Translations under genes and position numbers: made by a program
Shown here: positions 1 through 64,000 of the stretch, piece after piece
How positions within the stretch are numbered: the first letter of the stretch is position 1
Layout of the letters: each line of letters begins with the position of its first letter
The notes under the pieces: generated by a model
The model's database searches: none
The model's input: the letters and a program-made list of their open reading frames with translations, nothing else
What the model was told of the DNA's origin: nothing
Assembly: GCF_001651805.1 (NCBI RefSeq)
Contig: NZ_CP015839.1
Span: forward strand, 3,596,001 to 3,660,000
DNA from: Marinobacterium aestuarii
Lineage (GTDB): Bacteria; Pseudomonadota; Gammaproteobacteria; Pseudomonadales; Balneatricaceae
Direction of reading: 5' to 3'
Length of the DNA stretch: 64,000 nucleotides

Positions 1-4
1 CAGC

Positions 5-1219
5 ATGAGCGAGACGGTATTTCCCTGGTTCCAGCCCATTGTCGAAGTCGCCAGCGGCCGGGTTGCAGGTTTCGAAGCCCTGGCCCGGCGCCGGGGCCCC
101 ACGGGCGAGGTCGAGTCCGCTGCAGACATCTTCAGCGACCCGGCCCGTTCGGCCGCGGAACGCCTCGACGTGGATCGCAGCGTACGCTATCAGGCACTGC
201 AGAAATTCAGCACCCTGGCGGGCCCGCAGTTCCTGAGTTTGAACCTGTCGCCGGAATGGATCGACAACCTGCAGGCCCGTGATGACCAGCCCACGCTGTC
301 GATGATTCGGCAGCTCGGGCTGGACCCGGCCCGGCTGATACTGGAAATCACCGAACATAACGGCAAGATCGAGCAGATCCAGCGCCAGGCCAGCCGCTAC
401 CGTGCCGCCGGCATCGGTATCGCCTACGACGATTTCGGCACCGGTTTTCAGCAGCTCGACCGCCTGCTCGCCTTCACGCCCAACCTGATCAAGCTGGATC
501 TGCGCATGTTCCATCATGGTGCATGCAGTGCCCACAAAGAGGCGATCCTGCAGATGGTCGGCCAGATGGGCGCTCAGCTGGGTAGCAAGATTGTCTGCGA
601 GGGCGTTGAAACGGCTGAGGATTTTTATCTGGCACTGCAGTGCAATGCCAGCTACGTACAGGGATTTGTCTTTGCCCCGGCACTGCCCGAGTTTGTCGAC
701 GCCAACTCGACAAAGGCGCGGGTGCGGCAACTGCTGAACCAACGCCTCGACATGACGGTGGAACACACGGCCCGGGCCCAGTGGAATGAAAAGCGCCTGC
801 ACAGCAGCCTGCTGGCGCTGCGCGACCTGCTGCTCACCGGCGATGGCAGCGCGGCACTGGACAATTATCATCCGAGCCCGGACATCCAGCGTCTTTATAT
901 CTGCAACCGCGAAGGCGATCAGACCTCCCCCAACTACAGCTTCCACCAGGGCCAGTGGCAGACCGACAGCAGTGTCATCGGCAATAACTGGAGCTGGCGG
1001 CCGTACTTTTACCAGCTGATCGGCTCCACCGACTATCAGCGGCGCATCCTGCGCTCGGCGCCCTACCTCGATATAAGCACCGGCCAGCGCTGCGTCACCC
1101 TGAGCCTGGCGCTCGACAACCGCCGTGTCTTGCTGGTCGATGTCAGCGCACCGCAACGCCTGGGCAGCAGCGACAGCTGTCACAGCGAACTGATGCCTCG
1201 GCTCAACGGCGCCGCCTGA
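5..1219 (+). CDS. EAL-domain c-di-GMP phosphodiesterase with C-terminal sensory-like domain
   Basis: Predicted to hydrolyse cyclic-di-GMP to pGpG in the cytoplasm. The EAL domain fills about residues 5-240 and keeps the catalytic signatures: E24 in FEALAR, N in LNLSP (about 78-82), EITE, DDFGTG (about 142-147), K in IKLD and EGVE (about 199-202), so the enzyme should be active. No GGDEF domain is present. Residues of about 260-395 resemble the YkuI-type C-terminal PAS/Cache-like domain seen after some EAL domains; that assignment is by appearance only. The start lies 5 bases into the window, so its ribosome site and any upstream start cannot be judged. It points the same way as the phn operon but is separated by about 130 bases. 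Confidence 0.85.
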   Translation: MSETVFPWFQPIVEVASGRVAGFEALARRRGPTGEVESAADIFSDPARSAAERLDVDRSVRYQALQKFSTLAGPQFLSLNLSPEWIDNLQARDDQPTLSMIRQLGLDPARLILEITEHNGKIEQIQRQASRYRAAGIGIAYDDFGTGFQQLDRLLAFTPNLIKLDLRMFHHGACSAHKEAILQMVGQMGAQLGSKIVCEGVETAEDFYLALQCNASYVQGFVFAPALPEFVDANSTKARVRQLLNQRLDMTVEHTARAQWNEKRLHSSLLALRDLLLTGDGSAALDNYHPSPDIQRLYICNREGDQTSPNYSFHQGQWQTDSSVIGNNWSWRPYFYQLIGSTDYQRRILRSAPYLDISTGQRCVTLSLALDNRRVLLVDVSAPQRLGSSDSCHSELMPRLNGAA

Positions 1220-1347
1220 GCCTGCACTCTCGCCCCCGACTTGAAAGGGTCATAAAACCGACACCTGTCGTACATGTCTAGATAACTGCACTGTCACGAA
1301 GCCTGTTTAAAGTTGCCTCCATCGTCGGGACAACAACAGAGGCCCTC

Positions 1348-2166
1348 ATGCACGTTATCGATATTCACTCCGTTCGCAAGTCGTTCACCCCCAGTCAGCG
1401 GGCTCTGTGCGATGTCGATCTGCAGGTCAGCCAGGGCGAGATGGTCGCCCTTATAGGCCCCTCCGGATCGGGCAAGTCCACCCTGTTGCGCCACATCTCG
1501 GGCCTGACCCTGGCCGATCGCCAGAGCCAGGGTCATGTACAGGTGCTGGGGCGTGATGTTCAGCGCAACGGCCGACTGCAGCCCGGTGTGCGTCAATCCC
1601 GCGCCCGCATTGGTCATGTTTTTCAGCAGTTCAACCTCATAGGTCGGCTGAGCGTACTCAACAATGTACTGATCGGCGGGCTGAGCCGCATGCCTGTCTG
1701 GCGCAGCCTGACAGGCCGCTTTACCCAGGCCGAACAACAGGATGCCCTTGATGCGCTGGCGCGCGTCGGCATGGCGGACTTTGCCAGACAGCGGGCCTCC
1801 ACCCTGTCCGGCGGCCAGCAGCAGAGGGTCGCCATTGCCCGCACCCTGATGCAGCGTGCAGAAATCATCCTCGCCGACGAACCCATTGCCTCGCTGGACC
1901 CGGAATCCTCCCGCCTGGTCATGGAAACCCTGCGCCGGATCAACCAGGACGACGGCATCACCGTCGTGGTGACGCTGCATCAGGTCGACTACGCCCGCAG
2001 CTACTGCGACCGCGCAGTGGCACTGCGCCACGGCCAGCTACAGTTCGACGGCCCCATGCAGGACCTGGGCGCCGATCAGCTGGCACAGCTGTATCGCGGC
2101 CTGCCGGACACACAGCCGCACCTCGCCGCTCGTACTCCAGCCACTTTCACACTGTCCCCCGCCTGA
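1348..2166 (+). CDS. phnC: Phosphonate ABC transporter ATP-binding protein PhnC
   Basis: ATPase subunit that powers phosphonate import through PhnDE at the inner membrane. The 272-residue protein has Walker [10 protein letters not shown] (residues 37-45), a signature LSGGQQQR and Walker [12 protein letters not shown], in the order and length usual for PhnC. It opens the phn operon and is followed at once by the binding protein and permease, which separates it from the look-alike ATPases PhnK and PhnL further down. A Pho-type box would be expected upstream, but only a weak half-match is visible. Confidence 0.95.
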
Positions 2167-2195
2167 TGGCATTCAAGCACACAGAGGCTCCTCCC

Positions 2196-3206
2196 ATGAA
2201 ACTGAAAAAACTGCTTAATGGCCTGGCCGCAGGCCTTGGCCTGAGCCTTGGCATTGCCGGTACGGCACTGGCTGATGACGCCGCCAGGGCGCTGAATTTT
2301 GGCATCATTTCCACCGAATCATCGCAGAACCTGAAAACCCTGTGGCAACCCTTCCTGGCCGACATGTCGCGCGAGCTTGGCGTCGAGGTCAAACCCTTCT
2401 TCGCCTCCGACTACGCCGGTATCATTCAGGGCATGCGCTTCGACAAGGTCGACGTGGCCTGGTTCGGCAACAAATCCGCCATGGAAGCCGTCGATCGTGC
2501 CGGTGGCGAGATCTTCGCCCAGACAATTGATGTTACCGGCAACCCCGGCTACTGGAGCGTGCTGATCACCCAGGCCAGCAACGACCGGATCAACAACATT
2601 GATGACATGTTCAAGCATGCCGGCGAGCTGAACTTCGGCAATGGCGATCCCAACTCCACCTCAGGCTTCCTGGTACCCGGTTATTACGTGTTCGCCCGCA
2701 ACGGTGTCGATCCCAAGGTCGCTTTCAAGCGCACCACCAATGCCGGCCATGAAACCAACTTCCTGTCGGTGGCCAATGGTCAGCTGGATATCGCCACCAA
2801 CAACACCGAGAACGTCGACCGTATCGCCAAGACCCACCCGGACAAGGTCGAGAAGGTCAAGGTCATCTGGACGTCACCGCTGATTCCGTCCGACCCCATC
2901 GTCTGGCGCAAAAACCTGCCCGAAGCCGACAAGAGCAAAATCTATGATTTCATCATGGGTTACGGCACCGACGGCGACGCGCAGCACCTGACTGTGCTCA
3001 AGGCCCTTGGCTGGGCGCCGTTCAAGCCCTCCAGCGATGATCAACTGCTGCCTATTCGCCAGCTCGTGCTGTTCAAGGAGCGCCTCGCGCTGGTTGGCGA
3101 CACCACCCTGAATGACACCCAAAGGCAGGCAAAACTTGCCGAGATCGACACCCAGCTGGCGACACTGAACCGTCGCATGGCGGCGCTGGACGCCGCTGCA
3201 CGCTAA
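2196..3206 (+). CDS. phnD: Phosphonate ABC transporter periplasmic binding protein PhnD
   Basis: Captures phosphonates in the periplasm for PhnCE. I place the start at 2196 rather than the upstream in-frame ATG at 2166, because 2196 is preceded by AGAGG and begins a textbook signal peptide: KLKK, a hydrophobic core, then cleavage after ALA near residue 26. The mature part carries PhnD-family features such as LNFGIISTESSQNL, the DYAGIIQGMRF region and the FGNGDPNSTSGFL ligand-binding segment. At 336 residues it has the normal length. A GC-rich hairpin lies between this gene and phnE. Confidence 0.94.
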   Translation: MKLKKLLNGLAAGLGLSLGIAGTALADDAARALNFGIISTESSQNLKTLWQPFLADMSRELGVEVKPFFASDYAGIIQGMRFDKVDVAWFGNKSAMEAVDRAGGEIFAQTIDVTGNPGYWSVLITQASNDRINNIDDMFKHAGELNFGNGDPNSTSGFLVPGYYVFARNGVDPKVAFKRTTNAGHETNFLSVANGQLDIATNNTENVDRIAKTHPDKVEKVKVIWTSPLIPSDPIVWRKNLPEADKSKIYDFIMGYGTDGDAQHLTVLKALGWAPFKPSSDDQLLPIRQLVLFKERLALVGDTTLNDTQRQAKLAEIDTQLATLNRRMAALDAAAR

Positions 3207-3240
3207 TGCTCAACGGATACCGACCTAACAGCTAACCCCA

Positions 3241-3261
3241 GGGGCGGCACTCCGCCGCCCC
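3241..3261 (+). other. Intercistronic hairpin between phnD and phnE
   Basis: GGGGCGGC and GCCGCCCC form a perfect 8-bp stem with a 5-base loop, with no T-tract after it. Such stems after binding-protein genes often stabilise the upstream mRNA or lower permease expression. That role is inferred. Confidence 0.5.
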
Positions 3262-3284
3262 GTCACTTCAAGACGACATACCGC

Positions 3285-4076
3285 ATGACTACGGCTACTC
3301 GCATCGACCAGCTGCCCCGGCAGCGCTTTAACTGGCAGGCCAGCCTCGCCTGGGCCGCGCTATTGCTCATGCTCGGCTGGGGCTGGGAAGAGGCGGAAAT
3401 GAATCCGCTGCAACTGTTCCGGGACAGCGCCAACATGGCCGAATTTGCCGCCGATTTTTTCCCGCCGGACTTTCGTGACTGGCGCCTTTACCTGAGCGAA
3501 ATGATCACCACCGTGCATATCGCCCTCTGGGGCACAGTGCTGGCAATCGTCTGCGCCATCCCCCTGGGACTCATGAGTTCGGAAAACCTGGTACCCGCCT
3601 GGGTCTACCAGCCCACCCGACGCCTGATGGATGCAGCCCGCGCCATCAATGAAATGGTCTTCGCCATGCTGTTTGTGGTGGCCGTGGGGCTGGGACCCTT
3701 TGCCGGTGTGCTGGCGCTGTTTATCCACACCACCGGTGTGCTGGCCAAGCTGTTTTCCGAGGCGGTAGAAGCCATAGACCCCCACCCGGTTGAAGGTGTG
3801 CGTGCCAGCGGTGCCAACCCGCTGGAGGAAATCGTCTACGGCGTGATCCCCCAGGTGCTGCCGTTGTGGATCTCGTTCTCGCTCTACCGCTTCGAGTCCA
3901 ACGTGCGTTCCGCCACCGTCGTGGGAATGGTCGGTGCCGGGGGTGTCGGCGTGGTGCTGTGGGAAAGCATTCGCGGCTTTCAGTTTCAGCAGACCTGCGC
4001 CCTGATGATCATGATCATTCTGTGCGTCACCCTGATCGATCTGTCATCGCAGCAACTGCGCAAGGCCTTCATATGA
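3285..4076 (+). CDS. phnE: Phosphonate ABC transporter permease PhnE
   Basis: Inner-membrane permease of the phosphonate importer, 263 residues, with a first hydrophobic segment near residues 20-33 and several more beyond residue 75. The PhnE/BPD_transp_1 loop motif appears as [19 protein letters not shown] followed by [16 protein letters not shown]. Only one permease gene is present, as in E. coli, so the transporter is probably a PhnE homodimer. There is no strong ribosome site at 3285, and the hairpin just upstream may modulate expression. Confidence 0.93.
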
Positions 4077-4116
4077 CCCGGCCTTTTTTTCTCACTCACG
4101 GACTTGTATAGACAAC

Positions 4117-4809
4117 ATGGCTGTTTACCTGAAAATCGCCACCGAGCTGCGCGACGAGATCCGCCACCAGTATCAGATCGGTGACTTTCTGCCGCCGGAA
4201 AAGCAGCTGGCAGAACGCTTCAATGTGAACCGGCACACCCTGCGCCGGGCGGTCGATGAACTGGTGCAGGACGGCCTGGTGCGCCGTTTTCAGGGCATTG
4301 GCAACCAGATCGCCAAACCCAAGATCGACTATGTATTGCATGACCGTGCCAGCTACAGCCACAACCTGGCCAGCATTGGTCTGAGCCTGGAAACCCGGGT
4401 GCTCAATTGCAGGCTCGAGAAGCTGCGCCCGGGCCTGGCCGACCGGCTTAAGCTGCCCGCAAATACAGCCTATGTGCTACTGACCACCTGCCGCCTGATC
4501 GATGGCCGATCCGCCTGCCTGATTCGCCATCACCTGTTTGATGTCGAACTGGAAAAAATGCAGGCGTTCCACAGCGGCTCTCTGCACCAGTTCCTGCTGC
4601 AGCAATTCAACTGCCCGCTCAAACGCGGCAATACCCGGCTGCGGGCACGCATGCCCAACTTTGAGGAGTGCAACCAGCTGCAGCTTGGCCGCGGCGTACC
4701 TGTGCTCGAAGTACATACCCAAAACTTTCACGCCACGACCGGGGCACTGAAGGAGTACTCCCTCAGCCTCAGCCGCAGCGACATGTTTGAATACAGTCTG
4801 GAGCCTTGA
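4117..4809 (+). CDS. phnF: GntR/HutC-family regulator PhnF
   Basis: Predicted transcriptional repressor of phosphonate genes. The N-terminal winged helix covers residues 1-70, with the signature PPEKQLAERFNVNRHTLRRA followed by the wing, and a UTRA ligand-binding domain fills residues of about 85-230. It sits at the usual phnF position, between the transporter genes and the C-P lyase core genes, and its stop overlaps the region of the phnG start. The effector is not known from sequence; a phosphonate or phosphate ester is likely by family. Confidence 0.9.
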   Translation: MAVYLKIATELRDEIRHQYQIGDFLPPEKQLAERFNVNRHTLRRAVDELVQDGLVRRFQGIGNQIAKPKIDYVLHDRASYSHNLASIGLSLETRVLNCRLEKLRPGLADRLKLPANTAYVLLTTCRLIDGRSACLIRHHLFDVELEKMQAFHSGSLHQFLLQQFNCPLKRGNTRLRARMPNFEECNQLQLGRGVPVLEVHTQNFHATTGALKEYSLSLSRSDMFEYSLEP

Positions 4810-4811
4810 TA

Positions 4812-5255
4812 ATGCAAAACCCAACCCCGCGTCAGCACTGGATGTCCATCCTTGCCCGCGCCCCCCGCGCCCAGCTCTGCGCCCTGTACCGACCGGAACC
4901 GGACACCGAGTTTGAGCTGATCCGGGCACCTGAAACCGGCCTGACCCAGGTACGCGCCCGCAGTGGCGGCACAGGCGCGCAGTTCAACCTCGGCGACATG
5001 ACCCTGACCCGCTGTGTCGTCCGATCCCCTGCCGGCCATCTGGGCTATGCCTTTGTGGCCGGGCGTGACAGGCAGCAGGCTCGCCTGGCCGCCGAGCTCG
5101 ATGCCCTGCTGCAGGAGTCGGCCCGGCAGACGCAGTTGCTCAGTGACGTCATCGAGCCCCTGGCCCGGCAGCAGCGTGCCGCCCGCAGCGCCCGTGCCGC
5201 CGAGGCAGACAGCACCAAAGTCGATTTTTTCACCCTGGTCCGCGGAGAAGACTGA
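4812..5255 (+). CDS. phnG: C-P lyase core subunit PhnG
   Basis: Subunit of the PhnGHIJ core complex that forms ribose-1-phosphonate 5-triphosphate and cleaves the C-P bond. The 147-residue protein starts HWMSILARAPRAQL and has the PhnG-like stretch GAQFNLGDMTLTRCVVR and a GHLGYAFVAGRD block. The ATG at 4812 is preferred; a TTG at 4806 in the same frame would overlap the phnF stop. Its TGA overlaps the phnH ATG by one base, implying translational coupling. Confidence 0.92.
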   Translation: MQNPTPRQHWMSILARAPRAQLCALYRPEPDTEFELIRAPETGLTQVRARSGGTGAQFNLGDMTLTRCVVRSPAGHLGYAFVAGRDRQQARLAAELDALLQESARQTQLLSDVIEPLARQQRAARSARAAEADSTKVDFFTLVRGED

Positions 5256-5878
5256 TGTCCACCGATACCCTGATACGCGGCTTCGACGATAGCGTACACG
5301 ACAGCCAGCAATGCTTTCGCCAGATTCTGCGGGCCATGAGCGAACCCGGCACCCTGGTGCAGCTCTGCAGCCCCGCAACCCCCGAGGGGCTGGCGCCGGC
5401 CAGTTTCGCGCTCTGCCAGACGCTGCTCGACAGCGATACGCGGCTCTGGCTCTCGCCGGAATTTGATCGCCCCGGCATCAAGCGCAACCTGCACTTTCAC
5501 TGCGGTCTCAGTCTGACCAGGCAGCGCGAAGAGGCGCACTTTGCCCTCGCCCGCCAGGACGAGCTGCAAACGCTGGAGGGCTTTGGCCGTGGCAGCCCCG
5601 AATACCCCGAAACCGGCGTGACCCTGTTGCTGGAAGTCAGCCTGGAGGGCCCCCGCAGCAGCCACTGCCTGACCCTGAGCGGCCCCGGCATCGACGGCGA
5701 GCGCCAGATTCATGTCAGCGGCCTGACAGGCCCCGTACTGGACGAGCTGCTGAACCGTCAGGATAGCTTCCCCCAGGGGATAGACCTGATGCTGATCGAT
5801 CAGCATCAGCTGATCTGCATTCCCCGCACCACCCGCGTCAGCAGCTGCCTGAGCACCGCAGCCACGGAGGTCCGTTAA
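5255..5878 (+). CDS. phnH: C-P lyase core subunit PhnH
   Basis: Structural subunit of the C-P lyase core, thought to dimerise with its fold relatives and hold PhnI/PhnJ. The 207-residue length fits the family. Recognisable are the N-terminal stretch with CFRQILRAMSEPGT, a common PhnH opening, and the SPEYPETGVTLLLEV segment in the middle. It overlaps both neighbours by single bases, phnG at its start and phnI at its stop (TAATG), so stoichiometric translation of the core subunits is expected. Confidence 0.93.
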   Translation: MSTDTLIRGFDDSVHDSQQCFRQILRAMSEPGTLVQLCSPATPEGLAPASFALCQTLLDSDTRLWLSPEFDRPGIKRNLHFHCGLSLTRQREEAHFALARQDELQTLEGFGRGSPEYPETGVTLLLEVSLEGPRSSHCLTLSGPGIDGERQIHVSGLTGPVLDELLNRQDSFPQGIDLMLIDQHQLICIPRTTRVSSCLSTAATEVR

Positions 5879-6981
5879 TGTACGTTGCAGTCAAAGGTGG
5901 CGAGAAAGCCATCGAAAACGCCCACCAGCGCCTGGCCGAGCGCCGCCGCGGCGACCGCGCCCAGCCGGAGCTGTCGGTGGCGCAAATCGAGCAGCAGATG
6001 CCCTTTGCCGTGGCCAGGGTCATGACCGAAGGCTCCATCTGCGACCCGACTCTGGCGGCACTGGCCATCAAGCAGGCGGGGGGCGATCTGGTCGAAGCCA
6101 TCTTCCTGCTGCGCGCCTACCGCACCACCCTGAGCCGCTTCTGTACCAGCCTGCCGCTGGACACCACGGCAATGCAGGTGAATCGGCGCATCTCCGCCAT
6201 CTACAAGGATTTGCCGGGCGGCCAGCGCCTGGGGCCCACATTTGACTACAGCCACCGCCTGCTGGACTTCAGCCTTATGGCCGCTGCAGACGATGCCGGG
6301 GCTCAGGGCTCAGTGCCCGCCGGCGCAGATGAAGCCGAAGCCGCAGACCCCGAGACCCTGTCCCGCGTACTGCACATTCTGGAGCGCGAAGACCTGATCG
6401 TGACCGAACAGGATGATGGTGCCGCCCCCGCCGACATCACCCGCGACCCGCCCAGCTTTCCCTCCGATCGCTCCGCCCGGCTGCAATCCCTGGTGCGCGG
6501 CGATGAAGGCTTCCTGCTGGCGCTGGGGTATTCCACCCAGCGTGGCTATGGCCGCAACCATCCTTTCGCCGGTGAGATCCGCGTCGGCGAGGTTGAGGTC
6601 CTGATCGCCCCAGAGGAACTCGGCTTTGCCGTCAGCATTGGCGATATCGAGGTCACCGAGTGCGAGCTGGTCAACGGCTTCACCCATAGCGCGGGCGAAG
6701 ACGCCCGCTTTACCCGCGGCTACGGCCTGACCTTTGGCTACGCCGAGCGCAAGGCCATGTCCATGGCGCTGGTTGATCGTGCCCTGCAGGCCGATGACTA
6801 CGACGAGGAACGCAGCTCGCCAGCGCAGCAGGAGGAGTTTGTGCTGGCCCATTGCGACAACGTCGAGGCCGCCGGATTCGTATCCCACCTCAAACTGCCC
6901 CACTACGTCGATTTCCAGTCCGAGCTGGAACTTTTGCGAAAACTGCGCACCGCCGGCGCCCCCCAGGAGATACCCGCATGA
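5878..6981 (+). CDS. phnI: C-P lyase core subunit PhnI (nucleosidase)
   Basis: PhnI catalyses displacement of the purine base from the nucleotide triphosphate by phosphonate, giving the ribosyl phosphonate. The 367-residue protein opens with MYVAVKGGEKAIENAH, the hallmark PhnI N-terminus, followed by the AERRRGD and EGSICDPTLAALA blocks; the C-terminal part has HLKLPHYVDFQSELELLRKL. Length and motifs are normal. It ends in a 4-bp ATGA overlap with phnJ. Confidence 0.95.
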   Translation: MYVAVKGGEKAIENAHQRLAERRRGDRAQPELSVAQIEQQMPFAVARVMTEGSICDPTLAALAIKQAGGDLVEAIFLLRAYRTTLSRFCTSLPLDTTAMQVNRRISAIYKDLPGGQRLGPTFDYSHRLLDFSLMAAADDAGAQGSVPAGADEAEAADPETLSRVLHILEREDLIVTEQDDGAAPADITRDPPSFPSDRSARLQSLVRGDEGFLLALGYSTQRGYGRNHPFAGEIRVGEVEVLIAPEELGFAVSIGDIEVTECELVNGFTHSAGEDARFTRGYGLTFGYAERKAMSMALVDRALQADDYDEERSSPAQQEEFVLAHCDNVEAAGFVSHLKLPHYVDFQSELELLRKLRTAGAPQEIPA

Positions 6982-7853
6982 GCGCGCACGCCGTCCGCGA
7001 TGGCTACAACTTCGCCTATCTCGATGAACAGACCAAGCGCATGATTCGCCGCGCGCTGCTAAAGGCCATCGCCATTCCCGGCTATCAGGTGCCCTTCGGT
7101 GGCCGTGAAATGCCCATGCCCTATGGCTGGGGCACCGGGGGCATGCAGGTCACAGCAGCCGTCATCGGTGCCGATGATGTGCTCAAGGTCATAGACCAGG
7201 GCGCCGATGACACCACCAACGCCGTGAGCATTCGCGCGTTCTTTCGCGACCTCACAGGCGTTGCCACCACCGAGCGCACCGCGGATGCCAGCCTGATCCA
7301 GACCCGCCACCGCATCCCGGAACAGCCCCTGGAAGCCGGCCAGATACTGATCTACCAGGTGCCCATTCCGGACCCGCTGCGCTTTATCGAACCCAGCGAA
7401 GTGGAAACCCGCAAGATGCACGCGCTGGAAGACTACGGCGTCATGCACGTCAAGCTCTACGAGGACATAGCCCGGCACGGCCATATCGCCACCACCTATG
7501 CCTATCCGGTGCTGGTGAACGGTCGCTATGTCATGGACCCGTCACCGATTCCCAAATTCGACAACCCGAAAATGCATCACTCCCCCGCGCTGCAACTGTT
7601 CGGCGCCGGGCGTGAAAAACGCATCTACGCGGTGCCGCCCTTTACCGATGTCCAGAGTCTGGATTTTGAGGACCACCCCTTCGAGATTCAGCGCTGGGAA
7701 CAGAGCTGCGCCATCTGCGGCAGCGATCAAAGCTTTCTCGATGAAGTCATCACCGATGACAAAGGCGGAAGAATGTTTATTTGCTCAGACACGGACTACT
7801 GCCGCAGCCGCAGCCAGGCCGTCGACCAGGCCGCCAAGGAAAACGCCGCATGA
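6978..7853 (+). CDS. phnJ: Radical SAM C-P lyase PhnJ
   Basis: The enzyme that breaks the carbon-phosphorus bond, producing methane or another alkane and a ribosyl cyclic phosphate. The cysteine pattern C-x2-C-x21-C-x5-C is intact near the C-terminus (CAICGS ... FICSDTDYC); in the E. coli enzyme the first three ligate the 4Fe-4S cluster and the fourth forms the thiyl radical. The start at 6978 overlaps the phnI stop by 4 bp. A longer frame runs upstream to 6852 but would sit wholly inside phnI. The protein is 291 residues, near the family norm. Confidence 0.96.
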   Translation: MSAHAVRDGYNFAYLDEQTKRMIRRALLKAIAIPGYQVPFGGREMPMPYGWGTGGMQVTAAVIGADDVLKVIDQGADDTTNAVSIRAFFRDLTGVATTERTADASLIQTRHRIPEQPLEAGQILIYQVPIPDPLRFIEPSEVETRKMHALEDYGVMHVKLYEDIARHGHIATTYAYPVLVNGRYVMDPSPIPKFDNPKMHHSPALQLFGAGREKRIYAVPPFTDVQSLDFEDHPFEIQRWEQSCAICGSDQSFLDEVITDDKGGRMFICSDTDYCRSRSQAVDQAAKENAA

Positions 7854-8659
7854 ACAGCTTGAATACCGCGTTTAACAATACCGATCTCGACACGCCCCTG
7901 CTGCGCGTAAATGCCCTGTCCATGCTGTATGCCCCCGGCAAGGGCTGCGAGGACGTCAGCTTTGATCTTTACCCCGGTGAAGTACTGGGCATTGTCGGCG
8001 AATCCGGCTCCGGCAAGTCGACCCTGCTCTCCAGCCTGTCAGGCCGGGTGACCCCAACCGCAGGCAGCGTGTCCTATCGTGATGAGGAGAACCGCTGGCT
8101 TGATCTCTATGCCCTGCCCGAAGCGCGGCGCCGCCGCCTGCTGCGCACCGAGTGGGGTTTTGTCCACCAGCACGCCCGCGACGGGCTGCGCATGGGCGTC
8201 TCGGCCGGTGCCAATATAGGTGAACGGCTGATGGCGGTGGGCGAGCGCAATTACGGCACTATCCGCCAGCGCAGCCTCAAATGGATGGCCGACGTTGAAC
8301 TCGATTGCACCCGGATCGACGACAAGCCCGCAACCTATTCCGGCGGCATGCAGCAACGACTGCAGATTGCCCGCAACCTGGTGACCCATCCCAGGCTGGT
8401 GTTCATGGACGAGCCCACCGGTGGCCTCGATGTCTCGGTGCAGGCGCGGCTGCTCGATCTGCTGCGCGGCCTGGTCACGGACCTGAACCTGGCGGTTGTA
8501 ATCGTCACCCATGACCTGGCCGTGGCCCGGCTGCTGGCCCAGCGTCTGGTGGTGATGCGCCACGGCCGGGTCGTGGAAACCGGACTCACCGACCAGGTGC
8601 TGGATGATCCCCAGCACCCCTACACCCAGTTGCTGGTGTCATCCGTTCTGACACCCTGA
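7850..8659 (+). CDS. phnK: C-P lyase ATPase subunit PhnK
   Basis: ABC-type ATPase that docks onto the PhnGHIJ core rather than a membrane permease. It has Walker A GESGSGKST, signature YSGGMQQRLQIARNL and Walker B LVFMDEPTGGLD, and an oligopeptide-transporter-like C-terminus ending DDPQHPYTQLLVSSV. The start at 7850 overlaps phnJ by 4 bp; an in-frame ATG at 7781 lies within phnJ and is less likely. At 269 residues it is close to the family norm. Confidence 0.94.
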   Translation: MNSLNTAFNNTDLDTPLLRVNALSMLYAPGKGCEDVSFDLYPGEVLGIVGESGSGKSTLLSSLSGRVTPTAGSVSYRDEENRWLDLYALPEARRRRLLRTEWGFVHQHARDGLRMGVSAGANIGERLMAVGERNYGTIRQRSLKWMADVELDCTRIDDKPATYSGGMQQRLQIARNLVTHPRLVFMDEPTGGLDVSVQARLLDLLRGLVTDLNLAVVIVTHDLAVARLLAQRLVVMRHGRVVETGLTDQVLDDPQHPYTQLLVSSVLTP

Positions 8660-8671
8660 GCCCTGCAAGGG

Positions 8672-8692
8672 GAAAGGTGAAAGGTGAAAGGT
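8672..8692 (+). repeat. Three tandem copies of a 7-bp unit GAAAGGT
   Basis: Three perfect head-to-tail copies of GAAAGGT lie in the phnK-phnL gap, followed by a decayed fourth unit (GAAAACA). They sit about 45 bases before the chosen phnL start and add the only sizeable gap between phnF and phnL. A different 7-bp repeat occurs at 16122. Such slippage-prone heptamers could change spacing but not, at this place, the reading frame of a known gene. Confidence 0.7.
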
Positions 8693-8734
8693 GAAAACAC
8701 TATGGTCGAACAAGCGCCGCACAAGGAAACAACA

Positions 8735-9427
8735 ATGAACACCATGATCAAGCTGGAGGGGCTGTCCAAGACCTTCACTCTGCACAACCAGCAAGGCACA
8801 CGGCTGGAGGTGCTGCAGGGAGTAGACCTCAACGTACAGGCCGGCGAATGCGTTGTACTGCACGGGGAAAGTGGCGCCGGCAAGAGCACGCTGCTTCGCA
8901 CCCTCTACGCCAACTACCTGCCCAGTTGCGGCAGCCTGCAGGTGCGCCACGATGGCGAACTGCTGGACCTGACCCGCGCCAGCAGCCGCGAACTGCTGCA
9001 GGTGCGTCGCCGCACCCTGGGCTACGTGAGCCAGTTTCTGCGCGTTATACCGCGGGTATCGACACTGGACGTGGTGATGCAGCCGCTGCGCGAACTGGGC
9101 ATCCCGCGGGAGCAATGCGAAGTCCGCGCAGCGGCGCTGCTGCGCAGACTCAATGTACCGGAGCGGCTCTGGAGCCTGGCACCGGGCACCTTTTCCGGCG
9201 GCGAACAGCAGCGGGTCAATATCGCCCGCGGCTTTATTGTCGAGTACCCGATACTGCTGCTGGATGAGCCAACCGCCTCACTGGATGCCCGCAACGCCGA
9301 GGTCGTGGTGCAGCTGATCGCTGCCGCCCGTGATCGCGGCGCCGCCATCGTTGGCATCTTCCACGACCAGACTGCACGCCACGCCGTCGCCGATCGCCTG
9401 TTCGATCTGCGCCGCCCGGCCGCCTGA
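8735..9427 (+). CDS. phnL: C-P lyase ATPase-like subunit PhnL
   Basis: Second ABC-type ATPase of the C-P lyase system, which binds on top of PhnK in the E. coli complex. Walker [10 protein letters not shown], signature [14 protein letters not shown] and Walker [12 protein letters not shown] are present, and the opening [18 protein letters not shown] is typical of PhnL. Of the three in-frame ATGs (8684, 8702, 8735) the last is chosen because AAGGA precedes it at a good distance and it matches the family N-terminus, giving 230 residues. Confidence 0.93.
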
Positions 9428-9475
9428 TACAGCGCCTGTCACAGACAGCAGCCACCCCAGACAAGGGATTCAGAG

Positions 9476-10615
9476 ATGATTTTGACCAACGCACGAATTG
9501 TCCTCTCCAACGAAGTGGTTGAGGGCAGCCTGCACATCGAAAAGGGTGTTATCCAGTCCGTCGATCAGGGCCTTTCATCCCTGCCGGGCGCCATCGACTG
9601 CGAGGGCGACCTACTGTTGCCGGGGCTGGTCGAATTGCATACCGACAATATGGAAAAATACTTCACGCCCCGCCCAGGGGTGACCTGGCCCGGCGTCTCT
9701 GCGGTCAAGACCCATGATGCGCAGATGATCAGTGCCGGCATTACCAGCGTGTTCGATGCCGTCTCCATTGGCGATGTCATTGAAGGCAGCGAGCGCCTGG
9801 CCAACCTGTCGCGCATGGTGGACGCACTGGGCGAGGCCCGCAGGCGCGGCCTGATGCGCGCCGACCACCTGCTGCACCTGCGCTGTGAAGTCAGCCACGC
9901 CGATACGCTGGACAACTTCCACTCTCTGATGCAACGCACTGCCGTACAACTCGTATCCGTAATGGATCACTCGCCGGGCCAGCGTCAGTTTGCCAACCTG
10001 GCAAAATACCGCGAGTACTACCAAGGCAAGTACAAGCTCTCGGATGCAGAGCTCGAAGCCTTTATCCAGCGCCAGCAGGACGCCAGCGCCCGCTACAGCG
10101 ACAGCTATCGCCGGGACATCTGCGACTACTGTCGGCAACAGGGCATCGCCCTGGCCAGCCACGACGATGCCACCCGCGCTCATGTCGAGGAGTCTGTTGC
10201 ACTGGGCATGGCGATCGCTGAATTCCCCACCACGCTGGAGGCGGCACAGGCCGCACACAAAAGCGGCATGGCGGTGCTGATGGGCGCGCCCAACGTGGTG
10301 CGCGGCGGATCGCACTCCGGCAATATCGCAGCCCATGTGCTTGCCAGCGAAGGCCTGCTCAATGTGCTGTCCAGCGATTACTACCCCGCCAGCCTGCTGG
10401 AGGGCGCCTTTAAACTGGCTGATCTTGAGAGCAATGACTACGATCTGGCCCGCGCCATCGCCCTGGTGACCCGGCGCCCGGCGGATGCGGCGGGACTGAC
10501 GAACCGCGGCCGCATCGAACAGGGGGCCCGCGCCGATCTGGTCTGGGCACGCCAGGATGCCCAGCGCGAGGTGCATGTCGAGCATGTCTGGAAGGATGGC
10601 CGCCGTGTCTTCTGA
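9476..10615 (+). CDS. phnM: RPnTP hydrolase PhnM (amidohydrolase family)
   Basis: Removes pyrophosphate from ribosyl phosphonate triphosphate, giving the 5-phosphate substrate of PhnJ. The 379-residue amidohydrolase-fold protein carries the PhnM metal site ELHTDNMEKY near residue 55, a central CEVSH, the ASHDDAT motif and SDYYPASLL late in the barrel. A clear AAGGGATTCAGAG site precedes the ATG. The end overlaps possible phnN starts, so translation of the two is probably coupled. Confidence 0.95.
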   Translation: MILTNARIVLSNEVVEGSLHIEKGVIQSVDQGLSSLPGAIDCEGDLLLPGLVELHTDNMEKYFTPRPGVTWPGVSAVKTHDAQMISAGITSVFDAVSIGDVIEGSERLANLSRMVDALGEARRRGLMRADHLLHLRCEVSHADTLDNFHSLMQRTAVQLVSVMDHSPGQRQFANLAKYREYYQGKYKLSDAELEAFIQRQQDASARYSDSYRRDICDYCRQQGIALASHDDATRAHVEESVALGMAIAEFPTTLEAAQAAHKSGMAVLMGAPNVVRGGSHSGNIAAHVLASEGLLNVLSSDYYPASLLEGAFKLADLESNDYDLARAIALVTRRPADAAGLTNRGRIEQGARADLVWARQDAQREVHVEHVWKDGRRVF

Positions 10616-10619
10616 ACCC

Positions 10620-11201
10620 ATGATTCGCGGTCGTCTGGTCTACCTGATGGGCGCCTCTGGCAGCGGCAAGGACACGCTGCTGCAAACGCTGCGCACCCAG
10701 GCCCCCGATGCGGCCGGGCTGCTGCTGGCCCATCGCTATATCACCCGTCCCTGGCACGCCGGGGGCGAAAATCATATCGAGCTCAGCCAGCAGGAGTTCG
10801 ACCGACGCCAGCATCTCGGGCTCTTCAGCCTGCACTGGCAGGCCCACGGCCTGAGCTATGGCATCGGCGTTGAAGCCCAGGCCTGGCTGGAAGCCGGCTG
10901 CAATGTTCTGGTGAATGGATCCCGCGCTCAGCTGCAGCAGGCGCAGCAGCGCTTTGGGGCCGCCCTGCTGCCGGTGCTGCTGCAGGTAAACGAAGCGGTG
11001 CTGCGCAGGCGACTGGAGGCGCGCGGTCGGGAATCCGAGGCCGCTATCGCCGCGCGCCTGCTGCGGGCCCGGGAGTACGCTAAGGGTATAAATAATGGGG
11101 TCAGCGTTATTAATAACGACGGCCCCATCGATCAGGCCGCCCATGCGCTTTGCCGCCTGCTGACAACGCCTGACACGATAAACGGGGGCGGCGACTCATG
11201 A
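10620..11201 (+). CDS. phnN: Ribose 1,5-bisphosphate phosphokinase PhnN
   Basis: Phosphorylates ribose 1,5-bisphosphate to PRPP in the last step of phosphonate-derived ribose recycling. It is a P-loop kinase related to guanylate kinase; the P-loop LMGASGSGKDTLL lies in the first 25 residues, and HRYITRPWHAGGENH follows. The start at 10620 matches the family N-terminus; an in-frame ATG at 10596 inside phnM, right after GGAAGG, is the alternative. The protein is 193 residues with the first choice. Confidence 0.92.
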   Translation: MIRGRLVYLMGASGSGKDTLLQTLRTQAPDAAGLLLAHRYITRPWHAGGENHIELSQQEFDRRQHLGLFSLHWQAHGLSYGIGVEAQAWLEAGCNVLVNGSRAQLQQAQQRFGAALLPVLLQVNEAVLRRRLEARGRESEAAIAARLLRAREYAKGINNGVSVINNDGPIDQAAHALCRLLTTPDTINGGGDS

Positions 11202-11231
11202 TGGCACTAACACCTTGGAGGCGGCGGTTCT

Positions 11232-11996
11232 ATGCCTGAACTGGAGTTTCTCGGTACCGGTGATGCTGGCCAGGTCCCGCGCTGGGGCTGTGACTGCGGT
11301 GCTTGCCAGCGGGCACGCCTGGATCCGGCCCGCAAACGCAGGCCCTGCAGCGCCGCGCTGCATACTGAGGAGGGTACGACCCTGATTGACGCCGGCTGCA
11401 CTGACCTCGCCGAGCGTTTCGCTTTCGATGATATCCGCCGGGTACTGCTGACCCACTTCCACATGGACCATGTACAGGGGCTGTTTCACCTGCGCTGGGG
11501 CCAGTGCCGCAGTAAAATTCCGGTCTACCGCCCCGATGATCCCAAGGGAGCAGACGACCTGTACCGGCACCCCGGCGTATTCGAGTTCCAGCCCCCCTGC
11601 CCGGCCTTTGAGCGCCAGCAGTTCCCAGGCTTTAACCTGACCCCGCTGCCACTGCTCCATTCACGCCCAACCCAGGGACTGCTGATTGAAACCCCCCGTA
11701 CCCGGCTCGCCTGGCTCACCGATACCCTCGGCCTGCCGCGCGTCACCCAGGATTTTTTACAGCAACAGCCAAGGCTCGACTGGCTGGTACTCGACTGCAG
11801 TGAGCCACCGCGACAAACACCCCCACGCAACCACAACGATCTGACCCGAGCGCTACACACCCATCATCTGCTCACCCCAGGCCGCACCCTGCTGACCCAT
11901 ATTGGCCATGAATTCGATGACTGGCTTGAATCCGACCGTGGCGACCTGCCGGCAACGGTGTCCATTGCAAGGGACGGCCTGCGCATTTCACTGTAA
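11232..11996 (+). CDS. phnP: Phosphoribosyl cyclic phosphodiesterase PhnP
   Basis: Metallo-beta-lactamase-fold enzyme that opens 5-phosphoribosyl 1,2-cyclic phosphate to ribose 1,5-bisphosphate, the PhnN substrate. The active-site motif THFHMDHVQGL is near residue 76, with later metal ligands in LLHSR, WLTDTLG and THIGHEFDDW. The N-terminal CDCGACQRAR cysteine-rich stretch is the structural zinc knuckle seen in PhnP. TTGGAGG precedes the ATG. phnO is absent between phnN and phnP. The next gene is convergent, so the operon ends here. Confidence 0.94.
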   Translation: MPELEFLGTGDAGQVPRWGCDCGACQRARLDPARKRRPCSAALHTEEGTTLIDAGCTDLAERFAFDDIRRVLLTHFHMDHVQGLFHLRWGQCRSKIPVYRPDDPKGADDLYRHPGVFEFQPPCPAFERQQFPGFNLTPLPLLHSRPTQGLLIETPRTRLAWLTDTLGLPRVTQDFLQQQPRLDWLVLDCSEPPRQTPPRNHNDLTRALHTHHLLTPGRTLLTHIGHEFDDWLESDRGDLPATVSIARDGLRISL

Positions 11997-12004
11997 ACAC
12001 CGTC

Positions 12005-12631
12005 TTAGCTGCGCAGCAGCAGGGCCGCGATTACATACACCAGCAGATAAATAACCCCGTATAGCAGCGGCAGCAGCCAGAGCAGTAGAGCACGCAGTTC
12101 AAGGCGCAGATCCGCCCCACGGATACGCTCAACCAGGGCGCGGGACAGCAGAAGCGCCAGCAGCATGAGCGGCACCAGCAGCAGCCAGAACAGCGGCACG
12201 CGAATCTCGACTTGCCAGCGCCAGCTCAGTGACAGTAACTCAGACAGCTGATTCGACAGCGACTGCAACGGTGTCAGCAGCCAGCCAGGTGGATGCCACA
12301 GCTGATTCGCGGTGATGCTGCGCGCCAGCGGCACACACAGGAATACCGCCAGGGCATGCAGCAGCCAGACCAGCGGGCTGGGTGTTAGCCGCCGCGGATG
12401 ACGCTGCACCGCCTCCAGCTGTCGCGCCCAGTGGCCGTAATGGAAATCGTTCAGTTGCAGCAGATGCGGCTGCAACACAGGACAGGAAGCCGCATTTTCG
12501 CGCACGAACAGCAGCGCATCCTCTGCGGTGGAAAAACGCTTCTGATAGCCCAGCCCGAAACGACGCTGTCCACAGCAAAAGGCGTCCTTTTTCGCATCGT
12601 AACTCACGGGGTTGGGAATTTTCTGCGCCAC
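12005..12631 (-). CDS. Membrane protein of unknown function
   Basis: I do not recognise this 208-residue protein. The N-terminal 80 residues are soluble, with three cysteines (CCGQRR and a later ASCP) and a stretch DAKKDAFCCGQRRFGLGYQK. Hydrophobic segments follow at about 86-105, 143-163 and 180-205, suggesting three membrane helices with the cysteine-rich part in the cytoplasm. It converges on phnP with an 8-base gap and is transcribed away from the neighbouring regulator's start. There is no evidence linking it to phosphonate use. Confidence 0.6.
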   Translation of the reverse strand: MAQKIPNPVSYDAKKDAFCCGQRRFGLGYQKRFSTAEDALLFVRENAASCPVLQPHLLQLNDFHYGHWARQLEAVQRHPRRLTPSPLVWLLHALAVFLCVPLARSITANQLWHPPGWLLTPLQSLSNQLSELLSLSWRWQVEIRVPLFWLLLVPLMLLALLLSRALVERIRGADLRLELRALLLWLLPLLYGVIYLLVYVIAALLLRS

Positions 12632-12752
12632 AGTGTTCTCCCTGTCTGTTCGACACAGCTTAGTCGCTTGCGCCCGCGACAGTGAGGCGCGAGGGCCCCC
12701 CGTGGCACTTTTGCAGAGGCGTCAGCACCACCGCGGCGAACGCCTTCGCCGG

Positions 12753-13520
12753 CTACTCCATCATCAGCATTCGCTGCTCCAGCTGCCCCTGCAGTTCAAT
12801 ATTGAAGTGCTCCGCCGAGCGCATGTGCTGCAGCATCAGCGCCCTCGCCTGTTCTGCATCCCGGGCACGAAAGGCCCCCATCAGCTGGCGGTGGTAGTCC
12901 AGATTGGCGCAGGAAAACTCGCGCTGCTCCGGCAGGCGCGCCTTCTTGAAGATCACCAGATCCCGGATCAGATCATTCAGAAAGCGGCCGATAAAGGCCA
13001 GCAGCGGGTTGGTGCAGCGCTCGGCCAGTACCACATGAAACTCAAGTTCGGCGATACGCTGCTCGATGCGCTCATCAAAGTCCGCCGCAGGCTGTGCACA
13101 GCGCTCTACCAGTGCATCCAGCCGATCGAGATCATCCTCGCTCAGCAAAGACGTCGCCTGAGCGGCAATTTCCGGCTCCACCAAGGTGCGCAGTGCATAG
13201 ATGTCCGGCCCGCTGGGCTGCTCGAAATGCAGGAAATTGCGCAGCAGCTGGCTGGCCAGATCGTAGGGCACCGACACCAGCACAGCGCCACCGTTGGGCC
13301 CGGTGCGGATACTGATCAGCCCCTGCACTTCCAGTGACTTCAGCGCTTCGCGCACCGTACCCTTGGCACAATCGAACTGAGCCATCAGCTCGCGCTCGTT
13401 GGGCAGCCGCTCGCCGGGCTGCTTGCCATTGACCACGACCCAGCGCTTGATCGAATCGACGATCTGATCGGCACGCTTGATGCGTCGGCTCGGGGTGAAA
13501 GTTGCACTATCGTTGTTCAT
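12753..13520 (-). CDS. FadR-subfamily GntR regulator, divergent from gcdH
   Basis: DNA-binding regulator with an N-terminal winged helix (RLPNERELMAQFDCAKGTVR, about residues 38-57) and an all-helical FCD effector domain from about 95 to 240, including the EFHVVLAERCTNPLL segment with a likely metal-binding histidine. It is divergent from the glutaryl-CoA dehydrogenase operon with a 150-base intergenic region holding a perfect 20-bp palindrome, so it very probably controls that operon and itself. Many proteobacterial gcdH operons use a LysR regulator, so a GntR here is a variation. Confidence 0.85.
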   Translation of the reverse strand: MNNDSATFTPSRRIKRADQIVDSIKRWVVVNGKQPGERLPNERELMAQFDCAKGTVREALKSLEVQGLISIRTGPNGGAVLVSVPYDLASQLLRNFLHFEQPSGPDIYALRTLVEPEIAAQATSLLSEDDLDRLDALVERCAQPAADFDERIEQRIAELEFHVVLAERCTNPLLAFIGRFLNDLIRDLVIFKKARLPEQREFSCANLDYHRQLMGAFRARDAEQARALMLQHMRSAEHFNIELQGQLEQRMLMME

Positions 13521-13591
13521 AAAGGTGTCTTTGTGGGTGGCCGTCTATTCTGCCACGGTCGACCCGGCTTGAGCATAAAAGTTTAATTAAC

Positions 13592-13611
13592 CTATTTATT
13601 GCAATAAATAG
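13592..13611. promoter_or_regulatory. Perfect 20-bp palindrome, likely GntR operator
   Basis: CTATTTATTGCAATAAATAG is a perfect palindrome midway between the divergent regulator and gcdH. It is flanked by a second pair of inverted arms, ATAAAAGT at 13575-13582 and ACTTTTAT at 13612-13619. Position and symmetry suggest the operator of the adjacent regulator. Confidence 0.55.
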
Positions 13612-13670
13612 ACTTTTATAGTTTTATGCTACCCAAGCAACGCAGATATTTGACCCGGGAGAGCGATACC

Positions 13671-14858
13671 ATGGCACAGCACAGCAGCTTCAACTGGCAG
13701 GACCCTCTGCTGATCGATCAGCAGCTTAATGAAGAAGAACGCCAGATCCGCGATATGGCCCATGACTACTGTCAGGAGCAGCTGCAGCCGCGGGTGCTGC
13801 AAGCCTTTCGCCACGAGCACTTTGAGCGCGAGATCATGCGGGAAATGGGCTCTCTGGGGCTGCTCGGCGCCTGCGTCGATCCACAGTACGGCGGCAGCGG
13901 CCTGAGCCAGGTGGGCTACGGTCTTATCGCCCGAGAAGTCGAACGCGTCGATTCCGGCTACCGCTCGGCCATGAGCGTGCAGTCCTCCCTGGTGATGTAC
14001 CCCATCGAAACCTATGGCTCAGAGGCACAAAAGCAGAGGTATCTGCCCAAACTCGCCAGCGGTGAATGGGTCGGCTGTTTCGGCCTGACCGAACCCAACC
14101 ATGGCTCGGACCCGGGTTCGATGATTACCCGGGCCAAGAAGGTCGAGGGCGGTTACCGCCTCAGTGGCCAGAAAATGTGGATCACCAACAGCCCCATTGC
14201 CGACCTGGCCGTGGTCTGGGCCAAGTCCGACGCCCACGACAACAAGATCCGTGGCTTTATCGTCGAGCGTGAAACCGAGGGCTTCAGCACGCCCAAGATC
14301 CAGGGCAAGGTCAGCCTGCGGGCCTCAGTCACCGGCGAGATAGTGCTGGATGATGCCTTTGTACCGGACGAAAACCTGCTGCCCGACGCCAGCGGTCTCA
14401 GCGGCCCCTTCGGCTGCCTCAACAAGGCGCGCTACGGTATCGCCTGGGGCGTCATGGGCGCGGCGGAATTCTGCTGGCATGCCGCGCGCCAGTACTGCCT
14501 GGATCGCACTCAGTTCGGCCGGCCCCTGGCGGCCAACCAGCTGATTCAGCTGAAACTCGCCAACATGCAGACCGAAATCACCCTGGGGCTGCAGGCCGCA
14601 CTACAGGTCGGCCGTCTGCTGGATGCAGGCCAGGGTGCGCCTGAAATGGTATCGCTGATCAAGCGCAACAACTGTGGCAAGGCACTGGATATCGCCCGCG
14701 TCGCGCGGGACATGCACGGCGGCAATGGCGTCTCCGACGAGTTTGGCGTTATTCGCCACATGGTCAACCTGGAGTCGGTGAACACCTACGAGGGCACCCA
14801 CGATGTGCATGCCCTGATCCTGGGCCGTGCCCAGACCGGTATTCAGGCGTTCTGCTAA
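13671..14858 (+). CDS. gcdH: Glutaryl-CoA dehydrogenase
   Basis: FAD enzyme that oxidatively decarboxylates glutaryl-CoA to crotonyl-CoA in lysine, tryptophan and glutarate breakdown. The 395-residue protein shows acyl-CoA dehydrogenase signatures [16 protein letters not shown] and [20 protein letters not shown], and the catalytic glutamate in [16 protein letters not shown] near residue 374. The RGFIVER and [14 protein letters not shown] blocks are characteristic of the glutaryl-CoA branch. The start at 13671 follows GGGAGAG; a further in-frame ATG at 13626 has none. It heads an operon with the CoA transferase. Confidence 0.92.
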
Positions 14859-14889
14859 ACCTCCACCCTGCGAACAAGGAGCCACATGC

Positions 14890-16101
14890 ATGAGCCCGAA
14901 GCCCCTCAAAGGTATCCGCGTACTGGATCTGTCCCGCGTGCTGGCCGGCCCCTGGTGCAGCCAGCAGCTGGCAGACCTGGGGGCCGAGGTGATCAAGATC
15001 GAGCGGCCCGGGCGCGGCGATGATACCCGCGCCTGGGGGCCGCCCTGGCTCGAAGGCAGCACTGAAGCGGCCTATTACCTCAGCGCCAATCGCGGCAAGT
15101 CATCGGTCGCCATCGATATCGCCAGGCCCGAAGGGCAGCAGCTGATCAAACAGCTGCTGCAGGACTGCGACGTCTTGCTGGAGAACTTCAAGGTTGGTGG
15201 CCTGAAGCGCTATGGCCTGGACTACGACAGCCTCAAGGCCGACAGGCCGGATCTGATCTACTGCTCAATCACGGGCTTTGGCCAGGACGGACCCTACGCC
15301 CACAGGGCCGGTTACGATTTCATGATTCAGGGCATGGGCGGGCTTATGAGCCTCACCGGCCAGCCGGACAGCCAGCCCGGTGGCGGGCCAGTCAAGGTGG
15401 GTGTCGCCTTCGCCGATATTTTTACCGGCATGTACGCCGCCAATGCCATCATGGCGGCGCTCTTTGCGCGCCAGCAAAGTGGCACAGGCACCCATATCGA
15501 CCTGGCCCTGCTGGATGTGCAGGTCGCGGTACTGGCCAACCAGTCGATGAATTACCTCTGTTCCGGTCAGCCGCCGACACGCCTGGGCAATGCCCATCCG
15601 AATATAGTGCCCTACCAGGCCTTTGCCACCCTGGATGGCCACCTGATTCTGGCGGTGGGCAATGATGTGCAATTTGGCCGCTTCTGCGCTACCGCAGGTT
15701 GCCAGGAGGTAGCCGCAGACCCGCGCTTTGCCAGCAACCAGGCCCGGGTTGAGCACCGTGACAGCCTTGTGCCGCTGCTGCAGGCCTGCTTGGCAACACG
15801 CACTACCGCCGACTGGCTGAGCGCACTGGAAACCGCCGGCGTGCCCTGCGGCCCGATCAACAACCTGCAACAGGTGTTCGACGACCCTCAGGTGCAACAC
15901 CGTGGCCTGCAGTTCGACCTGCCCCACCCGTCTGGCGGCACCGCACCCATGGTGGGCAACCCTATCCGCTTTAATGGCCAGGCGCTGAACGCCAATAGCG
16001 CCCCACCCACCCTCGGCCAGCACACCGACCAGGTGCTGCTGCAGCTCGGTTTATCGGCCGAGGACTGTCACCGACTGCGCCAACAAGGCCTGATCGCGTG
16101 A
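14890..16101 (+). CDS. CaiB/BaiF-family CoA transferase, likely succinyl-CoA:glutarate type
   Basis: Family III CoA transferase that would activate glutarate to glutaryl-CoA for the upstream dehydrogenase. It opens with GIRVLDLSRVLAGPWCSQQL and has the ADIFTGMYAAN block, whose aspartate near residue 176 corresponds to the family's catalytic Asp, then GTHIDLALLDVQVAVLANQ and the C-terminal GNPIRFNG. The start at 14890 follows AAGGAG. The 31-base gap to gcdH implies one operon; substrate assignment rests on that pairing. Confidence 0.87.
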   Translation: MSPKPLKGIRVLDLSRVLAGPWCSQQLADLGAEVIKIERPGRGDDTRAWGPPWLEGSTEAAYYLSANRGKSSVAIDIARPEGQQLIKQLLQDCDVLLENFKVGGLKRYGLDYDSLKADRPDLIYCSITGFGQDGPYAHRAGYDFMIQGMGGLMSLTGQPDSQPGGGPVKVGVAFADIFTGMYAANAIMAALFARQQSGTGTHIDLALLDVQVAVLANQSMNYLCSGQPPTRLGNAHPNIVPYQAFATLDGHLILAVGNDVQFGRFCATAGCQEVAADPRFASNQARVEHRDSLVPLLQACLATRTTADWLSALETAGVPCGPINNLQQVFDDPQVQHRGLQFDLPHPSGGTAPMVGNPIRFNGQALNANSAPPTLGQHTDQVLLQLGLSAEDCHRLRQQGLIA

Positions 16102-16121
16102 ATGTCCAGGCTTCCCCACGC

Positions 16122-16149
16122 ATCACCAATCACCAATCACAAATAACAA
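16122..16149 (+). repeat. Tandem 7-bp repeats (ATCACCA type)
   Basis: Two perfect ATCACCA units are followed by the variants ATCACAA and ATAACAA, all in 7-base phase, in the gap between the CoA transferase and the SDR gene. Unit length and setting resemble the repeats at 8672. Confidence 0.65.
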
Positions 16150-16217
16150 TTCACCGGCTCGCCACAACGGCCGCACCGGCTTATGATGGCGAACACACTT
16201 TCAGGGGAGACACATCC

Positions 16218-16997
16218 ATGGATCTGCATATTGCCGGTCGCACCGCCATTGTCTGCGCCGCATCCAAAGGCCTTGGCCGCGCCTGCGCCGAAGCCCTTGC
16301 CGCCGAAGGCGTTAATCTGGTGATCAATGCCCGCACCAGCGATGTACTGGAACAGACCGCCGCCAACATTCGCAGCCGTTACGGCGTGCAGGTCACGGCC
16401 ATCGCCGGCGACATTACCACCACCGAAGGACGTGATGCGGTGCTCGCCGCCTGCCCGGCACCGGATATTCTGGTGAACAACGCCGGCGGCCCGCCGCCGG
16501 GTGATTTTCGCTCTTGGGATGATGGCGACTGGCACCAGGCGCTGCAAAACAACATGGTCAGCCCGATTCAGCTGATCAAGGCGGTTCTCGATGGCATGAT
16601 CGAGCGGGGTTTTGGCCGTATCGTCAATATCACCTCGGGCGCGGTCAAGGCGCCCATCCCCGCGCTGGGACTCTCGAACGGCGCCCGTACCGGCCTCACC
16701 GGTTTTGTTGCCGGCCTCTCGCGCCAGGTGGCCGAGCACAATGTCACCATCAACAACCTGCTGCCAGGCCCGTTTGAAACCGACCGCCTCAATGCCACCC
16801 TGGCCGGTGCCGTCAAGGCCAGCGGCCAGTCGCTGGAACAGGTACGCCAGGCGCGCAAGGATACTAACCCCAGCAAGCGCTTTGGCGATCCGGACGAATT
16901 CGGCGCCGCCTGTGCGTTTCTGTGCAGCACCCAGGCGGGCTTTATCGTCGGCCAGAATATTCTGCTCGACGGTGGCGCCTTCCCGGGCACCCTGTAA
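16218..16997 (+). CDS. SDR-family protein with atypical active site
   Basis: Short-chain dehydrogenase/reductase fold, 259 residues. The cofactor-binding loop reads CAASKGLGRA instead of TGxxxGxG, NNAGGPPPGDF is present, and ITSGAVKAPIPALGLSNGAR occupies the active-site region, where the usual Tyr-x3-Lys is replaced by Leu-Ser-Asn-Gly-Ala-Arg. The C-terminal LLDGGAFPGTL is normal. It may be a divergent reductase or a non-catalytic relative. The start at 16218 follows GGGGAGA; the frame is open back to 16098, overlapping the previous gene's end. It may be cotranscribed with gcdH and the CoA transferase. Confidence 0.8.
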   Translation: MDLHIAGRTAIVCAASKGLGRACAEALAAEGVNLVINARTSDVLEQTAANIRSRYGVQVTAIAGDITTTEGRDAVLAACPAPDILVNNAGGPPPGDFRSWDDGDWHQALQNNMVSPIQLIKAVLDGMIERGFGRIVNITSGAVKAPIPALGLSNGARTGLTGFVAGLSRQVAEHNVTINNLLPGPFETDRLNATLAGAVKASGQSLEQVRQARKDTNPSKRFGDPDEFGAACAFLCSTQAGFIVGQNILLDGGAFPGTL

Positions 16998-17044
16998 CAG
17001 GATGGGTGACAGCTGGCTAAGTCGCCGGGGTCACCCGCTGAGCG

Positions 17045-17599
17045 TCAAAGCAGCGCCGCACCGAACAGGCGGCCGTGACTGAGCAATAGCGCGCTATACG
17101 CCATCAGACCGAAGATCACCGCCAGAATGTCGTAGACCAACTGCGGACTGCGGACCGGTATCAGTGTCTTGCGCACTTTGCTCAGCAGCATGTCGAGTAG
17201 CGCGTAGGCCAGGAAGGGAGCGAACAACAGGGTCGATGCCAGGTCGCCATTGGCCAGCAGATGTACTGCAGCCCAGAGCGCCACACCGAGTAGCATCGGG
17301 TGGCGCACTTTGCGTTTGATAAAGGTCGGCAGATAAGCCGCGATGATCAGGATCAGTGCCAAGGGCATCAGCGCAATGGCCAGGGGGCGGCCAAATTCCA
17401 CGGCCGGCCAGAGCCTTTGGGCCCCGATCTGCTGATACCCCTGCACCACCAGGCTTAACCCGGTCAGCGAACCGAGCGAAAACAGTCCCAGATAGAACCA
17501 TCGCCCGAGCACCTCGATCAGCCGCTGCCGCACACCGGCCAACAGCGGCAGTGCATGCACGCCGAAAAACAACGCCAACCCCAGCACCATTGCGTTCAT
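17045..17599 (-). CDS. NnrU-family membrane protein
   Basis: Integral membrane protein of the NnrU family, members of which are linked to nitric-oxide or nitrite metabolism in denitrifiers and, elsewhere, to isoprenoid or carotenoid chemistry. At 184 residues it shows about five hydrophobic segments and the family-like patterns FGVHALPLL near the N-terminus and IKRKVRHPMLLGVALWAAVH in the middle. The ATG at 17599 follows GGGAGGG; a TTG four codons earlier is less likely. No denitrification genes are nearby, so its role here is open. Confidence 0.8.
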   Translation of the reverse strand: MNAMVLGLALFFGVHALPLLAGVRQRLIEVLGRWFYLGLFSLGSLTGLSLVVQGYQQIGAQRLWPAVEFGRPLAIALMPLALILIIAAYLPTFIKRKVRHPMLLGVALWAAVHLLANGDLASTLLFAPFLAYALLDMLLSKVRKTLIPVRSPQLVYDILAVIFGLMAYSALLLSHGRLFGAALL

Positions 17600-17680
17600 G
17601 TACCCTCCCAACCTGCCTGATTACGCCTGTCGGTGAGTATAGGTGCTGGCAGCCGCAGCGCGGCTCTTGCCGGTGATACC

Positions 17681-18730
17681 TCAGATAGCCGGATAGGTGG
17701 TATAGCCCTCGGCACCTGATGCATAAAAGGTGCTGCTGTCCGGCGTGTTCAGCTCAGCCTGCTGACGCAGGCGCTGCGGCAGGTCCGGGTTGGCAATAAA
17801 GGGCACGCCAAAGGCCACCGCATCCACCCGGCCATCCTCGATCCAGGCATTGGCGCTCTCGCCGGTAAAGCGCTCGTTGGCAATAAAGGCGCCGCTGAAC
17901 AGCGCCTTTATTGTCGGCACCAGGCTGTCTTCACCCTCGGCTTCGCGGGCACAGATAAAGGCGATATTCCGCGCCGACAGTGCGCTGGCAACATGGCCAA
18001 ATATCGCCGCAGGATCCGAATCGCCCATATCATGGGCATCGCCACGGGGCGACAGATGTACGCCCACCCGGCCCGCGTCCCAGACGCTGAGCACTGCATC
18101 GGTAATTTCCAGCAACAGCCGGGCGCGGTTTTCCACCGAGCCGCCATAAGCATCGCTGCGCTTGTTGCTGCTGTCCTGCAGGAACTGATCTATCAGATAG
18201 CCGTTGGCAGCATGAATTTCCACACCGTCAAAACCGGCGGCCTGGGCGTTTTCCGCACCCTGGCGGAAGGCTTCTACTATGTCCGATATTTCTTCGGTTT
18301 CCAGTGCCCGTGGCGTTGTAAAGGGCCGCTCGGGCCGCACCAGACTGACATGTCCGGCCGGCGCTATGGCGCTTGGGGCTACCGGCAAGGCGCCATCAAG
18401 ATACATGGGGTCAGACACGCGCCCTACGTGCCACAGCTGCAACACTATCTTGCCACCCTTGGCGTGCACCGCATCGGTAATGCGCCGCCAGCCAGCAACC
18501 TGAGCCTGGTTCCAGATCCCGGGCGTATCGGGATATCCCACACCCATGGGCGTCACGGCGGTGGCTTCAGAAATAATAAGTCCTGCGCTGGCGCGCTGGC
18601 TGTAATACTCCAGCATCAGATCACCGGGGACCCGACCGTCCTCTGCCCGGCACCGGGTCAGTGGCGCCATGACAATACGGCTGTTCAGCTCGATCGCACC
18701 AATTTTTACCGGATCAAATAATGACGGCAT
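17681..18730 (-). CDS. Old Yellow Enzyme family ene-reductase (NemA-like)
   Basis: FMN-dependent NAD(P)H ene-reductase that reduces electrophilic alkenes such as enals, maleimides or nitroesters. Family features are present: PLTRCRAEDGRVP near the N-terminus, IVLQLWHVGRVSDP, the substrate-binding His-Asn pair in EIHAANGYLIDQFLQDSSN, RSDAYGGSVENRAR, and the C-terminal phosphate-binding stretch around DAVAFGVPFIANPDL. At 349 residues it is normal. It lies downstream of a 60-residue gene and two palindromic operators, a pattern like electrophile-induced nemA controlled by a TetR repressor. Confidence 0.9.
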   Translation of the reverse strand: MPSLFDPVKIGAIELNSRIVMAPLTRCRAEDGRVPGDLMLEYYSQRASAGLIISEATAVTPMGVGYPDTPGIWNQAQVAGWRRITDAVHAKGGKIVLQLWHVGRVSDPMYLDGALPVAPSAIAPAGHVSLVRPERPFTTPRALETEEISDIVEAFRQGAENAQAAGFDGVEIHAANGYLIDQFLQDSSNKRSDAYGGSVENRARLLLEITDAVLSVWDAGRVGVHLSPRGDAHDMGDSDPAAIFGHVASALSARNIAFICAREAEGEDSLVPTIKALFSGAFIANERFTGESANAWIEDGRVDAVAFGVPFIANPDLPQRLRQQAELNTPDSSTFYASGAEGYTTYPAI

Positions 18731-18804
18731 AACAGAGTATCTCCATGGAATGAACAGGCCGGCAGTTTCCGGCGCAGGTTAAGGGCGGGTCGGGTTAATC
18801 TGGC

Positions 18805-18987
18805 TCAGCAGGCCTGGCGCCAGAGCTCCTGAGCCTTGGCGTCGCTATCAGCGCGACTGACCGGATAATGAATGCGCATGGGGTCGGCGCCTATATCACG
18901 CAGCGTATGACGGTCAATGGATACCGCTGCAGCGCAGCCCTGGCGCAGAGTACGGAACAGTTTCTGAATGCCGGGGATGAGTTTCAT
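18805..18987 (-). CDS. Small DUF1127-like protein
   Basis: A 60-residue protein with the segment HTLRDIGADPMRIHYPVS, resembling the C-terminal LRDIG motif of DUF1127/YjiS small proteins, often found with stress or transport genes. Its start lies downstream of the operator-promoter at 19076-19131, and it is followed at 74 bases by the ene-reductase, so the two are probably cotranscribed. Its length and composition make it a plausible real gene, but the family assignment is tentative. Confidence 0.6.
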   Translation of the reverse strand: MKLIPGIQKLFRTLRQGCAAAVSIDRHTLRDIGADPMRIHYPVSRADSDAKAQELWRQAC

Positions 18988-19075
18988 GGATCTTGCCTCC
19001 GCTGTGCGTATTAGGTGACGCTGGGTACTTGGAACCCGTCACCGGATCTGTGAGTCTGTGTCGGCCAAGCCGAAA

Positions 19076-19091
19076 CAAACCGGTCGGTATG
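19076..19091. promoter_or_regulatory. TetR-type operator, copy 1
   Basis: CAAACCGGTCGGTATG is an imperfect palindrome matching copy 2 at 13 of 16 positions, 33 bases away. The ACCGGTCGGT core resembles NemR-like TetR operators. It lies downstream of the proposed -10 of the leftward promoter. Confidence 0.6.
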
Positions 19092-19101
19092 CTTGAAGTG
19101 A

Positions 19102-19131
19102 ATTTAACCATACCGATTGGTATGTGGTCAA
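19102..19131 (-). promoter_or_regulatory. Leftward promoter of the OYE operon with operator copy 2
   Basis: On the minus strand TTGACC (19131-19126) and TTAAAT (19107-19102) are separated by 18 bases. The near-perfect palindrome CATACCGATTGGTATG (19109-19124) fills the spacer, so a bound repressor would block RNA polymerase. The operator is clearer than the promoter elements. Confidence 0.6.
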
Positions 19132-19243
19132 TCCCCAGACGGCATAAAACTGCCGGCAGCTGAAACGTCACGGCGGCGGCACCTTGCACTCAAAGCTCAG
19201 CGCTGAACCAGGGAACAATCGGGGAGCAAGGAACCAGCAAGAC

Positions 19244-19279
19244 AAAAAAACGGCCCTGCCCCGCTAAGGGAAGGACCGT
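19244..19279 (-). terminator. Rho-independent terminator of the left sugar module
   Basis: On the minus strand a 12-bp stem with one mismatch and one G-T pair (ACGGTCCTTCCC against GGGGCAGGGCCGT) is followed by seven T. It lies about 45 bases after the binding-protein gene. Confidence 0.85.
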
Positions 19280-19321
19280 AAAAGTGACACAGGAGAATCC
19301 GCAGTGTGAAGCTGTACCCGA

Positions 19322-20254
19322 TCAGTTGCGCTTGATGTACTGGTCCATGTTTTGCGGTGTTACCAGCTCAAATGGCACCCAGACTTTCTTGTCGACCGGC
19401 TCACCCTTGATCAGCTTGAGGCTGGTTTCAAGCGCACCGCGGCCCTGGGCCTCTGCGTTCTGAAATACGGTGACATCCAGATCACCGGCCTGCATGGCCG
19501 CCAGAGCATCGGCGGTAGCATCAATCCCGGACACGATCACACTGTCCATGCTGCGGCCGGATGCCTTAAGTGCCTGAATGGCGCCTATGGCCATTTCATC
19601 GTTGTTGGCGATAACGGCGTCAAACTCCAGACCCGCGGTCAGCCAGTTGGTCATAAGGTCGTTGCCTTCGGTGCGCATGAAATCTGCGGTCTGCTCTTCA
19701 ACGATGACCAGGCCACTGCACTCGGGGGTGGCGATCACATCATGGATGTCCTTGGTACGCTGCAACGCGGCGTTGTCGCCCAGGGTGCCCATCATGACCA
19801 CAACCTTGCCCTTGCCATTCATCAGCCGGCAGACTTCCTGGGTCTGCAGGGTGCCGGATTCGTCTTCGTTGGAGGCAACGAACGCCTGGCCATCAGGCAG
19901 CATGTCGACGTTGATCGGACGTCGACCCACATACACCAGTGGAATGCCCGCCGCGGCGGCATCATCGGTAATGGCCTGGGTAGCATCGGAATCCACAGCA
20001 TCAACGATGATGGCATCCACGCCCGAGGCGATAAAATTCTGCACCTGATTCAGCTGCATTCCGACTTCGTTCTTGGCATCTTCCATCTGCACATCCACGC
20101 CGGCCTCATTGGCCGAGGCTTCAATGCTGTTGCGCAGCACCGAAAGAAAGTTATCGTCAAAGCTGAACAGGGACACACCGATCTTGATGTCGGCAGCAAA
20201 CACCGAGCCCGACAGCAGTGTGGCGGCGATTGCGGTTAACAGTATTTTTTTCAT
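19322..20254 (-). CDS. Sugar ABC transporter periplasmic binding protein (left arm)
   Basis: Ribose-type periplasmic binding protein, 310 residues, with a signal peptide MKKILLTAIAATLLSGS cleaved after FAA or AFA. The Peripla_BP_4 pattern is clear: FDDNFL, QNFIASGVDAIIV, IPLVYV, VIANNDEMAIGAIQAL and VSGIDATADAL. About two-thirds of its residues match the binding protein at 27702, of equal length, by eye. No ABC ATPase or permease gene accompanies it, so it must use a transporter encoded elsewhere or serve another role. It is the last gene of a leftward set with the isomerase and dehydrogenase. Confidence 0.9.
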   Translation of the reverse strand: MKKILLTAIAATLLSGSVFAADIKIGVSLFSFDDNFLSVLRNSIEASANEAGVDVQMEDAKNEVGMQLNQVQNFIASGVDAIIVDAVDSDATQAITDDAAAAGIPLVYVGRRPINVDMLPDGQAFVASNEDESGTLQTQEVCRLMNGKGKVVVMMGTLGDNAALQRTKDIHDVIATPECSGLVIVEEQTADFMRTEGNDLMTNWLTAGLEFDAVIANNDEMAIGAIQALKASGRSMDSVIVSGIDATADALAAMQAGDLDVTVFQNAEAQGRGALETSLKLIKGEPVDKKVWVPFELVTPQNMDQYIKRN

Positions 20255-20343
20255 TGTTGTTATCCTCGAACGAGTGGATGAGCGTCAGTGACACTCGTGA
20301 TTAACCTTGTACGGGGTTTATCCCCGATTTCAAACTGGACAGC

Positions 20344-20366
20344 GCGCAGGGTTTCAACCCCTGCGC
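20344..20366 (-). other. Intercistronic hairpin, left arm
   Basis: GCGCAGGG and CCCTGCGC form a perfect 8-bp stem around a 7-base loop between the isomerase and binding-protein genes. It has no T-tract. The right arm has a different hairpin at the equivalent place (27602-27634). Confidence 0.6.
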
Positions 20367-20377
20367 CTGATCCACTA

Positions 20378-21319
20378 TTACCGGCTGATGCTTTGCTTGA
20401 GCGCATCGATCGATGACTGGATGCCTGCCTCGGTCGACATGGTGAAATCTTCCATCTCCAGACTGACCCAGTCGTTGTAGCCCTGCATGCGTACGACGGA
20501 GAAGAACTCTTTCCACCATTGCAGGTCGTGACCGGCGCCGACGGCGACGTAATTCCAGGCGCGGTTGGCGACATCATCGACCCCCTTGAGCTCCAGCAGA
20601 CCATTGATCTCGGCCAGGCCGCGCTCGATGCGGGTGTCCTTGCCATGCACATGGTGGATCGCCTCGCCCAGCGCCCGGGCCCCGGCGATGGGGCAGGCCC
20701 CTTTCCAGAACAGGTGCGACGGATCCAGGTTCATGCCGACCTTGGGGCCGACTTCATCGCGCAGGCGGAACAGGGTCTCGGGGTTCCATACCAGCATGGC
20801 CGAGAAGTTCTCCAGCGCGTATTTCTCGACACCGGCCTCGTTGGCGAGCTTCACCAGGCGCTGCCAGAGCGGAAAGGCGCAGTCTTCCCACTGATAGCGG
20901 TCACGTTCCGGCATCTCGTTGGGCCAGCTCTTGGTGTAGACGAGCCAGTTTGGCACGCTGTCACCCGGCGCTGCGGCCGGAAGTCCGGACATGGTCACGA
21001 TTTTCTTGACGCCGATTGCGCCGGCCAGGCGGACGGTCTGCTCCATTTCCCTGAGGTGACGTTCGCCCATTGCGCCTGGATCGAGGGGATTGGCCGAACA
21101 GTTCAGCGCGGCGATCTCGAGGCCGCGGGCTTCGATTTCATTCAGTTTTTTCTTCAGCAGGCCCCGGTCGGCCAGCAGTTCATCGGCACGAAAATGCGGC
21201 CCTGCGGACCAGCCGCCGCCGGTCATCTCCAGGCCTTCAACGCCCAGCGCTACACATTTGTCGAGCATGTCTGTGAAAGACAGGTCTCCCATTACATCGG
21301 TACAGATCGAAAGTTTCAT
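20378..21319 (-). CDS. Sugar phosphate isomerase/epimerase, TIM-barrel AP-endonuclease-2 fold (left copy)
   Basis: Xylose-isomerase-like TIM-barrel protein, 313 residues, probably converting a keto-sugar or keto-inositol produced by the neighbouring dehydrogenase. Metal-ligand regions ALENFSAM, GMNLDPSHLFW and HHVHGKDT are visible, as is EMTGGGWSAG early on. The protein differs from the copy at 26648 by only about six residues (by eye), and DNA identity stops at the gene ends. The two genes are in opposite orientation. ATGAAACTTTC begins the gene; the gap to the upstream dehydrogenase is 52 bases. Confidence 0.88.
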   Translation of the reverse strand: MKLSICTDVMGDLSFTDMLDKCVALGVEGLEMTGGGWSAGPHFRADELLADRGLLKKKLNEIEARGLEIAALNCSANPLDPGAMGERHLREMEQTVRLAGAIGVKKIVTMSGLPAAAPGDSVPNWLVYTKSWPNEMPERDRYQWEDCAFPLWQRLVKLANEAGVEKYALENFSAMLVWNPETLFRLRDEVGPKVGMNLDPSHLFWKGACPIAGARALGEAIHHVHGKDTRIERGLAEINGLLELKGVDDVANRAWNYVAVGAGHDLQWWKEFFSVVRMQGYNDWVSLEMEDFTMSTEAGIQSSIDALKQSISR

Positions 21320-21371
21320 GCGGCTTCACTCAACTAGAGACGTTGTGACTATTACATCAAGGGTGCCACTA

Positions 21372-22385
21372 TCAGCGCCCGTAAAACGCCGGGCACTCAG
21401 GCAGGCTGATCGGCTCAATCAGGCCGCTGTATTTGGCCTTGACGCAGGCATCCGCGGTGAGGGCAACCACATAGCCATCCCAGGCACTGGGGCCGTCCAT
21501 CTCGCCCCTGGCCGTGGCATTGATCCACTCCTGGAACTCGACATCAAAGGCATCGACAAAGCGGTCTTTCCAGTCCACAAGAATGCCATCGCTGGATTTG
21601 GCCTCAAGGCGCAGGTGTACACTCGCCGGCTCCGGCAGGCTGGCGATACCCTTCTCGCCGGTAACATGGCACTGGATGTCGTAGCCGTACTGGCAGTTGA
21701 CGAAGCTTTCGATACTGATATGCACACCCTGGCGGGTGCGCAGCAGGATCACGTGGGGATCCTGGTAGCCTTCCTGTTCACCCAGGTGGCAGCTGCGCGG
21801 CATGATAACCTGGGCGCTGACATAATCATCATCCAGCAACCAGCGCAGCACATCGTACTCATGCACACAGGAGTCGGTCAGCGCCATATCACCGCTGAAC
21901 CCCGGCGCTTCGGGTGCACGGTGAGCACAGTTGAGCGTCAGTGGCGCACCGATAGCGCCATCTGTCAGCACTTTTTTCAGCTGCCGGTACGAGCGGTCGT
22001 AACGACGCATAAAACCGACCTGCACCAGCGAGCGACCTGCGGCTATTTCGGCATCGACGATCCTGCGGCAACCCTCGGCGGTCACGGCCAGCGGTTTTTC
22101 ACAGAGTACCGGCTTGCCCGCAGCAATGGCGGCCAGCACAAACTCCTCATGGGTTGGCCCCCAGGACGCTACAATAATGGCATCGACTTCAGGCGCATTG
22201 ATAAGATCAAGACCCGTATCATATACCCGGGCTTCGATGCCCTCGCCCTGCACAACCCCGTGCGCCTGCTCGGCGTTCACATCAGTCACCGCAACAATCC
22301 GCGCCCCGGTGAGGTTACGCCTGATGCGTCTGATATGATCCTTGCCGATGGCACCGGTGCCGATAACGCCTATTTTCAACGTCAT
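21372..22385 (-). CDS. Gfo/Idh/MocA oxidoreductase, inositol-dehydrogenase-like
   Basis: NAD(P)-dependent sugar or cyclitol dehydrogenase. The Rossmann motif [12 protein letters not shown] lies at residues 6-17, the family signature CEKPLAVT near residue 100, and the catalytic-region motif [14 protein letters not shown] near residue 180. It resembles inositol 2-dehydrogenase (IolG) more than the 390-residue dehydrogenase of the right arm, so the two arms differ here. It is the first gene of the leftward set; its promoter must lie in the AT-rich region up to 23036. Confidence 0.88.
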
Positions 22386-23036
22386 GATAAGACCTGTAGG
22401 ATTTTTATTGGTTAGAGTTTTATGATTGAGAGTTTAATTCGAGAAAGCATTTAAATTCCGCATCTATAACAGCGAGTACATTTGATTTACTTTCAGTAAA
22501 AACTTAGAACATCTTTAAAAGATACTATTTGATACAGCATCTTTAAAAAATACATTTGGGCGTCAGAGAAGAGCGATGCGCCGGCTGCCCTGCTTCCCAG
22601 TTCCCACCGAAAACGCCGGGGTACTTGAAGTGAGGATTACTGCATGACATGACTGATATGGAGCGTTTGGGCTGCACAATAACGCAAGCTGTGCCGTAAA
22701 ATACTGCGCCATCGACAGAATACATTCAGGAATGACAGCCGTAGATGAAAACACATATAAATGCCGTGAGATGATCATGTGCTCATTCCTGTTATTATTT
22801 TTTATGGACCGCAAGGCCGTTATAGATCCTTACTTGGCAACAGAGACTGATTCAACGATAACAATGACAGAATCAATACAGGATTTGTTGCAGCTCTTTT
22901 CCCTGAGAAGCTGTATTGATTTAAGCACCCGACACTTGATAAAACAATATCACCAAGATACATTACATCAAAACGTATCAAACATGATTGCAGCATAAAT
23001 GATAGCTCTATCATTTATGCTGCAGGGAGATTATCG
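22386..23036. other. AT-rich divergent regulatory region
   Basis: About 650 bases between the left-arm dehydrogenase and the first LacI gene, far richer in A+T than its neighbours. It holds two copies of CATCTTTAAAA (around 22510 and 22539), one within the palindrome ATCTTTAAAAGAT, and the long inverted repeat at 22989. An 88-codon open frame (22732-22998, plus strand) has no recognised similarity and unusual composition; I do not call it a gene. Confidence 0.5.
22989..23024. promoter_or_regulatory. 36-bp inverted repeat upstream of LacI gene
   Basis: Two perfect 17-bp arms, TGCAGCATAAATGATAG and CTATCATTTATGCTGCA, flank a 2-base centre. It ends 12 bases before the ATG at 23037, overlapping or abutting the ribosome site. 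It could be an operator for autoregulation, or an mRNA hairpin limiting translation. Confidence 0.75.
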
Positions 23037-24080
23037 ATGTCACGCCCCACACTCTCCGATGTAGCCCGCCAGGCCGGCGTCGGCGTCGCGACCGTCGACA
23101 GGGTCATTAATGGCCGGGCGCGGGTGCGCCCCGAAACCTCGCAGCGTGTGCTGGAAGCGGCCGAAGCCATTGGCTTCAGGGCCACCGGCCTGATCCGCGC
23201 ACGCATTGATCAGCGTGCCGGGCAATTCAAACTGGGCTTTATCCTGCAGCGGCGCAGCGCCCCCTTCTATTCCCTGCTGGCAGACGCACTCACCGATGCC
23301 ACGCACGCCTGCAGCGCAATCCAGGGACAACCCGTGGTGGAGTTTCTCAACGAGCTGACACCCCAGGCGGTATCCGAGGCGCTGCTATCAATGGGGTCTC
23401 GGGTCGATGCCCTGGCCCTGGTTGCGGCCGATCATCCCAAGGTGCGGGACGCCATCGAGCAACTGCATGCCAGGGGTATTCCGGTGATCACCCTGCTCAC
23501 AGACCTCAGTGCGACGCACCGTGTCAGCTATATCGGCATCGACAACCGCCGTGCCGGGCGTACCGCCGCCTGGACCATCAGCCGCCTGAGCAAGGCACCG
23601 GGCAAGGTCGCGATTCTGGTGGGCAGCCACCGCTACCAGTGTCAGGAGCTGTGCGAGGTGAGTTTTCGCTCCTATTTCCGGGAAAATGCGCCAAAATTTC
23701 AGATCGTAGAAGACCTGATCAGCCTGGAAGACCCGGCCCTGGCGCAGGAAGCCACCTTCGATCTGCTGCAGCGCCACCCCGACCTGATCGGCATCTATGT
23801 TGCCGGTGGCGGTGCCGAGGGGGTGATTGCTGCACTGCGGGACAACCCGGCCACCCGCGGCATCATTACGGTCTGCAACGAGCTGACCGAACAGACGCAA
23901 TCCGCCCTGGTGGACGGTATTATCGACCTGGTGATCTCACACCCCCGCGAACGCCTGGCCGCCACCGCCGTGCAGGCCATGATCGATGCGCTGGAGGGTC
24001 GATCCTCTGGCGGCTCAGGCAGCGAGCAGAGCACACAGCATCTGCTGCCGTTTGATATCCATATCGCCGAGAATGTGTGA
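23037..24080 (+). CDS. LacI-family regulator (left arm)
   Basis: The N-terminal LacI helix-turn-helix TLSDVARQAGVGVATVDRVI is followed by the hinge and a periplasmic-binding-protein-like effector domain; 347 residues. The effector domain has FILQRRSAPFYSLLADAL and the IGIDNRRAGRTAAW segment. In this subgroup (LacI with VDRVING) ligands are often cyclitols or pentoses; the ligand is unknown here. It is divergent from the left-arm dehydrogenase, convergent with the second LacI gene (20-base gap), and has the 36-bp inverted repeat just before its start, which it may bind. Confidence 0.9.
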   Translation: MSRPTLSDVARQAGVGVATVDRVINGRARVRPETSQRVLEAAEAIGFRATGLIRARIDQRAGQFKLGFILQRRSAPFYSLLADALTDATHACSAIQGQPVVEFLNELTPQAVSEALLSMGSRVDALALVAADHPKVRDAIEQLHARGIPVITLLTDLSATHRVSYIGIDNRRAGRTAAWTISRLSKAPGKVAILVGSHRYQCQELCEVSFRSYFRENAPKFQIVEDLISLEDPALAQEATFDLLQRHPDLIGIYVAGGGAEGVIAALRDNPATRGIITVCNELTEQTQSALVDGIIDLVISHPRERLAATAVQAMIDALEGRSSGGSGSEQSTQHLLPFDIHIAENV

Positions 24081-24100
24081 GGGCACCAGGCGCTATCTGA

Positions 24101-25123
24101 CTATGATTTGCTCAGGTGCGACGAGCGCAGCACCAGCTGCCCCGGAAGCAGCAATTGCCGTACTGCGGAGTCCCCGGCGCCTAGCCTGCGAATGGCTTCG
24201 TCCACCAGCTGCTGCAGTGGCTGATGGTAGGTCGTCAGGCCATAGCTCGGTGAGGCGGCCAGTTCAATGTCGTCAAACCCCACCACGGCCAGCGGTATGG
24301 CCTCAGCGCGGCTGCGCAGCGCATCCAGCGCACCTATGGCCAGGATATCGTTCTCGCAGAACAGCGCCTCTAGCCGTGTATCCGGCGCCACGCTGTCCAG
24401 ATACCGATTCAGGGACTTGTAGCCATTTTCACGCGCATAATGCCCGGCATCCAGTACTGTGCTGAGCACCAGCCCGCGCTCGCGCAGACCTGCCTCGAAA
24501 CCATCCACGCGCTGTAGCTGAGTGGACTCGCTCACCGGCCCTGCCATGTAGCCAATACGCTGATAGCCCTGATCGGCCAGCAGCATGGCAATTTCATGCC
24601 CCGCACGATAGCCATCGGTAGACACAACCTGGATACCGGGGTTGTCACTGTTGCGATAGAGCACGATCAGTGGAATATGGCGAATATCCTGCGCCAGTCG
24701 CACCAGCTCGTCGGTCAGCACTGTGCCGAGGAAAATCAGCCCGTCAATCTGGAACTGATCCGCCAGCGTCAGCGCTGACTTGTAGCTGTACTCCGAGGTG
24801 ATGTTCAGCAACATGGGCATGTAGCCCCGCCGCTGCAGCTGGCCGCTGACCTCGTTCAGCACCTGCAACAGGTTGGGGTTTTCCATCTCGTCGACCACCA
24901 GCCCGACCATGTTGGTGCGCTTTTTGGAAAGGCTGCGCGCCAGCAAGTTGGGTTTGTAGCCCAGCGCCTCGGCAGCCCCGAGCACCCGCTCCAGAGCCCG
25001 GGGCGATATGGACGCACCGTCCGTAAAGGCCCGGGACACGGTCCATTTTGAGACACCGGCCCGTTCGGCGACATCAGTTGCAGTGACCTTGCGGTCGGCG
25101 GGCACAGAGGATTTTTTTGGCAT
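24101..25123 (-). CDS. LacI-family regulator (right arm)
   Basis: LacI-type repressor of 340 residues: the HTH VTATDVAERAGVSKWTVSRA, then YKPNLLARSLSKKRTNMVGL marks the hinge, followed by the ligand-binding domain with VVSTDGYRAGHEIA and VVGFDDIELAASPSYGLTT. The start at 25123 is preferred over 25216, where the frame is still open, because the family N-terminus begins shortly before the HTH. Four copies of a 16-bp palindrome lie between it and the divergent right-arm dehydrogenase; it almost surely binds these. Protein similarity to the left-arm regulator is low outside the fold. Confidence 0.92.
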   Translation of the reverse strand: MPKKSSVPADRKVTATDVAERAGVSKWTVSRAFTDGASISPRALERVLGAAEALGYKPNLLARSLSKKRTNMVGLVVDEMENPNLLQVLNEVSGQLQRRGYMPMLLNITSEYSYKSALTLADQFQIDGLIFLGTVLTDELVRLAQDIRHIPLIVLYRNSDNPGIQVVSTDGYRAGHEIAMLLADQGYQRIGYMAGPVSESTQLQRVDGFEAGLRERGLVLSTVLDAGHYARENGYKSLNRYLDSVAPDTRLEALFCENDILAIGALDALRSRAEAIPLAVVGFDDIELAASPSYGLTTYHQPLQQLVDEAIRRLGAGDSAVRQLLLPGQLVLRSSHLSKS

Positions 25124-25170
25124 TTGCAGACGACACCGTTGACATCCTTTCGAGAGTTGTCGTATTTTAC

Positions 25171-25186
25171 TTGCAACCGGGTGCAA
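25171..25186. promoter_or_regulatory. LacI operator O1
   Basis: TTGCAACCGGGTGCAA, a near-perfect palindrome, 48 bases upstream of the regulator start, so it probably serves autorepression. Confidence 0.85.
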
Positions 25187-25210
25187 TCGCACCTTTTTAT
25201 TGGCAGCGCG

Positions 25211-25226
25211 TTGCACCCGGTTGCAA
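25211..25226. promoter_or_regulatory. LacI operator O2
   Basis: TTGCACCCGGTTGCAA, the exact reverse complement of the O1 sequence, 40 bases from it. Confidence 0.85.
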
Positions 25227-25269
25227 ACAATGCTCGATCACAACAATCGGGCATTTTTAATCTCCTGAT

Positions 25270-25285
25270 TTGCAACCGGGTGCAT
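25270..25285. promoter_or_regulatory. LacI operator O3
   Basis: TTGCAACCGGGTGCAT, one mismatch to O1, 59 bases from O2. Confidence 0.8.
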
Positions 25286-25335
25286 TACCGGTCCGGGGGG
25301 GACAAAATTACCCCTCGGTATTTTCAGGAAAAACT

Positions 25336-25351
25336 TTGCACCCGAGTGCAA
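25336..25351. promoter_or_regulatory. LacI operator O4
   Basis: TTGCACCCGAGTGCAA, a perfect palindrome apart from its centre, 66 bases after O3 and 70 bases before the dehydrogenase start. It is the copy best placed to block the rightward promoter. Confidence 0.85.
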
Positions 25352-25421
25352 GAAGACTGGATAGCCTGACTGCAGGCATCCAGAAGCCAGCATCAGCGAC
25401 ATAACAAGAAGAGGTTTAGAC

Positions 25422-26594
25422 ATGTTGAACGGCGAAAAGAAAATTGCACGGCCGCTGCGCTGGGGCATGGTGGGTGGTGGCCGTACCGGCCAGGTAGGCT
25501 ACAAGCACCGCACCGGTGCCCTGCGAGACGGCACCTACCAATTGCTCGCCGGCGCCTTCGATCTGGATGCAGACCGCGGCCGTGATTTCGGTACCAACCT
25601 GGGTGTGGCCGAGGATCGCTGCTACGCGACCTACCAGGACTTCATTGCAGGCGAGACTGCACGGGAAGACGGCGTCGAAGTGGTGTCGATCGCAACGCCC
25701 AACTTCACCCACTTCGAGATCACCATGGCGTGCCTGAAGGCGGGCCTGCATGTAATCTGCGAAAAACCGCTGTTCTTCAGCGTCGCCGAGTGCGACGCGG
25801 TGGCGAAGCTGGCCGCGGACAAGGGCCTGATCCTGGGCGTAACCTACGGTTTTACCGGCCACCCACTGGTGCACCAGATGGCCGCCATGGTCAAAAAGGG
25901 CATGCTGGGCGACATCCGTATCGTCGATATGCAATATACCCACGGCTTCAATTCGGGCGACGATGTGGGGGCGGGCGAGGCGGTGAAATGGCGCACCAAC
26001 CCCGAAACGGCCGGCCCGACCTTTGTGCTGGGCGATATCGGCACGCACCTCTACTACCTCAGCGAGGTGGTGCTGCCCCATATGAAGATCGAAAAACTGC
26101 TCTGCGACCGCAAGGCCTTCATTGCCACCCGCGCCCCGCTCGAAGACCATGCCACCGTGCTGACCCACTACGATAACGGCGCCCGCGGCCGCCTCTGGGC
26201 GTCGTCGGTGAACGCGGGCAACATGGGTTCCCAGCGTTACCGCTTCGTCGGCTCCAAGGCTTCCCTCGAATGGTCCGATGCCCACCCCGACCAGCTGATT
26301 TACGAAGTACAGGGGGAACCGAACCGCACCCTGCACCACGGCATGCCCTACCTTGAGGACGAAAGCCTCGCGGCCGACCGCATGGGCGCGCTGCACACCG
26401 AAGGCCTCGGTGACAGCTGGGCCAACATCTATCTGTGGATTGCCCAGGCCATCGACGCCAGGATGCGCGGCGACGAAGCCTTCCTGCAAACACACCATTA
26501 CCCAGGCATTGAAGCCGGCACCGAAGGCGTGCGCTGGCTCGAGAACTGCGTGCGTTCGGCTGACGCAGGGGCGGCATGGGTCGAGTACAACTAA
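25422..26594 (+). CDS. Gfo/Idh/MocA oxidoreductase (right arm)
   Basis: Sugar or cyclitol dehydrogenase, 390 residues, longer than the left-arm enzyme. Rossmann motif GMVGGGRTGQVGYKH starts near residue 15, ICEKPLFFSVAECDAV is the family signature, and VLGDIGTHLYYL holds the catalytic-region His. It belongs to the longer MocA-like group with YTHGFNSGDD and a C-terminal TEGVRWLENCVRSA. It heads a rightward set with the isomerase and binding protein and is controlled by the four operators upstream; AAGAGG lies before its ATG. Confidence 0.88.
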   Translation: MLNGEKKIARPLRWGMVGGGRTGQVGYKHRTGALRDGTYQLLAGAFDLDADRGRDFGTNLGVAEDRCYATYQDFIAGETAREDGVEVVSIATPNFTHFEITMACLKAGLHVICEKPLFFSVAECDAVAKLAADKGLILGVTYGFTGHPLVHQMAAMVKKGMLGDIRIVDMQYTHGFNSGDDVGAGEAVKWRTNPETAGPTFVLGDIGTHLYYLSEVVLPHMKIEKLLCDRKAFIATRAPLEDHATVLTHYDNGARGRLWASSVNAGNMGSQRYRFVGSKASLEWSDAHPDQLIYEVQGEPNRTLHHGMPYLEDESLAADRMGALHTEGLGDSWANIYLWIAQAIDARMRGDEAFLQTHHYPGIEAGTEGVRWLENCVRSADAGAAWVEYN

Positions 26595-26647
26595 GCACTC
26601 AGTCAGCCGCGCACCCATAACAATCGATAACAAGAGAGCGACCCAGT

Positions 26648-27589
26648 ATGAAACTTTCCATCTGTACCGATGTAATGGCCGACCTGTCTTTCACAGACAT
26701 GCTCGACAAATGTGTAGCGCTGGGCGTTGAAGGCCTGGAGATGACCGGGGGCGGCTGGTCCGCAGGACCGCATTTTCGTGCCGATGAACTGCTGGCCGAC
26801 CGGGGCCTGCTGAAGAAAAAACTGAATGAAATCGAAGCCCGCGGCCTCGAGATCGCGGCGCTGAACTGTTCGGCCAATCCCCTCGATCCAGGCCCCATGG
26901 GCGAACGTCACCTCAGGGAAATGGAGCAGACCGTCCGCCTGGCCGGCGAAATCGGCGTCAAGAAGATCGTGACCATGTCCGGACTTCCGGCCGCAGCGCC
27001 GGGTGACAGCGTGCCAAACTGGCTCGTCTACACCAAGAGCTGGCCCAACGAGATGCCGGAACGTGACCGCTATCAGTGGGAAGACTGCGCCTTCCCGCTC
27101 TGGCAGCGCCTGGTGAAGCTCGCCAACGAGGCCGGTGTCGAGAAATACGCGCTGGAGAACTTCTCGGCCATGCTGGTGTGGAACCCCGAGACCCTGTTCC
27201 GCCTGCGCGATGAAGTGGGGCCCAAGGTCGGCATGAACCTGGATCCGTCTCACCTGTTCTGGAAGGGCGCCTGCCCCATCGCCGGGGCCCGGGCGCTGGG
27301 CGAGGCTATCCACCATGTGCATGGCAAGGACACCCGCATCGAGCGCGGCCTGGCCGAGGTCAATGGTCTGCTGGAGCTCAAGGGTGTTGATGACGTCGCC
27401 AACCGCGCCTGGAATTACGTCGCCGTCGGCGCCGGTCACGACCTGCAGTGGTGGAAGGAGTTTTTCTCCGTCGTACGCATGGTGGGCTATAACGACTGGG
27501 TCAGCCTCGAAATGGAAGACTTCACCATGTCGACCGAGGCGGGTATCCAGTCGTCAATCGATGCCCTGAAGCAGACCATCAGCCGATAA
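26648..27589 (+). CDS. Sugar phosphate isomerase/epimerase (right copy)
   Basis: A TIM-barrel isomerase/epimerase of 313 residues that is almost the same protein as the left copy at 20378. Differences noted by eye: G11A, A to P and A to E in the 80-105 stretch, I to V, Q to V and S to T towards the end. The metal-site segments GMNLDPSHLFW and HHVHGKDT are unchanged. The flanking DNA on each side does not match the left copy, so the homogenised tract is the gene itself. It is cotranscribed with the dehydrogenase (53-base gap). Confidence 0.88.
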   Translation: MKLSICTDVMADLSFTDMLDKCVALGVEGLEMTGGGWSAGPHFRADELLADRGLLKKKLNEIEARGLEIAALNCSANPLDPGPMGERHLREMEQTVRLAGEIGVKKIVTMSGLPAAAPGDSVPNWLVYTKSWPNEMPERDRYQWEDCAFPLWQRLVKLANEAGVEKYALENFSAMLVWNPETLFRLRDEVGPKVGMNLDPSHLFWKGACPIAGARALGEAIHHVHGKDTRIERGLAEVNGLLELKGVDDVANRAWNYVAVGAGHDLQWWKEFFSVVRMVGYNDWVSLEMEDFTMSTEAGIQSSIDALKQTISR

Positions 27590-27601
27590 CACAGTTGCAG
27601 G

Positions 27602-27634
27602 ATGACCGGCAGGTTTAGACCTCTCGCCGGTCAT
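27602..27634 (+). other. Intercistronic hairpin, right arm
   Basis: ATGACCGGC and GCCGGTCAT form a perfect 9-bp stem with a 15-base loop between the isomerase and the binding-protein gene. It has the same position as the left-arm hairpin but a different sequence, so the placement is probably functional. Confidence 0.6.
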
Positions 27635-27701
27635 ACCAAGACAAAAAAGGCAGCTGCCTCTGTGCCTAAAGCACCCCAATGACTACAAGGAAAACAATAA
27701 A

Positions 27702-28634
27702 ATGAAAAAATTCACCCTCGCAACCCTCGGTGCCTGCATGCTTGCGGGCTCTGTTGCCGCGGCCGAACTGAATATCGGCGTCGCAATGTCGACCTTCGAT
27801 GACAACTTCCTGACGGTGCTGCGTACCGGCATGGAACAGCATGCCAAGGACGCCGACGTTTCCCTGCAGATCGAAGACGGCAAGAACGAGGTCGGCACCC
27901 AGCTGAACCAGATTCAGAACTTCATCGCCTCCGGTGTGGATGCCATTATCGTCAACCCGGTGGATACCGATGCAACCGTGGCGATGAGCGATGATGCCGC
28001 CGCCGCCGGTATTCCGCTGGTATACGTCAACCGCCAGCCGATCAACGTCGACATGCTGCCCGATAACCAGGCCTTTATTGCCTCCAACGAAGTCGACTCC
28101 GGCACCCTGCAAACCCAGGAGGTTTGCCGTCTGCTCGGCGGCAAGGGCAAAGTCCTGGTACTGATGGGAGCACTCACCGATCAGGCCGGTATTCAGCGCA
28201 CCAAGGACATCCATGACGTCATCGCCACCCCCGAGTGCTCCGGCATGGAAGTCGTGGCGGAAGAAACCGCCGAGTGGCAGCGCACCAAGGGCAACAACAT
28301 CATGACCAACTGGCTGTCATCCGGTGTCGAGTTTGATGCGGTGATTGCCAACAATGATGAAATGGCCATAGGCGCCATCCAGGCGATGAAAGCGGTCGGC
28401 ACCGATATGGACAGGGTTGTGGTGGCCGGTATTGACGCCACCCAGGATGCCCTGCAGGCCATGAAAGCCGGGGATCTGGACGTCACCGTCTTCCAGGATG
28501 CCGCCGGTCAGGGCAGTGGCGCCATTGATGCGGCCATCAAGCTGGCCCGCAATGAGGACGTCGACCAGAAAGTCTGGGTGCCCTTCAAGCTGGTGACCCC
28601 CGCCAATATGGCTGAATACCTGAAACTAAACTGA
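27702..28634 (+). CDS. Sugar ABC transporter periplasmic binding protein (right arm)
   Basis: Second ribose-type binding protein, 310 residues, signal peptide MKKFTLATLGACMLAGSVAA, then ELNIGVAMSTFDDNFL. Motifs QNFIASGVDAIIV, IPLVYVNRQPINVDML and VIANNDEMAIGAIQAM parallel the left-arm protein, which it matches at roughly two-thirds of positions. Signal peptide and surface regions differ most, which fits paralogues tuned to related ligands. As in the left arm, no ATPase or permease gene follows; the terminator-like hairpin at 28661 closes the unit. Confidence 0.9.
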   Translation: MKKFTLATLGACMLAGSVAAAELNIGVAMSTFDDNFLTVLRTGMEQHAKDADVSLQIEDGKNEVGTQLNQIQNFIASGVDAIIVNPVDTDATVAMSDDAAAAGIPLVYVNRQPINVDMLPDNQAFIASNEVDSGTLQTQEVCRLLGGKGKVLVLMGALTDQAGIQRTKDIHDVIATPECSGMEVVAEETAEWQRTKGNNIMTNWLSSGVEFDAVIANNDEMAIGAIQAMKAVGTDMDRVVVAGIDATQDALQAMKAGDLDVTVFQDAAGQGSGAIDAAIKLARNEDVDQKVWVPFKLVTPANMAEYLKLN

Positions 28635-28660
28635 TCTTCGGCTAGCTGTCCGCACTGCCC

Positions 28661-28694
28661 GCCCGCTACAGAGTATGTACACACTGTAGCGGGC
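28661..28694 (+). terminator. Terminator-like hairpin of the right sugar module
   Basis: Perfect 11-bp arms GCCCGCTACAG and CTGTAGCGGGC around a 12-base loop, 27 bases after the binding-protein stop. There is no clear T-tract, so termination efficiency is uncertain. Confidence 0.65.
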
Positions 28695-29524
28695 CACATT
28701 ACCCAGCCATGTCATATTTTAATGTCCCAGCCTTCCCACAGCCCTTTACTTCAGTTACCCGGTCTGTCTTTTTTCTTGAATCGGCTCGACCTAATCAACG
28801 CTGTCTCTATTTAGCTACGAACCCAGAGGTAATCTTGTACCTGAAGACTCCTGCGCGCTGAGAAACAATCTAAAAATGGAAAATTCAGACGTTTTCTTTC
28901 GTACCCAAAACCACAACAGATGCCGATACCTTGCTCGCTCGCGCCTCGACGTTAATGACACTCAGCCTGCAAAGTGTCGTACCGGCCAATATTTAATCGA
29001 AGACAAAACTCATCTAAACCATCGTAGCGCCACTAACAAGCCCGCCTGATAGAATAATTTTACCCATAAAAAACAAATACTTGAAAAACAAGCATGATTA
29101 TACCTCTTTACCAAAGCATCCAAAGACTGAATGATTTTCATGAATTTATCTAATTTTAATTCAACATCAGGCACTGCGTTCAATAATGACAAAACCCATT
29201 TAAAACAGCTGTTTAAATCATTATTAACACAAGAAACTTCACCTATAGATGATTTTTATTGAACTTTTATAATCAAGCCGTTGCTTCTCCCAGCAATGGG
29301 GGGATTTGCTCTATATTTTGCAACTATACTTGCCTCATTATTCAAATGAACGAAGGTCACGGAGGCAGGGATGGATCCCGTTCGTCAGCCCCTATTCTGC
29401 AATTTCTTCAAATACCTGTGCGCCGGTTTAGCACCGGCGAGAGCATCCCCTGCCCGGCTGAGCTCCCATCGCCGTGCAACCTGTCCCTGTGCTGCGCTAC
29501 CCGTATCAACACGGAGTTTTTGAC
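28695..29524. other. AT-rich gene-free stretch
   Basis: About 830 bases without a convincing gene on either strand. It is clearly richer in A+T than the flanks, and the short open frames in it look random. It has a near-palindrome around AAACAGCTGTTT (about 29205) and a small hairpin with arms CGCCGGT and ACCGGCG (29421-29439). The last part presumably holds the promoter of the cytochrome gene. Confidence 0.5.
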
Positions 29525-32029
29525 ATGAAGTCGATCAGAACCCCCTTTGTTTTAGGCATGCTGGCACTGCTGGTATCGTCCTGTTCAACCCAGCAAAGCC
29601 TCTGCGGCGAAGGCGCCGGCAAGGTGCGGGACGAGGCACTCTGTGTCGGCCGCTCGGCCGACTCCCTGCAGGGTGCGACGGAAGACTACTACGCCGACAT
29701 GGATTACGGCATCAGCAAGGATCCGGTGGAAATCGCCCGCCGGCTCGACCCCTATGTACCCGGCATTTCGCCTGAGGAAGCCCGACAGGCCATTGTGCGC
29801 GGGCGCAACAACTGGGTGGTCTGGACGGCAGGCAACGATGCCCTCTGGAACAAGATATCCAACATCAGCGTCGGCAATCTGGATTTTCTCAAGACCGTAT
29901 CGAACCACCCCAGCCTCAAGTTCAGCCGCGACAACCGCTGGCAGTACCTGGGCGTGGTGAACGAGCCCTGCTACATCAAGGGCGATGCGCCACGCCAGGA
30001 TCGCTACGGCCTCTGGCTCGATAGGCGCGACCCATCCTGTGGCCCCGACCCGTTTGAAAACGAAGACAGGTACCCCGGTGTCAAGATTGGTGCCCGCGGC
30101 GACAATATCCCGGCCGGCTCCTACTATGGCTACGGCACCGGCATTGTCGGCCTGCGCCTCTTCCCCAACCCCGACTTCGACGCCCAGGCCGAGGCCAAAT
30201 GGGATCCGGAGCGTTACTACAATGACCGCAGCTACTATGCCAGCAAGGATCTGGTGAAACCCTATCGCGTCGGCATGTCCTGCGGCTTCTGCCATGTGGG
30301 CCCCAACCCCTCCAACCCGCCGGCGGACCCGGAACATCCGAAGTGGGAGAACCTCAACTCCAACCCCGGCGCACAGTATTTCTGGGTTGACCGCATTTTC
30401 ATGTGGGACGCAGACCCCAGCAGCTTCGCCTATCAGCTGTTCCACACCTCCCGCCCCGGCGCCCTGGATACCTCGCTGATTTCCTCCGACTACATCAACA
30501 ACCCGCGCACCATGAACGCCATCTACAACCTGGGCGCACGCATGGATGTGGCCAGCCGCTACGGCCATGAAGAGCTCGCCGGCGGTGGTCTCAACAACCG
30601 CCAGTTCAACGACCTGGCGGTTGTGCCAGCCTCCAGCCCGCTGCAACAGTTTTACCAGGCGCCGGACCAGGTACTGACACCCCGGGTGCTCAAGGACGGG
30701 GCCGACTCGGTGGGGGCGCTGGGTGCCCTGAACCGGGTCTATATCAATATCGGCCTCTTCAGTGAAGAGTGGCTGCAGCACTTCCGTGCCCTACTGGGCG
30801 GCAAGAAAATCACCCCGTTCGAGATCGAGGTGGCCCGCAAGAACTCCAGCTACTGGAACGCCAACGAAGCCCAGACGCCTGATGTAGCGCTGTTCTTCCT
30901 CGCCTCGGCCCAGCCCGATTACCTGGCCAATGCCCCCGGTGGCGCGGACCATATGAGCCAGGATGCGAATCAGCTGGAGCGAGGTAAAACCGTGTTTGCC
31001 GATACCTGTGCCCGCTGTCACTCCAGCAAGCTGCCGGAGAAAACCGCCGAGTTCTTCCCTGACAAGGGCTGTGTCAGCGGCAACTACCTGCAGTGCTGGA
31101 GCCGCTACTGGACCTGGACCCAGAGCATGGAGTTCAAGTCTCTGATGCGCCCCATCGTCCAGTCCGACGACTTCCTGGACAACAACTTCCTCTCCAGCGA
31201 AATGCGCGTACCGGTCACGCAGCTGGAAACCAACGCCTGCAGCCCGCTGGCCACCAACGGCCTGGACGGCAACATCTGGGACAACTTCACCTCCGAGTCC
31301 TACAAGGGTCTGCCGGCCGTCGGCACCCTGCGGGTACAGCACCCCTACAGCGGCGAGGTGCGCGACTATGTGATGCCAGACGGTGGTCGCGGCTACACCC
31401 GCCCCGCCTCCCTGGTCAGTGCCTGGTCCAGTGCACCCTTCCTGCTTAACAACAGCCTGGGCGAGTTCAAGTGGTCAGGATCGGTGGAAGACCGCATGGC
31501 CTCCTTTGACGATGCCATCGAGAAGCTGCTGTGGCCGGAAAAACGTGAAGGCGACTTCAGCGTTGTCACCCGCTCCGGCAAGACCCACCCCGGGATGATC
31601 GACAGAACGCCGGCCTCCAGTTACCTGCGAGTAGACACCGGCTACCTGCCGGACTTCCTGCAGACCCTGCAGGGCCCGCTGAGCCGCTGGCTGCCCTGGC
31701 TGTTTGGTGAAGCCGGCGTAGAGATAGGGCCCATCCCGGCCGGCACGCCCATCAACCTGCTGTCCAATATCGACATGGAGGAGCGCAGCAAGGTTCTCAA
31801 AATTCTGCTCAAGGCCAAGAGGGACCTCAAGGCTCTGCCGGAAAACGCCACAGACGCAGATGCCCGCCGCGTCTTTGCCAACCTGGTTGATCCGCTGCTG
31901 GACGTCAGCAAGTGCCCGGATTACGTCGTCAACAAGGGCCACTACTTCGGCACCGACTACCTGGTGGATGAGCAGGGTCTCGATGACAGCGACAAACAGG
32001 CTCTGATCGCCTTTTTGAAAACCTTCTGA
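29525..32029 (+). CDS. Large di-haem cytochrome c lipoprotein
   Basis: An 834-residue exported electron carrier or oxidoreductase subunit. The N-terminus is a lipoprotein signal with lipobox VSSC near residue 20, so it is probably anchored by lipid outside the inner membrane. Two c-type haem motifs, CGFCH (about residue 255) and CARCH (about residue 495), are far apart, recalling the spacing in MauG/RoxA-like di-haem proteins, but I cannot place it in a named family. Downstream neighbours are a GMC flavoprotein 17 bases away and a patatin. Supposition: it accepts electrons from the flavoprotein. The start at 29525 is preferred over 29474 because it begins the signal. Confidence 0.85.
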   Translation: MKSIRTPFVLGMLALLVSSCSTQQSLCGEGAGKVRDEALCVGRSADSLQGATEDYYADMDYGISKDPVEIARRLDPYVPGISPEEARQAIVRGRNNWVVWTAGNDALWNKISNISVGNLDFLKTVSNHPSLKFSRDNRWQYLGVVNEPCYIKGDAPRQDRYGLWLDRRDPSCGPDPFENEDRYPGVKIGARGDNIPAGSYYGYGTGIVGLRLFPNPDFDAQAEAKWDPERYYNDRSYYASKDLVKPYRVGMSCGFCHVGPNPSNPPADPEHPKWENLNSNPGAQYFWVDRIFMWDADPSSFAYQLFHTSRPGALDTSLISSDYINNPRTMNAIYNLGARMDVASRYGHEELAGGGLNNRQFNDLAVVPASSPLQQFYQAPDQVLTPRVLKDGADSVGALGALNRVYINIGLFSEEWLQHFRALLGGKKITPFEIEVARKNSSYWNANEAQTPDVALFFLASAQPDYLANAPGGADHMSQDANQLERGKTVFADTCARCHSSKLPEKTAEFFPDKGCVSGNYLQCWSRYWTWTQSMEFKSLMRPIVQSDDFLDNNFLSSEMRVPVTQLETNACSPLATNGLDGNIWDNFTSESYKGLPAVGTLRVQHPYSGEVRDYVMPDGGRGYTRPASLVSAWSSAPFLLNNSLGEFKWSGSVEDRMASFDDAIEKLLWPEKREGDFSVVTRSGKTHPGMIDRTPASSYLRVDTGYLPDFLQTLQGPLSRWLPWLFGEAGVEIGPIPAGTPINLLSNIDMEERSKVLKILLKAKRDLKALPENATDADARRVFANLVDPLLDVSKCPDYVVNKGHYFGTDYLVDEQGLDDSDKQALIAFLKTF

Positions 32030-32046
32030 TCCCGGAGTGGCGAACC

Positions 32047-33912
32047 ATGAGCACTGAATATGACTATATAGTGGTGGGGTCCGGTGCCGGTGGCGGCACC
32101 GTCGCCGCCCGGCTGGCGGAAAATGGCTGCACTGTGCTGGTACTGGAAGCCGGCGGTGACCCACGTACCCTGAGTGGCGGCGACGCCCTGAGCGACGACA
32201 ACCGCCTGCCGGAGGACTACGACGTACCGGTATTTCACGCCATTGCCAGTGAAAATCGTGCCATGAAGTGGGACTTCTTCGTACGTCACTATGGCGATGA
32301 TGCCCAGCAGAAAAAGGACCCCAAATACACCGCCAACTACGAAGGCGAAGATGTCGATGGCGTACTTTACCCCCGCGCCGGTTGTCTTGGGGGCTGTACG
32401 ACCCACAACGCCATGATCACCGTCTGCCCCCACAATGACGACTGGGAACATATAGGCCGCATCACCGGCGACGATTCATGGAACGCCCGCAACATGCGGG
32501 GCTACTTCCAGACACTCGAAAACTGTCACCACCGCCCGGATCATCGCCTGTTAAGCCGCCTGTCCAATCCCAGCAAGCACGGCTGGAAGGGCTGGCTGCA
32601 CACCGAGAAAGCCATCCCCAAGAGCGCACTGGGCGATGGCGACCTGGTCAGAACCCTGGTCAGTTCGGTAGAAAGCGCTTTCTCGCAACTGTCCGAACCC
32701 TTCAAGCGCGGCGAATGGCTGCGCCAGGGCAGCGGCGACCCCAACGACTGGCGCCTGGTGAAGGACAATGCCATCGGGCTGCGCTATCCGCCGCTGGCGA
32801 CCAAAAACCACCAGCGCATGGGCGCGCGGGAGCGTCTGCTTGATGTGCAGCAGGCCCACCCCGACAAACTGCATATCGAACTGGATGCCCTGGCGACCCG
32901 CGTTCTGTTCGATGACGATAACCGCGCCATTGGTGTCGAATACCTCAAGGGTGCTCGCCTCTACCGGGCACATTGCCAGCCCCACGGCGAGAGCACCGAC
33001 AAGCGTCAGGCCTTCGCCAGCAAAGAGGTTATTCTGGCCGGTGGCGCCTTCAATACACCCCAGCTGCTGATGCTGTCCGGCATAGGCCCGCAGGACGAAC
33101 TGCAGCGCCACGGCATTGCCGTGCGGCACAATCTGCCTGGCGTCGGCCAGAACCTGCAGGATCGCTACGAGGTGGGTGTGGTCAATCGCATGAACTTCGA
33201 TCACTGGGAGGTACTCAAAGGCGCCAAATATGCCAAGGGCGACCCACAGTACAAGGAATGGGACAAGAAACGCTCAGGCGTCTATACCAGCAACGGTGCC
33301 GTGCTGGCGGTAATCAAGCGCTCCATGCCCCAGCGCCCGCTGCCAGACCTGTTCTGCTTTGCCCTGCTGGGGCTGTTCAAGGGCTATTTCCCCAGCTATT
33401 CAAAGCTGCTGGCCGAACACCTGAACTATCTGACCTGGGCCATCCTCAAGGCCCATACCAACAACACCGCAGGCAGCGTAACGCTGCGCTCCAGTGATCC
33501 CAGGGACAAGCCCCATATCAATTTTCGTTACTTCGACGAGGGCAACGACGCCAGTGGCGAAGACCTGGAATCCGTGGTCCAGGGCGTCAAGTTCATCCGC
33601 AGCCTCACCCAGCCGCTGAAGGACAAGGGGCTGATCGCCGCGGAGGAGCTGCCCGGTGACAGCGTTCAAACCGACGAAGAAATACGCGAATTCATCCGCA
33701 ACCAGGCCTGGGGCCACCACGCCTCCTGCACCTGCCCGATCGGCGCCGACGACGACCCCATGGCCGTGCTGGATAGCCAGTTCCGCGTGCGGGGTGTCAC
33801 TGGCTTGCGGGTGGTCGATGCATCGGTGTTTCCGCGCATTCCCGGCTTCTTTATCGTTACCGCAATCTACACCGCGGCAGAGAAGGCCGCCGATGTGATT
33901 CTGAGTCGCTAA
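32047..33912 (+). CDS. GMC-family FAD oxidoreductase
   Basis: Glucose-methanol-choline flavoprotein, 621 residues. The FAD motif VVGSGAGGGTVAARLAENG lies at residues 9-27; the GMC signature region LGGCTTHNAM is near residue 115, GGAFNTPQLLMLSGIG near 335, and the active-site His region WGHHASCTCPIG near 560, then VVDASVFPRIPGFF. No signal peptide is visible, so it acts in the cytoplasm or is exported by an unusual route, which complicates an electron transfer to the lipoprotein cytochrome. The substrate is unknown; it resembles the cellobiose/gluconate or alcohol-type GMC enzymes only in outline. Confidence 0.88.
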   Translation: MSTEYDYIVVGSGAGGGTVAARLAENGCTVLVLEAGGDPRTLSGGDALSDDNRLPEDYDVPVFHAIASENRAMKWDFFVRHYGDDAQQKKDPKYTANYEGEDVDGVLYPRAGCLGGCTTHNAMITVCPHNDDWEHIGRITGDDSWNARNMRGYFQTLENCHHRPDHRLLSRLSNPSKHGWKGWLHTEKAIPKSALGDGDLVRTLVSSVESAFSQLSEPFKRGEWLRQGSGDPNDWRLVKDNAIGLRYPPLATKNHQRMGARERLLDVQQAHPDKLHIELDALATRVLFDDDNRAIGVEYLKGARLYRAHCQPHGESTDKRQAFASKEVILAGGAFNTPQLLMLSGIGPQDELQRHGIAVRHNLPGVGQNLQDRYEVGVVNRMNFDHWEVLKGAKYAKGDPQYKEWDKKRSGVYTSNGAVLAVIKRSMPQRPLPDLFCFALLGLFKGYFPSYSKLLAEHLNYLTWAILKAHTNNTAGSVTLRSSDPRDKPHINFRYFDEGNDASGEDLESVVQGVKFIRSLTQPLKDKGLIAAEELPGDSVQTDEEIREFIRNQAWGHHASCTCPIGADDDPMAVLDSQFRVRGVTGLRVVDASVFPRIPGFFIVTAIYTAAEKAADVILSR

Positions 33913-33933
33913 AACCAGCGGGGACGCCTCTAG

Positions 33934-36348
33934 ATGAACTTTGTGAAAAAACTGCTCGCCAAATTTGGCTTCGGCCCCGATCCGATCGGAGCCGAAGCGG
34001 TGATAGCCGATGAAAAAATCCATATCGAGGCAAAGCTGTCCGAAGCCTTTGACGAGAAGCACCGCGGCTATCTCGACGAGGATTACCGCCACTTTGTGGA
34101 AAAGACTTACCCGGAGTATGTCCGCGAGCATTATACGTATATGGACCCCGGCGACTACCCGCACAAGAAACGCCCCTGGTACGGGCTGGCGCTGTCGGGT
34201 GGCGGTATCCGTTCCGCCGCCTTTGCCATAGGCGTGATTCAGGCATTGCGCAACCGCTTTCTGGTAGAAAGCGGCAAACCAACACCGTTCGAAAAACTGG
34301 CCTATCTGTCTACGGTATCGGGCGGCGGTTATACAGGTGCTGCACTGAGCTGGTATCAGAAACTGTTCAATATCTTTCCCTTTGGCGATATCGACAGCTA
34401 CGCCGGCAGCAAACACAGCCACTCACCCGGCAACAAGATTCTCAGTTATATGCGCCAGCACGGCAAATATCTGACACCGGCACAGCTGGGCATGGCCTCC
34501 CTGGCGGGTTCGGTACTTCTGAGCGTCATTCACTCGGTGGTGGCCTATACCCTGCTGATCAGTCTGGTCCTGTTTCTGCTGTCACTGCTCATTACGACCG
34601 GTGTGCTCGACCCATTAATGAATCTTACGATCGCCAATACAGCCAATCTTGAGTCACTACTGGTAAAGGTGCCACGCGGTGTCGCCACCCTGCAGCAGGA
34701 GGACGAGCTTCTCAGTCCGCACAGAATCGCGTTTTCGGTGTTCTTTTTGACCGCTACGATCGCCATGATCGCCACTCTATTGTTTACCGTCTTTATCTAC
34801 GGTCTGAGCAGCTTTTTTCAGAAATTTTTTTCACAGTCATACTGCTATCGGGTACAGATACAGCGCACGCTGGGTCTGCTGTTAAAAGGCATTGCGTTTT
34901 CGCTGTTCTTCGCGGCGATTCCCCTCGCGGCGCTGCTGGTATTTGGTGCCGAATTCAAAGTGACAGATCCGGGATTTTTCAGCTCCATGGCCTCCGGTAT
35001 TGCCGGTATCCTGCTGTCCATACGGCAATTTCGCATGAACACCGAGGCCGGCAATGAGAAGCGCAATATCCCGGGCTGGCTGTCGCGCCTGGTCACCCTG
35101 GTCATCACGCTGCTATTCATCTTCTTTATCTTCATTGCCGCCTATATTCTGGCTGAAAGCGTGCACCAGCAACTGCGCAGCGACACCTACTCCTACTGGC
35201 CGCTGCTGTTTGTTCTTTGCGCCCTCATCGTGCCTTTTTTTGTCAGTATCAACCAGGTATCGCCCCACAAAATGTATCGCGATCGCCTGATGGAAACCTT
35301 TCTCAAGACACCTGACATAGAGCCAACCGCACCCTTGTGCCAGCGCGGGGCCGAGGCCAACACAACCACCCTTGTCGATATCGCCGCCTCGGATCACTGG
35401 TCGCCCTATCACCTGATTAACTGCAACGTCATCCTCAACAACGCCAAAACGCCACGCTACCGGGGCCGCTTGGGCGACAGTTTCCTGCTGTCTCCGCGCT
35501 ACTGTGGCAGCGATGCCACGCAGTACACCACAACCGCCAGTTTTGCCAGTGGCGGCATGACACTGGCGACAGCCATGTCTATTTCAGGTGCGGCTGAAAA
35601 CCCCCATGCCGGTGTGTCGGGCGCGGGTGATTCCACCACTCCCTTAATGTCGTTCATCCTGACCTTTCTGGGGCTGCGACTCGGCTACTGGGCGTACAAC
35701 CCCTCCAGCACGAGCAAGTTACTGCATAAAGTAATGCGACCCAATTACTTCTGGCCTGGGCTGCGCAGTTTGCTCGACTACGGTCATGCCGAAGACAGCG
35801 TGTTGGTCGAACTGTCCGATGGCGGCCATTTCGACAATACCGGCCTGTACGAACTGGTGCGCCGCCGCACACCGGTGATCATACTGTCCGATGGCGGCGC
35901 CGACCCCGACGCCACCTTCGATGACTTTGGCAATGCCATAGAGCGAATCCGGGTGGATTTCGGCGTTTCCATTCGTTTTCACGATGCCGATTTTGACCTG
36001 TCCGGGATGCTACCGGGCAGCCGCGCGGCATCCAGTGAAAGCCGCGCCCGAATTTATGACGAAAAATACCATCTGGCTGACCGCGGCTTCGCGATTGGCG
36101 ATGTTGTCTACCCCGACGCTGTCGGAGAAAAAGCCTTCGTCGGTCGTTTTGTCTTCATCAAGGCCTGTCTGACGCGTAATCTGCCAGGCGACCTTTACGC
36201 CTATAAACTGGAGAACCCAAGTTATCCGAACCAGCCCACCGTCGATCAGTTCTTCGACGAACGTCAGTTCGAGGCCTATCGCGAATTAGGGTATCAACTC
36301 ACCCGCCAGATGATCGACGACAAAGACGCCATGCAACTGCTGCCCTGA
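33934..36348 (+). CDS. Patatin-like phospholipase with central membrane domain
   Basis: An 804-residue protein with a patatin catalytic domain split by a membrane region. The oxyanion-hole motif SGGGIRSAAFAIG lies near residue 90 and the nucleophile elbow STVSGGGYTG near 128; the catalytic Asp is in DGGHFDNTGLYEL near 630, giving a Ser-Asp dyad. Residues 185-450 hold several strong hydrophobic segments, so the protein is a multi-span membrane hydrolase, likely acting on lipids or acyl esters. It follows the GMC gene by 22 bases in the same direction, suggesting one operon of three. Confidence 0.85.
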   Translation: MNFVKKLLAKFGFGPDPIGAEAVIADEKIHIEAKLSEAFDEKHRGYLDEDYRHFVEKTYPEYVREHYTYMDPGDYPHKKRPWYGLALSGGGIRSAAFAIGVIQALRNRFLVESGKPTPFEKLAYLSTVSGGGYTGAALSWYQKLFNIFPFGDIDSYAGSKHSHSPGNKILSYMRQHGKYLTPAQLGMASLAGSVLLSVIHSVVAYTLLISLVLFLLSLLITTGVLDPLMNLTIANTANLESLLVKVPRGVATLQQEDELLSPHRIAFSVFFLTATIAMIATLLFTVFIYGLSSFFQKFFSQSYCYRVQIQRTLGLLLKGIAFSLFFAAIPLAALLVFGAEFKVTDPGFFSSMASGIAGILLSIRQFRMNTEAGNEKRNIPGWLSRLVTLVITLLFIFFIFIAAYILAESVHQQLRSDTYSYWPLLFVLCALIVPFFVSINQVSPHKMYRDRLMETFLKTPDIEPTAPLCQRGAEANTTTLVDIAASDHWSPYHLINCNVILNNAKTPRYRGRLGDSFLLSPRYCGSDATQYTTTASFASGGMTLATAMSISGAAENPHAGVSGAGDSTTPLMSFILTFLGLRLGYWAYNPSSTSKLLHKVMRPNYFWPGLRSLLDYGHAEDSVLVELSDGGHFDNTGLYELVRRRTPVIILSDGGADPDATFDDFGNAIERIRVDFGVSIRFHDADFDLSGMLPGSRAASSESRARIYDEKYHLADRGFAIGDVVYPDAVGEKAFVGRFVFIKACLTRNLPGDLYAYKLENPSYPNQPTVDQFFDERQFEAYRELGYQLTRQMIDDKDAMQLLP

Positions 36349-36380
36349 ATCAGGCTCAAGCCACATTAAAACCTGCACAT

Positions 36381-36418
36381 AAAAAAGGCCCGTCATTCTG
36401 TCAGGAACGACAGGCCTT
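36381..36418. terminator. Terminator between convergent operons
   Basis: AAGGCC-C-GTC pairs with GAC-A-GGCCTT (ten pairs, one mismatch) and a run of six A on the plus side gives a T-tract for the leftward sugar-acid operon. It also lies just after the patatin gene. Confidence 0.75.
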
Positions 36419-36461
36419 GCCTGTTTACGGCGACAATTTATCGCCAAAGGCTCAAACCCGG

Positions 36462-37997
36462 TTACATCTGGGCGCCGAGCTGCCAGGGCACGAATTCGTG
36501 ATCGCCCAGGCCATTGAGCTCGCTTTTGGATCTGTCACCGGACGCAACCGCTATGATCAGTTCCAGAATCTCGCGGCCCTTGGCCTCGAGGGATACCTGC
36601 TCGCTGATGATATCGCCGCAGTTGATGTCCATGTCCTCTTCCATCTTGAGATACATGTCGGTGTTGGTCGCAAGTTTGATGGACGGCGCCGGCTTGTAGC
36701 CAAACACCGAGCCGCGTCCGGTGGTGAAACAGATCAGGTTGGAACCCGATGCCACCTGGCCGGTAATCGCACAGGGGTCATAGCCGGGCCCATCCATGAA
36801 CACGAACCCCTTGGTGTCGATTTTTTCGGAGTAATGGTAGACGCCATTCAGCGACGTCGTGCCGGCCTTGGCGATGGCGCCGAGGGACTTCTCGAAAATG
36901 GTGGTCAAGCCGCCAAGCTTGTTGCCAGGCGTCGGGTTGTTATCCATCTCGCCGCCATTCTTGGAGGCATAGTCTTCCCACCAGTGAATCAGGCTGATGA
37001 GTTTATCCCCCACTTCACGGCTCGCCGCGCGGCGCGTCAGCAGGTGTTCAGCGCCATAGATTTCCGGCGTCTCAGACAGCACAACGGTACCGCCTGCGGC
37101 TACCAGCATATCGGCGGCAACCCCCAGTGCAGGATTGGCGGTAATGCCGGAGTAGCCGTCGGAGCCGCCACACTGCAGCGCTACGGTCAGGTGGGAGATA
37201 GGCACCTCGGTGCGCTGGCAGGCATCGGCGGCCGGCAACATGGACTCGATGATCGATACCCCAGCAGCTACTGTTTTACGGGTGCCCCCCTCGTCCTGAA
37301 TGATGAGTTTTTGGAAGCGCTCGTCTTCAGTGAGACCCGCTTCGTCCATCAGGCGCGCAATCTGCATCACCTCACAGCCGAGCCCGACGATCAGCACCGC
37401 GGCGAAATTGGCATGCCGGGCATAGCCGGCCAGGGTGCGCTGAAGGTTCTGGTAGCCTTCACCGTCGGACTTGATACAGCAACCGGCGCCGTGTATCAGC
37501 GGCACTATGCCATCGACATTGTCGAATTTATCCAGCAGGCCGCCATTTTTCACCTGGTCAGCAATCAGCCGCGCCACGGTGGCGGAGCAGTTGACGCTGG
37601 TAATGATGCCGATGTAATTACGGGTCCCCACTTCGCCGTTCGTGCGTACAAAGCCCTTGAAGGTACGCTGTGCCAGGGTCGGATCGACGGTCTTTTCCTG
37701 CACCGCGGTGCCGAAGGCATAGTCGCGATCGAACTCTTCCACCGCACAGTTGTGATTGTGAACGTGATCGCCTGGGGCAATATCGGTGGTGGCAAAACCA
37801 ATCACCTGGGCATACTTGACGACAGCCTCGCCCTTTTTGATCGCGGCAACGGCCACCTTGTGCCCACGGGGAATATTGGCGGTTGCCGTAACCTCGCGGC
37901 TTGAAAGCTGCGCATCACGGGGAATATCCTCCAGCGCCAGCACCACGTTGTCGTTTTCGTTGAGTAGCGCTGTTTTTTTCACATTACTGATAATCAT
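36462..37997 (-). CDS. UxaA-family altronate/galactarate-type dehydratase
   Basis: Sugar-acid dehydratase with an N-terminal SAF domain (about residues 10-95, including the HNHNCAVEEF region) and a C-terminal UxaA domain starting near GFVRTNGEVGTRNYIG. Cysteines in INCS- and GAGCC-type stretches and in LQCGGSDGYSGITANPA fit iron-binding members of the family. The 511-residue length matches fused UxaA proteins. The start at 37997 is preferred; the open frame extends to 38072. It is the last gene of the leftward cluster, and its role beside the enolase-superfamily dehydratase is the main open question. Confidence 0.88.
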   Translation of the reverse strand: MIISNVKKTALLNENDNVVLALEDIPRDAQLSSREVTATANIPRGHKVAVAAIKKGEAVVKYAQVIGFATTDIAPGDHVHNHNCAVEEFDRDYAFGTAVQEKTVDPTLAQRTFKGFVRTNGEVGTRNYIGIITSVNCSATVARLIADQVKNGGLLDKFDNVDGIVPLIHGAGCCIKSDGEGYQNLQRTLAGYARHANFAAVLIVGLGCEVMQIARLMDEAGLTEDERFQKLIIQDEGGTRKTVAAGVSIIESMLPAADACQRTEVPISHLTVALQCGGSDGYSGITANPALGVAADMLVAAGGTVVLSETPEIYGAEHLLTRRAASREVGDKLISLIHWWEDYASKNGGEMDNNPTPGNKLGGLTTIFEKSLGAIAKAGTTSLNGVYHYSEKIDTKGFVFMDGPGYDPCAITGQVASGSNLICFTTGRGSVFGYKPAPSIKLATNTDMYLKMEEDMDINCGDIISEQVSLEAKGREILELIIAVASGDRSKSELNGLGDHEFVPWQLGAQM

Positions 37998-38188
37998 GGC
38001 AACCTCGCACGTCGAAACCTGGGCACAGACCCCGTGGGCGCGACAACCTGTCGCCCGGACTCTTGCCAGCACCGGCCCTCAAAGCCGGCGCAGCCTGTTC
38101 AAAAAAAGGCCTGGTCTCCTGTCGCAGGAGAGCAAGCCTGAAAAATAACCGTTCAGCGATGCCGCTCAAACGCCGGCATCATTGCCTG

Positions 38189-39034
38189 CTAGTCGCCCTG
38201 TACAACGCTCTGACGCTGCTGACCCAGGCCCTGAATGCACAGATCAATACGATCACCCGGCTTCAGATAGACCGGCGGCTTCATGCCAAGCCCGACGCCA
38301 GGCGGTGTACCCGTTGAGATCACATCACCCGGCTGCAGCGTCATGAACTGGCTCAGGTGGGACACTATGGTGGCGACATCGAACACCATGGTGCGCGTAT
38401 TGCCGGTCTGACGACGCTCGCCATTTACATCCAGCCACATGTCCAGCTGCTGCGGATCGGTAATCTCGTCCCGGGTCACGAGCCAGGGACCGAGCGGGCC
38501 AAAGGTGTCCGCCGATTTGCCCTTGGTCCACTGACCACTGCGCTCTGTCTGAAACTCGCGCTCCGACACATCATTGACCACACAGAAACCGGCAACATGC
38601 TCCAGCGCCTGCTCCTTGCTGACATACTTGGCGGTCTTGCCGATGACCACACCGAGCTCGACTTCCCAGTCGGTCTTCTCGGACTTGCGCGGAATCTCGA
38701 CATTATCATTGGGGCCGCAGACCGCACTGGTCGCCTTCATGAAGATCACCGGCTCTGCCGGTACTTCCAGGCCCGCCTCGGCGGCATGGTCGGAATAATT
38801 CAGGCCGATGCAGATGAACTTGCCGATGCCGGATACGCAAGCGCCCAGACGGCTTGAGCCGTCCACCAGGGGCAGCGTGCTCAGATCCAGCGCAGCCAGC
38901 TTGTTCAGGCTCGCCGGCAGCAAAGCATCGCCAGAAATGTCAGTAACAATTCCGCTGAGGTCGCGAATATTGCCATCCTGATCCAGAATGCCGGGCTTTT
39001 CCTGACCCTTTGCACCGTGTCGTAACAGTTTCAT
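38189..39034 (-). CDS. FAH-family hydrolase, likely 2,4-diketo-3-deoxy-sugar-acid hydrolase
   Basis: Fumarylacetoacetate hydrolase superfamily, 281 residues, with metal ligands in DWEVELGVVIGK and FMKATSAVCGPND, the catalytic region NDVSEREFQTERSGQW, and C-terminal GDVISTGTPPGVGLGM. The combination with a neighbouring SDR fits the second part of the non-phosphorylative fuconate pathway, in which 2,4-diketo-3-deoxy-L-fuconate is split to pyruvate and lactate. AGGAGAAG precedes the ATG at 39034. The gap to the SDR is 29 bases. Confidence 0.87.
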   Translation of the reverse strand: MKLLRHGAKGQEKPGILDQDGNIRDLSGIVTDISGDALLPASLNKLAALDLSTLPLVDGSSRLGACVSGIGKFICIGLNYSDHAAEAGLEVPAEPVIFMKATSAVCGPNDNVEIPRKSEKTDWEVELGVVIGKTAKYVSKEQALEHVAGFCVVNDVSEREFQTERSGQWTKGKSADTFGPLGPWLVTRDEITDPQQLDMWLDVNGERRQTGNTRTMVFDVATIVSHLSQFMTLQPGDVISTGTPPGVGLGMKPPVYLKPGDRIDLCIQGLGQQRQSVVQGD

Positions 39035-39063
39035 ACTCTTCTCCTGCACTAAAAAATGAACAA

Positions 39064-40820
<1,757 letters not shown>

Positions 40821-40932
40821 AAAGACTCCACTGATCATTGTTTATTGCTGTTGTTAATCAGTACCCGATCCATCTCGGGATACCTCACCGAACAGGAGTT
40901 GACATCGAGAGTAGCATCAAAAAAGATAAAAT

Positions 40933-40946
40933 TAAACCGGTTTAAA
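40933..40946. promoter_or_regulatory. LacI operator upstream of dctP copy 1
   Basis: TTAAACCGGTTTAA, a perfect 14-bp palindrome, 113 bases before the gene. A degenerate half-site (AAACGGT) follows at 40956. Confidence 0.8.
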
Positions 40947-41037
40947 TTCTTTTTAAACGGTCACAACCCAATCTTTTATACCCCCCAACAGGCTCAGGCG
41001 CCGCCGCCAGGCCTGAACCCTCTCATTGACAGACTTG

Positions 41038-42153
41038 TCAGGCGCCAACCGATACGGCAAGCAGCTGGAAGGCCTGTAACTTGTCCCAGTCGAATGTAAC
41101 GCCGGTCCCCGGAACATCAGGCGCGATGGCACGACAGTTGTCGACAATCAGCGGACGCGTGGTGTACTCATCAATGGGGAAGCTGTGCACCTCAAGCCAG
41201 CCGGCATTTTTCTGCGCCGACAGCAGGCTGACATGCAGTTCCTGCATGCCGTGGGTACAGACCTCAAGGCCGTATTTTCTGGACAGCTCCGCTACCTTTA
41301 GCCAGCCGGTGATGCCGCCGCAGTTGGACGCATCGGGCTGAATATATGAGAGGCCCGCCTGCTCAAAGGCGTAGCCGAATTCATGCACCGTATGCAGGTT
41401 CTCACCCATGGCCAGCGGCATCCCCGTGGCCCTGGCGATGCGCGCATAGCCCTGGTAATCATCCGGAATGGTTGGCTCTTCGAACCAGCAGATATCGTAT
41501 TGCTTGAATCCATTGGCCGCCTCTATGGCCTGGTCTACCGTCATCGAGTAATTGGCATCGACCATGAAGGTCGTATCGTCACCAATCAACGCCCGTACCG
41601 CCCTTACCCTTTCAATATCCTCAGCCAGAGTTGGCTGACCCACCTTGATCTTGACGCCATTGAAACCACGATCCAGATAGCCCTGAATATTCCCCAACAG
41701 TTTTTCCTGCGAGAAATTCAGATCAATACCGCCACAATAGGCCCGGGTCGAATTAGAGGCCCCACCGGCCATTTCCCACAATGCCTTGCCGGCGCTCTTG
41801 CAACGGATATCCCAGAGGGCGATATCGATAGCCGATACCGCGAAAGCCGCGATGCCGCCCCGACCGACATAATGCAGATGCCATTCCATAAAATCGTAAA
41901 TCGCATCAATATCACTGCCATCACGACCTGCAAGGACTGGTGCCAGATCATGGCAAATCATGGCATGAATGGAACGCCCGCCCTTGCCGCCTGTATAGGT
42001 GTAGCCTGTGCCCTCACGGCCATCCGCAAGCGTCACTGTGACAGTTACCAGCTCGAAATGGGTATGGTCACCGTGCTTCGCATCCGACAAGACTTCCGCT
42101 AAAGGCACGGCATAGAGACGCGCATCGATGCGGGCAATACTCGATGGTTTCAT
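41038..42153 (-). CDS. Enolase-superfamily (mandelate racemase/MLE) sugar-acid dehydratase
   Basis: A 371-residue enolase-superfamily enzyme that would abstract the alpha-proton of an aldonate or aldarate and eliminate water, giving the 2-keto-3-deoxy acid used by the SDR. Catalytic KxK in GVKIKVG, metal ligands in VDANY (Asp), WFEEPT (Glu) and MGENLH (Glu), and the His of CTHGMQELH are all present. The set looks like the talarate/galactarate or galactonate group more than fuconate dehydratase; the exact substrate is unknown. A LacI operator lies 71 bases upstream. Confidence 0.86.
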
Positions 42154-42223
42154 CGAAGGACTCTCCTGGAAAACTCAGATTTTATGTATCTTGCAGTTGG
42201 GATTTTTAACCTGAAACAAGCCA

Positions 42224-42237
42224 CTAAACCGGTTTAA
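42224..42237. promoter_or_regulatory. LacI operator upstream of the enolase-superfamily gene
   Basis: CTAAACCGGTTTAA, one base from the perfect TTAAACCGGTTTAA, placed between the permease gene and the dehydratase gene. It suggests an internal promoter there. Confidence 0.78.
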
Positions 42238-42285
42238 ATTCTATGGTTAAAAACACCCGTATTCGTGCTGTCGCCAACCCCGCTA

Positions 42286-43566
42286 TCAACGATACAAAAG
42301 CGTGGGGAGCCACATGGATATCTGCGGGATGAAGGTCACCAGCATAAGCACGACAAAGAGCGGAATAATAAAGGGCGCGGTCGAAGCCGCACAGGTTTCA
42401 AATGGCACATTGGATACCCGGGAGAGCACATAGAGCACCAGCCCAACCGGCGGCGTCAGCAGTCCGATCATCAGGTTCAATACCATGACCACACCGAAAT
42501 GCACCGGATCAATGCCCAGGCTCGTGACGATTGGCAGCAGTACCGGTACCAGAATGGTAATGGCCGCGATGGTCTCCATAAAACAGCCGACCACAAACAG
42601 CAGCAGGGTAATCATAAGCAGAATCATGGCCGGGCTATCGGTAAAGCCGAGAATCCAGGCAGCAAAGTCTTCGGTTATACGGTTACTGGTCAGGATCCAG
42701 GAGAATATAGCAGCACCGGCGATAATCATCAGAATAATGCCTGTCGTCTCGATGGTTTCCATCGACACCTTGACCAGCTTGCGCCATGTCAGGGTACGGT
42801 ACACGAAGGTCCCCAGTATCAGTGCATAACCAACGGCGGCTATGGCCGCTTCAGTCGCGGTAAAGATACCGAACAAAATACCGCCCACAATGATCGCTGG
42901 GGTCATCAGCGACAGAAAGGCGCGGCTGAAAGTGGAACCTATATTGGCGATCGAAAAACGCGCATCGCGGGGATAGTTACGCTTCTTGGCATACCAGGCC
43001 ACCATCAGCATGAGCGCGACGGCCATCAACAAACCCGGCACAAAGCCCGCCGCAAACAGCTGCCCTATGGATGCCGAGGCCATAACCCCGTAGATAACCA
43101 TGGGCAGGCTCGGAGGAATAATAGGCCCAATGGTCGATGAGGCCGCCGTGACTCCCACTGAAAAACCCGCGTCGTAGCCCGCATTGCGCATTGCCTTGAT
43201 CTCGATCGCGCCCAGACCACCGGCATCGGCGACAGCGGCACCGGACATGCCGGCAAAAATAACCGAAGCACCGATATTTACATGGCCCAAGCCACCTCGC
43301 ATCCAGCCGACCAGCGCCTTGGCGAAATCAAAAATGCGATTGGTAATACCGGCCGAGTTCATCAGGCTGCCGGCCAGAATAAAAAACGGTATCGACAGCA
43401 GTGGAAAACTGTCTATCCCCCCCACCATGCGATGCAGGACAACAAAGTCCGGTATACGCCCATCAACCAAAATGGCGACCAGGGATGAACCGGCAAGCGC
43501 GATCATCACCGGAGTACCAATGACCAGCAACACAGCCAGCATGCCAAATAAAACTGCAAGAACCAT
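42286..43566 (-). CDS. TRAP transporter large permease DctM
   Basis: A 426-residue membrane protein with about 11-12 hydrophobic segments, the ion-coupled TRAP translocation subunit. Family blocks seen are SLMNSAGITNRIFDFAKALV, GHVNIGASVIFAGMSGAAVA and PIIPPSLPMVIYGV. The C-terminus includes GLLTPPVGLVLYVLSRV. It is preceded by dctQ (36-base gap) and sits between the two dctP copies. Confidence 0.93.
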   Translation of the reverse strand: MVLAVLFGMLAVLLVIGTPVMIALAGSSLVAILVDGRIPDFVVLHRMVGGIDSFPLLSIPFFILAGSLMNSAGITNRIFDFAKALVGWMRGGLGHVNIGASVIFAGMSGAAVADAGGLGAIEIKAMRNAGYDAGFSVGVTAASSTIGPIIPPSLPMVIYGVMASASIGQLFAAGFVPGLLMAVALMLMVAWYAKKRNYPRDARFSIANIGSTFSRAFLSLMTPAIIVGGILFGIFTATEAAIAAVGYALILGTFVYRTLTWRKLVKVSMETIETTGIILMIIAGAAIFSWILTSNRITEDFAAWILGFTDSPAMILLMITLLLFVVGCFMETIAAITILVPVLLPIVTSLGIDPVHFGVVMVLNLMIGLLTPPVGLVLYVLSRVSNVPFETCAASTAPFIIPLFVVLMLVTFIPQISMWLPTLLYR

Positions 43567-43602
43567 TTGAATATCCTCTATCTAAATCCGGCTATAACAG
43601 GA

Positions 43603-44229
43603 TCAGTGACTGGACAGGGCGCGGGCGCTCAAAACTGTCGCTCGAATCCTTAGCCAAAATTGCTGCACGCTGCGCAACGACATCACCACAAGACTGAACA
43701 GGATGACGTCGTACATATAACTCACCGGCACAGGTATCGACGTCATGGTCTGGCGCCCCATCATCGGCAATATCTTGTAGGCCGACCAGGCCAGCGCAAC
43801 GAAAAACAGAATACGGATTACATCGACCACCAGAAACACTGCGTTCGATACTCGGGCGGGTAAATAACGGTGAAACAGCTCAATATAAATATGGCTGTTC
43901 CTGCGCACGCCCATGATGGCACCCAGAAAACCGACACACACCAGCAGGTAGCGCGCCACTTCCTCGGACCAGGCCAGCGGGGAGTCCATCACATAGCGGC
44001 TAAAAAACTGCCCAAAAACGACGATGGCCAACACCCAGAAAGCAACGAATACGACAACATCCTCGACACCGTAGTCACGCCAGTTCAGCGGAGTATCGTC
44101 ATCTTCGATAACAAAGGCATGCTCACCTGCCCCCTGCGTGCCTCCGGATTCGGTTAAATCGGCTTCAATCTTCATGACTCTGGACACCTCGTTACTGTCG
44201 AGCGCCTTGGCACTATCATAATCGCCCAT
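43603..44229 (-). CDS. TRAP transporter small permease DctQ
   Basis: Four-helix DctQ subunit, 208 residues, with the family block SEEVARYLLVCVGFLGAIMG and RNSHIYIELFHRYLP, hydrophobic segments near 60-80, 90-110, 130-150 and 170-190. The N-terminal 45 residues are acidic and unusually long; an internal ATG at 44175 would remove part of them. The gene lies 32 bases after dctP copy 2, in the same operon. Confidence 0.9.
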   Translation of the reverse strand: MGDYDSAKALDSNEVSRVMKIEADLTESGGTQGAGEHAFVIEDDDTPLNWRDYGVEDVVVFVAFWVLAIVVFGQFFSRYVMDSPLAWSEEVARYLLVCVGFLGAIMGVRRNSHIYIELFHRYLPARVSNAVFLVVDVIRILFFVALAWSAYKILPMMGRQTMTSIPVPVSYMYDVILFSLVVMSLRSVQQFWLRIRATVLSARALSSH

Positions 44230-44261
44230 TTCTGCAATTCTCCGTAATCAACTGCCCAGCG

Positions 44262-45239
44262 TTAGCGGATAGCCTGCAGGCGATCAAACTGATCCTGCGT
44301 CCAGGTCGCGACCTCGCCATTCAGCAGCGGCAGCGTTACCGCCCTGAAGGCCGCACGATCCACCTCCAAAACCTCGACACCCTCGCCGCGGAACCACTCC
44401 ACCAGCTCGGCTTCGGATTTCGCGATATCGGCGCTCACCCGATCCGCCGACTCCTGCGCCACGCTGCGAAACAGCTCGCGGTCTTCCTCCGACAAGCGGT
44501 TCCAGAAAATGCCGCCGGCCACCAGCAGGTTCGACCCGGTAACATGACCTGTCAGATCGATATACTTCTGCACTTCGTAGAACTTTTTCGCCTTGATGGT
44601 CGGCAACGGATTTTCCTGGGCATCGACCACACCCTGCTGCAGTGCCAGGTAGACCTCGGCGAAGGCTATCGGGCTGGTATGGGCGCCGGCGGCTTCCGGA
44701 AAGAGACGGTACATGGGTGCATTGGGCACGCGAATTTTCAGACCTTCCATATCTGCAGGCTTAGTGATCGGTTTGTTGGAGGTGACATGGCGCAGGCCGT
44801 AGTAGGCATCCCCCAGAATGACGTTGCCCCCCGACGCCTGGCGATAGCCTTCGGCAAACTCGGCGAACAGGTCACTGCGGGTGTATTTCTGCCAGTGATC
44901 AAAGTCGCGAAACACATAAGGTGCATCCGACAGGGCCAGGGGCCCATAGGTCTGGGCGGCAAAGCTCTGACCGGTGTAGATGATGTCGATAGTCCCCAGG
45001 GTCAGACCCTGGTTCAGGTCGACTTCCTTGCCCAGCGTCGAGGCCGGAAACACCTCAACCTCGAAGCGGCCGTTGGAGCGCTTGTTAATCTCCTGTGCCG
45101 CCCACTCGGACCACTGATGGTAAGGCTCCGAAGGCTCATACACATGCGCCCAGCGCACTTTCTCGCCGGCGCCGACCAGCCCCGAAACCGCTGTAGCGGC
45201 TAGCAGCACCGCAGTGAACAGACCCTTGCGCATTTTCAT
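44262..45239 (-). CDS. TRAP transporter binding protein DctP (copy 2)
   Basis: A 325-residue DctP, near-twin of the copy at 39843. Differences by eye are confined to the signal peptide (KMRKGLFTAVL against KITKGLLTAAL), two residues in the ITKPADMEG segment and one in EVQKYID. It is first in the dctP-dctQ-dctM order normal for TRAP operons, so this is probably the original and copy 1 the duplicate. Two LacI operators 52 bases apart lie upstream. Confidence 0.92.
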   Translation of the reverse strand: MKMRKGLFTAVLLAATAVSGLVGAGEKVRWAHVYEPSEPYHQWSEWAAQEINKRSNGRFEVEVFPASTLGKEVDLNQGLTLGTIDIIYTGQSFAAQTYGPLALSDAPYVFRDFDHWQKYTRSDLFAEFAEGYRQASGGNVILGDAYYGLRHVTSNKPITKPADMEGLKIRVPNAPMYRLFPEAAGAHTSPIAFAEVYLALQQGVVDAQENPLPTIKAKKFYEVQKYIDLTGHVTGSNLLVAGGIFWNRLSEEDRELFRSVAQESADRVSADIAKSEAELVEWFRGEGVEVLEVDRAAFRAVTLPLLNGEVATWTQDQFDRLQAIR

Positions 45240-45356
45240 AACTCACTCCCGACTCTTGTAATTGTATGTTTATTTCATGCTACAACAGCTGACACAAAAC
45301 CAGGTCACAGCCAATGCTCACCCGTGAGGCACTGCTTTAGTGTTGTAAAACATAAT

Positions 45357-45370
45357 TTAAACCGGTTTAA
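45357..45370. promoter_or_regulatory. LacI operator, proximal of a pair
   Basis: TTAAACCGGTTTAA, a perfect palindrome, 118 bases before dctP copy 2. Confidence 0.82.
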
Positions 45371-45408
45371 ACACACAATAACCCAACCATGGCAAGTAAT
45401 CAAACAAT

Positions 45409-45422
45409 TTAAACCGGTTTAA
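45409..45422. promoter_or_regulatory. LacI operator, distal of a pair
   Basis: TTAAACCGGTTTAA, identical to the proximal copy and 52 bases from it, close to five helical turns, so a tetrameric repressor could bridge both. Confidence 0.82.
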
Positions 45423-45500
45423 TTCTATTGTTGAAATACAGTCCTCTAGCACTATTCACACCCCACCCATCCAGGGGACGGCACCGATCTAGTCCGCTCA

Positions 45501-46541
45501 TCAGCCTGCAAAAGGGCCGCCACAGGAGCGCCTGACAACGAGTTCAGGCTCAAACAGCTGATATTCCGCCGGGTGGTCAGGGTCAGTCAACCGGCGTAAC
45601 AGCATCTCAGCCGCCGCCTGACCTATCGCCGTTTTTTGCACTCGAACGGTCGTCAGTTGAATATAGGAACGGGCCCCTTCTTCAATGTCATCGCAACCGA
45701 CCACGGCAATATCCCGCCCCGGTGTCACACCCGCTTCCAGCAGACCGGACATGGCCCCCAGAGCAACCTGATCGGAATAGCCCACTATAGCGCTAGGTGG
45801 CTGCTCGAGCGCCAGCAGCGACCTGGCCGCATCAGCACCCGCCCCTGGATTGTTGTCACAATCGACAACCAGCTCCGGCGCCACACTGAGCCCGGCATCG
45901 GCCATCGCGGCAAAGAAACCATCCCGACGCTGCTGGGCTGCCAGAGCCAGCTGATTGCCGCCCAGGATTGCGATGCGCCTATGCCCAAGCCCGATGAGAT
46001 GGGCGGTCACGAGCCGCAAGGCAGCCACTTCATTGTTACCCACAAAATCCAGCCCCGAGCCCACAACATTTCGGGTAAAGAGCACCGTCGGCAATTTGCG
46101 CTTTATCAGTGGCTGCAACGATTCAACACTGGTACCCGCTGCCGGACACAGGATCAGGCCATCGGCATTGTGCTCAATCAGTGCACCGACAAACTTGGCC
46201 TGGCGCTCAATGGACTCACCCGTGTTGCACAGAAAGGACATGCGTCCACCGGTGCTCAATACCGACTCAATGGCCGCGCAGATGGCGGTAAAATATGGGT
46301 TGGTAATATCATGCACCGCCAGACCAACGGTTCTGGACTCCCCCGTTGTCAAACTGGCTGCCCGACGATTGTAAACGTATCCCAGCTCTTCAATTTTCTG
46401 CAGCACCCGCTCGCGGGTCTTCGCCGCCACCAGCGGGCTATTGTTGATCGCCAGCGAAACCGTCGCCTTCGACATGCCAAGCTCCGCTGCGATCTCCCGT
46501 AAGGTAAGTTTGGCGTTTTCTGACTTGGTTTTTGACTTCAT
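45501..46541 (-). CDS. LacI-family regulator of the sugar-acid cluster
   Basis: LacI-type repressor of 346 residues. The HTH reads LTLREIAAELGMSKATVSLA, followed by the hinge with GYVYNRRAASLTTGESRTVG and the binding-protein-like domain (VHDITNPYFTAICAAIE, FVGNNEVAALRLVTAHLIGL, VVGCDDIEEGARSYIQLTT). It lies directly upstream of the TRAP operon in the same direction, with two operators in between, and two more operators deeper in the cluster. The start at 46541 is preferred over 46583. Confidence 0.92.
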   Translation of the reverse strand: MKSKTKSENAKLTLREIAAELGMSKATVSLAINNSPLVAAKTRERVLQKIEELGYVYNRRAASLTTGESRTVGLAVHDITNPYFTAICAAIESVLSTGGRMSFLCNTGESIERQAKFVGALIEHNADGLILCPAAGTSVESLQPLIKRKLPTVLFTRNVVGSGLDFVGNNEVAALRLVTAHLIGLGHRRIAILGGNQLALAAQQRRDGFFAAMADAGLSVAPELVVDCDNNPGAGADAARSLLALEQPPSAIVGYSDQVALGAMSGLLEAGVTPGRDIAVVGCDDIEEGARSYIQLTTVRVQKTAIGQAAAEMLLRRLTDPDHPAEYQLFEPELVVRRSCGGPFAG

Positions 46542-46876
46542 TGTACGAGGGCTCCTGCTCCCTGACGTCCCGTTTGAATGCACATTCGCTACGTGCTGCC
46601 GCCCAAAACCGCTTCGAACAGCGGCTTATCCCAATCCCGCGGGTCGATAAACACAGCCCAGAATAATACCCCAAAGCCTCAGCCCGGGTTATAACTGCTG
46701 CCTGTGACAACACCCTCCACAGCTGGGTGTGCCTTCTTGGCATTCTTACACAGTCGCTTGCGCACAAGTGCGAGCGTGCATCCTGCACACTCAACGGACC
46801 TAATACAACGACAAAAGCGTGCACTAAGGCACGCTTTTGGTTTCCAGACGCACATATCAAGCTCTAATTGCGGCTA
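46542..46876. other. Intergenic stretch before the ahpF remnant
   Basis: It contains the promoter side of the LacI gene and a terminator hairpin at 46812. I see no gene or recognisable remnant in the rest. Confidence 0.5.
46812..46839. terminator. Symmetric terminator hairpin
   Basis: CAAAAGCGTGC and GCACGCTTTTG form a perfect 11-bp stem with a 6-base loop and A/T ends on both sides, so it can act in both directions. It follows the ahpF remnant and was probably the terminator of the lost gene. Confidence 0.75.
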
Positions 46877-47200
46877 TCAAGCCGCGGCCTGCTCCTCGCC
46901 AGCGGCTCCACTTTCTGATCCACTTTCTGATCCACTGACTGGCTCGCGTATCAGGTAATCGAAGGCGCCGAGCGCTGCGGTAGCGCCGCTGCCCATGGAA
47001 ATAACGATCTGCTTGAACGGCACAGTAGTGACATCACCGGCGGCAAAGACGCCGCGCACTGAGGTTCACCCCGACTGCCGATTTCGATCTCGCCACTGGG
47101 GCTCAGCGCGATATCGCCCTTGAGCCACTCGGTATTGGGCACCAGTCCAATCTGCACAAAGATGCCCACCAGTACCAGAGAGGTCAACTCATGCCACTCA
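46877..47200 (-). pseudogene. ahpF: Truncated, frameshifted remnant of ahpF (C-terminal part)
   Basis: Two overlapping frames give the C-terminal part of an alkyl hydroperoxide reductase flavoprotein: [20 protein letters not shown] then [11 protein letters not shown] in one frame, and [20 protein letters not shown] followed by [14 protein letters not shown] in another. The frame changes near 47060, so at least one base was lost or gained. The N-terminal four-fifths of AhpF is absent; the sequence runs straight into the end of pspF. A Ser-Glu-Gly repeat tail follows a duplicated 12-bp unit. Non-functional as an enzyme. Confidence 0.85.
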
Positions 47201-48226
47201 GCCACGCCCTGCCAGCAGATCCGGGTATTTGCGCAGGGCCGCCCGCAGCTGATGGTAGCTGAGCCCCAGGGCCTTGGCGGCACCACGCTGGTTGTACTGC
47301 GCCGCCACCAGGGCTTCGCGGATAAGGCGCTGCTCGATCAGCGCCATTCGAGCCCTCAGGCCGATGGCCTCATCGGTGCTCTCTGGCACTGTGCCTGATG
47401 GGGCCTCTGATGGAGTATCTGCCCGGGCCTCTACTGCCACCTGCGGCCGCCAGAGCGTGGTAAAGGGGTCCAGCACTATATGCCGCACCGGCTCAGCCGG
47501 GTTGCCACTGCGATAAATACTGCGCTCCACCACGTTTTTGAGTTCGCGCACGTTGCCCGGCCAGTCGTACTGCAGCAATTGCGCCTGCGCATCCGCATCA
47601 AAGCCCGCGAACCAGTCATACCCCAGCTCGCGGCACATGCGCCTGGCAAAGTGTTCCGCGAGCTCCGCTATATCGTCTTTTCGAAAACGCAGCGGCGGCA
47701 GGTTCACCACATCAAACGCCAGCCGGTCGAGCAGATCGGCACGAAACCGGCCCGCCGCCACCGCCTGTAGCAGGTCTTCATTGGTGGCCGCCACCACCCG
47801 CACATCCACCTGCAAGGGCCTGCTGCCCCCCAGGCGTTCAAAGCGACCGTACTCGATAATGCGCAGCAGTTTCTCCTGCACTCGTACCGAAGCGGTCGAC
47901 AGCTCATCGAGAAACAGGGTGCCCCCTTCCGCCCGCTCGAACAGGCCGGCGCGGGCACGGGTCGCGCCGGTAAAGGCACCGGCCTCGTGGCCAAAGAGCT
48001 CGGATTCCAGCAGTGATTCGCTCATGGCGGCGCAGTTCACCTGCAGGTAGGGCTGCTGCCAGCGCCCGGACAGGTAGTGCAGCCGCGCGGCGATCAGCTC
48101 CTTGCCGGTGCCGCGCTCACCAATCACCAGTACGGGCCTGTTCAGTGGTGCAAGACCGGACACCTGATTCAATACACGATGGAATAACTCGGAACTGCCG
48201 ATTAACGCCGGCACTGACTCAGCCAT
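47198..48226 (-). CDS. pspF: Phage shock protein operon activator PspF
   Basis: Sigma-54 enhancer-binding protein without a receiver domain, 342 residues. Walker A GERGTGKE, the sigma-54 contact loop GAFTGA, Walker [10 protein letters not shown] and the sensor region are present, and the C-terminal Fis-type HTH reads [40 protein letters not shown] matches PspF closely. It is divergent from pspABC, as in enterobacteria. The start at 48226 matches the PspF N-terminus (MAES). The gene's end abuts the ahpF remnant. Confidence 0.93.
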
Positions 48227-48242
48227 ATACACCAAGACTACT

Positions 48243-48275
48243 GGTTAATTTAGCTATAACTTAGCCAAATTAACC
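48243..48275. promoter_or_regulatory. Candidate PspF upstream activating site
   Basis: GGTTAATTT and AAATTAACC form a perfect 9-bp inverted repeat with a 15-base centre, about 80-110 bases upstream of the sigma-54 promoter and just before pspF. Position and symmetry fit an enhancer that also autorepresses pspF. Confidence 0.6.
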
Positions 48276-48353
48276 AAAATCACAAGCCGTATTTACCCCA
48301 CCCTTGCTACCTTGAGATATAAAAACCTTTATTTTCAGCCGCATAGCCTGTTC

Positions 48354-48369
48354 TGGCACAGCTATCGCA
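48354..48369 (+). promoter_or_regulatory. Sigma-54 promoter of pspA
   Basis: TGGCACAGCTATCGCA has the -24 GG and -12 GC dinucleotides exactly 10 bases apart, matching TGGCAC-N5-TTGCA with one change. The pspA ATG is 39 bases downstream. Confidence 0.8.
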
Positions 48370-48407
48370 GTAACCTGTTCGAAACCAACCATCGGGAGCC
48401 ACAGATC

Positions 48408-49085
48408 ATGGGTATCTTTTCACGCTTTGGTGACATCGTTAACGCCAACATTACCGCCCTGCTCGATCGCGCCGAAGACCCGGCCAAGATGATCCGCATG
48501 ATGATCCAGGAAATGGAAGACACCCTGGTGGAAGTGCGTACCACCTCCGCCCGGGTGATTGCCGATCGAAAATCCCTGCAGCGCCGCCTGGAGCGCCTTG
48601 CAGACGAAGCCACCGAGTGGGAACGCAAGGCCCGCCTGGCCATCAACAAAGGCCGGGAAGATCTGGCCCGGGCCGCACTGGGTGAGCAACAGGCCATTGA
48701 GGAGACCCTGAAGCAGGCACAGCAGGAACTGGCGACAATAGAGGAGCAGCTGACAGTGCTGCACGAGGAAATTGGCCAGCTGCAGCAAAAGCTCGACGAT
48801 GCCAAGGCCAAGCAGAAGTCTCTGCAGGTACGCGAACAAACCAGCCGTTCGCGTCTGGATATGCGCCGTGCCAGCAACCGCGACAAGCTGGAAGATGCCT
48901 TTCGCAAATTCGAGGCCTATGAGAGACGCATGGATAACATGGAAGCCGAAATTGAGTCCCAGGATCTGGGCCGCAACCCCGGCCTTAACGAGCAGTTCGA
49001 GGACCTGGAACGCAATGATCAGGTCGAGGATGCCCTGGCCGCGCTTAAGGCCCGCATGAAATCCACCGAGCGGAGCCATGACTGA
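48408..49085 (+). CDS. pspA: Phage shock protein A
   Basis: Peripheral inner-membrane protein (PspA/IM30 family) that maintains membrane integrity and inhibits PspF in resting cells. It opens with the amphipathic helix MGIFSRFGDIVNANITALLD and DPAKMIRMMIQEMEDTLVEV, then long coiled-coil heptads through residue 180. The 225-residue length is normal. The ATG at 48408 follows GGGAGC; the frame is open further upstream but overlaps the promoter. Its stop overlaps the pspB start by one base. Confidence 0.95.
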   Translation: MGIFSRFGDIVNANITALLDRAEDPAKMIRMMIQEMEDTLVEVRTTSARVIADRKSLQRRLERLADEATEWERKARLAINKGREDLARAALGEQQAIEETLKQAQQELATIEEQLTVLHEEIGQLQQKLDDAKAKQKSLQVREQTSRSRLDMRRASNRDKLEDAFRKFEAYERRMDNMEAEIESQDLGRNPGLNEQFEDLERNDQVEDALAALKARMKSTERSHD

Positions 49086-49342
49086 TGTCCACCATGGTGT
49101 TTTTCTTCGTGCCGACGGTGATTTTCCTCGCCGTCGTGGTGCCGATGTGGCTCATGTTGCATTACTGGACCCGCGCCCGTCTCAACAAGGGCCTGTCGGG
49201 CGATGAGCACCAGCAACTGGAAGAAACCCTCGCCCTGGCCGAACGTCTGGAGCAACGGGTGCAGACGCTGGAAACCATTCTGGACAGCGAACACGCCGGC
49301 TGGCGTACCAGCCGGGACGACGACCGGCCGCGCCCCCATTGA
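49085..49342 (+). CDS. pspB: Phage shock protein B
   Basis: Small inner-membrane regulator that with PspC relieves PspA inhibition of PspF. The 85-residue protein has one N-terminal transmembrane helix (VFFFVPTVIFLAVVVPMWLM), the motif LHYWTRAR after it, and a cytoplasmic coiled coil with LAERLEQRVQTLETIL. It overlaps pspA by one base. Normal family length and context. Confidence 0.93.
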   Translation: MSTMVFFFVPTVIFLAVVVPMWLMLHYWTRARLNKGLSGDEHQQLEETLALAERLEQRVQTLETILDSEHAGWRTSRDDDRPRPH

Positions 49343-49371
49343 GCCAATCTGGAAAGTACAAGGAGCCCCGC

Positions 49372-49761
49372 ATGAATCACCCAAGCAAGCGCAATGGCTA
49401 TAACCGCAACCTCTACCGCAGCGCCGACAAGGGCTGGCTCGGCGGCGTCTGCGCGGGCCTGGCCGAAAGCTATGGTCAGCCCGTCTGGCTGGCGCGCATT
49501 ATTTTCATCACCCTGTTCCTGTTCAGCGGCAGCCTGGCCGTGCTGCTCTATCTGGCGGGTATTTTCCTGCTGGATCGCCGCCAGGGCCCCGCCGTGAAGG
49601 AAAGCGCCCGCAAGCCGGCGTTCGACTACGGCAGACCCATGAGTACACGTCTGCGTCAGCTGAATGAGCGCATGCAGGCGGTAGATCGCAGATTGCAGTC
49701 GATGGAGCGCTACGTCACCTCAAGTCGCTACCGTTTCAACAAGGAATTCAAGGACCTCTAA
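49372..49761 (+). CDS. pspC: Phage shock protein C
   Basis: Inner-membrane PspC, 129 residues, with the family opening RNLYRSADKGWLGGVCAGLA, a central transmembrane segment (about 45-65, IIFITLFLFSGSLAVLLYLA), LLDRRQGP and a C-terminal coiled-coil part. The start at 49372 follows AAGGAG; the open frame runs back to 49339 but lacks a site. Senses envelope stress with PspB. Confidence 0.93.
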   Translation: MNHPSKRNGYNRNLYRSADKGWLGGVCAGLAESYGQPVWLARIIFITLFLFSGSLAVLLYLAGIFLLDRRQGPAVKESARKPAFDYGRPMSTRLRQLNERMQAVDRRLQSMERYVTSSRYRFNKEFKDL

Positions 49762-49816
49762 AGAACAACACCTTCGGGTATCATGGAGCTATTCCCAGCC
49801 CGAAGGAGCCGCCGGC

Positions 49817-50428
49817 ATGGACCAGACACCGCAACCGTCCGACCCAAGCCTCAACACCACCGCCGCCGCCGGCGATGCCGTCACGGTGGTGATCTCAAGA
49901 CGCATCAAGCCCGGCAAGGAAAAAGCGTTCGAACAGCTCAACAGCGCCCTCAGCCGGGAAGCCGTGCACTTTAGCGGTTTTCTGGGATCGACCCTGTTTC
50001 GCCCGGCCAGCAGCGCCGACCCCGAGTACCGTATCGTGTTCAAGTTCAGCAGCCGGGAAGATCTGCAGCGCTGGCAGCACTCGCCGCAGCGTACCCAGCA
50101 CCTGGATGCGATCGAAGACTGCCTCGATGCGCCCGACAGTACCGAGGTACTGTCGGGACTGGTGGCCTGGTTTTCCCTGCCGGGCCAGAACCCGGTCAAA
50201 CCGCCCCCCAAATACAAGATGGCCGTGGTGGCCTGGTTGGCAATATTCCCCCTGATCACCCTGGTCAGCTGGCTGTTCGGCAGCACACTTGGCCATATTC
50301 CGCTGCTGCCGCGCACCCTGCTGATGACCATCCCGATCACTCTGCTGATGACCTACGTACTGATGCCGGCCCTGACCAAACTGCTGGCCTTCTGGCTCTT
50401 CCCCAAACGCGACAGGGATGAACGCTAA
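49817..50428 (+). CDS. ABM-domain membrane protein
   Basis: A 203-residue protein with an N-terminal antibiotic-biosynthesis-monooxygenase-like domain (VVISRRIKPGKEKAFEQLNS, then GFLGSTLFRP and YRIVFKFSSREDLQRWQHS) and two C-terminal membrane helices (MAVVAWLAIFPLITLVSWLF and a later LLPRTLLMTIPITLLMTYVL). Proteins of this build are widespread but mostly uncharacterised. It lies 55 bases after pspC, in the same direction, with GAAGGAG before the ATG, so it may belong to the psp stress operon. Confidence 0.8.
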   Translation: MDQTPQPSDPSLNTTAAAGDAVTVVISRRIKPGKEKAFEQLNSALSREAVHFSGFLGSTLFRPASSADPEYRIVFKFSSREDLQRWQHSPQRTQHLDAIEDCLDAPDSTEVLSGLVAWFSLPGQNPVKPPPKYKMAVVAWLAIFPLITLVSWLFGSTLGHIPLLPRTLLMTIPITLLMTYVLMPALTKLLAFWLFPKRDRDER

Positions 50429-50597
50429 CAGCCTGGTGGGCCTAGCTGGCCCTAGCGAGGGAAAGACCGATTTGAGTTACTTTATCCGCAAGCAAAGAAA
50501 GTAACGCGCCAGCATCCCACCAATATGGCAGAGCGGCTCTTACTTCCCCTTATGAAGCCGGCGAGCACTGAGGTCATTATGCGATCAGGCCTGAAAG

Positions 50598-50620
50598 GTT
50601 GATACAGGGACTGTATCAAC
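50598..50620. repeat. Perfect 10-bp hairpin
   Basis: GTTGATACAG and CTGTATCAAC around a 3-base loop. Part of the structured repeat region before the insertion sequence. Confidence 0.6.
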
Positions 50621-50709
50621 GCCGATTAGCACATGGATGTGCGTTAGCGGCGCCCGCAGAATGGCTTCAGAGCGTAGCGCAAAGGCTTCATCGGGGCGTG
50701 CTTTCTTTG

Positions 50710-50741
50710 CATACTTTCTTTGCACGAGCAAAGAAAGTATG
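50710..50741. repeat. Perfect 14-bp hairpin
   Basis: CATACTTTCTTTGC and GCAAAGAAAGTATG around ACGA. The right arm contains the AGCAAAGAAAGTA unit also found near 50490. Confidence 0.65.
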
Positions 50742-50823
50742 TCGCCCACAGGCGAAATACAGACTGTCAAACACCCTCAAAGTGCCCGCCAGCACTGCAG
50801 ATCCAAGTTCCAAGATATTGATC

Positions 50824-50845
50824 TGGCAACAGTTTTCCGGACACA
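50824..50845 (+). repeat. Left terminal inverted repeat of the IS
   Basis: Starts TGGCAACAGTTTTCCGGACA; pairs with the right end. Confidence 0.8.
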
Positions 50846-50848
50846 TTT

Positions 50849-51306
50849 TCAAGCGGCTGCTCGTAGCGCTGATTCATAGTCCACAGGACTCATGTAATCA
50901 TTGCTGGAGTGCAGTCGCACCCGGTTATAAAACACCTCGATGTACTCGAAGATGGCCTGCTTCGCGTCTTCCCGTGTCTTGAAGTCCTCGTGATAGATCA
51001 GCTCGGTCTTCAGGGTGTGAAAGAAGCTCTCTGCTGGGGCATTATCCCAACAATTTCCCTTGCGACTCATACTGCACCGGAAGTCATGTTTCTTCAGCAA
51101 GCGCTGAAAACTATCAGAGGCATACTGGCTACCTCGGTCACTATGGACCAATAGTTTGGCACTTGGCCGCCGTTTCCAGATCGCCATCTTCAGGGCGTCA
51201 TTCACCAACGATGCCGGCATCCGCTTACCCATCGACCAACCCACAACAGCGCGCGAGCAAAGGTCAATAAAGACGGCCAGATAGAGCCATCCTTCCCGTG
51301 TCGGTA
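50849..51306 (-). CDS. Transposase OrfB, exon 2 (rve/DDE C-terminal part)
   Basis: C-terminal part of the IS3 OrfB integrase-like transposase. After joining to exon 1 the protein reads [18 protein letters not shown] across the junction. It contains the second catalytic Asp (VHSDRGSQY) and the catalytic Glu ([13 protein letters not shown]), and [13 protein letters not shown]-type IS3 C-terminal features as [20 protein letters not shown]. Exons 1 and 2 total 816 bases, giving 271 residues from the ATG at 53937. The frame is intact. Confidence 0.9.
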
Positions 51307-51357
51307 GTAGAGTAAGAGGCAAGGCGTAGTCAAACTATTTCCCTGCCTCTCCTCTCC

Positions 51358-51391
51358 GAACCGGACGTGCACCTTTCAGCGCATCCGGCTC
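51358..51391 (-). ncRNA. Group II intron domain V
   Basis: The 34-nt minus-strand segment begins GAGCCGGATGCGCTGAAAGG and continues GTGCACGTCCGGTTC. It folds with an AGC catalytic triad near its 5' side, a GAAA tetraloop and a closing stem, the strongest diagnostic of a group II intron. Confidence 0.92.
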
Positions 51392-51396
51392 TCCGT

Positions 51397-52905
51397 TCAA
51401 CTGCTGGCGAGCGCCATAGCCACTTCAGTAAAACGCGAGGTATACGTGCTCTTGGGCGCTGTCCTCAGATAGGGGTTACCCTCTGGAAGACGCCACAGGA
51501 ACCGTTTCTTGCCCTGTCCAACAAGTCGGTGCAGGACGGCACCACAGAGGTTGCCATGATTCGTTTTACCGTACAGTACCCAGGTCTTGCTTTGACCGGG
51601 TGCCGGGCGCTTGAACCAGTGGCGCATCAGTGGCTTGATTCGAGAACGGTACTTGCGGCCCAGCCAGTGGGCCAGTTTCCAGAACACGACACCATCAATG
51701 TGACCGAATATTTTGGCCTTAAAATCAACGAACTTATAGAACGTCGACCAGCCTTTCAGTTTACGATTGATAGCTTCAACCATGTCGATTTTACTTTCAC
51801 TATAATTGCCTGACAGCATGGCCGTCAGCGATGCCGCGAAGTTCTTAGCCTTCTCTCGAGGGACCGTCGAGACCACCCGCATATCACCGTAACGGCTGCG
51901 TTTACGGATGATTCGATGTCCCAGAAAGACAAAGCCGTCATTCACATGGGTAATCTTGGTTTTGTCCATGTTCAGTGTCAGCTTCAGCCTCCCTTCGAGC
52001 ACGCTCCGGCACTCCTCCCGGATCGCTTCAGCTTGTGCTTTAGTCCCTTTGACAATGAGTACAAAGTCATCGGCATAACGACAGTAAGCAACAGCGGGTT
52101 TCCAGTGCCAATTCTCCCGGATGGCCGTACTTCGACCGATCTGGATACTGCGGTTCCAGTACAATCGGTCATTGCGGGCTTTCTTGCTCAGGTAGCGTCC
52201 ATGCAGATACTGGTCAAACTCATGTAGCATGATATTCGACAACAGCGGCGATATAACGCCCCCTTGGGGTACCCCTTCGCTGGCAGCCCGAAAGAGTCCG
52301 GCATCAATGTGCCCAGCTTTGATAAAACGCCATAGCAGCACTAAGAACCGATTATCTTTGATTCTGCGCCGTACAGCCTTCATCAGGAGGCGATGATGCA
52401 CGGTATCGAAGTAACTGGACAGGTCACCCTCTATGACCCAGCGCCCCCTTGTCGCGGTACTGTCTGTGAGCTGTAATTTCACAGTACGGATGGCATGGTG
52501 GACACTGCGTTCAGGTCGGAAACCATACGAGAGCGTATGAAAATCACTCTCCCAGATGGGTTCCATCGCCATGAGCATCGCTCGTTGAACGATGCGGTCT
52601 CTGAGGGTTGGGATGCCCAGTGGCCGTTGCGTACCATTGGCCTTGGGAATGTAAACCCGGCGGGCCGGTAGCGGTTGGTAGGCACCCGAGAGGAGCTCCC
52701 CCCGAAGTGTCTCCAGGATTTCTGGCAGCGTGGCAAGTAGCGTCGCTTTGCCCACCCCATCAACGCCAGGCGTATGTGCGCCTTTGGAAGACAGGGTAAT
52801 ACGGGCGGCTTCAGCCAACCAGCCAGGCTGTGCTATCAGGCGCAACAAACGGTCAACTCGTCGAGTGGGGTCCGCTGTCGTCCATGTGGCCAGCTTGCAT
52901 TGCAT
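51397..52905 (-). CDS. ltrA: Group II intron reverse transcriptase/maturase
   Basis: Intron-encoded protein that assists splicing and retrohoming. RT domain features: GKATLLATLPEILETLRG, RRVYIPKANGTQRPLGIPTL, the block SYGFRPERSVHHAI, GDLSSYFDTVHH, GVPQGGVISPLLSN, and the catalytic YADD in YCRYADDFVLI. A maturase X domain follows (INRKLKGWSTFYKFVDFKAK). The C-terminal part ends in WRLPEGNPYLRTAPKSTYTS, and I see no CxxC/HNH endonuclease zinc pattern. The start at 52905 (ATG) is chosen over a TTG at 52920. 502 residues, intact. Confidence 0.92.
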   Translation of the reverse strand: MQCKLATWTTADPTRRVDRLLRLIAQPGWLAEAARITLSSKGAHTPGVDGVGKATLLATLPEILETLRGELLSGAYQPLPARRVYIPKANGTQRPLGIPTLRDRIVQRAMLMAMEPIWESDFHTLSYGFRPERSVHHAIRTVKLQLTDSTATRGRWVIEGDLSSYFDTVHHRLLMKAVRRRIKDNRFLVLLWRFIKAGHIDAGLFRAASEGVPQGGVISPLLSNIMLHEFDQYLHGRYLSKKARNDRLYWNRSIQIGRSTAIRENWHWKPAVAYCRYADDFVLIVKGTKAQAEAIREECRSVLEGRLKLTLNMDKTKITHVNDGFVFLGHRIIRKRSRYGDMRVVSTVPREKAKNFAASLTAMLSGNYSESKIDMVEAINRKLKGWSTFYKFVDFKAKIFGHIDGVVFWKLAHWLGRKYRSRIKPLMRHWFKRPAPGQSKTWVLYGKTNHGNLCGAVLHRLVGQGKKRFLWRLPEGNPYLRTAPKSTYTSRFTEVAMALASS

Positions 52906-53579
52906 TTCGCTGATTATCAAAGGTCTTCACCCTGTTAGGTCAGGTAGTTTGCTTGGCAAACACATTCAAACTGCTCCCCTTCGCCATGTAATGAGCTTTC
53001 CCCATCGCGGACTACTACGGAAGCTCCGTCAGTCAATGCGGCATCGGCGTCATGCCACCTTGGCATCCGACATTGACCTTCCCCGGTTCATCTATCTGGA
53101 CTCAAACATGTTGAGGAGGCTGCCCATCGCACTCTTTATCCTTGCGTGCTGCAAGTTGACAGAAAGCAGCAGTCCCGTCTGTGATGGATTCTGCTGTCCC
53201 GGAACCCGTCATATTTGTACGGTTCCTTCGGTCGGCAGCGCTTACATGTCAAACTGCCTTCCCTTTCTGTACGGCTTATCAGATCACGTAAGCCGTGGTG
53301 ACATTTCAACCCCCAGAGGCGGATGAATGGGTTCATGTTCTTCAGCCTTTCAACATTTAGCCTTGAGGATCATCTTGGCTTAGTGATCTCGCCTCAATCC
53401 CCGTTGTCAGCGGGTTACATCACCCTGCGGGCATACCGCAGGTCACTGCCGCTCAGGCTCACCACCGTCACAGTCGATGGGGTAACGCGAAAATTACTGT
53501 CCTGATATTTCCGCCTAACATTCCAGATAGACTCGTGGTTCGTTTAAGCATCCTTGCTCGCCCCGAACTCCGGGCACAC

Positions 53580-53937
53580 TGTAGGTGATGTCGCCGACAT
53601 AGGCCTGATCCGGCTTCTCAGCTGAGAAGTTGCGATTCAGAAGGTTCGGAGCGATCGGCTTGTCGTGCTTCGAGTTCGTGGTCGCTTTGAATTTTCGCCG
53701 TGTCTTGCACTCAAGGCCTTCTTCTTTCATCAATCGGGCAATCCGGCGACGGCTGACCGTCTCATCCGCTCCAGCCAGAGCCTGCTGGATACGTCGTGTT
53801 CCATAGGTTGCGCGGCTTACGTCGTGCTGTTCACGTATCTTGGCCTTCAACGCCTCGTCCTGCTGATCTCTTTGGCTGGGCGGCCTTGACCGCCACTCGT
53901 AATAGCCACTGCGGGATACCTCAAACACCCGGCACAT
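53580..53937 (-). CDS. Transposase OrfB, exon 1 (N-terminal part)
   Basis: N-terminal part of OrfB: an IS3-type HTH region with FEVSRSGYYEWRSRPPSQRD, YGTRRIQQALAG, VSRRRIARLMKEEGLECKTR and the start of the integrase core, KPDQAYVGDITY, whose Asp is the first catalytic residue. The reading frame continues into the intron as a short tail. The frame is open upstream of the ATG into the overlap with orfA, as expected for production by -1 frameshifting. Confidence 0.9.
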
Positions 53938-53984
53938 CAGGGCAGTGTTGAACGCACCCTGTTGAGCCTCAATGAAGGCGTACC

Positions 53985-54284
53985 TCAGCGAGATTCCTTG
54001 GCGAAGAAGGCGGCCGCCTTTTTTAGCAGCTCACGCTCCTCTTTGAGTCGGGCATTATCTCGCCGCAGTTTTTTCAACTCATCATACAGATGCTGATCAT
54101 CCACCTGGTTACCGGAACTGACATCCTGCTTACCGTGATACTTGCGGATCCAGGTATGCAGCGTGTTAACGTTGACACCGAGCTCTCTGGCGGTCTGGCT
54201 GATAGATTGATCCGACTCTACCGCCAGCTTGACGGCGGCTTCTCTGAACTCAGCTGTATAAGAATTGGTTTTGTTCTGATTCAT
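53985..54284 (-). CDS. Transposase OrfA of IS3-family element
   Basis: A 99-residue DNA-binding subunit: a Tnp_8-type HTH (YTAEFREAAVKLAVESDQSI, ARELGVNVNTLHTWIRKYHG) and a leucine-zipper-like stretch YDELKKLRRDNARLKEEREL. The A6G run near its end is a likely frameshift site that would create the OrfAB transposase. The start at 54284 follows AAAGGTG; the alternative upstream start at 54293 has no advantage. Confidence 0.92.
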   Translation of the reverse strand: MNQNKTNSYTAEFREAAVKLAVESDQSISQTARELGVNVNTLHTWIRKYHGKQDVSSGNQVDDQHLYDELKKLRRDNARLKEERELLKKAAAFFAKESR

Positions 54285-54324
54285 GACACACACCTTTATG
54301 GGCAGGTGATCTTACCTGCGTCTG

Positions 54325-54346
54325 TGTGTCCGGGAAACTATAGCCA
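54325..54346 (-). repeat. Right terminal inverted repeat of the IS
   Basis: Reads TGGCTATAGTTTCCCGGACA inward on the minus strand and pairs with the left end. Confidence 0.8.
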
Positions 54347-54413
54347 CTTCAATATACGGGTTACCAGCAAGGTGTTACCTATGTCATTGAACTGAGCCAT
54401 ACCCGGCGCACAC

Positions 54414-54439
54414 AAAAAAAACCGAGGCCTGGGCCCCGG
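54414..54439 (-). terminator. Terminator of the PHP metallohydrolase gene
   Basis: On the minus strand CCGGGGCC and GGCCTCGG pair (eight pairs, one G-T) and are followed by eight T. It lies 25 bases after the stop codon. Confidence 0.85.
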
Positions 54440-54463
54440 TGATTTACAACGAAAACACCCTGG

Positions 54464-56737
54464 TCAGAACTGCTGCTCCTCGACCATTTTCAGCCATACC
54501 GGATTGGTAAAGGCCTTGTTCTCCTGGCTGTCCTCTACCACCAGGCCAACCCAGCCGGACTCCTGGGGCACATCGAATTGTACCGAGGCGGTCTCGCCGG
54601 CAAGCGTCTGTTCGCTGATCAGACCCTGCTTGCCGATCAACTGCACGGACTTCAGGCCATTGACCGAGAGCAGGTCGAAGCTGAGAGTCTGCGGCTGGTC
54701 TTTCGCCAGTTTCAGGGTGTCACCGAACATCACGTTTTTCGGGTAGATAACCGGGCCAAAGGATACATAGGCGCGGCCATTTTTCATCGCCTGGGCAAAG
54801 GCATGGGCGTCCGGCTTGCTACCGGTATAGACGAACATCCGATCCAGGCCAGTGGTTTCGTTCCACACATCATGAGTGTCGGAACCTGCGGTGTAGTAGT
54901 ACGGCAGGCCCTCAGTCCAGAGCTGGCGGGCTTTTTCGACTGCCTTTTGGTAATCGACCACCGCGTTGACCTCGATCAGATCGATCGCCGGATCAAAGCC
55001 GCCGGGCACGGTGTTCTTTTCCAGGCTGCTCATATAGCCGTAGGGGATATACGGATGGTTGGAGGCAACCACTGTCGCGCCCATGCGCCGCATGTCCTTG
55101 AGCAGGGTATGGATATCGTCAACGCCAGGATCAACGGAGAGCTCTGCGCCTATATCCAGGGGGAAGGGGTTGAAATGCCCCCAGGACGGCGAAAACTCGA
55201 TAGACGGCACAAAGGGTACGCCACGCTTGTCGGAAAGCGCCTTGATCTCAACGTGATTTTTCGTCGAGTCATGGTCGCTGACGAAGGTGACGTTCAGGCC
55301 CGCGGCCAGTTGCGAAATCACCAGATCCTTCGGCGGGGTCGATCCTTCCAGCACATCGGAGTGATGGTGCAGATCGCCTGAGTACCAGCCGTGCTGGGTC
55401 GGATAAGTGCTGATCGGCACTTCGCTGGTCACGTCGGTCGTCTTGTTCGGCGCTATGCCCACGTCCACCAGCACCGGCTTGGACACAAAGTTGGCGCCGG
55501 CCGAGACTTTGAGCTGATAGTCGCCGGGCGCAAGGGTAAAGCGCGCCTGACCTATCTCATCCAGCTCGGTGAAGAAGGTCTTGGCGCCAAGAAACTCGAT
55601 CAGGGGCTTGTTGCCGCTTTCAATCTGGATTTTCGCGTCCAGCGGCGCCTTGCTCTGGGCGTCCGTCACCTGCATGCTCACCTCGCCCGGGGCGAGAAGA
55701 TCGTCGAACGACAGGCTCAGGCCTTTCTTGCTCTCGATGCGAATATCATGTTTCCTGCTTTCGGAATAGCCCTTGGCCGTTGCATAGGCCTGATAGTCGC
55801 CGACAGGCAGATCGAGGTTGTAGCTACCCTCCTTGCCGATCGCCCAGATGTAGGGCACTCCGTCTTTCAGGATCACAACCGCCGGTGCCTCGACGGACTT
55901 TCCATCCTGGGTTTTCACGCTGCCAGACAACGAACCCGCATCCAGCTGTTTGCGTTCGATTTCCGCTTTTACCACCGGTGAGATATCGCCGCTGCCCAGC
56001 ACCTGGTATTCGCCTTCAAACGAGATGGACTCTGAATTTTTCAGGCTGTGCTTGAGGTACAGGTCGCGGGATTTGTATTTCAGCTCGGTAAAGTAAGGCG
56101 CGTGCAGGGCGATCGCCCAGTCTTCATCGTAGCCGACGAAGCGATCCGCGATCGGCTTGTCGACAGTCGCCTCTTCCTCGCCCGCATAACCCGGTACCGC
56201 GAACTTGTAGCCGCCTTCAGGCCAGAGCGTATAGCCCGACTGCAGATCAATCAGGTCTTCGCCCTCGTTGGTCATGGTGGTTTTCACATGGATACGATCA
56301 GAACCCGCCTTAAGGCTGTATTCGGTGCTGATCACCGCCTTGCCAAAGTCACGCGTGACTTTAACCACGGCCTCTTCCGGGCTGTCTTTGACAATATCAA
56401 CTTTCTGATAGGTGTTCGGCCAGCTCGACCAGTTATTGGGAATAAAGTCGGCGAAGGCGACCCTGTCGTTGCTCAGCGAGCCGTCAGCTTTGACGTTCGC
56501 CATATCGATGATGCAGCCGCGGGCCACACCCCATGGCGGTGGCGTGCCCACGGCCAGGGAGAACGCCAGCTTGTCGTTTTTGATGGTCAGGTCCTGGTCG
56601 GACAGCGCCGTGCCCGCCGGAATAAGGGTCTTGCCGTGGCTAATGGAGACACTTGCATGGCTCTGGGCGGCCGCGCCAAGTATCGATATGAGAATAATTG
56701 CCTTGGACATAAAGGGCTTACGGAACGCTTTTATCAT
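54464..56737 (-). CDS. Exported CehA/McbA-like PHP metallohydrolase
   Basis: A 757-residue secreted or periplasmic protein: a basic-hydrophobic signal peptide ending SHA near residue 27, then two beta-rich regions, and a C-terminal PHP-type domain with metal-site motifs YSGDLHHHSDVLEGS, VSDHDSTKNH, ASNHPYIPYGY and SDTHDVWNETTGLDRMFVYT. Relatives include the CehA/McbA family of carbamate and other ester hydrolases; its substrate cannot be read from sequence. A carboxypeptidase-regulatory-like beta segment is repeated in the middle (PVGDYQAYATAKGY, APGDYQLKVSAGAN). The start at 56737 is preferred; the frame extends to 56791 and an internal ATG lies at 56710. Confidence 0.82.
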   Translation of the reverse strand: MIKAFRKPFMSKAIILISILGAAAQSHASVSISHGKTLIPAGTALSDQDLTIKNDKLAFSLAVGTPPPWGVARGCIIDMANVKADGSLSNDRVAFADFIPNNWSSWPNTYQKVDIVKDSPEEAVVKVTRDFGKAVISTEYSLKAGSDRIHVKTTMTNEGEDLIDLQSGYTLWPEGGYKFAVPGYAGEEEATVDKPIADRFVGYDEDWAIALHAPYFTELKYKSRDLYLKHSLKNSESISFEGEYQVLGSGDISPVVKAEIERKQLDAGSLSGSVKTQDGKSVEAPAVVILKDGVPYIWAIGKEGSYNLDLPVGDYQAYATAKGYSESRKHDIRIESKKGLSLSFDDLLAPGEVSMQVTDAQSKAPLDAKIQIESGNKPLIEFLGAKTFFTELDEIGQARFTLAPGDYQLKVSAGANFVSKPVLVDVGIAPNKTTDVTSEVPISTYPTQHGWYSGDLHHHSDVLEGSTPPKDLVISQLAAGLNVTFVSDHDSTKNHVEIKALSDKRGVPFVPSIEFSPSWGHFNPFPLDIGAELSVDPGVDDIHTLLKDMRRMGATVVASNHPYIPYGYMSSLEKNTVPGGFDPAIDLIEVNAVVDYQKAVEKARQLWTEGLPYYYTAGSDTHDVWNETTGLDRMFVYTGSKPDAHAFAQAMKNGRAYVSFGPVIYPKNVMFGDTLKLAKDQPQTLSFDLLSVNGLKSVQLIGKQGLISEQTLAGETASVQFDVPQESGWVGLVVEDSQENKAFTNPVWLKMVEEQQF

Positions 56738-56768
56738 TATTCTGGGCCTTTCGCGCGTTATGAGATTT

Positions 56769-56788
56769 TTAATTGAACGATCAATTAA
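56769..56788. promoter_or_regulatory. 20-bp inverted repeat upstream of the PHP gene
   Basis: TTAATTGA and TCAATTAA are perfect 8-bp arms around ACGA, 31 bases before the chosen start. A likely operator; the binding regulator is unknown. Confidence 0.5.
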
Positions 56789-56888
56789 CAAAATCGAGTG
56801 TATACGCCCCTCCTATTAACCGTCAATGCACAGTTCGCCGGAAACTCTGCCAGCCCCCGCCAGGCCAGGGTCGACGTTTTACAGGCGA

Positions 56889-57452
56889 TTAACCCAGCTT
56901 TCCCAGCGCACGCCGAATCAGGTTTGAGAGGTCATCTATGGCTGGGACGCACTGCAGTCGCAGCGCTGGCTGCAACACCCCCTCACGACACAGAGCCCGC
57001 AGTATAAAGCGCTGCTCTGCCGTCAGGCTGACCGCCTGGGCCTGCAGCACCCGATCACACCAGCGCTCGAACCCCTCTTCAAAAGCACTGAAGAGTGCCT
57101 GCGACTCCGGCTCCATCTTGTGCTGCTCCCCCAGCATGATGCGATAGATGGCCAGCATCTGCGGCTGCGCCGCCAGCTGGGCGAAGCCGCCCGGAATCAG
57201 CTCACACCAGCCAGCAGCCTCGATATCGAGTGTCGCCCGCAATTCCTCGGAGGCCGCAATGGCCTGCTCCAGCATGGCCTGCCACAGCGCCTGTTTGCTG
57301 GGGAAATGGCTATAGACCGTCGGCTTGGACACCCCGGCACTTTGCACCACCAGATCAATGGTCGTGCCCTGATAGCCTCGCTCGCTAAACAGACGCTGCG
57401 CCGTGTCCAGAATCAGCTGCTTTTTGGAAGGTCGGCCCCGGGCCATGTTCAT
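56889..57452 (-). CDS. TetR-family regulator, divergent from trpBA
   Basis: A 187-residue TetR repressor with the HTH GTTIDLVVQSAGVSKPTVYS (followed by HFPSKQALWQAML) and a helical effector domain that ends near LIRRALGKLG. A start two codons in (57446) is also possible. The region to the trpB start is 79 bases and contains a 21-bp inverted repeat, so it probably represses trpBA and itself. A TetR regulator for a tryptophan synthase gene pair is unusual; TrpI or an attenuator would be expected. Confidence 0.88.
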   Translation of the reverse strand: MNMARGRPSKKQLILDTAQRLFSERGYQGTTIDLVVQSAGVSKPTVYSHFPSKQALWQAMLEQAIAASEELRATLDIEAAGWCELIPGGFAQLAAQPQMLAIYRIMLGEQHKMEPESQALFSAFEEGFERWCDRVLQAQAVSLTAEQRFILRALCREGVLQPALRLQCVPAIDDLSNLIRRALGKLG

Positions 57453-57494
57453 GTCCTTAAAATGTCGTTGACTGCAGGGAATTTTACTATTATT

Positions 57495-57515
57495 TTAACT
57501 AAACGGTATAGTTAA
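57495..57515. promoter_or_regulatory. TetR operator between the regulator and trpB
   Basis: Arms TTAACTA and TAGTTAA, perfect 7-bp, with the 7-base centre AACGGTA. It lies 16 bases before the trpB ATG. Confidence 0.65.
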
Positions 57516-57531
57516 TAAATCAAGGTGCGTC

Positions 57532-58767
57532 ATGCAGAGTGACAAGGGTTTCTTCGGCCGCTTCGGTGGCAGCTACATTCCTGAAATACTCCACGCCAGC
57601 CAGCAGGCGCTGCTGGACGCCTGGAATCAGGCCCGTGTCGATGTCGACTTTCTGGCCGATGTTGACCGCGAACTGCAGCAATACTCCGGCCGGCCCACGC
57701 CGCTAACCCCCTGCCCCAACCTCACCCGTGAGCTCGGTGGCGCTCAGGTCTTTCTCAAGCGCGAGGATCTGAACCACAGCGGCGCCCACAAGATGAACAA
57801 CGTTATCGGCCAGGGCCTGCTGGTCAAGCGCATGGGCAAGAAGCGCATCATCGCCGAAACCGGTGCCGGCCAGCACGGCGTGGCCTCCGCGCTTATCGCC
57901 GCCCGTCTGGGGCTTGAATGCACCATCTACATGGGCGCCCGGGATATCGAACGTCAGTATCCCAATGTGTTCTGGATGAAGCAGCTCGGTGCCACAGTAG
58001 TGCCGGTCACCAGTGGCGGACAGACGCTGCGCGATGCGCTCGATGAGGCGCTGCGCGACTGGTCGGCGGACCCGTCCGGCAGTCATTACCTGCTGGGCAC
58101 GGCCTGTGGCTGCGCGCCCTATCCGGAGATGGTGGCCGAATTTCAGTCGGTGATCGGCCGCGAAGTGCGCGCCCAGAGCCTGCAACAGTTTGGTGCCCTG
58201 CCCGACGCCATTTACGCCTGCGTGGGGGGCGGCAGCAACGCCGCCGGCATCATGCTGCCCTTTATCAACGATCAGAGCGTTGAACTGGTGGGGGTTGAGG
58301 CCGGCGGACGCGGACCGGCACCGGGGGATCACTCCATTCGCCTGTCCGACGATCTCGGCAGCCCCGGCATCGCCCAGGGATTTGCCACCATGTTCCTGCA
58401 GGATGACCAGGGCCAGCTGATGGAAACCCACTCCATTGCCGCAGGGCTGGACTATGTCGGCGTGTCCCCGATCCTGGCACACCTGAATGATACCGGCCGG
58501 GTACGCATGACGGCGGCGAACGATGACGAAGTCATGCACGCCTTCCTGGCTCTGCTGCGCCTCGAGGGTATTATCCCGGCGCTGGAATCCTCCCACGCCG
58601 TGGCCGGTGCGCTGCGGGATATCCCCGCCATGTCGCCGGACAAGAAGGTGGTGATTAATATTTCCGGGCGCGGCGACAAGGATATTTTCAACGTCGCCAG
58701 CGCGGTGAAAGATGCCGAATTCGGCCCCTTCCTGCAGCGCTACCTGGCGCGGGAGTTACAGGCATGA
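57532..58767 (+). CDS. trpB: Tryptophan synthase beta chain
   Basis: PLP enzyme that condenses indole with serine. Motifs are intact: GGSYIPEIL near the start, LKREDLNHSGAHKMNNVIGQ with the PLP lysine, ETGAGQHGVA, CVGGGSNA for the phosphate, and the C-terminal NISGRGDKD. The PLP lysine motif reads HKMNN where HKINN is usual. 411 residues, slightly longer than the 390-400 norm. Its ATG lies behind the TetR operator; the gene overlaps trpA by four bases. No other trp genes are in the window, so this pair could be a second, regulated copy. Confidence 0.9.
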   Translation: MQSDKGFFGRFGGSYIPEILHASQQALLDAWNQARVDVDFLADVDRELQQYSGRPTPLTPCPNLTRELGGAQVFLKREDLNHSGAHKMNNVIGQGLLVKRMGKKRIIAETGAGQHGVASALIAARLGLECTIYMGARDIERQYPNVFWMKQLGATVVPVTSGGQTLRDALDEALRDWSADPSGSHYLLGTACGCAPYPEMVAEFQSVIGREVRAQSLQQFGALPDAIYACVGGGSNAAGIMLPFINDQSVELVGVEAGGRGPAPGDHSIRLSDDLGSPGIAQGFATMFLQDDQGQLMETHSIAAGLDYVGVSPILAHLNDTGRVRMTAANDDEVMHAFLALLRLEGIIPALESSHAVAGALRDIPAMSPDKKVVINISGRGDKDIFNVASAVKDAEFGPFLQRYLARELQA

Positions 58768-59552
58768 GCAAGCTTCAGACGTTTATCGAGCAGCAGCGCA
58801 AAGACAAGCCCATCCTGCTGATGACCCATGTGGTCTACGGCTACCCCAGTATCGATGAGAGTCTCGCACTGATGCGCGACCTGCTGAGTGAGGGAGTTGA
58901 GCTGCTGGAGGTGCAGTTTCCGTTCTCGGATCCCTCCGCCGATGGCCCCTCCATTCTGCATGCCTGCCACCAGGCACTGCAGCAGCGCCCGACCCTGGCG
59001 CGCTGCCTAGAAGATATTGCGCAGCTCGCCACGGCCTTCCCCGCCAGCCGCATCCTGCTGATGAGCTACCTCAACCCGCTCTATCGCTACGGGCTGGAGC
59101 GCCTGCCAGCCGATGCGGCCGCAGCCGGTATCGCAGGCTTTATCATCCCCGACCTGCCGCTGGAGCTGGCAGCGGACTTTCGCCACAGCTGCGTTGAGGC
59201 CCGGATAGAACCCATCTGGATGCTGACACCGGAAACGCCACCGGCCCGCATGCAGCAGATCTGCGCCGCCGCCAGCGGCATGCTCTACTGTGTCAGCCGG
59301 CGCGGCGTTACTGGCGCCGACAGCCATAACAGCGGCAACAGCCAGCAAGTGCCACTGGAGGACTACCTGGCCGCCATCCGCGCCACGACGCCTCTGCCCC
59401 TGGGGGTTGGCTTTGGCATCCGCACCGGTGCCCAGGTAAAGGCGCTGTATGGCCTGGCCGATATCGCCGTGGTGGGTTCTGGCCTGCTGGATGCCTTTAA
59501 CCGCGGTGGCCGCAGCGCTGCTCTGGAGCAGGTCAGGTCACTGCGCGGCTAA
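58764..59552 (+). CDS. trpA: Tryptophan synthase alpha chain, divergent
   Basis: TIM-barrel subunit that would release indole from indole-3-glycerol phosphate. The catalytic Glu and Asp are in LEVQFPFSDPSADGP; the phosphate-binding regions are present as GVGFGIRT and VVGSGLL. The N-terminal part (LLMTHVVYGYPSIDESLALM) differs from canonical TrpA, where a GDP motif follows the first strand. 262 residues. It overlaps trpB by four bases, so the two should form an alpha-beta complex. Confidence 0.87.
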   Translation: MSKLQTFIEQQRKDKPILLMTHVVYGYPSIDESLALMRDLLSEGVELLEVQFPFSDPSADGPSILHACHQALQQRPTLARCLEDIAQLATAFPASRILLMSYLNPLYRYGLERLPADAAAAGIAGFIIPDLPLELAADFRHSCVEARIEPIWMLTPETPPARMQQICAAASGMLYCVSRRGVTGADSHNSGNSQQVPLEDYLAAIRATTPLPLGVGFGIRTGAQVKALYGLADIAVVGSGLLDAFNRGGRSAALEQVRSLRG

Positions 59553-59589
59553 ACGCCCGCGTCCGGCAACTCAATGCAGCGACAGCGCT

Positions 59590-60183
59590 TCATGCCCGCT
59601 CTGGGCCTGAAGCGCCAGGCGCCTCCGCACCCAAACGGCGCCGGAACAGCGGTTCCGGGCAGGCCACCGAGCGGGCATAGATCAAATCAAAGCCCGCCAG
59701 CGCTTTCAGTGCATCTTCGGCCGAGCGGTCTTCACGCACCGCAAAGGAGCTGAAGCCACAGTGGCGCATGGCCACCAGCTGGTCACGCAACACGTCGCCA
59801 ATGGCACGCAGCTCACCGCTAAACCCCAGTCGGCTGCGCAGCACGAAAGCCTGGGTGTAGGCACGCCCATCCCTAAAGCTCGGAAACTCCAGTGCAATCA
59901 GCGCAATGCGATCAATCCAGGGGGCCAGTTCCGCGGGGTCATCATCGGGATGCAGCAGCACGCCCAGGGGCTCTGCGGCCTCTGATCCCTTCGCTGTGAC
60001 CTCTGTCAGTTCCGTGGCAACCTCGGACAATTGCCGCCAATCACTCAATGGCAGAATGCGATAGGCGCTGTCCCTACCACTGCCGCTGGCTGCGGCGTCG
60101 CCCTCCAGGCTGTCGACAAGTTCCCAGGGATCGCTCAAGGCTACCGCCGCAGCACCCTTGTGCAGGGTAATCAGATTATTCAT
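59590..60183 (-). CDS. DUF934-family protein paired with sulfite reductase
   Basis: A 197-residue member of the DUF934 group found next to CysI-type sulfite reductases in proteobacteria, possibly an assembly or accessory protein. Family patterns include LAPWIDRIALIALEFPSFRD followed by GRAYTQAFVLRSRLGFSGEL and AMRHCGFSSFAVRED. It overlaps the upstream sulfite reductase gene by four bases, so the two are translationally coupled. No catalytic motif is apparent. Confidence 0.82.
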   Translation of the reverse strand: MNNLITLHKGAAAVALSDPWELVDSLEGDAAASGSGRDSAYRILPLSDWRQLSEVATELTEVTAKGSEAAEPLGVLLHPDDDPAELAPWIDRIALIALEFPSFRDGRAYTQAFVLRSRLGFSGELRAIGDVLRDQLVAMRHCGFSSFAVREDRSAEDALKALAGFDLIYARSVACPEPLFRRRLGAEAPGASGPERA

Positions 60184-61895
60184 GCCACCGCCTCCGGTGT
60201 TTCAGGCTGAGCCTGGCTTGCGCTGGCAGGGCCTGCGCAAACATTTTCCTTGAAGGGTCCCGCGCCAATGCGTCCCAGGGTCTCGATAAAGGGCTCCTCA
60301 ACTTCGCGGTAGCGCACATAGGTCTCCAACAGCCGCTCGATCACCCGGGGAATATCCTCGGCCCTGAAAGAAGGCCCGATAACCTTACCCAAACTGCTAT
60401 CTCTGCCCTGGGCACCGCCAATAGTGACCTGGAAGAACTCTTCTCCCTTTCTGTCCACCCCCAGGATACCGATATTGCCGATATGGTGATGACCGCAGGC
60501 ATTCACGCAGCCGGATATATTCAGACTGATTTCGCCCAGATCATGCAGATAGTCAAGATTCTCGAAGCGCTGCTGAATCGCCCGCGCCACCGGCAGCGAA
60601 CGGGTACTGGCCAGGCTGCAAAAATCCCCGCCGGGACAGGCAATCACATCGGTCAGCAGGCCTATATTGGGTGTCGCAAGGTCAATGGCGCCAAGCGCTT
60701 TCCAAAGCGCATAGAGATCGCACTTGCGGATATCCGGCAGCACCAGGTTCTGCTCGTGCGCCACCCGGATCTCGCCAAAACCATAGCGATCAGCCAGATC
60801 CGCCACGCTGTGCATCTGAGCGGCCGCAAGATCGCCGGGGGCCGTGCTGTGATCCGCCGTGGGGGCAGGCTTGGCTGAGAGCACTACCGAGCTGTAGCCG
60901 GCGATCTTGTGCCCCCGGGTATTGGTCTGCACCCAGCGCGCAAAGGCGGCATCGCGCGCCAGCCAGGCACCAAAATCGGGGTCCAGCGCATCGAGGCGTT
61001 CATAATCCGGCACCCTGAAACCCTGTGCCACCCGCTGATATTCGTGCACCGTCAGCTGACCTGCGCTATCGCGGATTTGCTCCCACTCCGCCTCCACTTC
61101 CCGGGCAAAAGCCTCCACGCCCAGCGCCTTGACCAGTATCTTGATGCGCGCCTTGTACTTGTTGTCGCGCCGGCCGTGGCGGTTATAGACCCGCAATACC
61201 GCCTCAACGTAGGTGAGCAGATGACGCCAGGGCAACGCCTCGCGCACCTGCTCATTAAGAATGGGCGTACGCCCGAGGCCGCCGCCCACCATCACCCGCA
61301 ACAGCATTTCTCCCTCGTCGCCACGATACAGGTAGAGGCCAATATCATGGGCACGCAGCGCCGCCCGGTCGGCTTCCGATGACGAAATCGCTATCTTGAA
61401 CTTGCGCGGCAGGTAGAGAAATTCGGGGTTAACGGTGGACCACTGGCGCAGAATCTCCGCCAGTGGGCGGGGGTCGAGCAACTCATCGCGGGCGACACCG
61501 GCAAAGGCTTCGGTGGTGATATTGCGCACGCAGTTACCCGAGGTCTGAATGGCGTGCATCTCCTGATCCGCCAGCAGCTGCAGAATATCCGGTACCTGTT
61601 CCAGCTCAATCCAGTTGAACTGAATATTCTGCCGTGTACTGAAATGGCCATAGCCGCGATCATACTGCTCGGCGATACGCCCAAGCGTACGCAGTTGCGT
61701 CGACGACAGGGTGCCGTAGGGAATCGCCACCCGCAGCATATAGGCATGGCGCTGCAGGTAGAGGCCGTTCTGCAGCCGCAGCGGCACAAACTCCTCTTCG
61801 CTCAACTCGCCACTGAGACGCCGGGATACCTGATCACGGAACTGCGCAACCCGCGCCTGTACCAGCGCACGGTCATACTCGTCGTATTTATACAC
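60180..61895 (-). CDS. cysI: Sulfite reductase (CysI-like hemoprotein)
   Basis: Siroheme/4Fe-4S sulfite reductase of 571 residues for assimilatory sulfate reduction. The iron-sulfur/siroheme cysteines are seen in VIACPGGDFCSLASTRS and SGCVNACGHHHIGNIG; the N-terminal repeat has GHFSTRQNIQFNW and IQTSGNCVRNITTEAFAG. The opening YKYDEYDRALVQARVAQFRD is characteristic of this group, which pairs with DUF934 and lacks a CysJ neighbour. The start codon is GTG at 61895. Confidence 0.92.
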   Translation of the reverse strand: MYKYDEYDRALVQARVAQFRDQVSRRLSGELSEEEFVPLRLQNGLYLQRHAYMLRVAIPYGTLSSTQLRTLGRIAEQYDRGYGHFSTRQNIQFNWIELEQVPDILQLLADQEMHAIQTSGNCVRNITTEAFAGVARDELLDPRPLAEILRQWSTVNPEFLYLPRKFKIAISSSEADRAALRAHDIGLYLYRGDEGEMLLRVMVGGGLGRTPILNEQVREALPWRHLLTYVEAVLRVYNRHGRRDNKYKARIKILVKALGVEAFAREVEAEWEQIRDSAGQLTVHEYQRVAQGFRVPDYERLDALDPDFGAWLARDAAFARWVQTNTRGHKIAGYSSVVLSAKPAPTADHSTAPGDLAAAQMHSVADLADRYGFGEIRVAHEQNLVLPDIRKCDLYALWKALGAIDLATPNIGLLTDVIACPGGDFCSLASTRSLPVARAIQQRFENLDYLHDLGEISLNISGCVNACGHHHIGNIGILGVDRKGEEFFQVTIGGAQGRDSSLGKVIGPSFRAEDIPRVIERLLETYVRYREVEEPFIETLGRIGAGPFKENVCAGPASASQAQPETPEAVA

Positions 61896-61998
61896 CTTGG
61901 CGCACCTGACCTGACTGCTTGGGAAGCCACCAGACTAAAGACGCCACGCATGCAGGGGCAGGCTCAACTTTTTAAATAATGATAGGGACAGATTCCGG

Positions 61999-63411
61999 CT
62001 AAAGCCCCGGCAACAGCAACTCAGGCAGGCGCCCCAGGGCTTCACTGCGACGCGTATCCCAGGGGTGCGCAAAACTGATCCGCAGGCAGTTGCGAAACTG
62101 ACCCGAAACCGAGAACAGCGGCCCAGGCGTAATCACCAGACCCTGACTCAGCGCCACCGGGTAGGCGCTGAGGGTGTCGACGGACTCCGGCAGCTCGAGC
62201 CAGACCGCCAAGCCCCCCTGGGGCGTACTGACTCGGATCTCGCCGGGCCAGGCATGCAGGGATGCAATCAAGCGGTCCCGCCGGGTGCGCAGCTCGCCGC
62301 GCTGACGCCGCAGGTGCGCGGCCAGGCTGCCGTCGCGCATGAAGTCCGCCAGCCCCTGCTGCAGGTAACGGCTGCTGGCCAGCTGAGTCACCAGCTTCAG
62401 GTGCAGGATGCGATCATGCCAGCGGCCACCGGCCACCCAGCCCAGGCGCAGGTCTCGGGACAGGGATTTTGAAAAGGAACTGCACAGAATGACACGGTCA
62501 CTCGTGTCCAGCGCTTTTAGCGGATCGGGCACCTGGGAAAAGGCCGTATCGGCGTAGATATCATCTTCGATAATCGCCAGATCGAACTGCTCAGCCAGCG
62601 CCAGCAGACGCTGGCGGGCCGACAGCGGCATCAATGCACCGCCCGGCGTGGCAAAGGCCGGCGATACCACGCAGGCCTTGATATCCCAGCGCTTGAGCAC
62701 CGCGTCAAGAGCATCGATATCGAGCCCGGTCTCGCTGGAGGTCGGCACTTCAACCACCTGCAACTCCAGCTGTTCGAGCAACTGCAGCACGCCATAAAAC
62801 CCGGGCGACTCCACCGCCACCACGTCGCCCTTGCGACAACAGGCCATCAGTGCCAGAAAGAGCGCGTGCTGGCACCCCGAGGTGATGCAAAGCTGCTCCG
62901 GCAGCACCTGCCAGCCGCGTCTGGCGGCATGCAGCGACAGTTGCTCGCGCAACGCCATATCACCGGCCGGCGCATCGTAGTACTGATGATCGTCGCCTTT
63001 CTGGCGTCGCAACGCCCGCCCGATGGCGCGGTTCAGCGCCACTATGCCCGGCGGCGAATCGCCGGCATGCAGATCCGGCAACAGATCAAAGGCTGCACTG
63101 CGACGCATGATATCGAGGAACAGCTCGCTCACCGTCACCGGGCGCGGCGCCTCTATCCGGGCCAGGCTGCGGGGTGTCTTGGCGGCATGGGGCAGCAAGG
63201 CCACGAAGTAACCGGCCTTGGGGCGCGCCTCGATCAACCCCTGGGCTTCAAGGCGCTGCAGGGCATGCTGCACGGTCGCCTTGGACAACCCCTGCTGCTC
63301 ACACAGGGCACGAATCGACGGCAACCGCTCCCCCAGGCGCCAGCGTTGCTCGGTAATGCCCTGGAGCAGCCAGTTTTCCAGCTGCTGATAGCGATACTCC
63401 GTCTGGGTCAC
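61999..63411 (-). CDS. MocR-family GntR/aminotransferase regulator
   Basis: A fused regulator: a GntR winged helix in residues 1-75 (LGERLPSIRALCEQQGLSKA, VQHALQRLEAQGLIEA) joined to a fold-type I aminotransferase domain with PLP-binding features ESPGFYG, IIEDDIYADTAFS and the PLP lysine in CSSFSKSLSRDLRLGW. The family often responds to PLP or amino compounds; the target genes are unknown, though ccoG is divergent. I choose the GTG at 63411 (VTQTEYRYQQ), which has AAGGA upstream; the frame is open to 63453. Confidence 0.85.
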   Translation of the reverse strand: MTQTEYRYQQLENWLLQGITEQRWRLGERLPSIRALCEQQGLSKATVQHALQRLEAQGLIEARPKAGYFVALLPHAAKTPRSLARIEAPRPVTVSELFLDIMRRSAAFDLLPDLHAGDSPPGIVALNRAIGRALRRQKGDDHQYYDAPAGDMALREQLSLHAARRGWQVLPEQLCITSGCQHALFLALMACCRKGDVVAVESPGFYGVLQLLEQLELQVVEVPTSSETGLDIDALDAVLKRWDIKACVVSPAFATPGGALMPLSARQRLLALAEQFDLAIIEDDIYADTAFSQVPDPLKALDTSDRVILCSSFSKSLSRDLRLGWVAGGRWHDRILHLKLVTQLASSRYLQQGLADFMRDGSLAAHLRRQRGELRTRRDRLIASLHAWPGEIRVSTPQGGLAVWLELPESVDTLSAYPVALSQGLVITPGPLFSVSGQFRNCLRISFAHPWDTRRSEALGRLPELLLPGL

Positions 63412-63577
63412 TCCATCATCCTTACTGTCGTTACGGCGGCACCCGGTCAGCACCGAACCCTCAGGATAAGCCCGGGCACCAGGAATCTGTACCTATTATC
63501 TTTAATTTTTTTATACCTGATCCTATTCGCAACACAAGGTTAATCTGCAGCCAATTTGAAACCTGCGGACGCCAGCC

Positions 63578-64000
63578 ATGGAACAGATCCCCGTTGTACA
63601 AGACTACACACCACCCTTTGCCCGGGATGGAAAGTTCCACGTGCGTCTCACCGAAGGGCGTTTCCAGAACTGGCGCCGACTCAGTACCTGGCCACTGATC
63701 GCACTCTTCTTCGGCCTGGCCTGGGTGCAGGTCAACGGCCAGCCCTGGCTGCTGTTCTCCTTCGAACAGCACCGCATTATCCTGTTTGGCAAGGCCCTGT
63801 CCTGGCATGATTTGCCGCTGCTGGCCGGCCTGATGATCGCCGGTGCCAGCCTGCTGTTCTTCCTCGCCGTCGCCTGGGGGCGTGTCTGGTGTGGCTTTGC
63901 CTGTCCGCAAAGTATCTGGACCTGGCTCTTTATCCGCATCGAACAGTTCACCGAAGGCCGAGCCAGCAAGCGGGCACGCCAGGAGGACCAGTCCCTGGGC
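63578..64000 (+). CDS. ccoG: Cytochrome c oxidase accessory protein CcoG (FixG/RdxA), partial
   Basis: The first 141 residues of CcoG, cut by the window end. The protein begins MEQIPVVQDYTPPFARDGKF, has membrane helices near 40-58 and 90-110, and shows the 4Fe-4S motif start WGRVWCGFACPQSIWTWLFI typical of CcoG, a ferredoxin-like membrane protein for copper reduction and cbb3 oxidase assembly. The rest of the gene, including further cysteine clusters, is outside the window. It is divergent from the MocR gene. Confidence 0.88.
   Translation, partial: MEQIPVVQDYTPPFARDGKFHVRLTEGRFQNWRRLSTWPLIALFFGLAWVQVNGQPWLLFSFEQHRIILFGKALSWHDLPLLAGLMIAGASLLFFLAVAWGRVWCGFACPQSIWTWLFIRIEQFTEGRASKRARQEDQSLG

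Follow-up and report, generated by a model that had tools for sequence, protein, structure and literature searches.

The mirror-image module in the window (the whole 64,000-nt stretch of DNA analyzed) is probably a pair of separately evolved and separately regulated catabolic operons of one general kind, which have exchanged their isomerase by gene conversion, may share a remote transport core, and likely serve inositol-type substrates. All eight genes (Table 1) were verified in position, strand, and, using Pfam and NCBIfam profiles, family. The left arm consists of the genes for a binding protein, an isomerase, and a dehydrogenase on the minus strand, followed by a LacI gene on the plus strand, and the right arm of a LacI gene on the minus strand, followed by dehydrogenase, isomerase, and binding protein genes on the plus strand. 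The regulator genes converge, with their stop codons (24080 and 24101) 20 bp apart. The first-pass annotation had described this order correctly and had rightly recognized that the isomerases are nearly identical (98.1% at the amino acid and 95.6% at the nucleotide level), that the binding proteins are about two-thirds identical (68.7% and 72.5%, respectively), that the dehydrogenases belong to different subgroups (28% over 300 aligned residues, the left one being near IolG), and that the regulators are dissimilar (25% over 318). As Marinobacterium profundum carries the same two-arm module with flanks collinear to those in the window, the arrangement is not due to chance. Two isomerase copies were found at E 1e-60 in 2 of the 116 genomes of the family search, those of the window and M. 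profundum, and among 80 related loci only in that of M. profundum. Word searches of the open-licence literature, which were not aimed at the mirror layout, found no described example of the architecture.

Table 1. Genes and candidate sequence elements of the two-arm module (window positions).
Feature	Position	Strand	Remarks
Left binding protein, CUT2 type, Peripla_BP_4	19322..20254	-	310 aa; PF13407 E 1.1e-54; arm without permease or ATPase
Left isomerase-like TIM barrel, AP_endonuc_2	20378..21319	-	313 aa; PF01261 E 2.5e-28
Presumed gene-conversion tract in left isomerase, right-arm type	20520..21254	-	about ORF nt 66-800; ends approximate, 3' end less sure
Left dehydrogenase, Gfo/Idh/MocA, near IolG subgroup (inositol 2-dehydrogenase / D-chiro-inositol dehydrogenase)	21372..22385	-	337 aa; NF052679 510.9 bits
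17-2-17 inverted repeat, candidate LacI autoregulatory operator or leader hairpin	22989..23024		just 5' of left LacI start
Left LacI-family regulator, Peripla_BP_4 type sensor	23037..24080	+	347 aa; PF00356 E 2e-13, PF13407 E 1.9e-36
Right LacI-family regulator	24101..25123	-	340 aa from ATG 25123; PF00356 E 1.7e-11, PF00532 E 5.6e-23 (scored on longer ORF)
Candidate right-arm LacI operator 1	25171..25186		exact palindrome-pattern match; same sequence in 4 Marinobacterium species
Candidate right-arm LacI operator 2	25211..25226		exact match; kept in 4 species, one with altered base
Candidate right-arm LacI operator 3	25270..25285		1 mismatch; not kept in M. nitratireducens
Candidate right-arm LacI operator 4	25336..25351		exact on one strand; kept with changes in 4 species
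Right dehydrogenase, Gfo/Idh/MocA	25422..26594	+	390 aa; PF01408/PF02894
Right isomerase-like TIM barrel	26648..27589	+	313 aa; PF01261 E 3.9e-28
Right binding protein, CUT2 type	27702..28634	+	310 aa; PF13407 E 2e-55; arm without permease or ATPase

The likeliest substrates, judged from the relatives of the encoded proteins, are inositol stereoisomers or close relatives. The left dehydrogenase remained below the curated cut-off of the IolG model NF052679 (540 bits), which a dehydrogenase encoded elsewhere in the genome, in a region named cluster 3, passed with 564.8 bits, and the best PDB relative of the left enzyme was 3mz0 (E 7e-116), annotated as inositol 2-dehydrogenase/D-chiro-inositol 3-dehydrogenase. 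The best PDB relatives of the right dehydrogenase, 7d5m/7d5n (E 2e-146) and 3dty (E 1.7e-139), are deposited as oxidoreductases, and 7d5m is what we take to be an Azotobacter inositol-dehydrogenase homologue. Both binding proteins exceeded the gathering cut-off of PF13407 (186.1 and 188.6 versus 35.1 bits), and the best PDB relative of the right one was 4yo7, presumably a structure holding myo-inositol. A canonical iolB gene is also present in the genome (370 bits versus a cut-off of 205). The module would likely provide two regulated entry routes, each with receptor and dehydrogenase, into a single keto-isomerase step; isomers of inositol are plausible substrates.

The isomerases scored well above the gathering cut-off of PF01261 (99.9 and 99.2 versus 31.1 bits) and did not reach the IolE model TIGR04379 (24.4 and 22.9 bits versus 290). 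An assignment by sequence to IolE or to an enzyme in the PDB was rejected, the only match being 2zds, whose PDB entry names it a putative DNA-binding protein. The family is widespread: among 203 loci from alpha- and gammaproteobacteria, the best 80 show 83-97% identity, and word searches of the open-licence literature found no tested function for it. Foldseek placed SCO6571 nearest to the predicted model of the right isomerase (mean pLDDT 76) and AtHYD (8ro4) directly after it; by this model, the enzyme is more similar to a keto-glucal hydratase than to IolI or IolE. This ranking is one reason to consider that the arms serve glycosides or anhydrosugars, which would be oxidized to a 3-keto sugar and then undergo elimination, hydration, or isomerization by the TIM-barrel enzyme, as in operons of A. 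tumefaciens and B. smithii. According to the available text of PMC10628242, the A. tumefaciens GlycDH/OGE/HYD, B. smithii levoglucosan, and PUE puerarin operons combine oxidoreductases with TIM-barrel "sugar phosphate isomerases", and the right dehydrogenase has a weak similarity to levoglucosan dehydrogenase (67 bits versus a cut-off of 650). However, the left and cluster-3 dehydrogenases are near or within IolG, the canonical iolB is present, and the locus with the Agrobacterium orthologue, as inspected by eye, looks like a different operon in which no GlycDH was seen, so that identity with the Agrobacterium OGE/HYD operon was rejected. We therefore regard glycosides or anhydrosugars as an unlikely, if serious, alternative to inositol-type substrates.

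Neither arm is a complete ABC importer operon with a permease beside the binding protein. None of the 19 places in the genome that match the permease family PF02653 lies in the window, and the idea of a permease hidden there was accordingly rejected. We surveyed 10 hand-chosen genomes for the permease (not the ATPase), and a CUT2 permease of the cluster-3 type, with at least 86% identity and encoded elsewhere, was present in all five genomes with an orphan binding protein of the arm type. In three further genomes (G031, G032, and G074), this permease was present without an isomerase arm at E 1e-60, and one genome (G112) had the isomerase with other ABC genes and lacked the cluster-3 type permease. 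As inferred from the co-occurrence, one CUT2 core may serve as the docking partner of both binding proteins.

The candidate operators suggest that each arm is under its own control. As the GTG-started ORF of the right LacI gene (371 aa) runs into its own candidate operators, we prefer ATG 25123 (340 aa) as the start. All 10 right-type loci scanned contained two to four candidate operators of the right type with up to two mismatches, and the pattern had 37 matches genome-wide versus 7 for the reversed pattern used as a control, with exact matches only at the right arm. Sites with one mismatch were also seen at 2.33 and 2.61 Mb. By sequence, the right LacI protein looks like a local autoregulator, with a helix-turn-helix domain above the cut-off and palindromes between the regulator and the neighboring operon. 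In a scan without a shuffled control, no right-type operator with up to two mismatches occurred in the left or the two cluster-3 intergenic regions, and a single operator common to both arms was thereby rejected. Local autoregulation by the left LacI protein would depend on one candidate palindrome, whose 17-nt arms are 100% complementary and whose core occurs once in the window; M. profundum has a version with 14-nt arms and 93% complementarity at the same place. Most LacI motifs are even palindromes with a central CG, as stated in the available part of PMC4052901, and this holds for the right candidate operators but not for the left palindrome.

Recent gene conversion best accounts for the near identity of the isomerases, as judged from sequence comparisons with M. 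profundum. The dS value between the two copies in the window was 0.17 versus 0.26 (right-right) and 0.45 (left-left) for the M. profundum orthologues, while the left and right binding proteins differed by a dS of about 1. In M. profundum, with a left-right dS of 0.51, the paralogues were not closer than the orthologues over the whole gene. The left isomerase of the window is a mosaic whose 5' end resembles the left copy of M. profundum and whose middle resembles the right copy of the window: nt 1-60 are 100% identical to the M. profundum left copy and 95% to the own right copy (a difference of only 3 sites), whereas nt 61-600 are 98.0% identical to the own right copy and 84.1% to the M. profundum left copy. 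The 3' end is partly left-type, but as the right copy of the window is the odd one out at nt 841-939 (85.9% to both left copies, with 92.9% between the window left and the M. profundum right copy), this left-like 3' end is less sure. A split as strong as that at nt 801 between the window copies was reached in 0/1000 permutations, that at nt 66 between the left copies of both species in 1/1000, and that between the M. profundum copies in 0/1000; the remaining pairs gave 42/1000 (window right and M. profundum left), 172/1000 (both right copies), and 588/1000 (window left and M. profundum right). A shared run of 35 sites between the M. profundum copies was likewise significant (0/5000), whereas the plain run test for the window copies was not (760/5000). 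The simplest explanation of these patterns would be a right-to-left conversion in the lineage of the window and a separate conversion in M. profundum.

An improbable alternative is that both species simply inherited near-identical copies, without conversion in the window lineage, and that foreign sequence took the place of the first two-thirds of the left copy in M. profundum. This copy indeed has 71 private differences among 148 polymorphic sites, and its nt 61-600 are at most 84.1% identical to any sequence compared. However, a donor was absent among 74 isomerases from other loci, the window copies show the split at nt 801, and the 5' end and, in part, the 3' end of the window left copy are still of the left type, in line with a partial overwriting of an older left copy. 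Even less probable is a second isomerase that is a mere gene-dosage duplicate with no link between the functions of the arms: conserved transport genes do recur in the genus, as in one genome where the permease is present three times (97-98%), but in both two-arm species each isomerase belongs to a separate operon that has a dehydrogenase, receptor, and regulator of its own. The isomerase trees contained a very long branch for the copy of G416, a genome of another family, and suggested that the isomerase of M. rhizophilum and M. nitratireducens had been replaced by an alphaproteobacterial one; this was not accepted, as a grouping of all six Marinobacterium copies was not rejected (p-AU 0.097). 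The second of these trees comprised 32 of 84 rows, picked by hand.

Trees were calculated for the binding proteins, the isomerases, and the left-type dehydrogenases, and the regulators and right dehydrogenases were compared by identity. The left binding protein grouped with that of the single left arm in G416 (support 99/97 in the first and 93/85 in the second tree), and the right one with its counterparts from M. rhizophilum and M. nitratireducens, which lie in single right arms (99/98 and 99/96). For the second tree, the 35 rows of the first were reduced to 23 by leaving out long branches and far outgroups. One clade of the four binding proteins of the window and M. profundum was rejected (p-AU 6.2e-5); by phylogeny, the left and right proteins are old paralogues and not sisters. 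In both trees, the binding proteins beside the right arms of two Halomonas fell outside the right clade, and receptor and arm are therefore not strictly tied. In a tree from which 22 of 32 distant rows had been dropped at random, the left dehydrogenase was separate from the cluster-3 type and formed a clade (SH-aLRT 99) with those of G416, a SZUA-272 MAG, and two Halomonadaceae.

In the best 80 of the 203 confirmed isomerase loci, a right-type LacI gene (at least 60% identity), dehydrogenase, and isomerase occurred together nine times. Eight of these loci, from Marinobacterium, Halomonadaceae, and Zobellella, had no left arm in the stretch compared, and the ninth is that of M. profundum. The binding protein (at least 60%) lies directly downstream in five of the nine, M. 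profundum included. The whole genomes of M. rhizophilum and M. nitratireducens contained only a 58% relative of the left dehydrogenase at E 1e-90, and one locus counted as a single right arm (L053) has a left-type dehydrogenase (78%) about 4 kb downstream. The single left arm is known from one genome, G416, with 52% identity for LacI, 72% for the dehydrogenase, 69% for the isomerase, and 77% for the binding protein. At one locus (L110), a left-type dehydrogenase is paired with a right-family isomerase, so that an isomerase of this kind may be original to the left arm.

The first-pass annotation had proposed that one arm was copied here in inverted orientation long ago, that the arms diverged, and that dehydrogenase and regulator were later replaced; this is hardly credible and was rejected, as the shared gene order and the homologous binding proteins and isomerases, which speak for it, are outweighed by binding proteins that are not sisters, by the distant dehydrogenase and regulator pairs, by window isomerases that resemble each other more than their M. 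profundum orthologues, and by arms that exist alone in other genomes. The annotation had itself named separate single-arm relatives of the two arms as the finding that would speak for separate acquisition, and this comparison largely came out against duplication. What stays plausible of its proposal is that the arms serve two related sugars or cyclitols, given two regulators, two binding-protein clades, and dehydrogenases from two subgroups, of which one is near IolG.

We return to the view of two joined operons. Two operons, each with a LacI gene divergent from dehydrogenase, isomerase, and binding protein genes, would have become joined tail to tail at the regulators at a time preceding the split between the window strain and M. 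profundum. Each arm would be induced by its own ligand, which its binding protein would capture and deliver to one CUT2 ATPase/permease core about 0.3 Mb away. Each dehydrogenase would oxidize one ring hydroxyl with NAD+, and the common, metal-dependent TIM-barrel enzyme would isomerize (or dehydrate/hydrate) the keto product, which would enter a central route. As the isomerase would do the same job in both arms, conversion between its copies would be tolerated or even favored, while receptor, dehydrogenase, and regulator would stay specialized. More tentatively, and with some doubt on our part, this could amount to a mix-and-match design, in which each cyclitol or sugar has its own receptor, dehydrogenase, and regulator, the common parts are an interchangeable isomerase kept alike by conversion and a single remote transport core, and the inverted layout itself may serve conversion. 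If so, Marinobacterium would show which parts of a catabolic sugar operon diverge and which, like the isomerase and perhaps the permease, stay common. The module illustrates that a mirror image can arise without local duplication when two stand-alone operons meet, and that conversion of one shared enzyme then creates the misleading impression that an inverted duplication took place recently. It also draws attention to an isomerase family that is widespread in alpha- and gammaproteobacteria.

The single-arm operons of Halomonadaceae, Zobellella, and Marinobacterium correspond to the right arm in genes, order, and operator type and differ from the window in that no left arm was present in the stretches compared. 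In 67 of the 80 best loci, the gene immediately upstream of the isomerase encodes a right-type dehydrogenase (at least 78%), and the clusters of Rhizobium, Agrobacterium, and Rhodobacterales share this arrangement; unlike the window, those examined have one arm only, further TIM-barrel genes, and their own ABC genes, which are only distantly similar (about 25-38%). The operons for oxidation, elimination, hydration, and reduction likewise combine oxidoreductase and TIM-barrel genes, with AtHYD as a fold neighbor of the isomerase, but arms with LacI and an orphan binding protein are not described in the available text (PMC10628242), and the left dehydrogenase of the window is nearest to the inositol subgroup. 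As reported in the available part of PMC9603128, C. glutamicum has several paralogous inositol dehydrogenases and an oxiC-cg3390-oxiD-oxiE operon that includes a gene for a putative sugar phosphate isomerase, the dehydrogenases differ in the inositol isomers that they take, and B. subtilis IolI converts 1-keto-D-chiro-inositol to 2-keto-myo-inositol. The window resembles these iol and oxi operons in its paralogous dehydrogenases and putative isomerase, but it has the isomerase twice, once per arm, each arm has its own LacI protein and orphan binding protein, and the isomerase does not reach the IolE model. Finally, concerted evolution by gene conversion in prokaryotes, in which paralogues within a genome are more alike than orthologues (PMC6053082, as far as its text was available), corresponds to what we observed for the isomerases of the window, with the difference that here a single gene in two otherwise different, inverted operons would have been converted, recently and in tracts.

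The first-pass annotation described a mirror-image module of eight genes, and every one of them is present as described in the genome of Marinobacterium aestuarii (one contig, 5.19 Mb). Left and right copies share 68.7% identity in the binding proteins, 98.1% in the isomerases (95.6% at the DNA level), 28% in the dehydrogenases, and 25% in the LacI regulators. Contig C133 of M. profundum is collinear with the module and its flanks, with module genes that are 92-98% identical. Among 116 family genomes and the best 80 of the 203 isomerase relatives confirmed in the related-locus search, the two-armed form was found in these two species only. Next to the right arm, at 29474-33912, are a large reading frame carrying c-type heme motifs and, likewise assigned by eye, a GMC-like oxidoreductase; this segment is also collinear in M. 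profundum (about 96% identical) and probably lies outside the module.

The first-pass annotation further read the module as an old inverted duplication. This is not supported, as each arm occurs alone elsewhere and a single clade of the four binding proteins from the window and M. profundum was rejected (p-AU 6.2e-5 in a 23-row tree). In the best 80 of the 203 isomerase loci, a dehydrogenase of the right type (at least 78%) lies immediately 5' of the isomerase in 67 cases, and nine loci additionally carry the right-type regulator. One of the nine is the M. profundum locus; the others belong to two Zobellella, four Halomonadaceae, M. rhizophilum, and M. nitratireducens, and in the locus stretches examined the left arm was absent from all eight. 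One of these single right arms, L053, has a left-type dehydrogenase (78%) farther downstream. Whole-genome searches of M. rhizophilum and M. nitratireducens with the left dehydrogenase at E 1e-90 yielded only a 58% relative of the type found in a third cluster, which lies about 0.3 Mb from the module in M. aestuarii. Of 390 genomes of the order searched with the left dehydrogenase, three had a match at E 1e-140 or better, namely M. aestuarii itself, G427, where the match has third-cluster-like surroundings, and G416, which has a complete left arm and no right arm. The G416 proteins are 52% (regulator), 72% (dehydrogenase), 69% (isomerase), and 77% (binding protein) identical to those of the window's left arm.

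The binding-protein trees agree with this distribution. In a 35-row tree, the left protein of both two-armed species clusters with its G416 counterpart (99/97), whereas the nearest partners of the right protein are its counterparts in M. rhizophilum and M. nitratireducens (99/98), with other Marinobacterium clades in between; the 23-row tree recovers both groups (93/85 and 99/96) and also rejects a single clade of all six proteins (p-AU 5e-9). Deep branches are weakly supported in these trees. The left dehydrogenase forms a clade with those of G416, two Halomonadaceae, and the metagenome-assembled L110 (SH-aLRT 99) and stands apart from the third-cluster enzyme encoded in its own genome. These trees therefore indicate separate histories of the arms. 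A strict tie between receptor and arm is counted against by two Halomonas binding proteins (L054 and L055), which adjoin right-type arms and fall outside the right clade in both trees; receptors seem to have been exchanged between such operons.

Other arrangements were also observed. In L110, a left-type dehydrogenase (74%) is followed 0.2 kb on by a right-family isomerase (86%). In L053 and L056 (Litchfieldella and Halomonas), a right-family isomerase precedes a different ABC transporter and a left-type dehydrogenase (76-78%). L053 has a further isomerase (37%) after these, so that components of the two arms are combined differently there. Rhizobium loci such as L088 (7766-11927) contain a widespread cluster in which a right-type dehydrogenase and the isomerase are accompanied by further TIM-barrel genes, ABC genes, and LacI; among the titles listed by word searches of open-licence papers, none gave a tested function for this cluster.

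The isomerase copies are mosaic in the way that tract-wise gene conversion would leave them. All four copies of the two species form one clade in an 84-row quick tree (SH-aLRT 94); in a 32-row tree, both window copies group with the right copy of M. profundum (98/85), and its left copy stands unplaced beside Zobellella and Halomonas. This M. profundum left copy is about equally distant from the window's right (93.3%) and left (92.7%) copies. Synonymous divergence (dS) is 0.17 between the window copies and 0.24 (left) and 0.26 (right) from these to the M. profundum right copy, as against 0.45 between the two left copies and 0.51 within M. profundum; other module orthologues give 0.15-0.36, and left and right binding proteins about 1. 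The window left copy has no differences to its M. profundum counterpart in nucleotides 1-60 (three to the window right copy), matches the window right copy in 61-600 (98.0%, versus 84.1% to the M. profundum left copy), and in 841-939 shares 97.0% identity with the left and 92.9% with the right copy of M. profundum but 85.9% with the right copy of the window, which is the odd one here, so that the left-type reading of this last stretch is less sure. Between the two M. profundum copies there are 98 differences over the 540 sites of nucleotides 61-600 and four over the 240 of 601-840, and their longest common run of third-position polymorphisms (35 sites) was reached in 0 of 5000 permutations. 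With the split search redone in each permutation, the best split points were about nucleotide 801 for the window copies (0/1000), 66 for the two left copies (1/1000), and 606 for the M. profundum copies (0/1000). Against gene conversion, the plain run test between the window copies was not significant (760 of 5000 permutations). Most simply, the left copy was converted from the right one in the window lineage, with an independent event in M. profundum; that foreign sequence replaced part of the M. profundum left isomerase retains a small residual probability. The module is best read as two single-arm operons that meet tail to tail, one common enzyme having been recopied between them.

In M. 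rhizophilum and M. nitratireducens (L047 and L048), the isomerase falls with those of Rhizobium and Agrobacterium, even though the neighbouring dehydrogenase and binding protein share 87-94% identity with their right-arm counterparts. Replacement of the isomerase in these lineages is possible, although a single clade of all six Marinobacterium copies was not rejected (p-AU 0.097).

Neither arm contains an ATPase or permease gene, and PF02653 was detected at 19 places in the genome, none of them within the window. The third cluster, at about 3.31 Mb, encodes a homologous binding protein, 73% identical to the right-arm protein and 71% to its left-arm counterpart, together with a CUT2 ATPase, a permease, LacI, an IolG-type dehydrogenase above the curated cut-off, and two proteins resembling TIM-barrel isomerases. 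In ten chosen genomes searched at E 1e-60, this permease type (at least 86%) was found in all five with an arm-type orphan binding protein (M. aestuarii, M. nitratireducens, M. profundum, M. rhizophilum, and G416) and in G031, G032, and G074, but not in G033 or G112. The simplest inference is that both orphan receptors would dock on the third-cluster core. M. rhizophilum has three such permeases (contigs C24, C7, and C25), each 97-98% identical to that of M. aestuarii, and those on C7 and C25 have different binding proteins within about 6 kb; here, the receptors vary around a conserved transport core. A reading frame about 3.5 kb away from the third cluster (L026, 5530-6570) reads by eye like an IS5-type transposase.

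Candidate regulatory features of the two arms (feature, position in the window, location, detection)
16-bp even palindrome with central CG, candidate operators	25171, 25211, 25270, 25336	right intergenic region	pattern search
17-2-17 perfect inverted repeat	22989-23024	directly 5' of the left LacI start region	

In four Marinobacterium species, three of the four right-arm palindromes persist little changed, and all ten right-type loci scanned have two to four sites with at most two mismatches. Exact matches in the genome are confined to the right intergenic region, with two further places at one mismatch; none with up to two mismatches was found in the left intergenic region or in two of the third cluster. 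PMC4052901 describes LacI-family motifs as mostly even palindromes with central CG and more than three quarters of local LacI regulators as autoregulated. The left inverted repeat, a candidate operator or leader hairpin, differs from the right palindrome and is partly conserved in M. profundum. As the arms have different palindromes, they are likely regulated separately.

The left dehydrogenase is nearest to IolG (510.9 bits, cut-off 540), and its best PDB relative is an inositol dehydrogenase; the right one belongs with 7d5m/3dty. Canonical iolB is present in the genome. Our best guess for the substrates is inositol isomers, with glycoside-derived 3-keto sugars as a serious alternative. The isomerase, a PF01261 TIM barrel, has many acidic and histidine residues that are invariant across 28 relatives, and its predicted model (mean pLDDT 76) is nearest to SCO6571 and the keto-glucal hydratase AtHYD, followed by 3-epimerases and the dehydratase AsbF; IolI ranks 15th and IolE 43rd. 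The structure closest to the right binding-protein model (mean pLDDT 91) is 4yo7, ahead of ribose- and glucose-binding proteins; the myo-inositol-binding protein of Caulobacter ranks 30th. It is plausible that the two arms are specialised on related substrates, as originally proposed.
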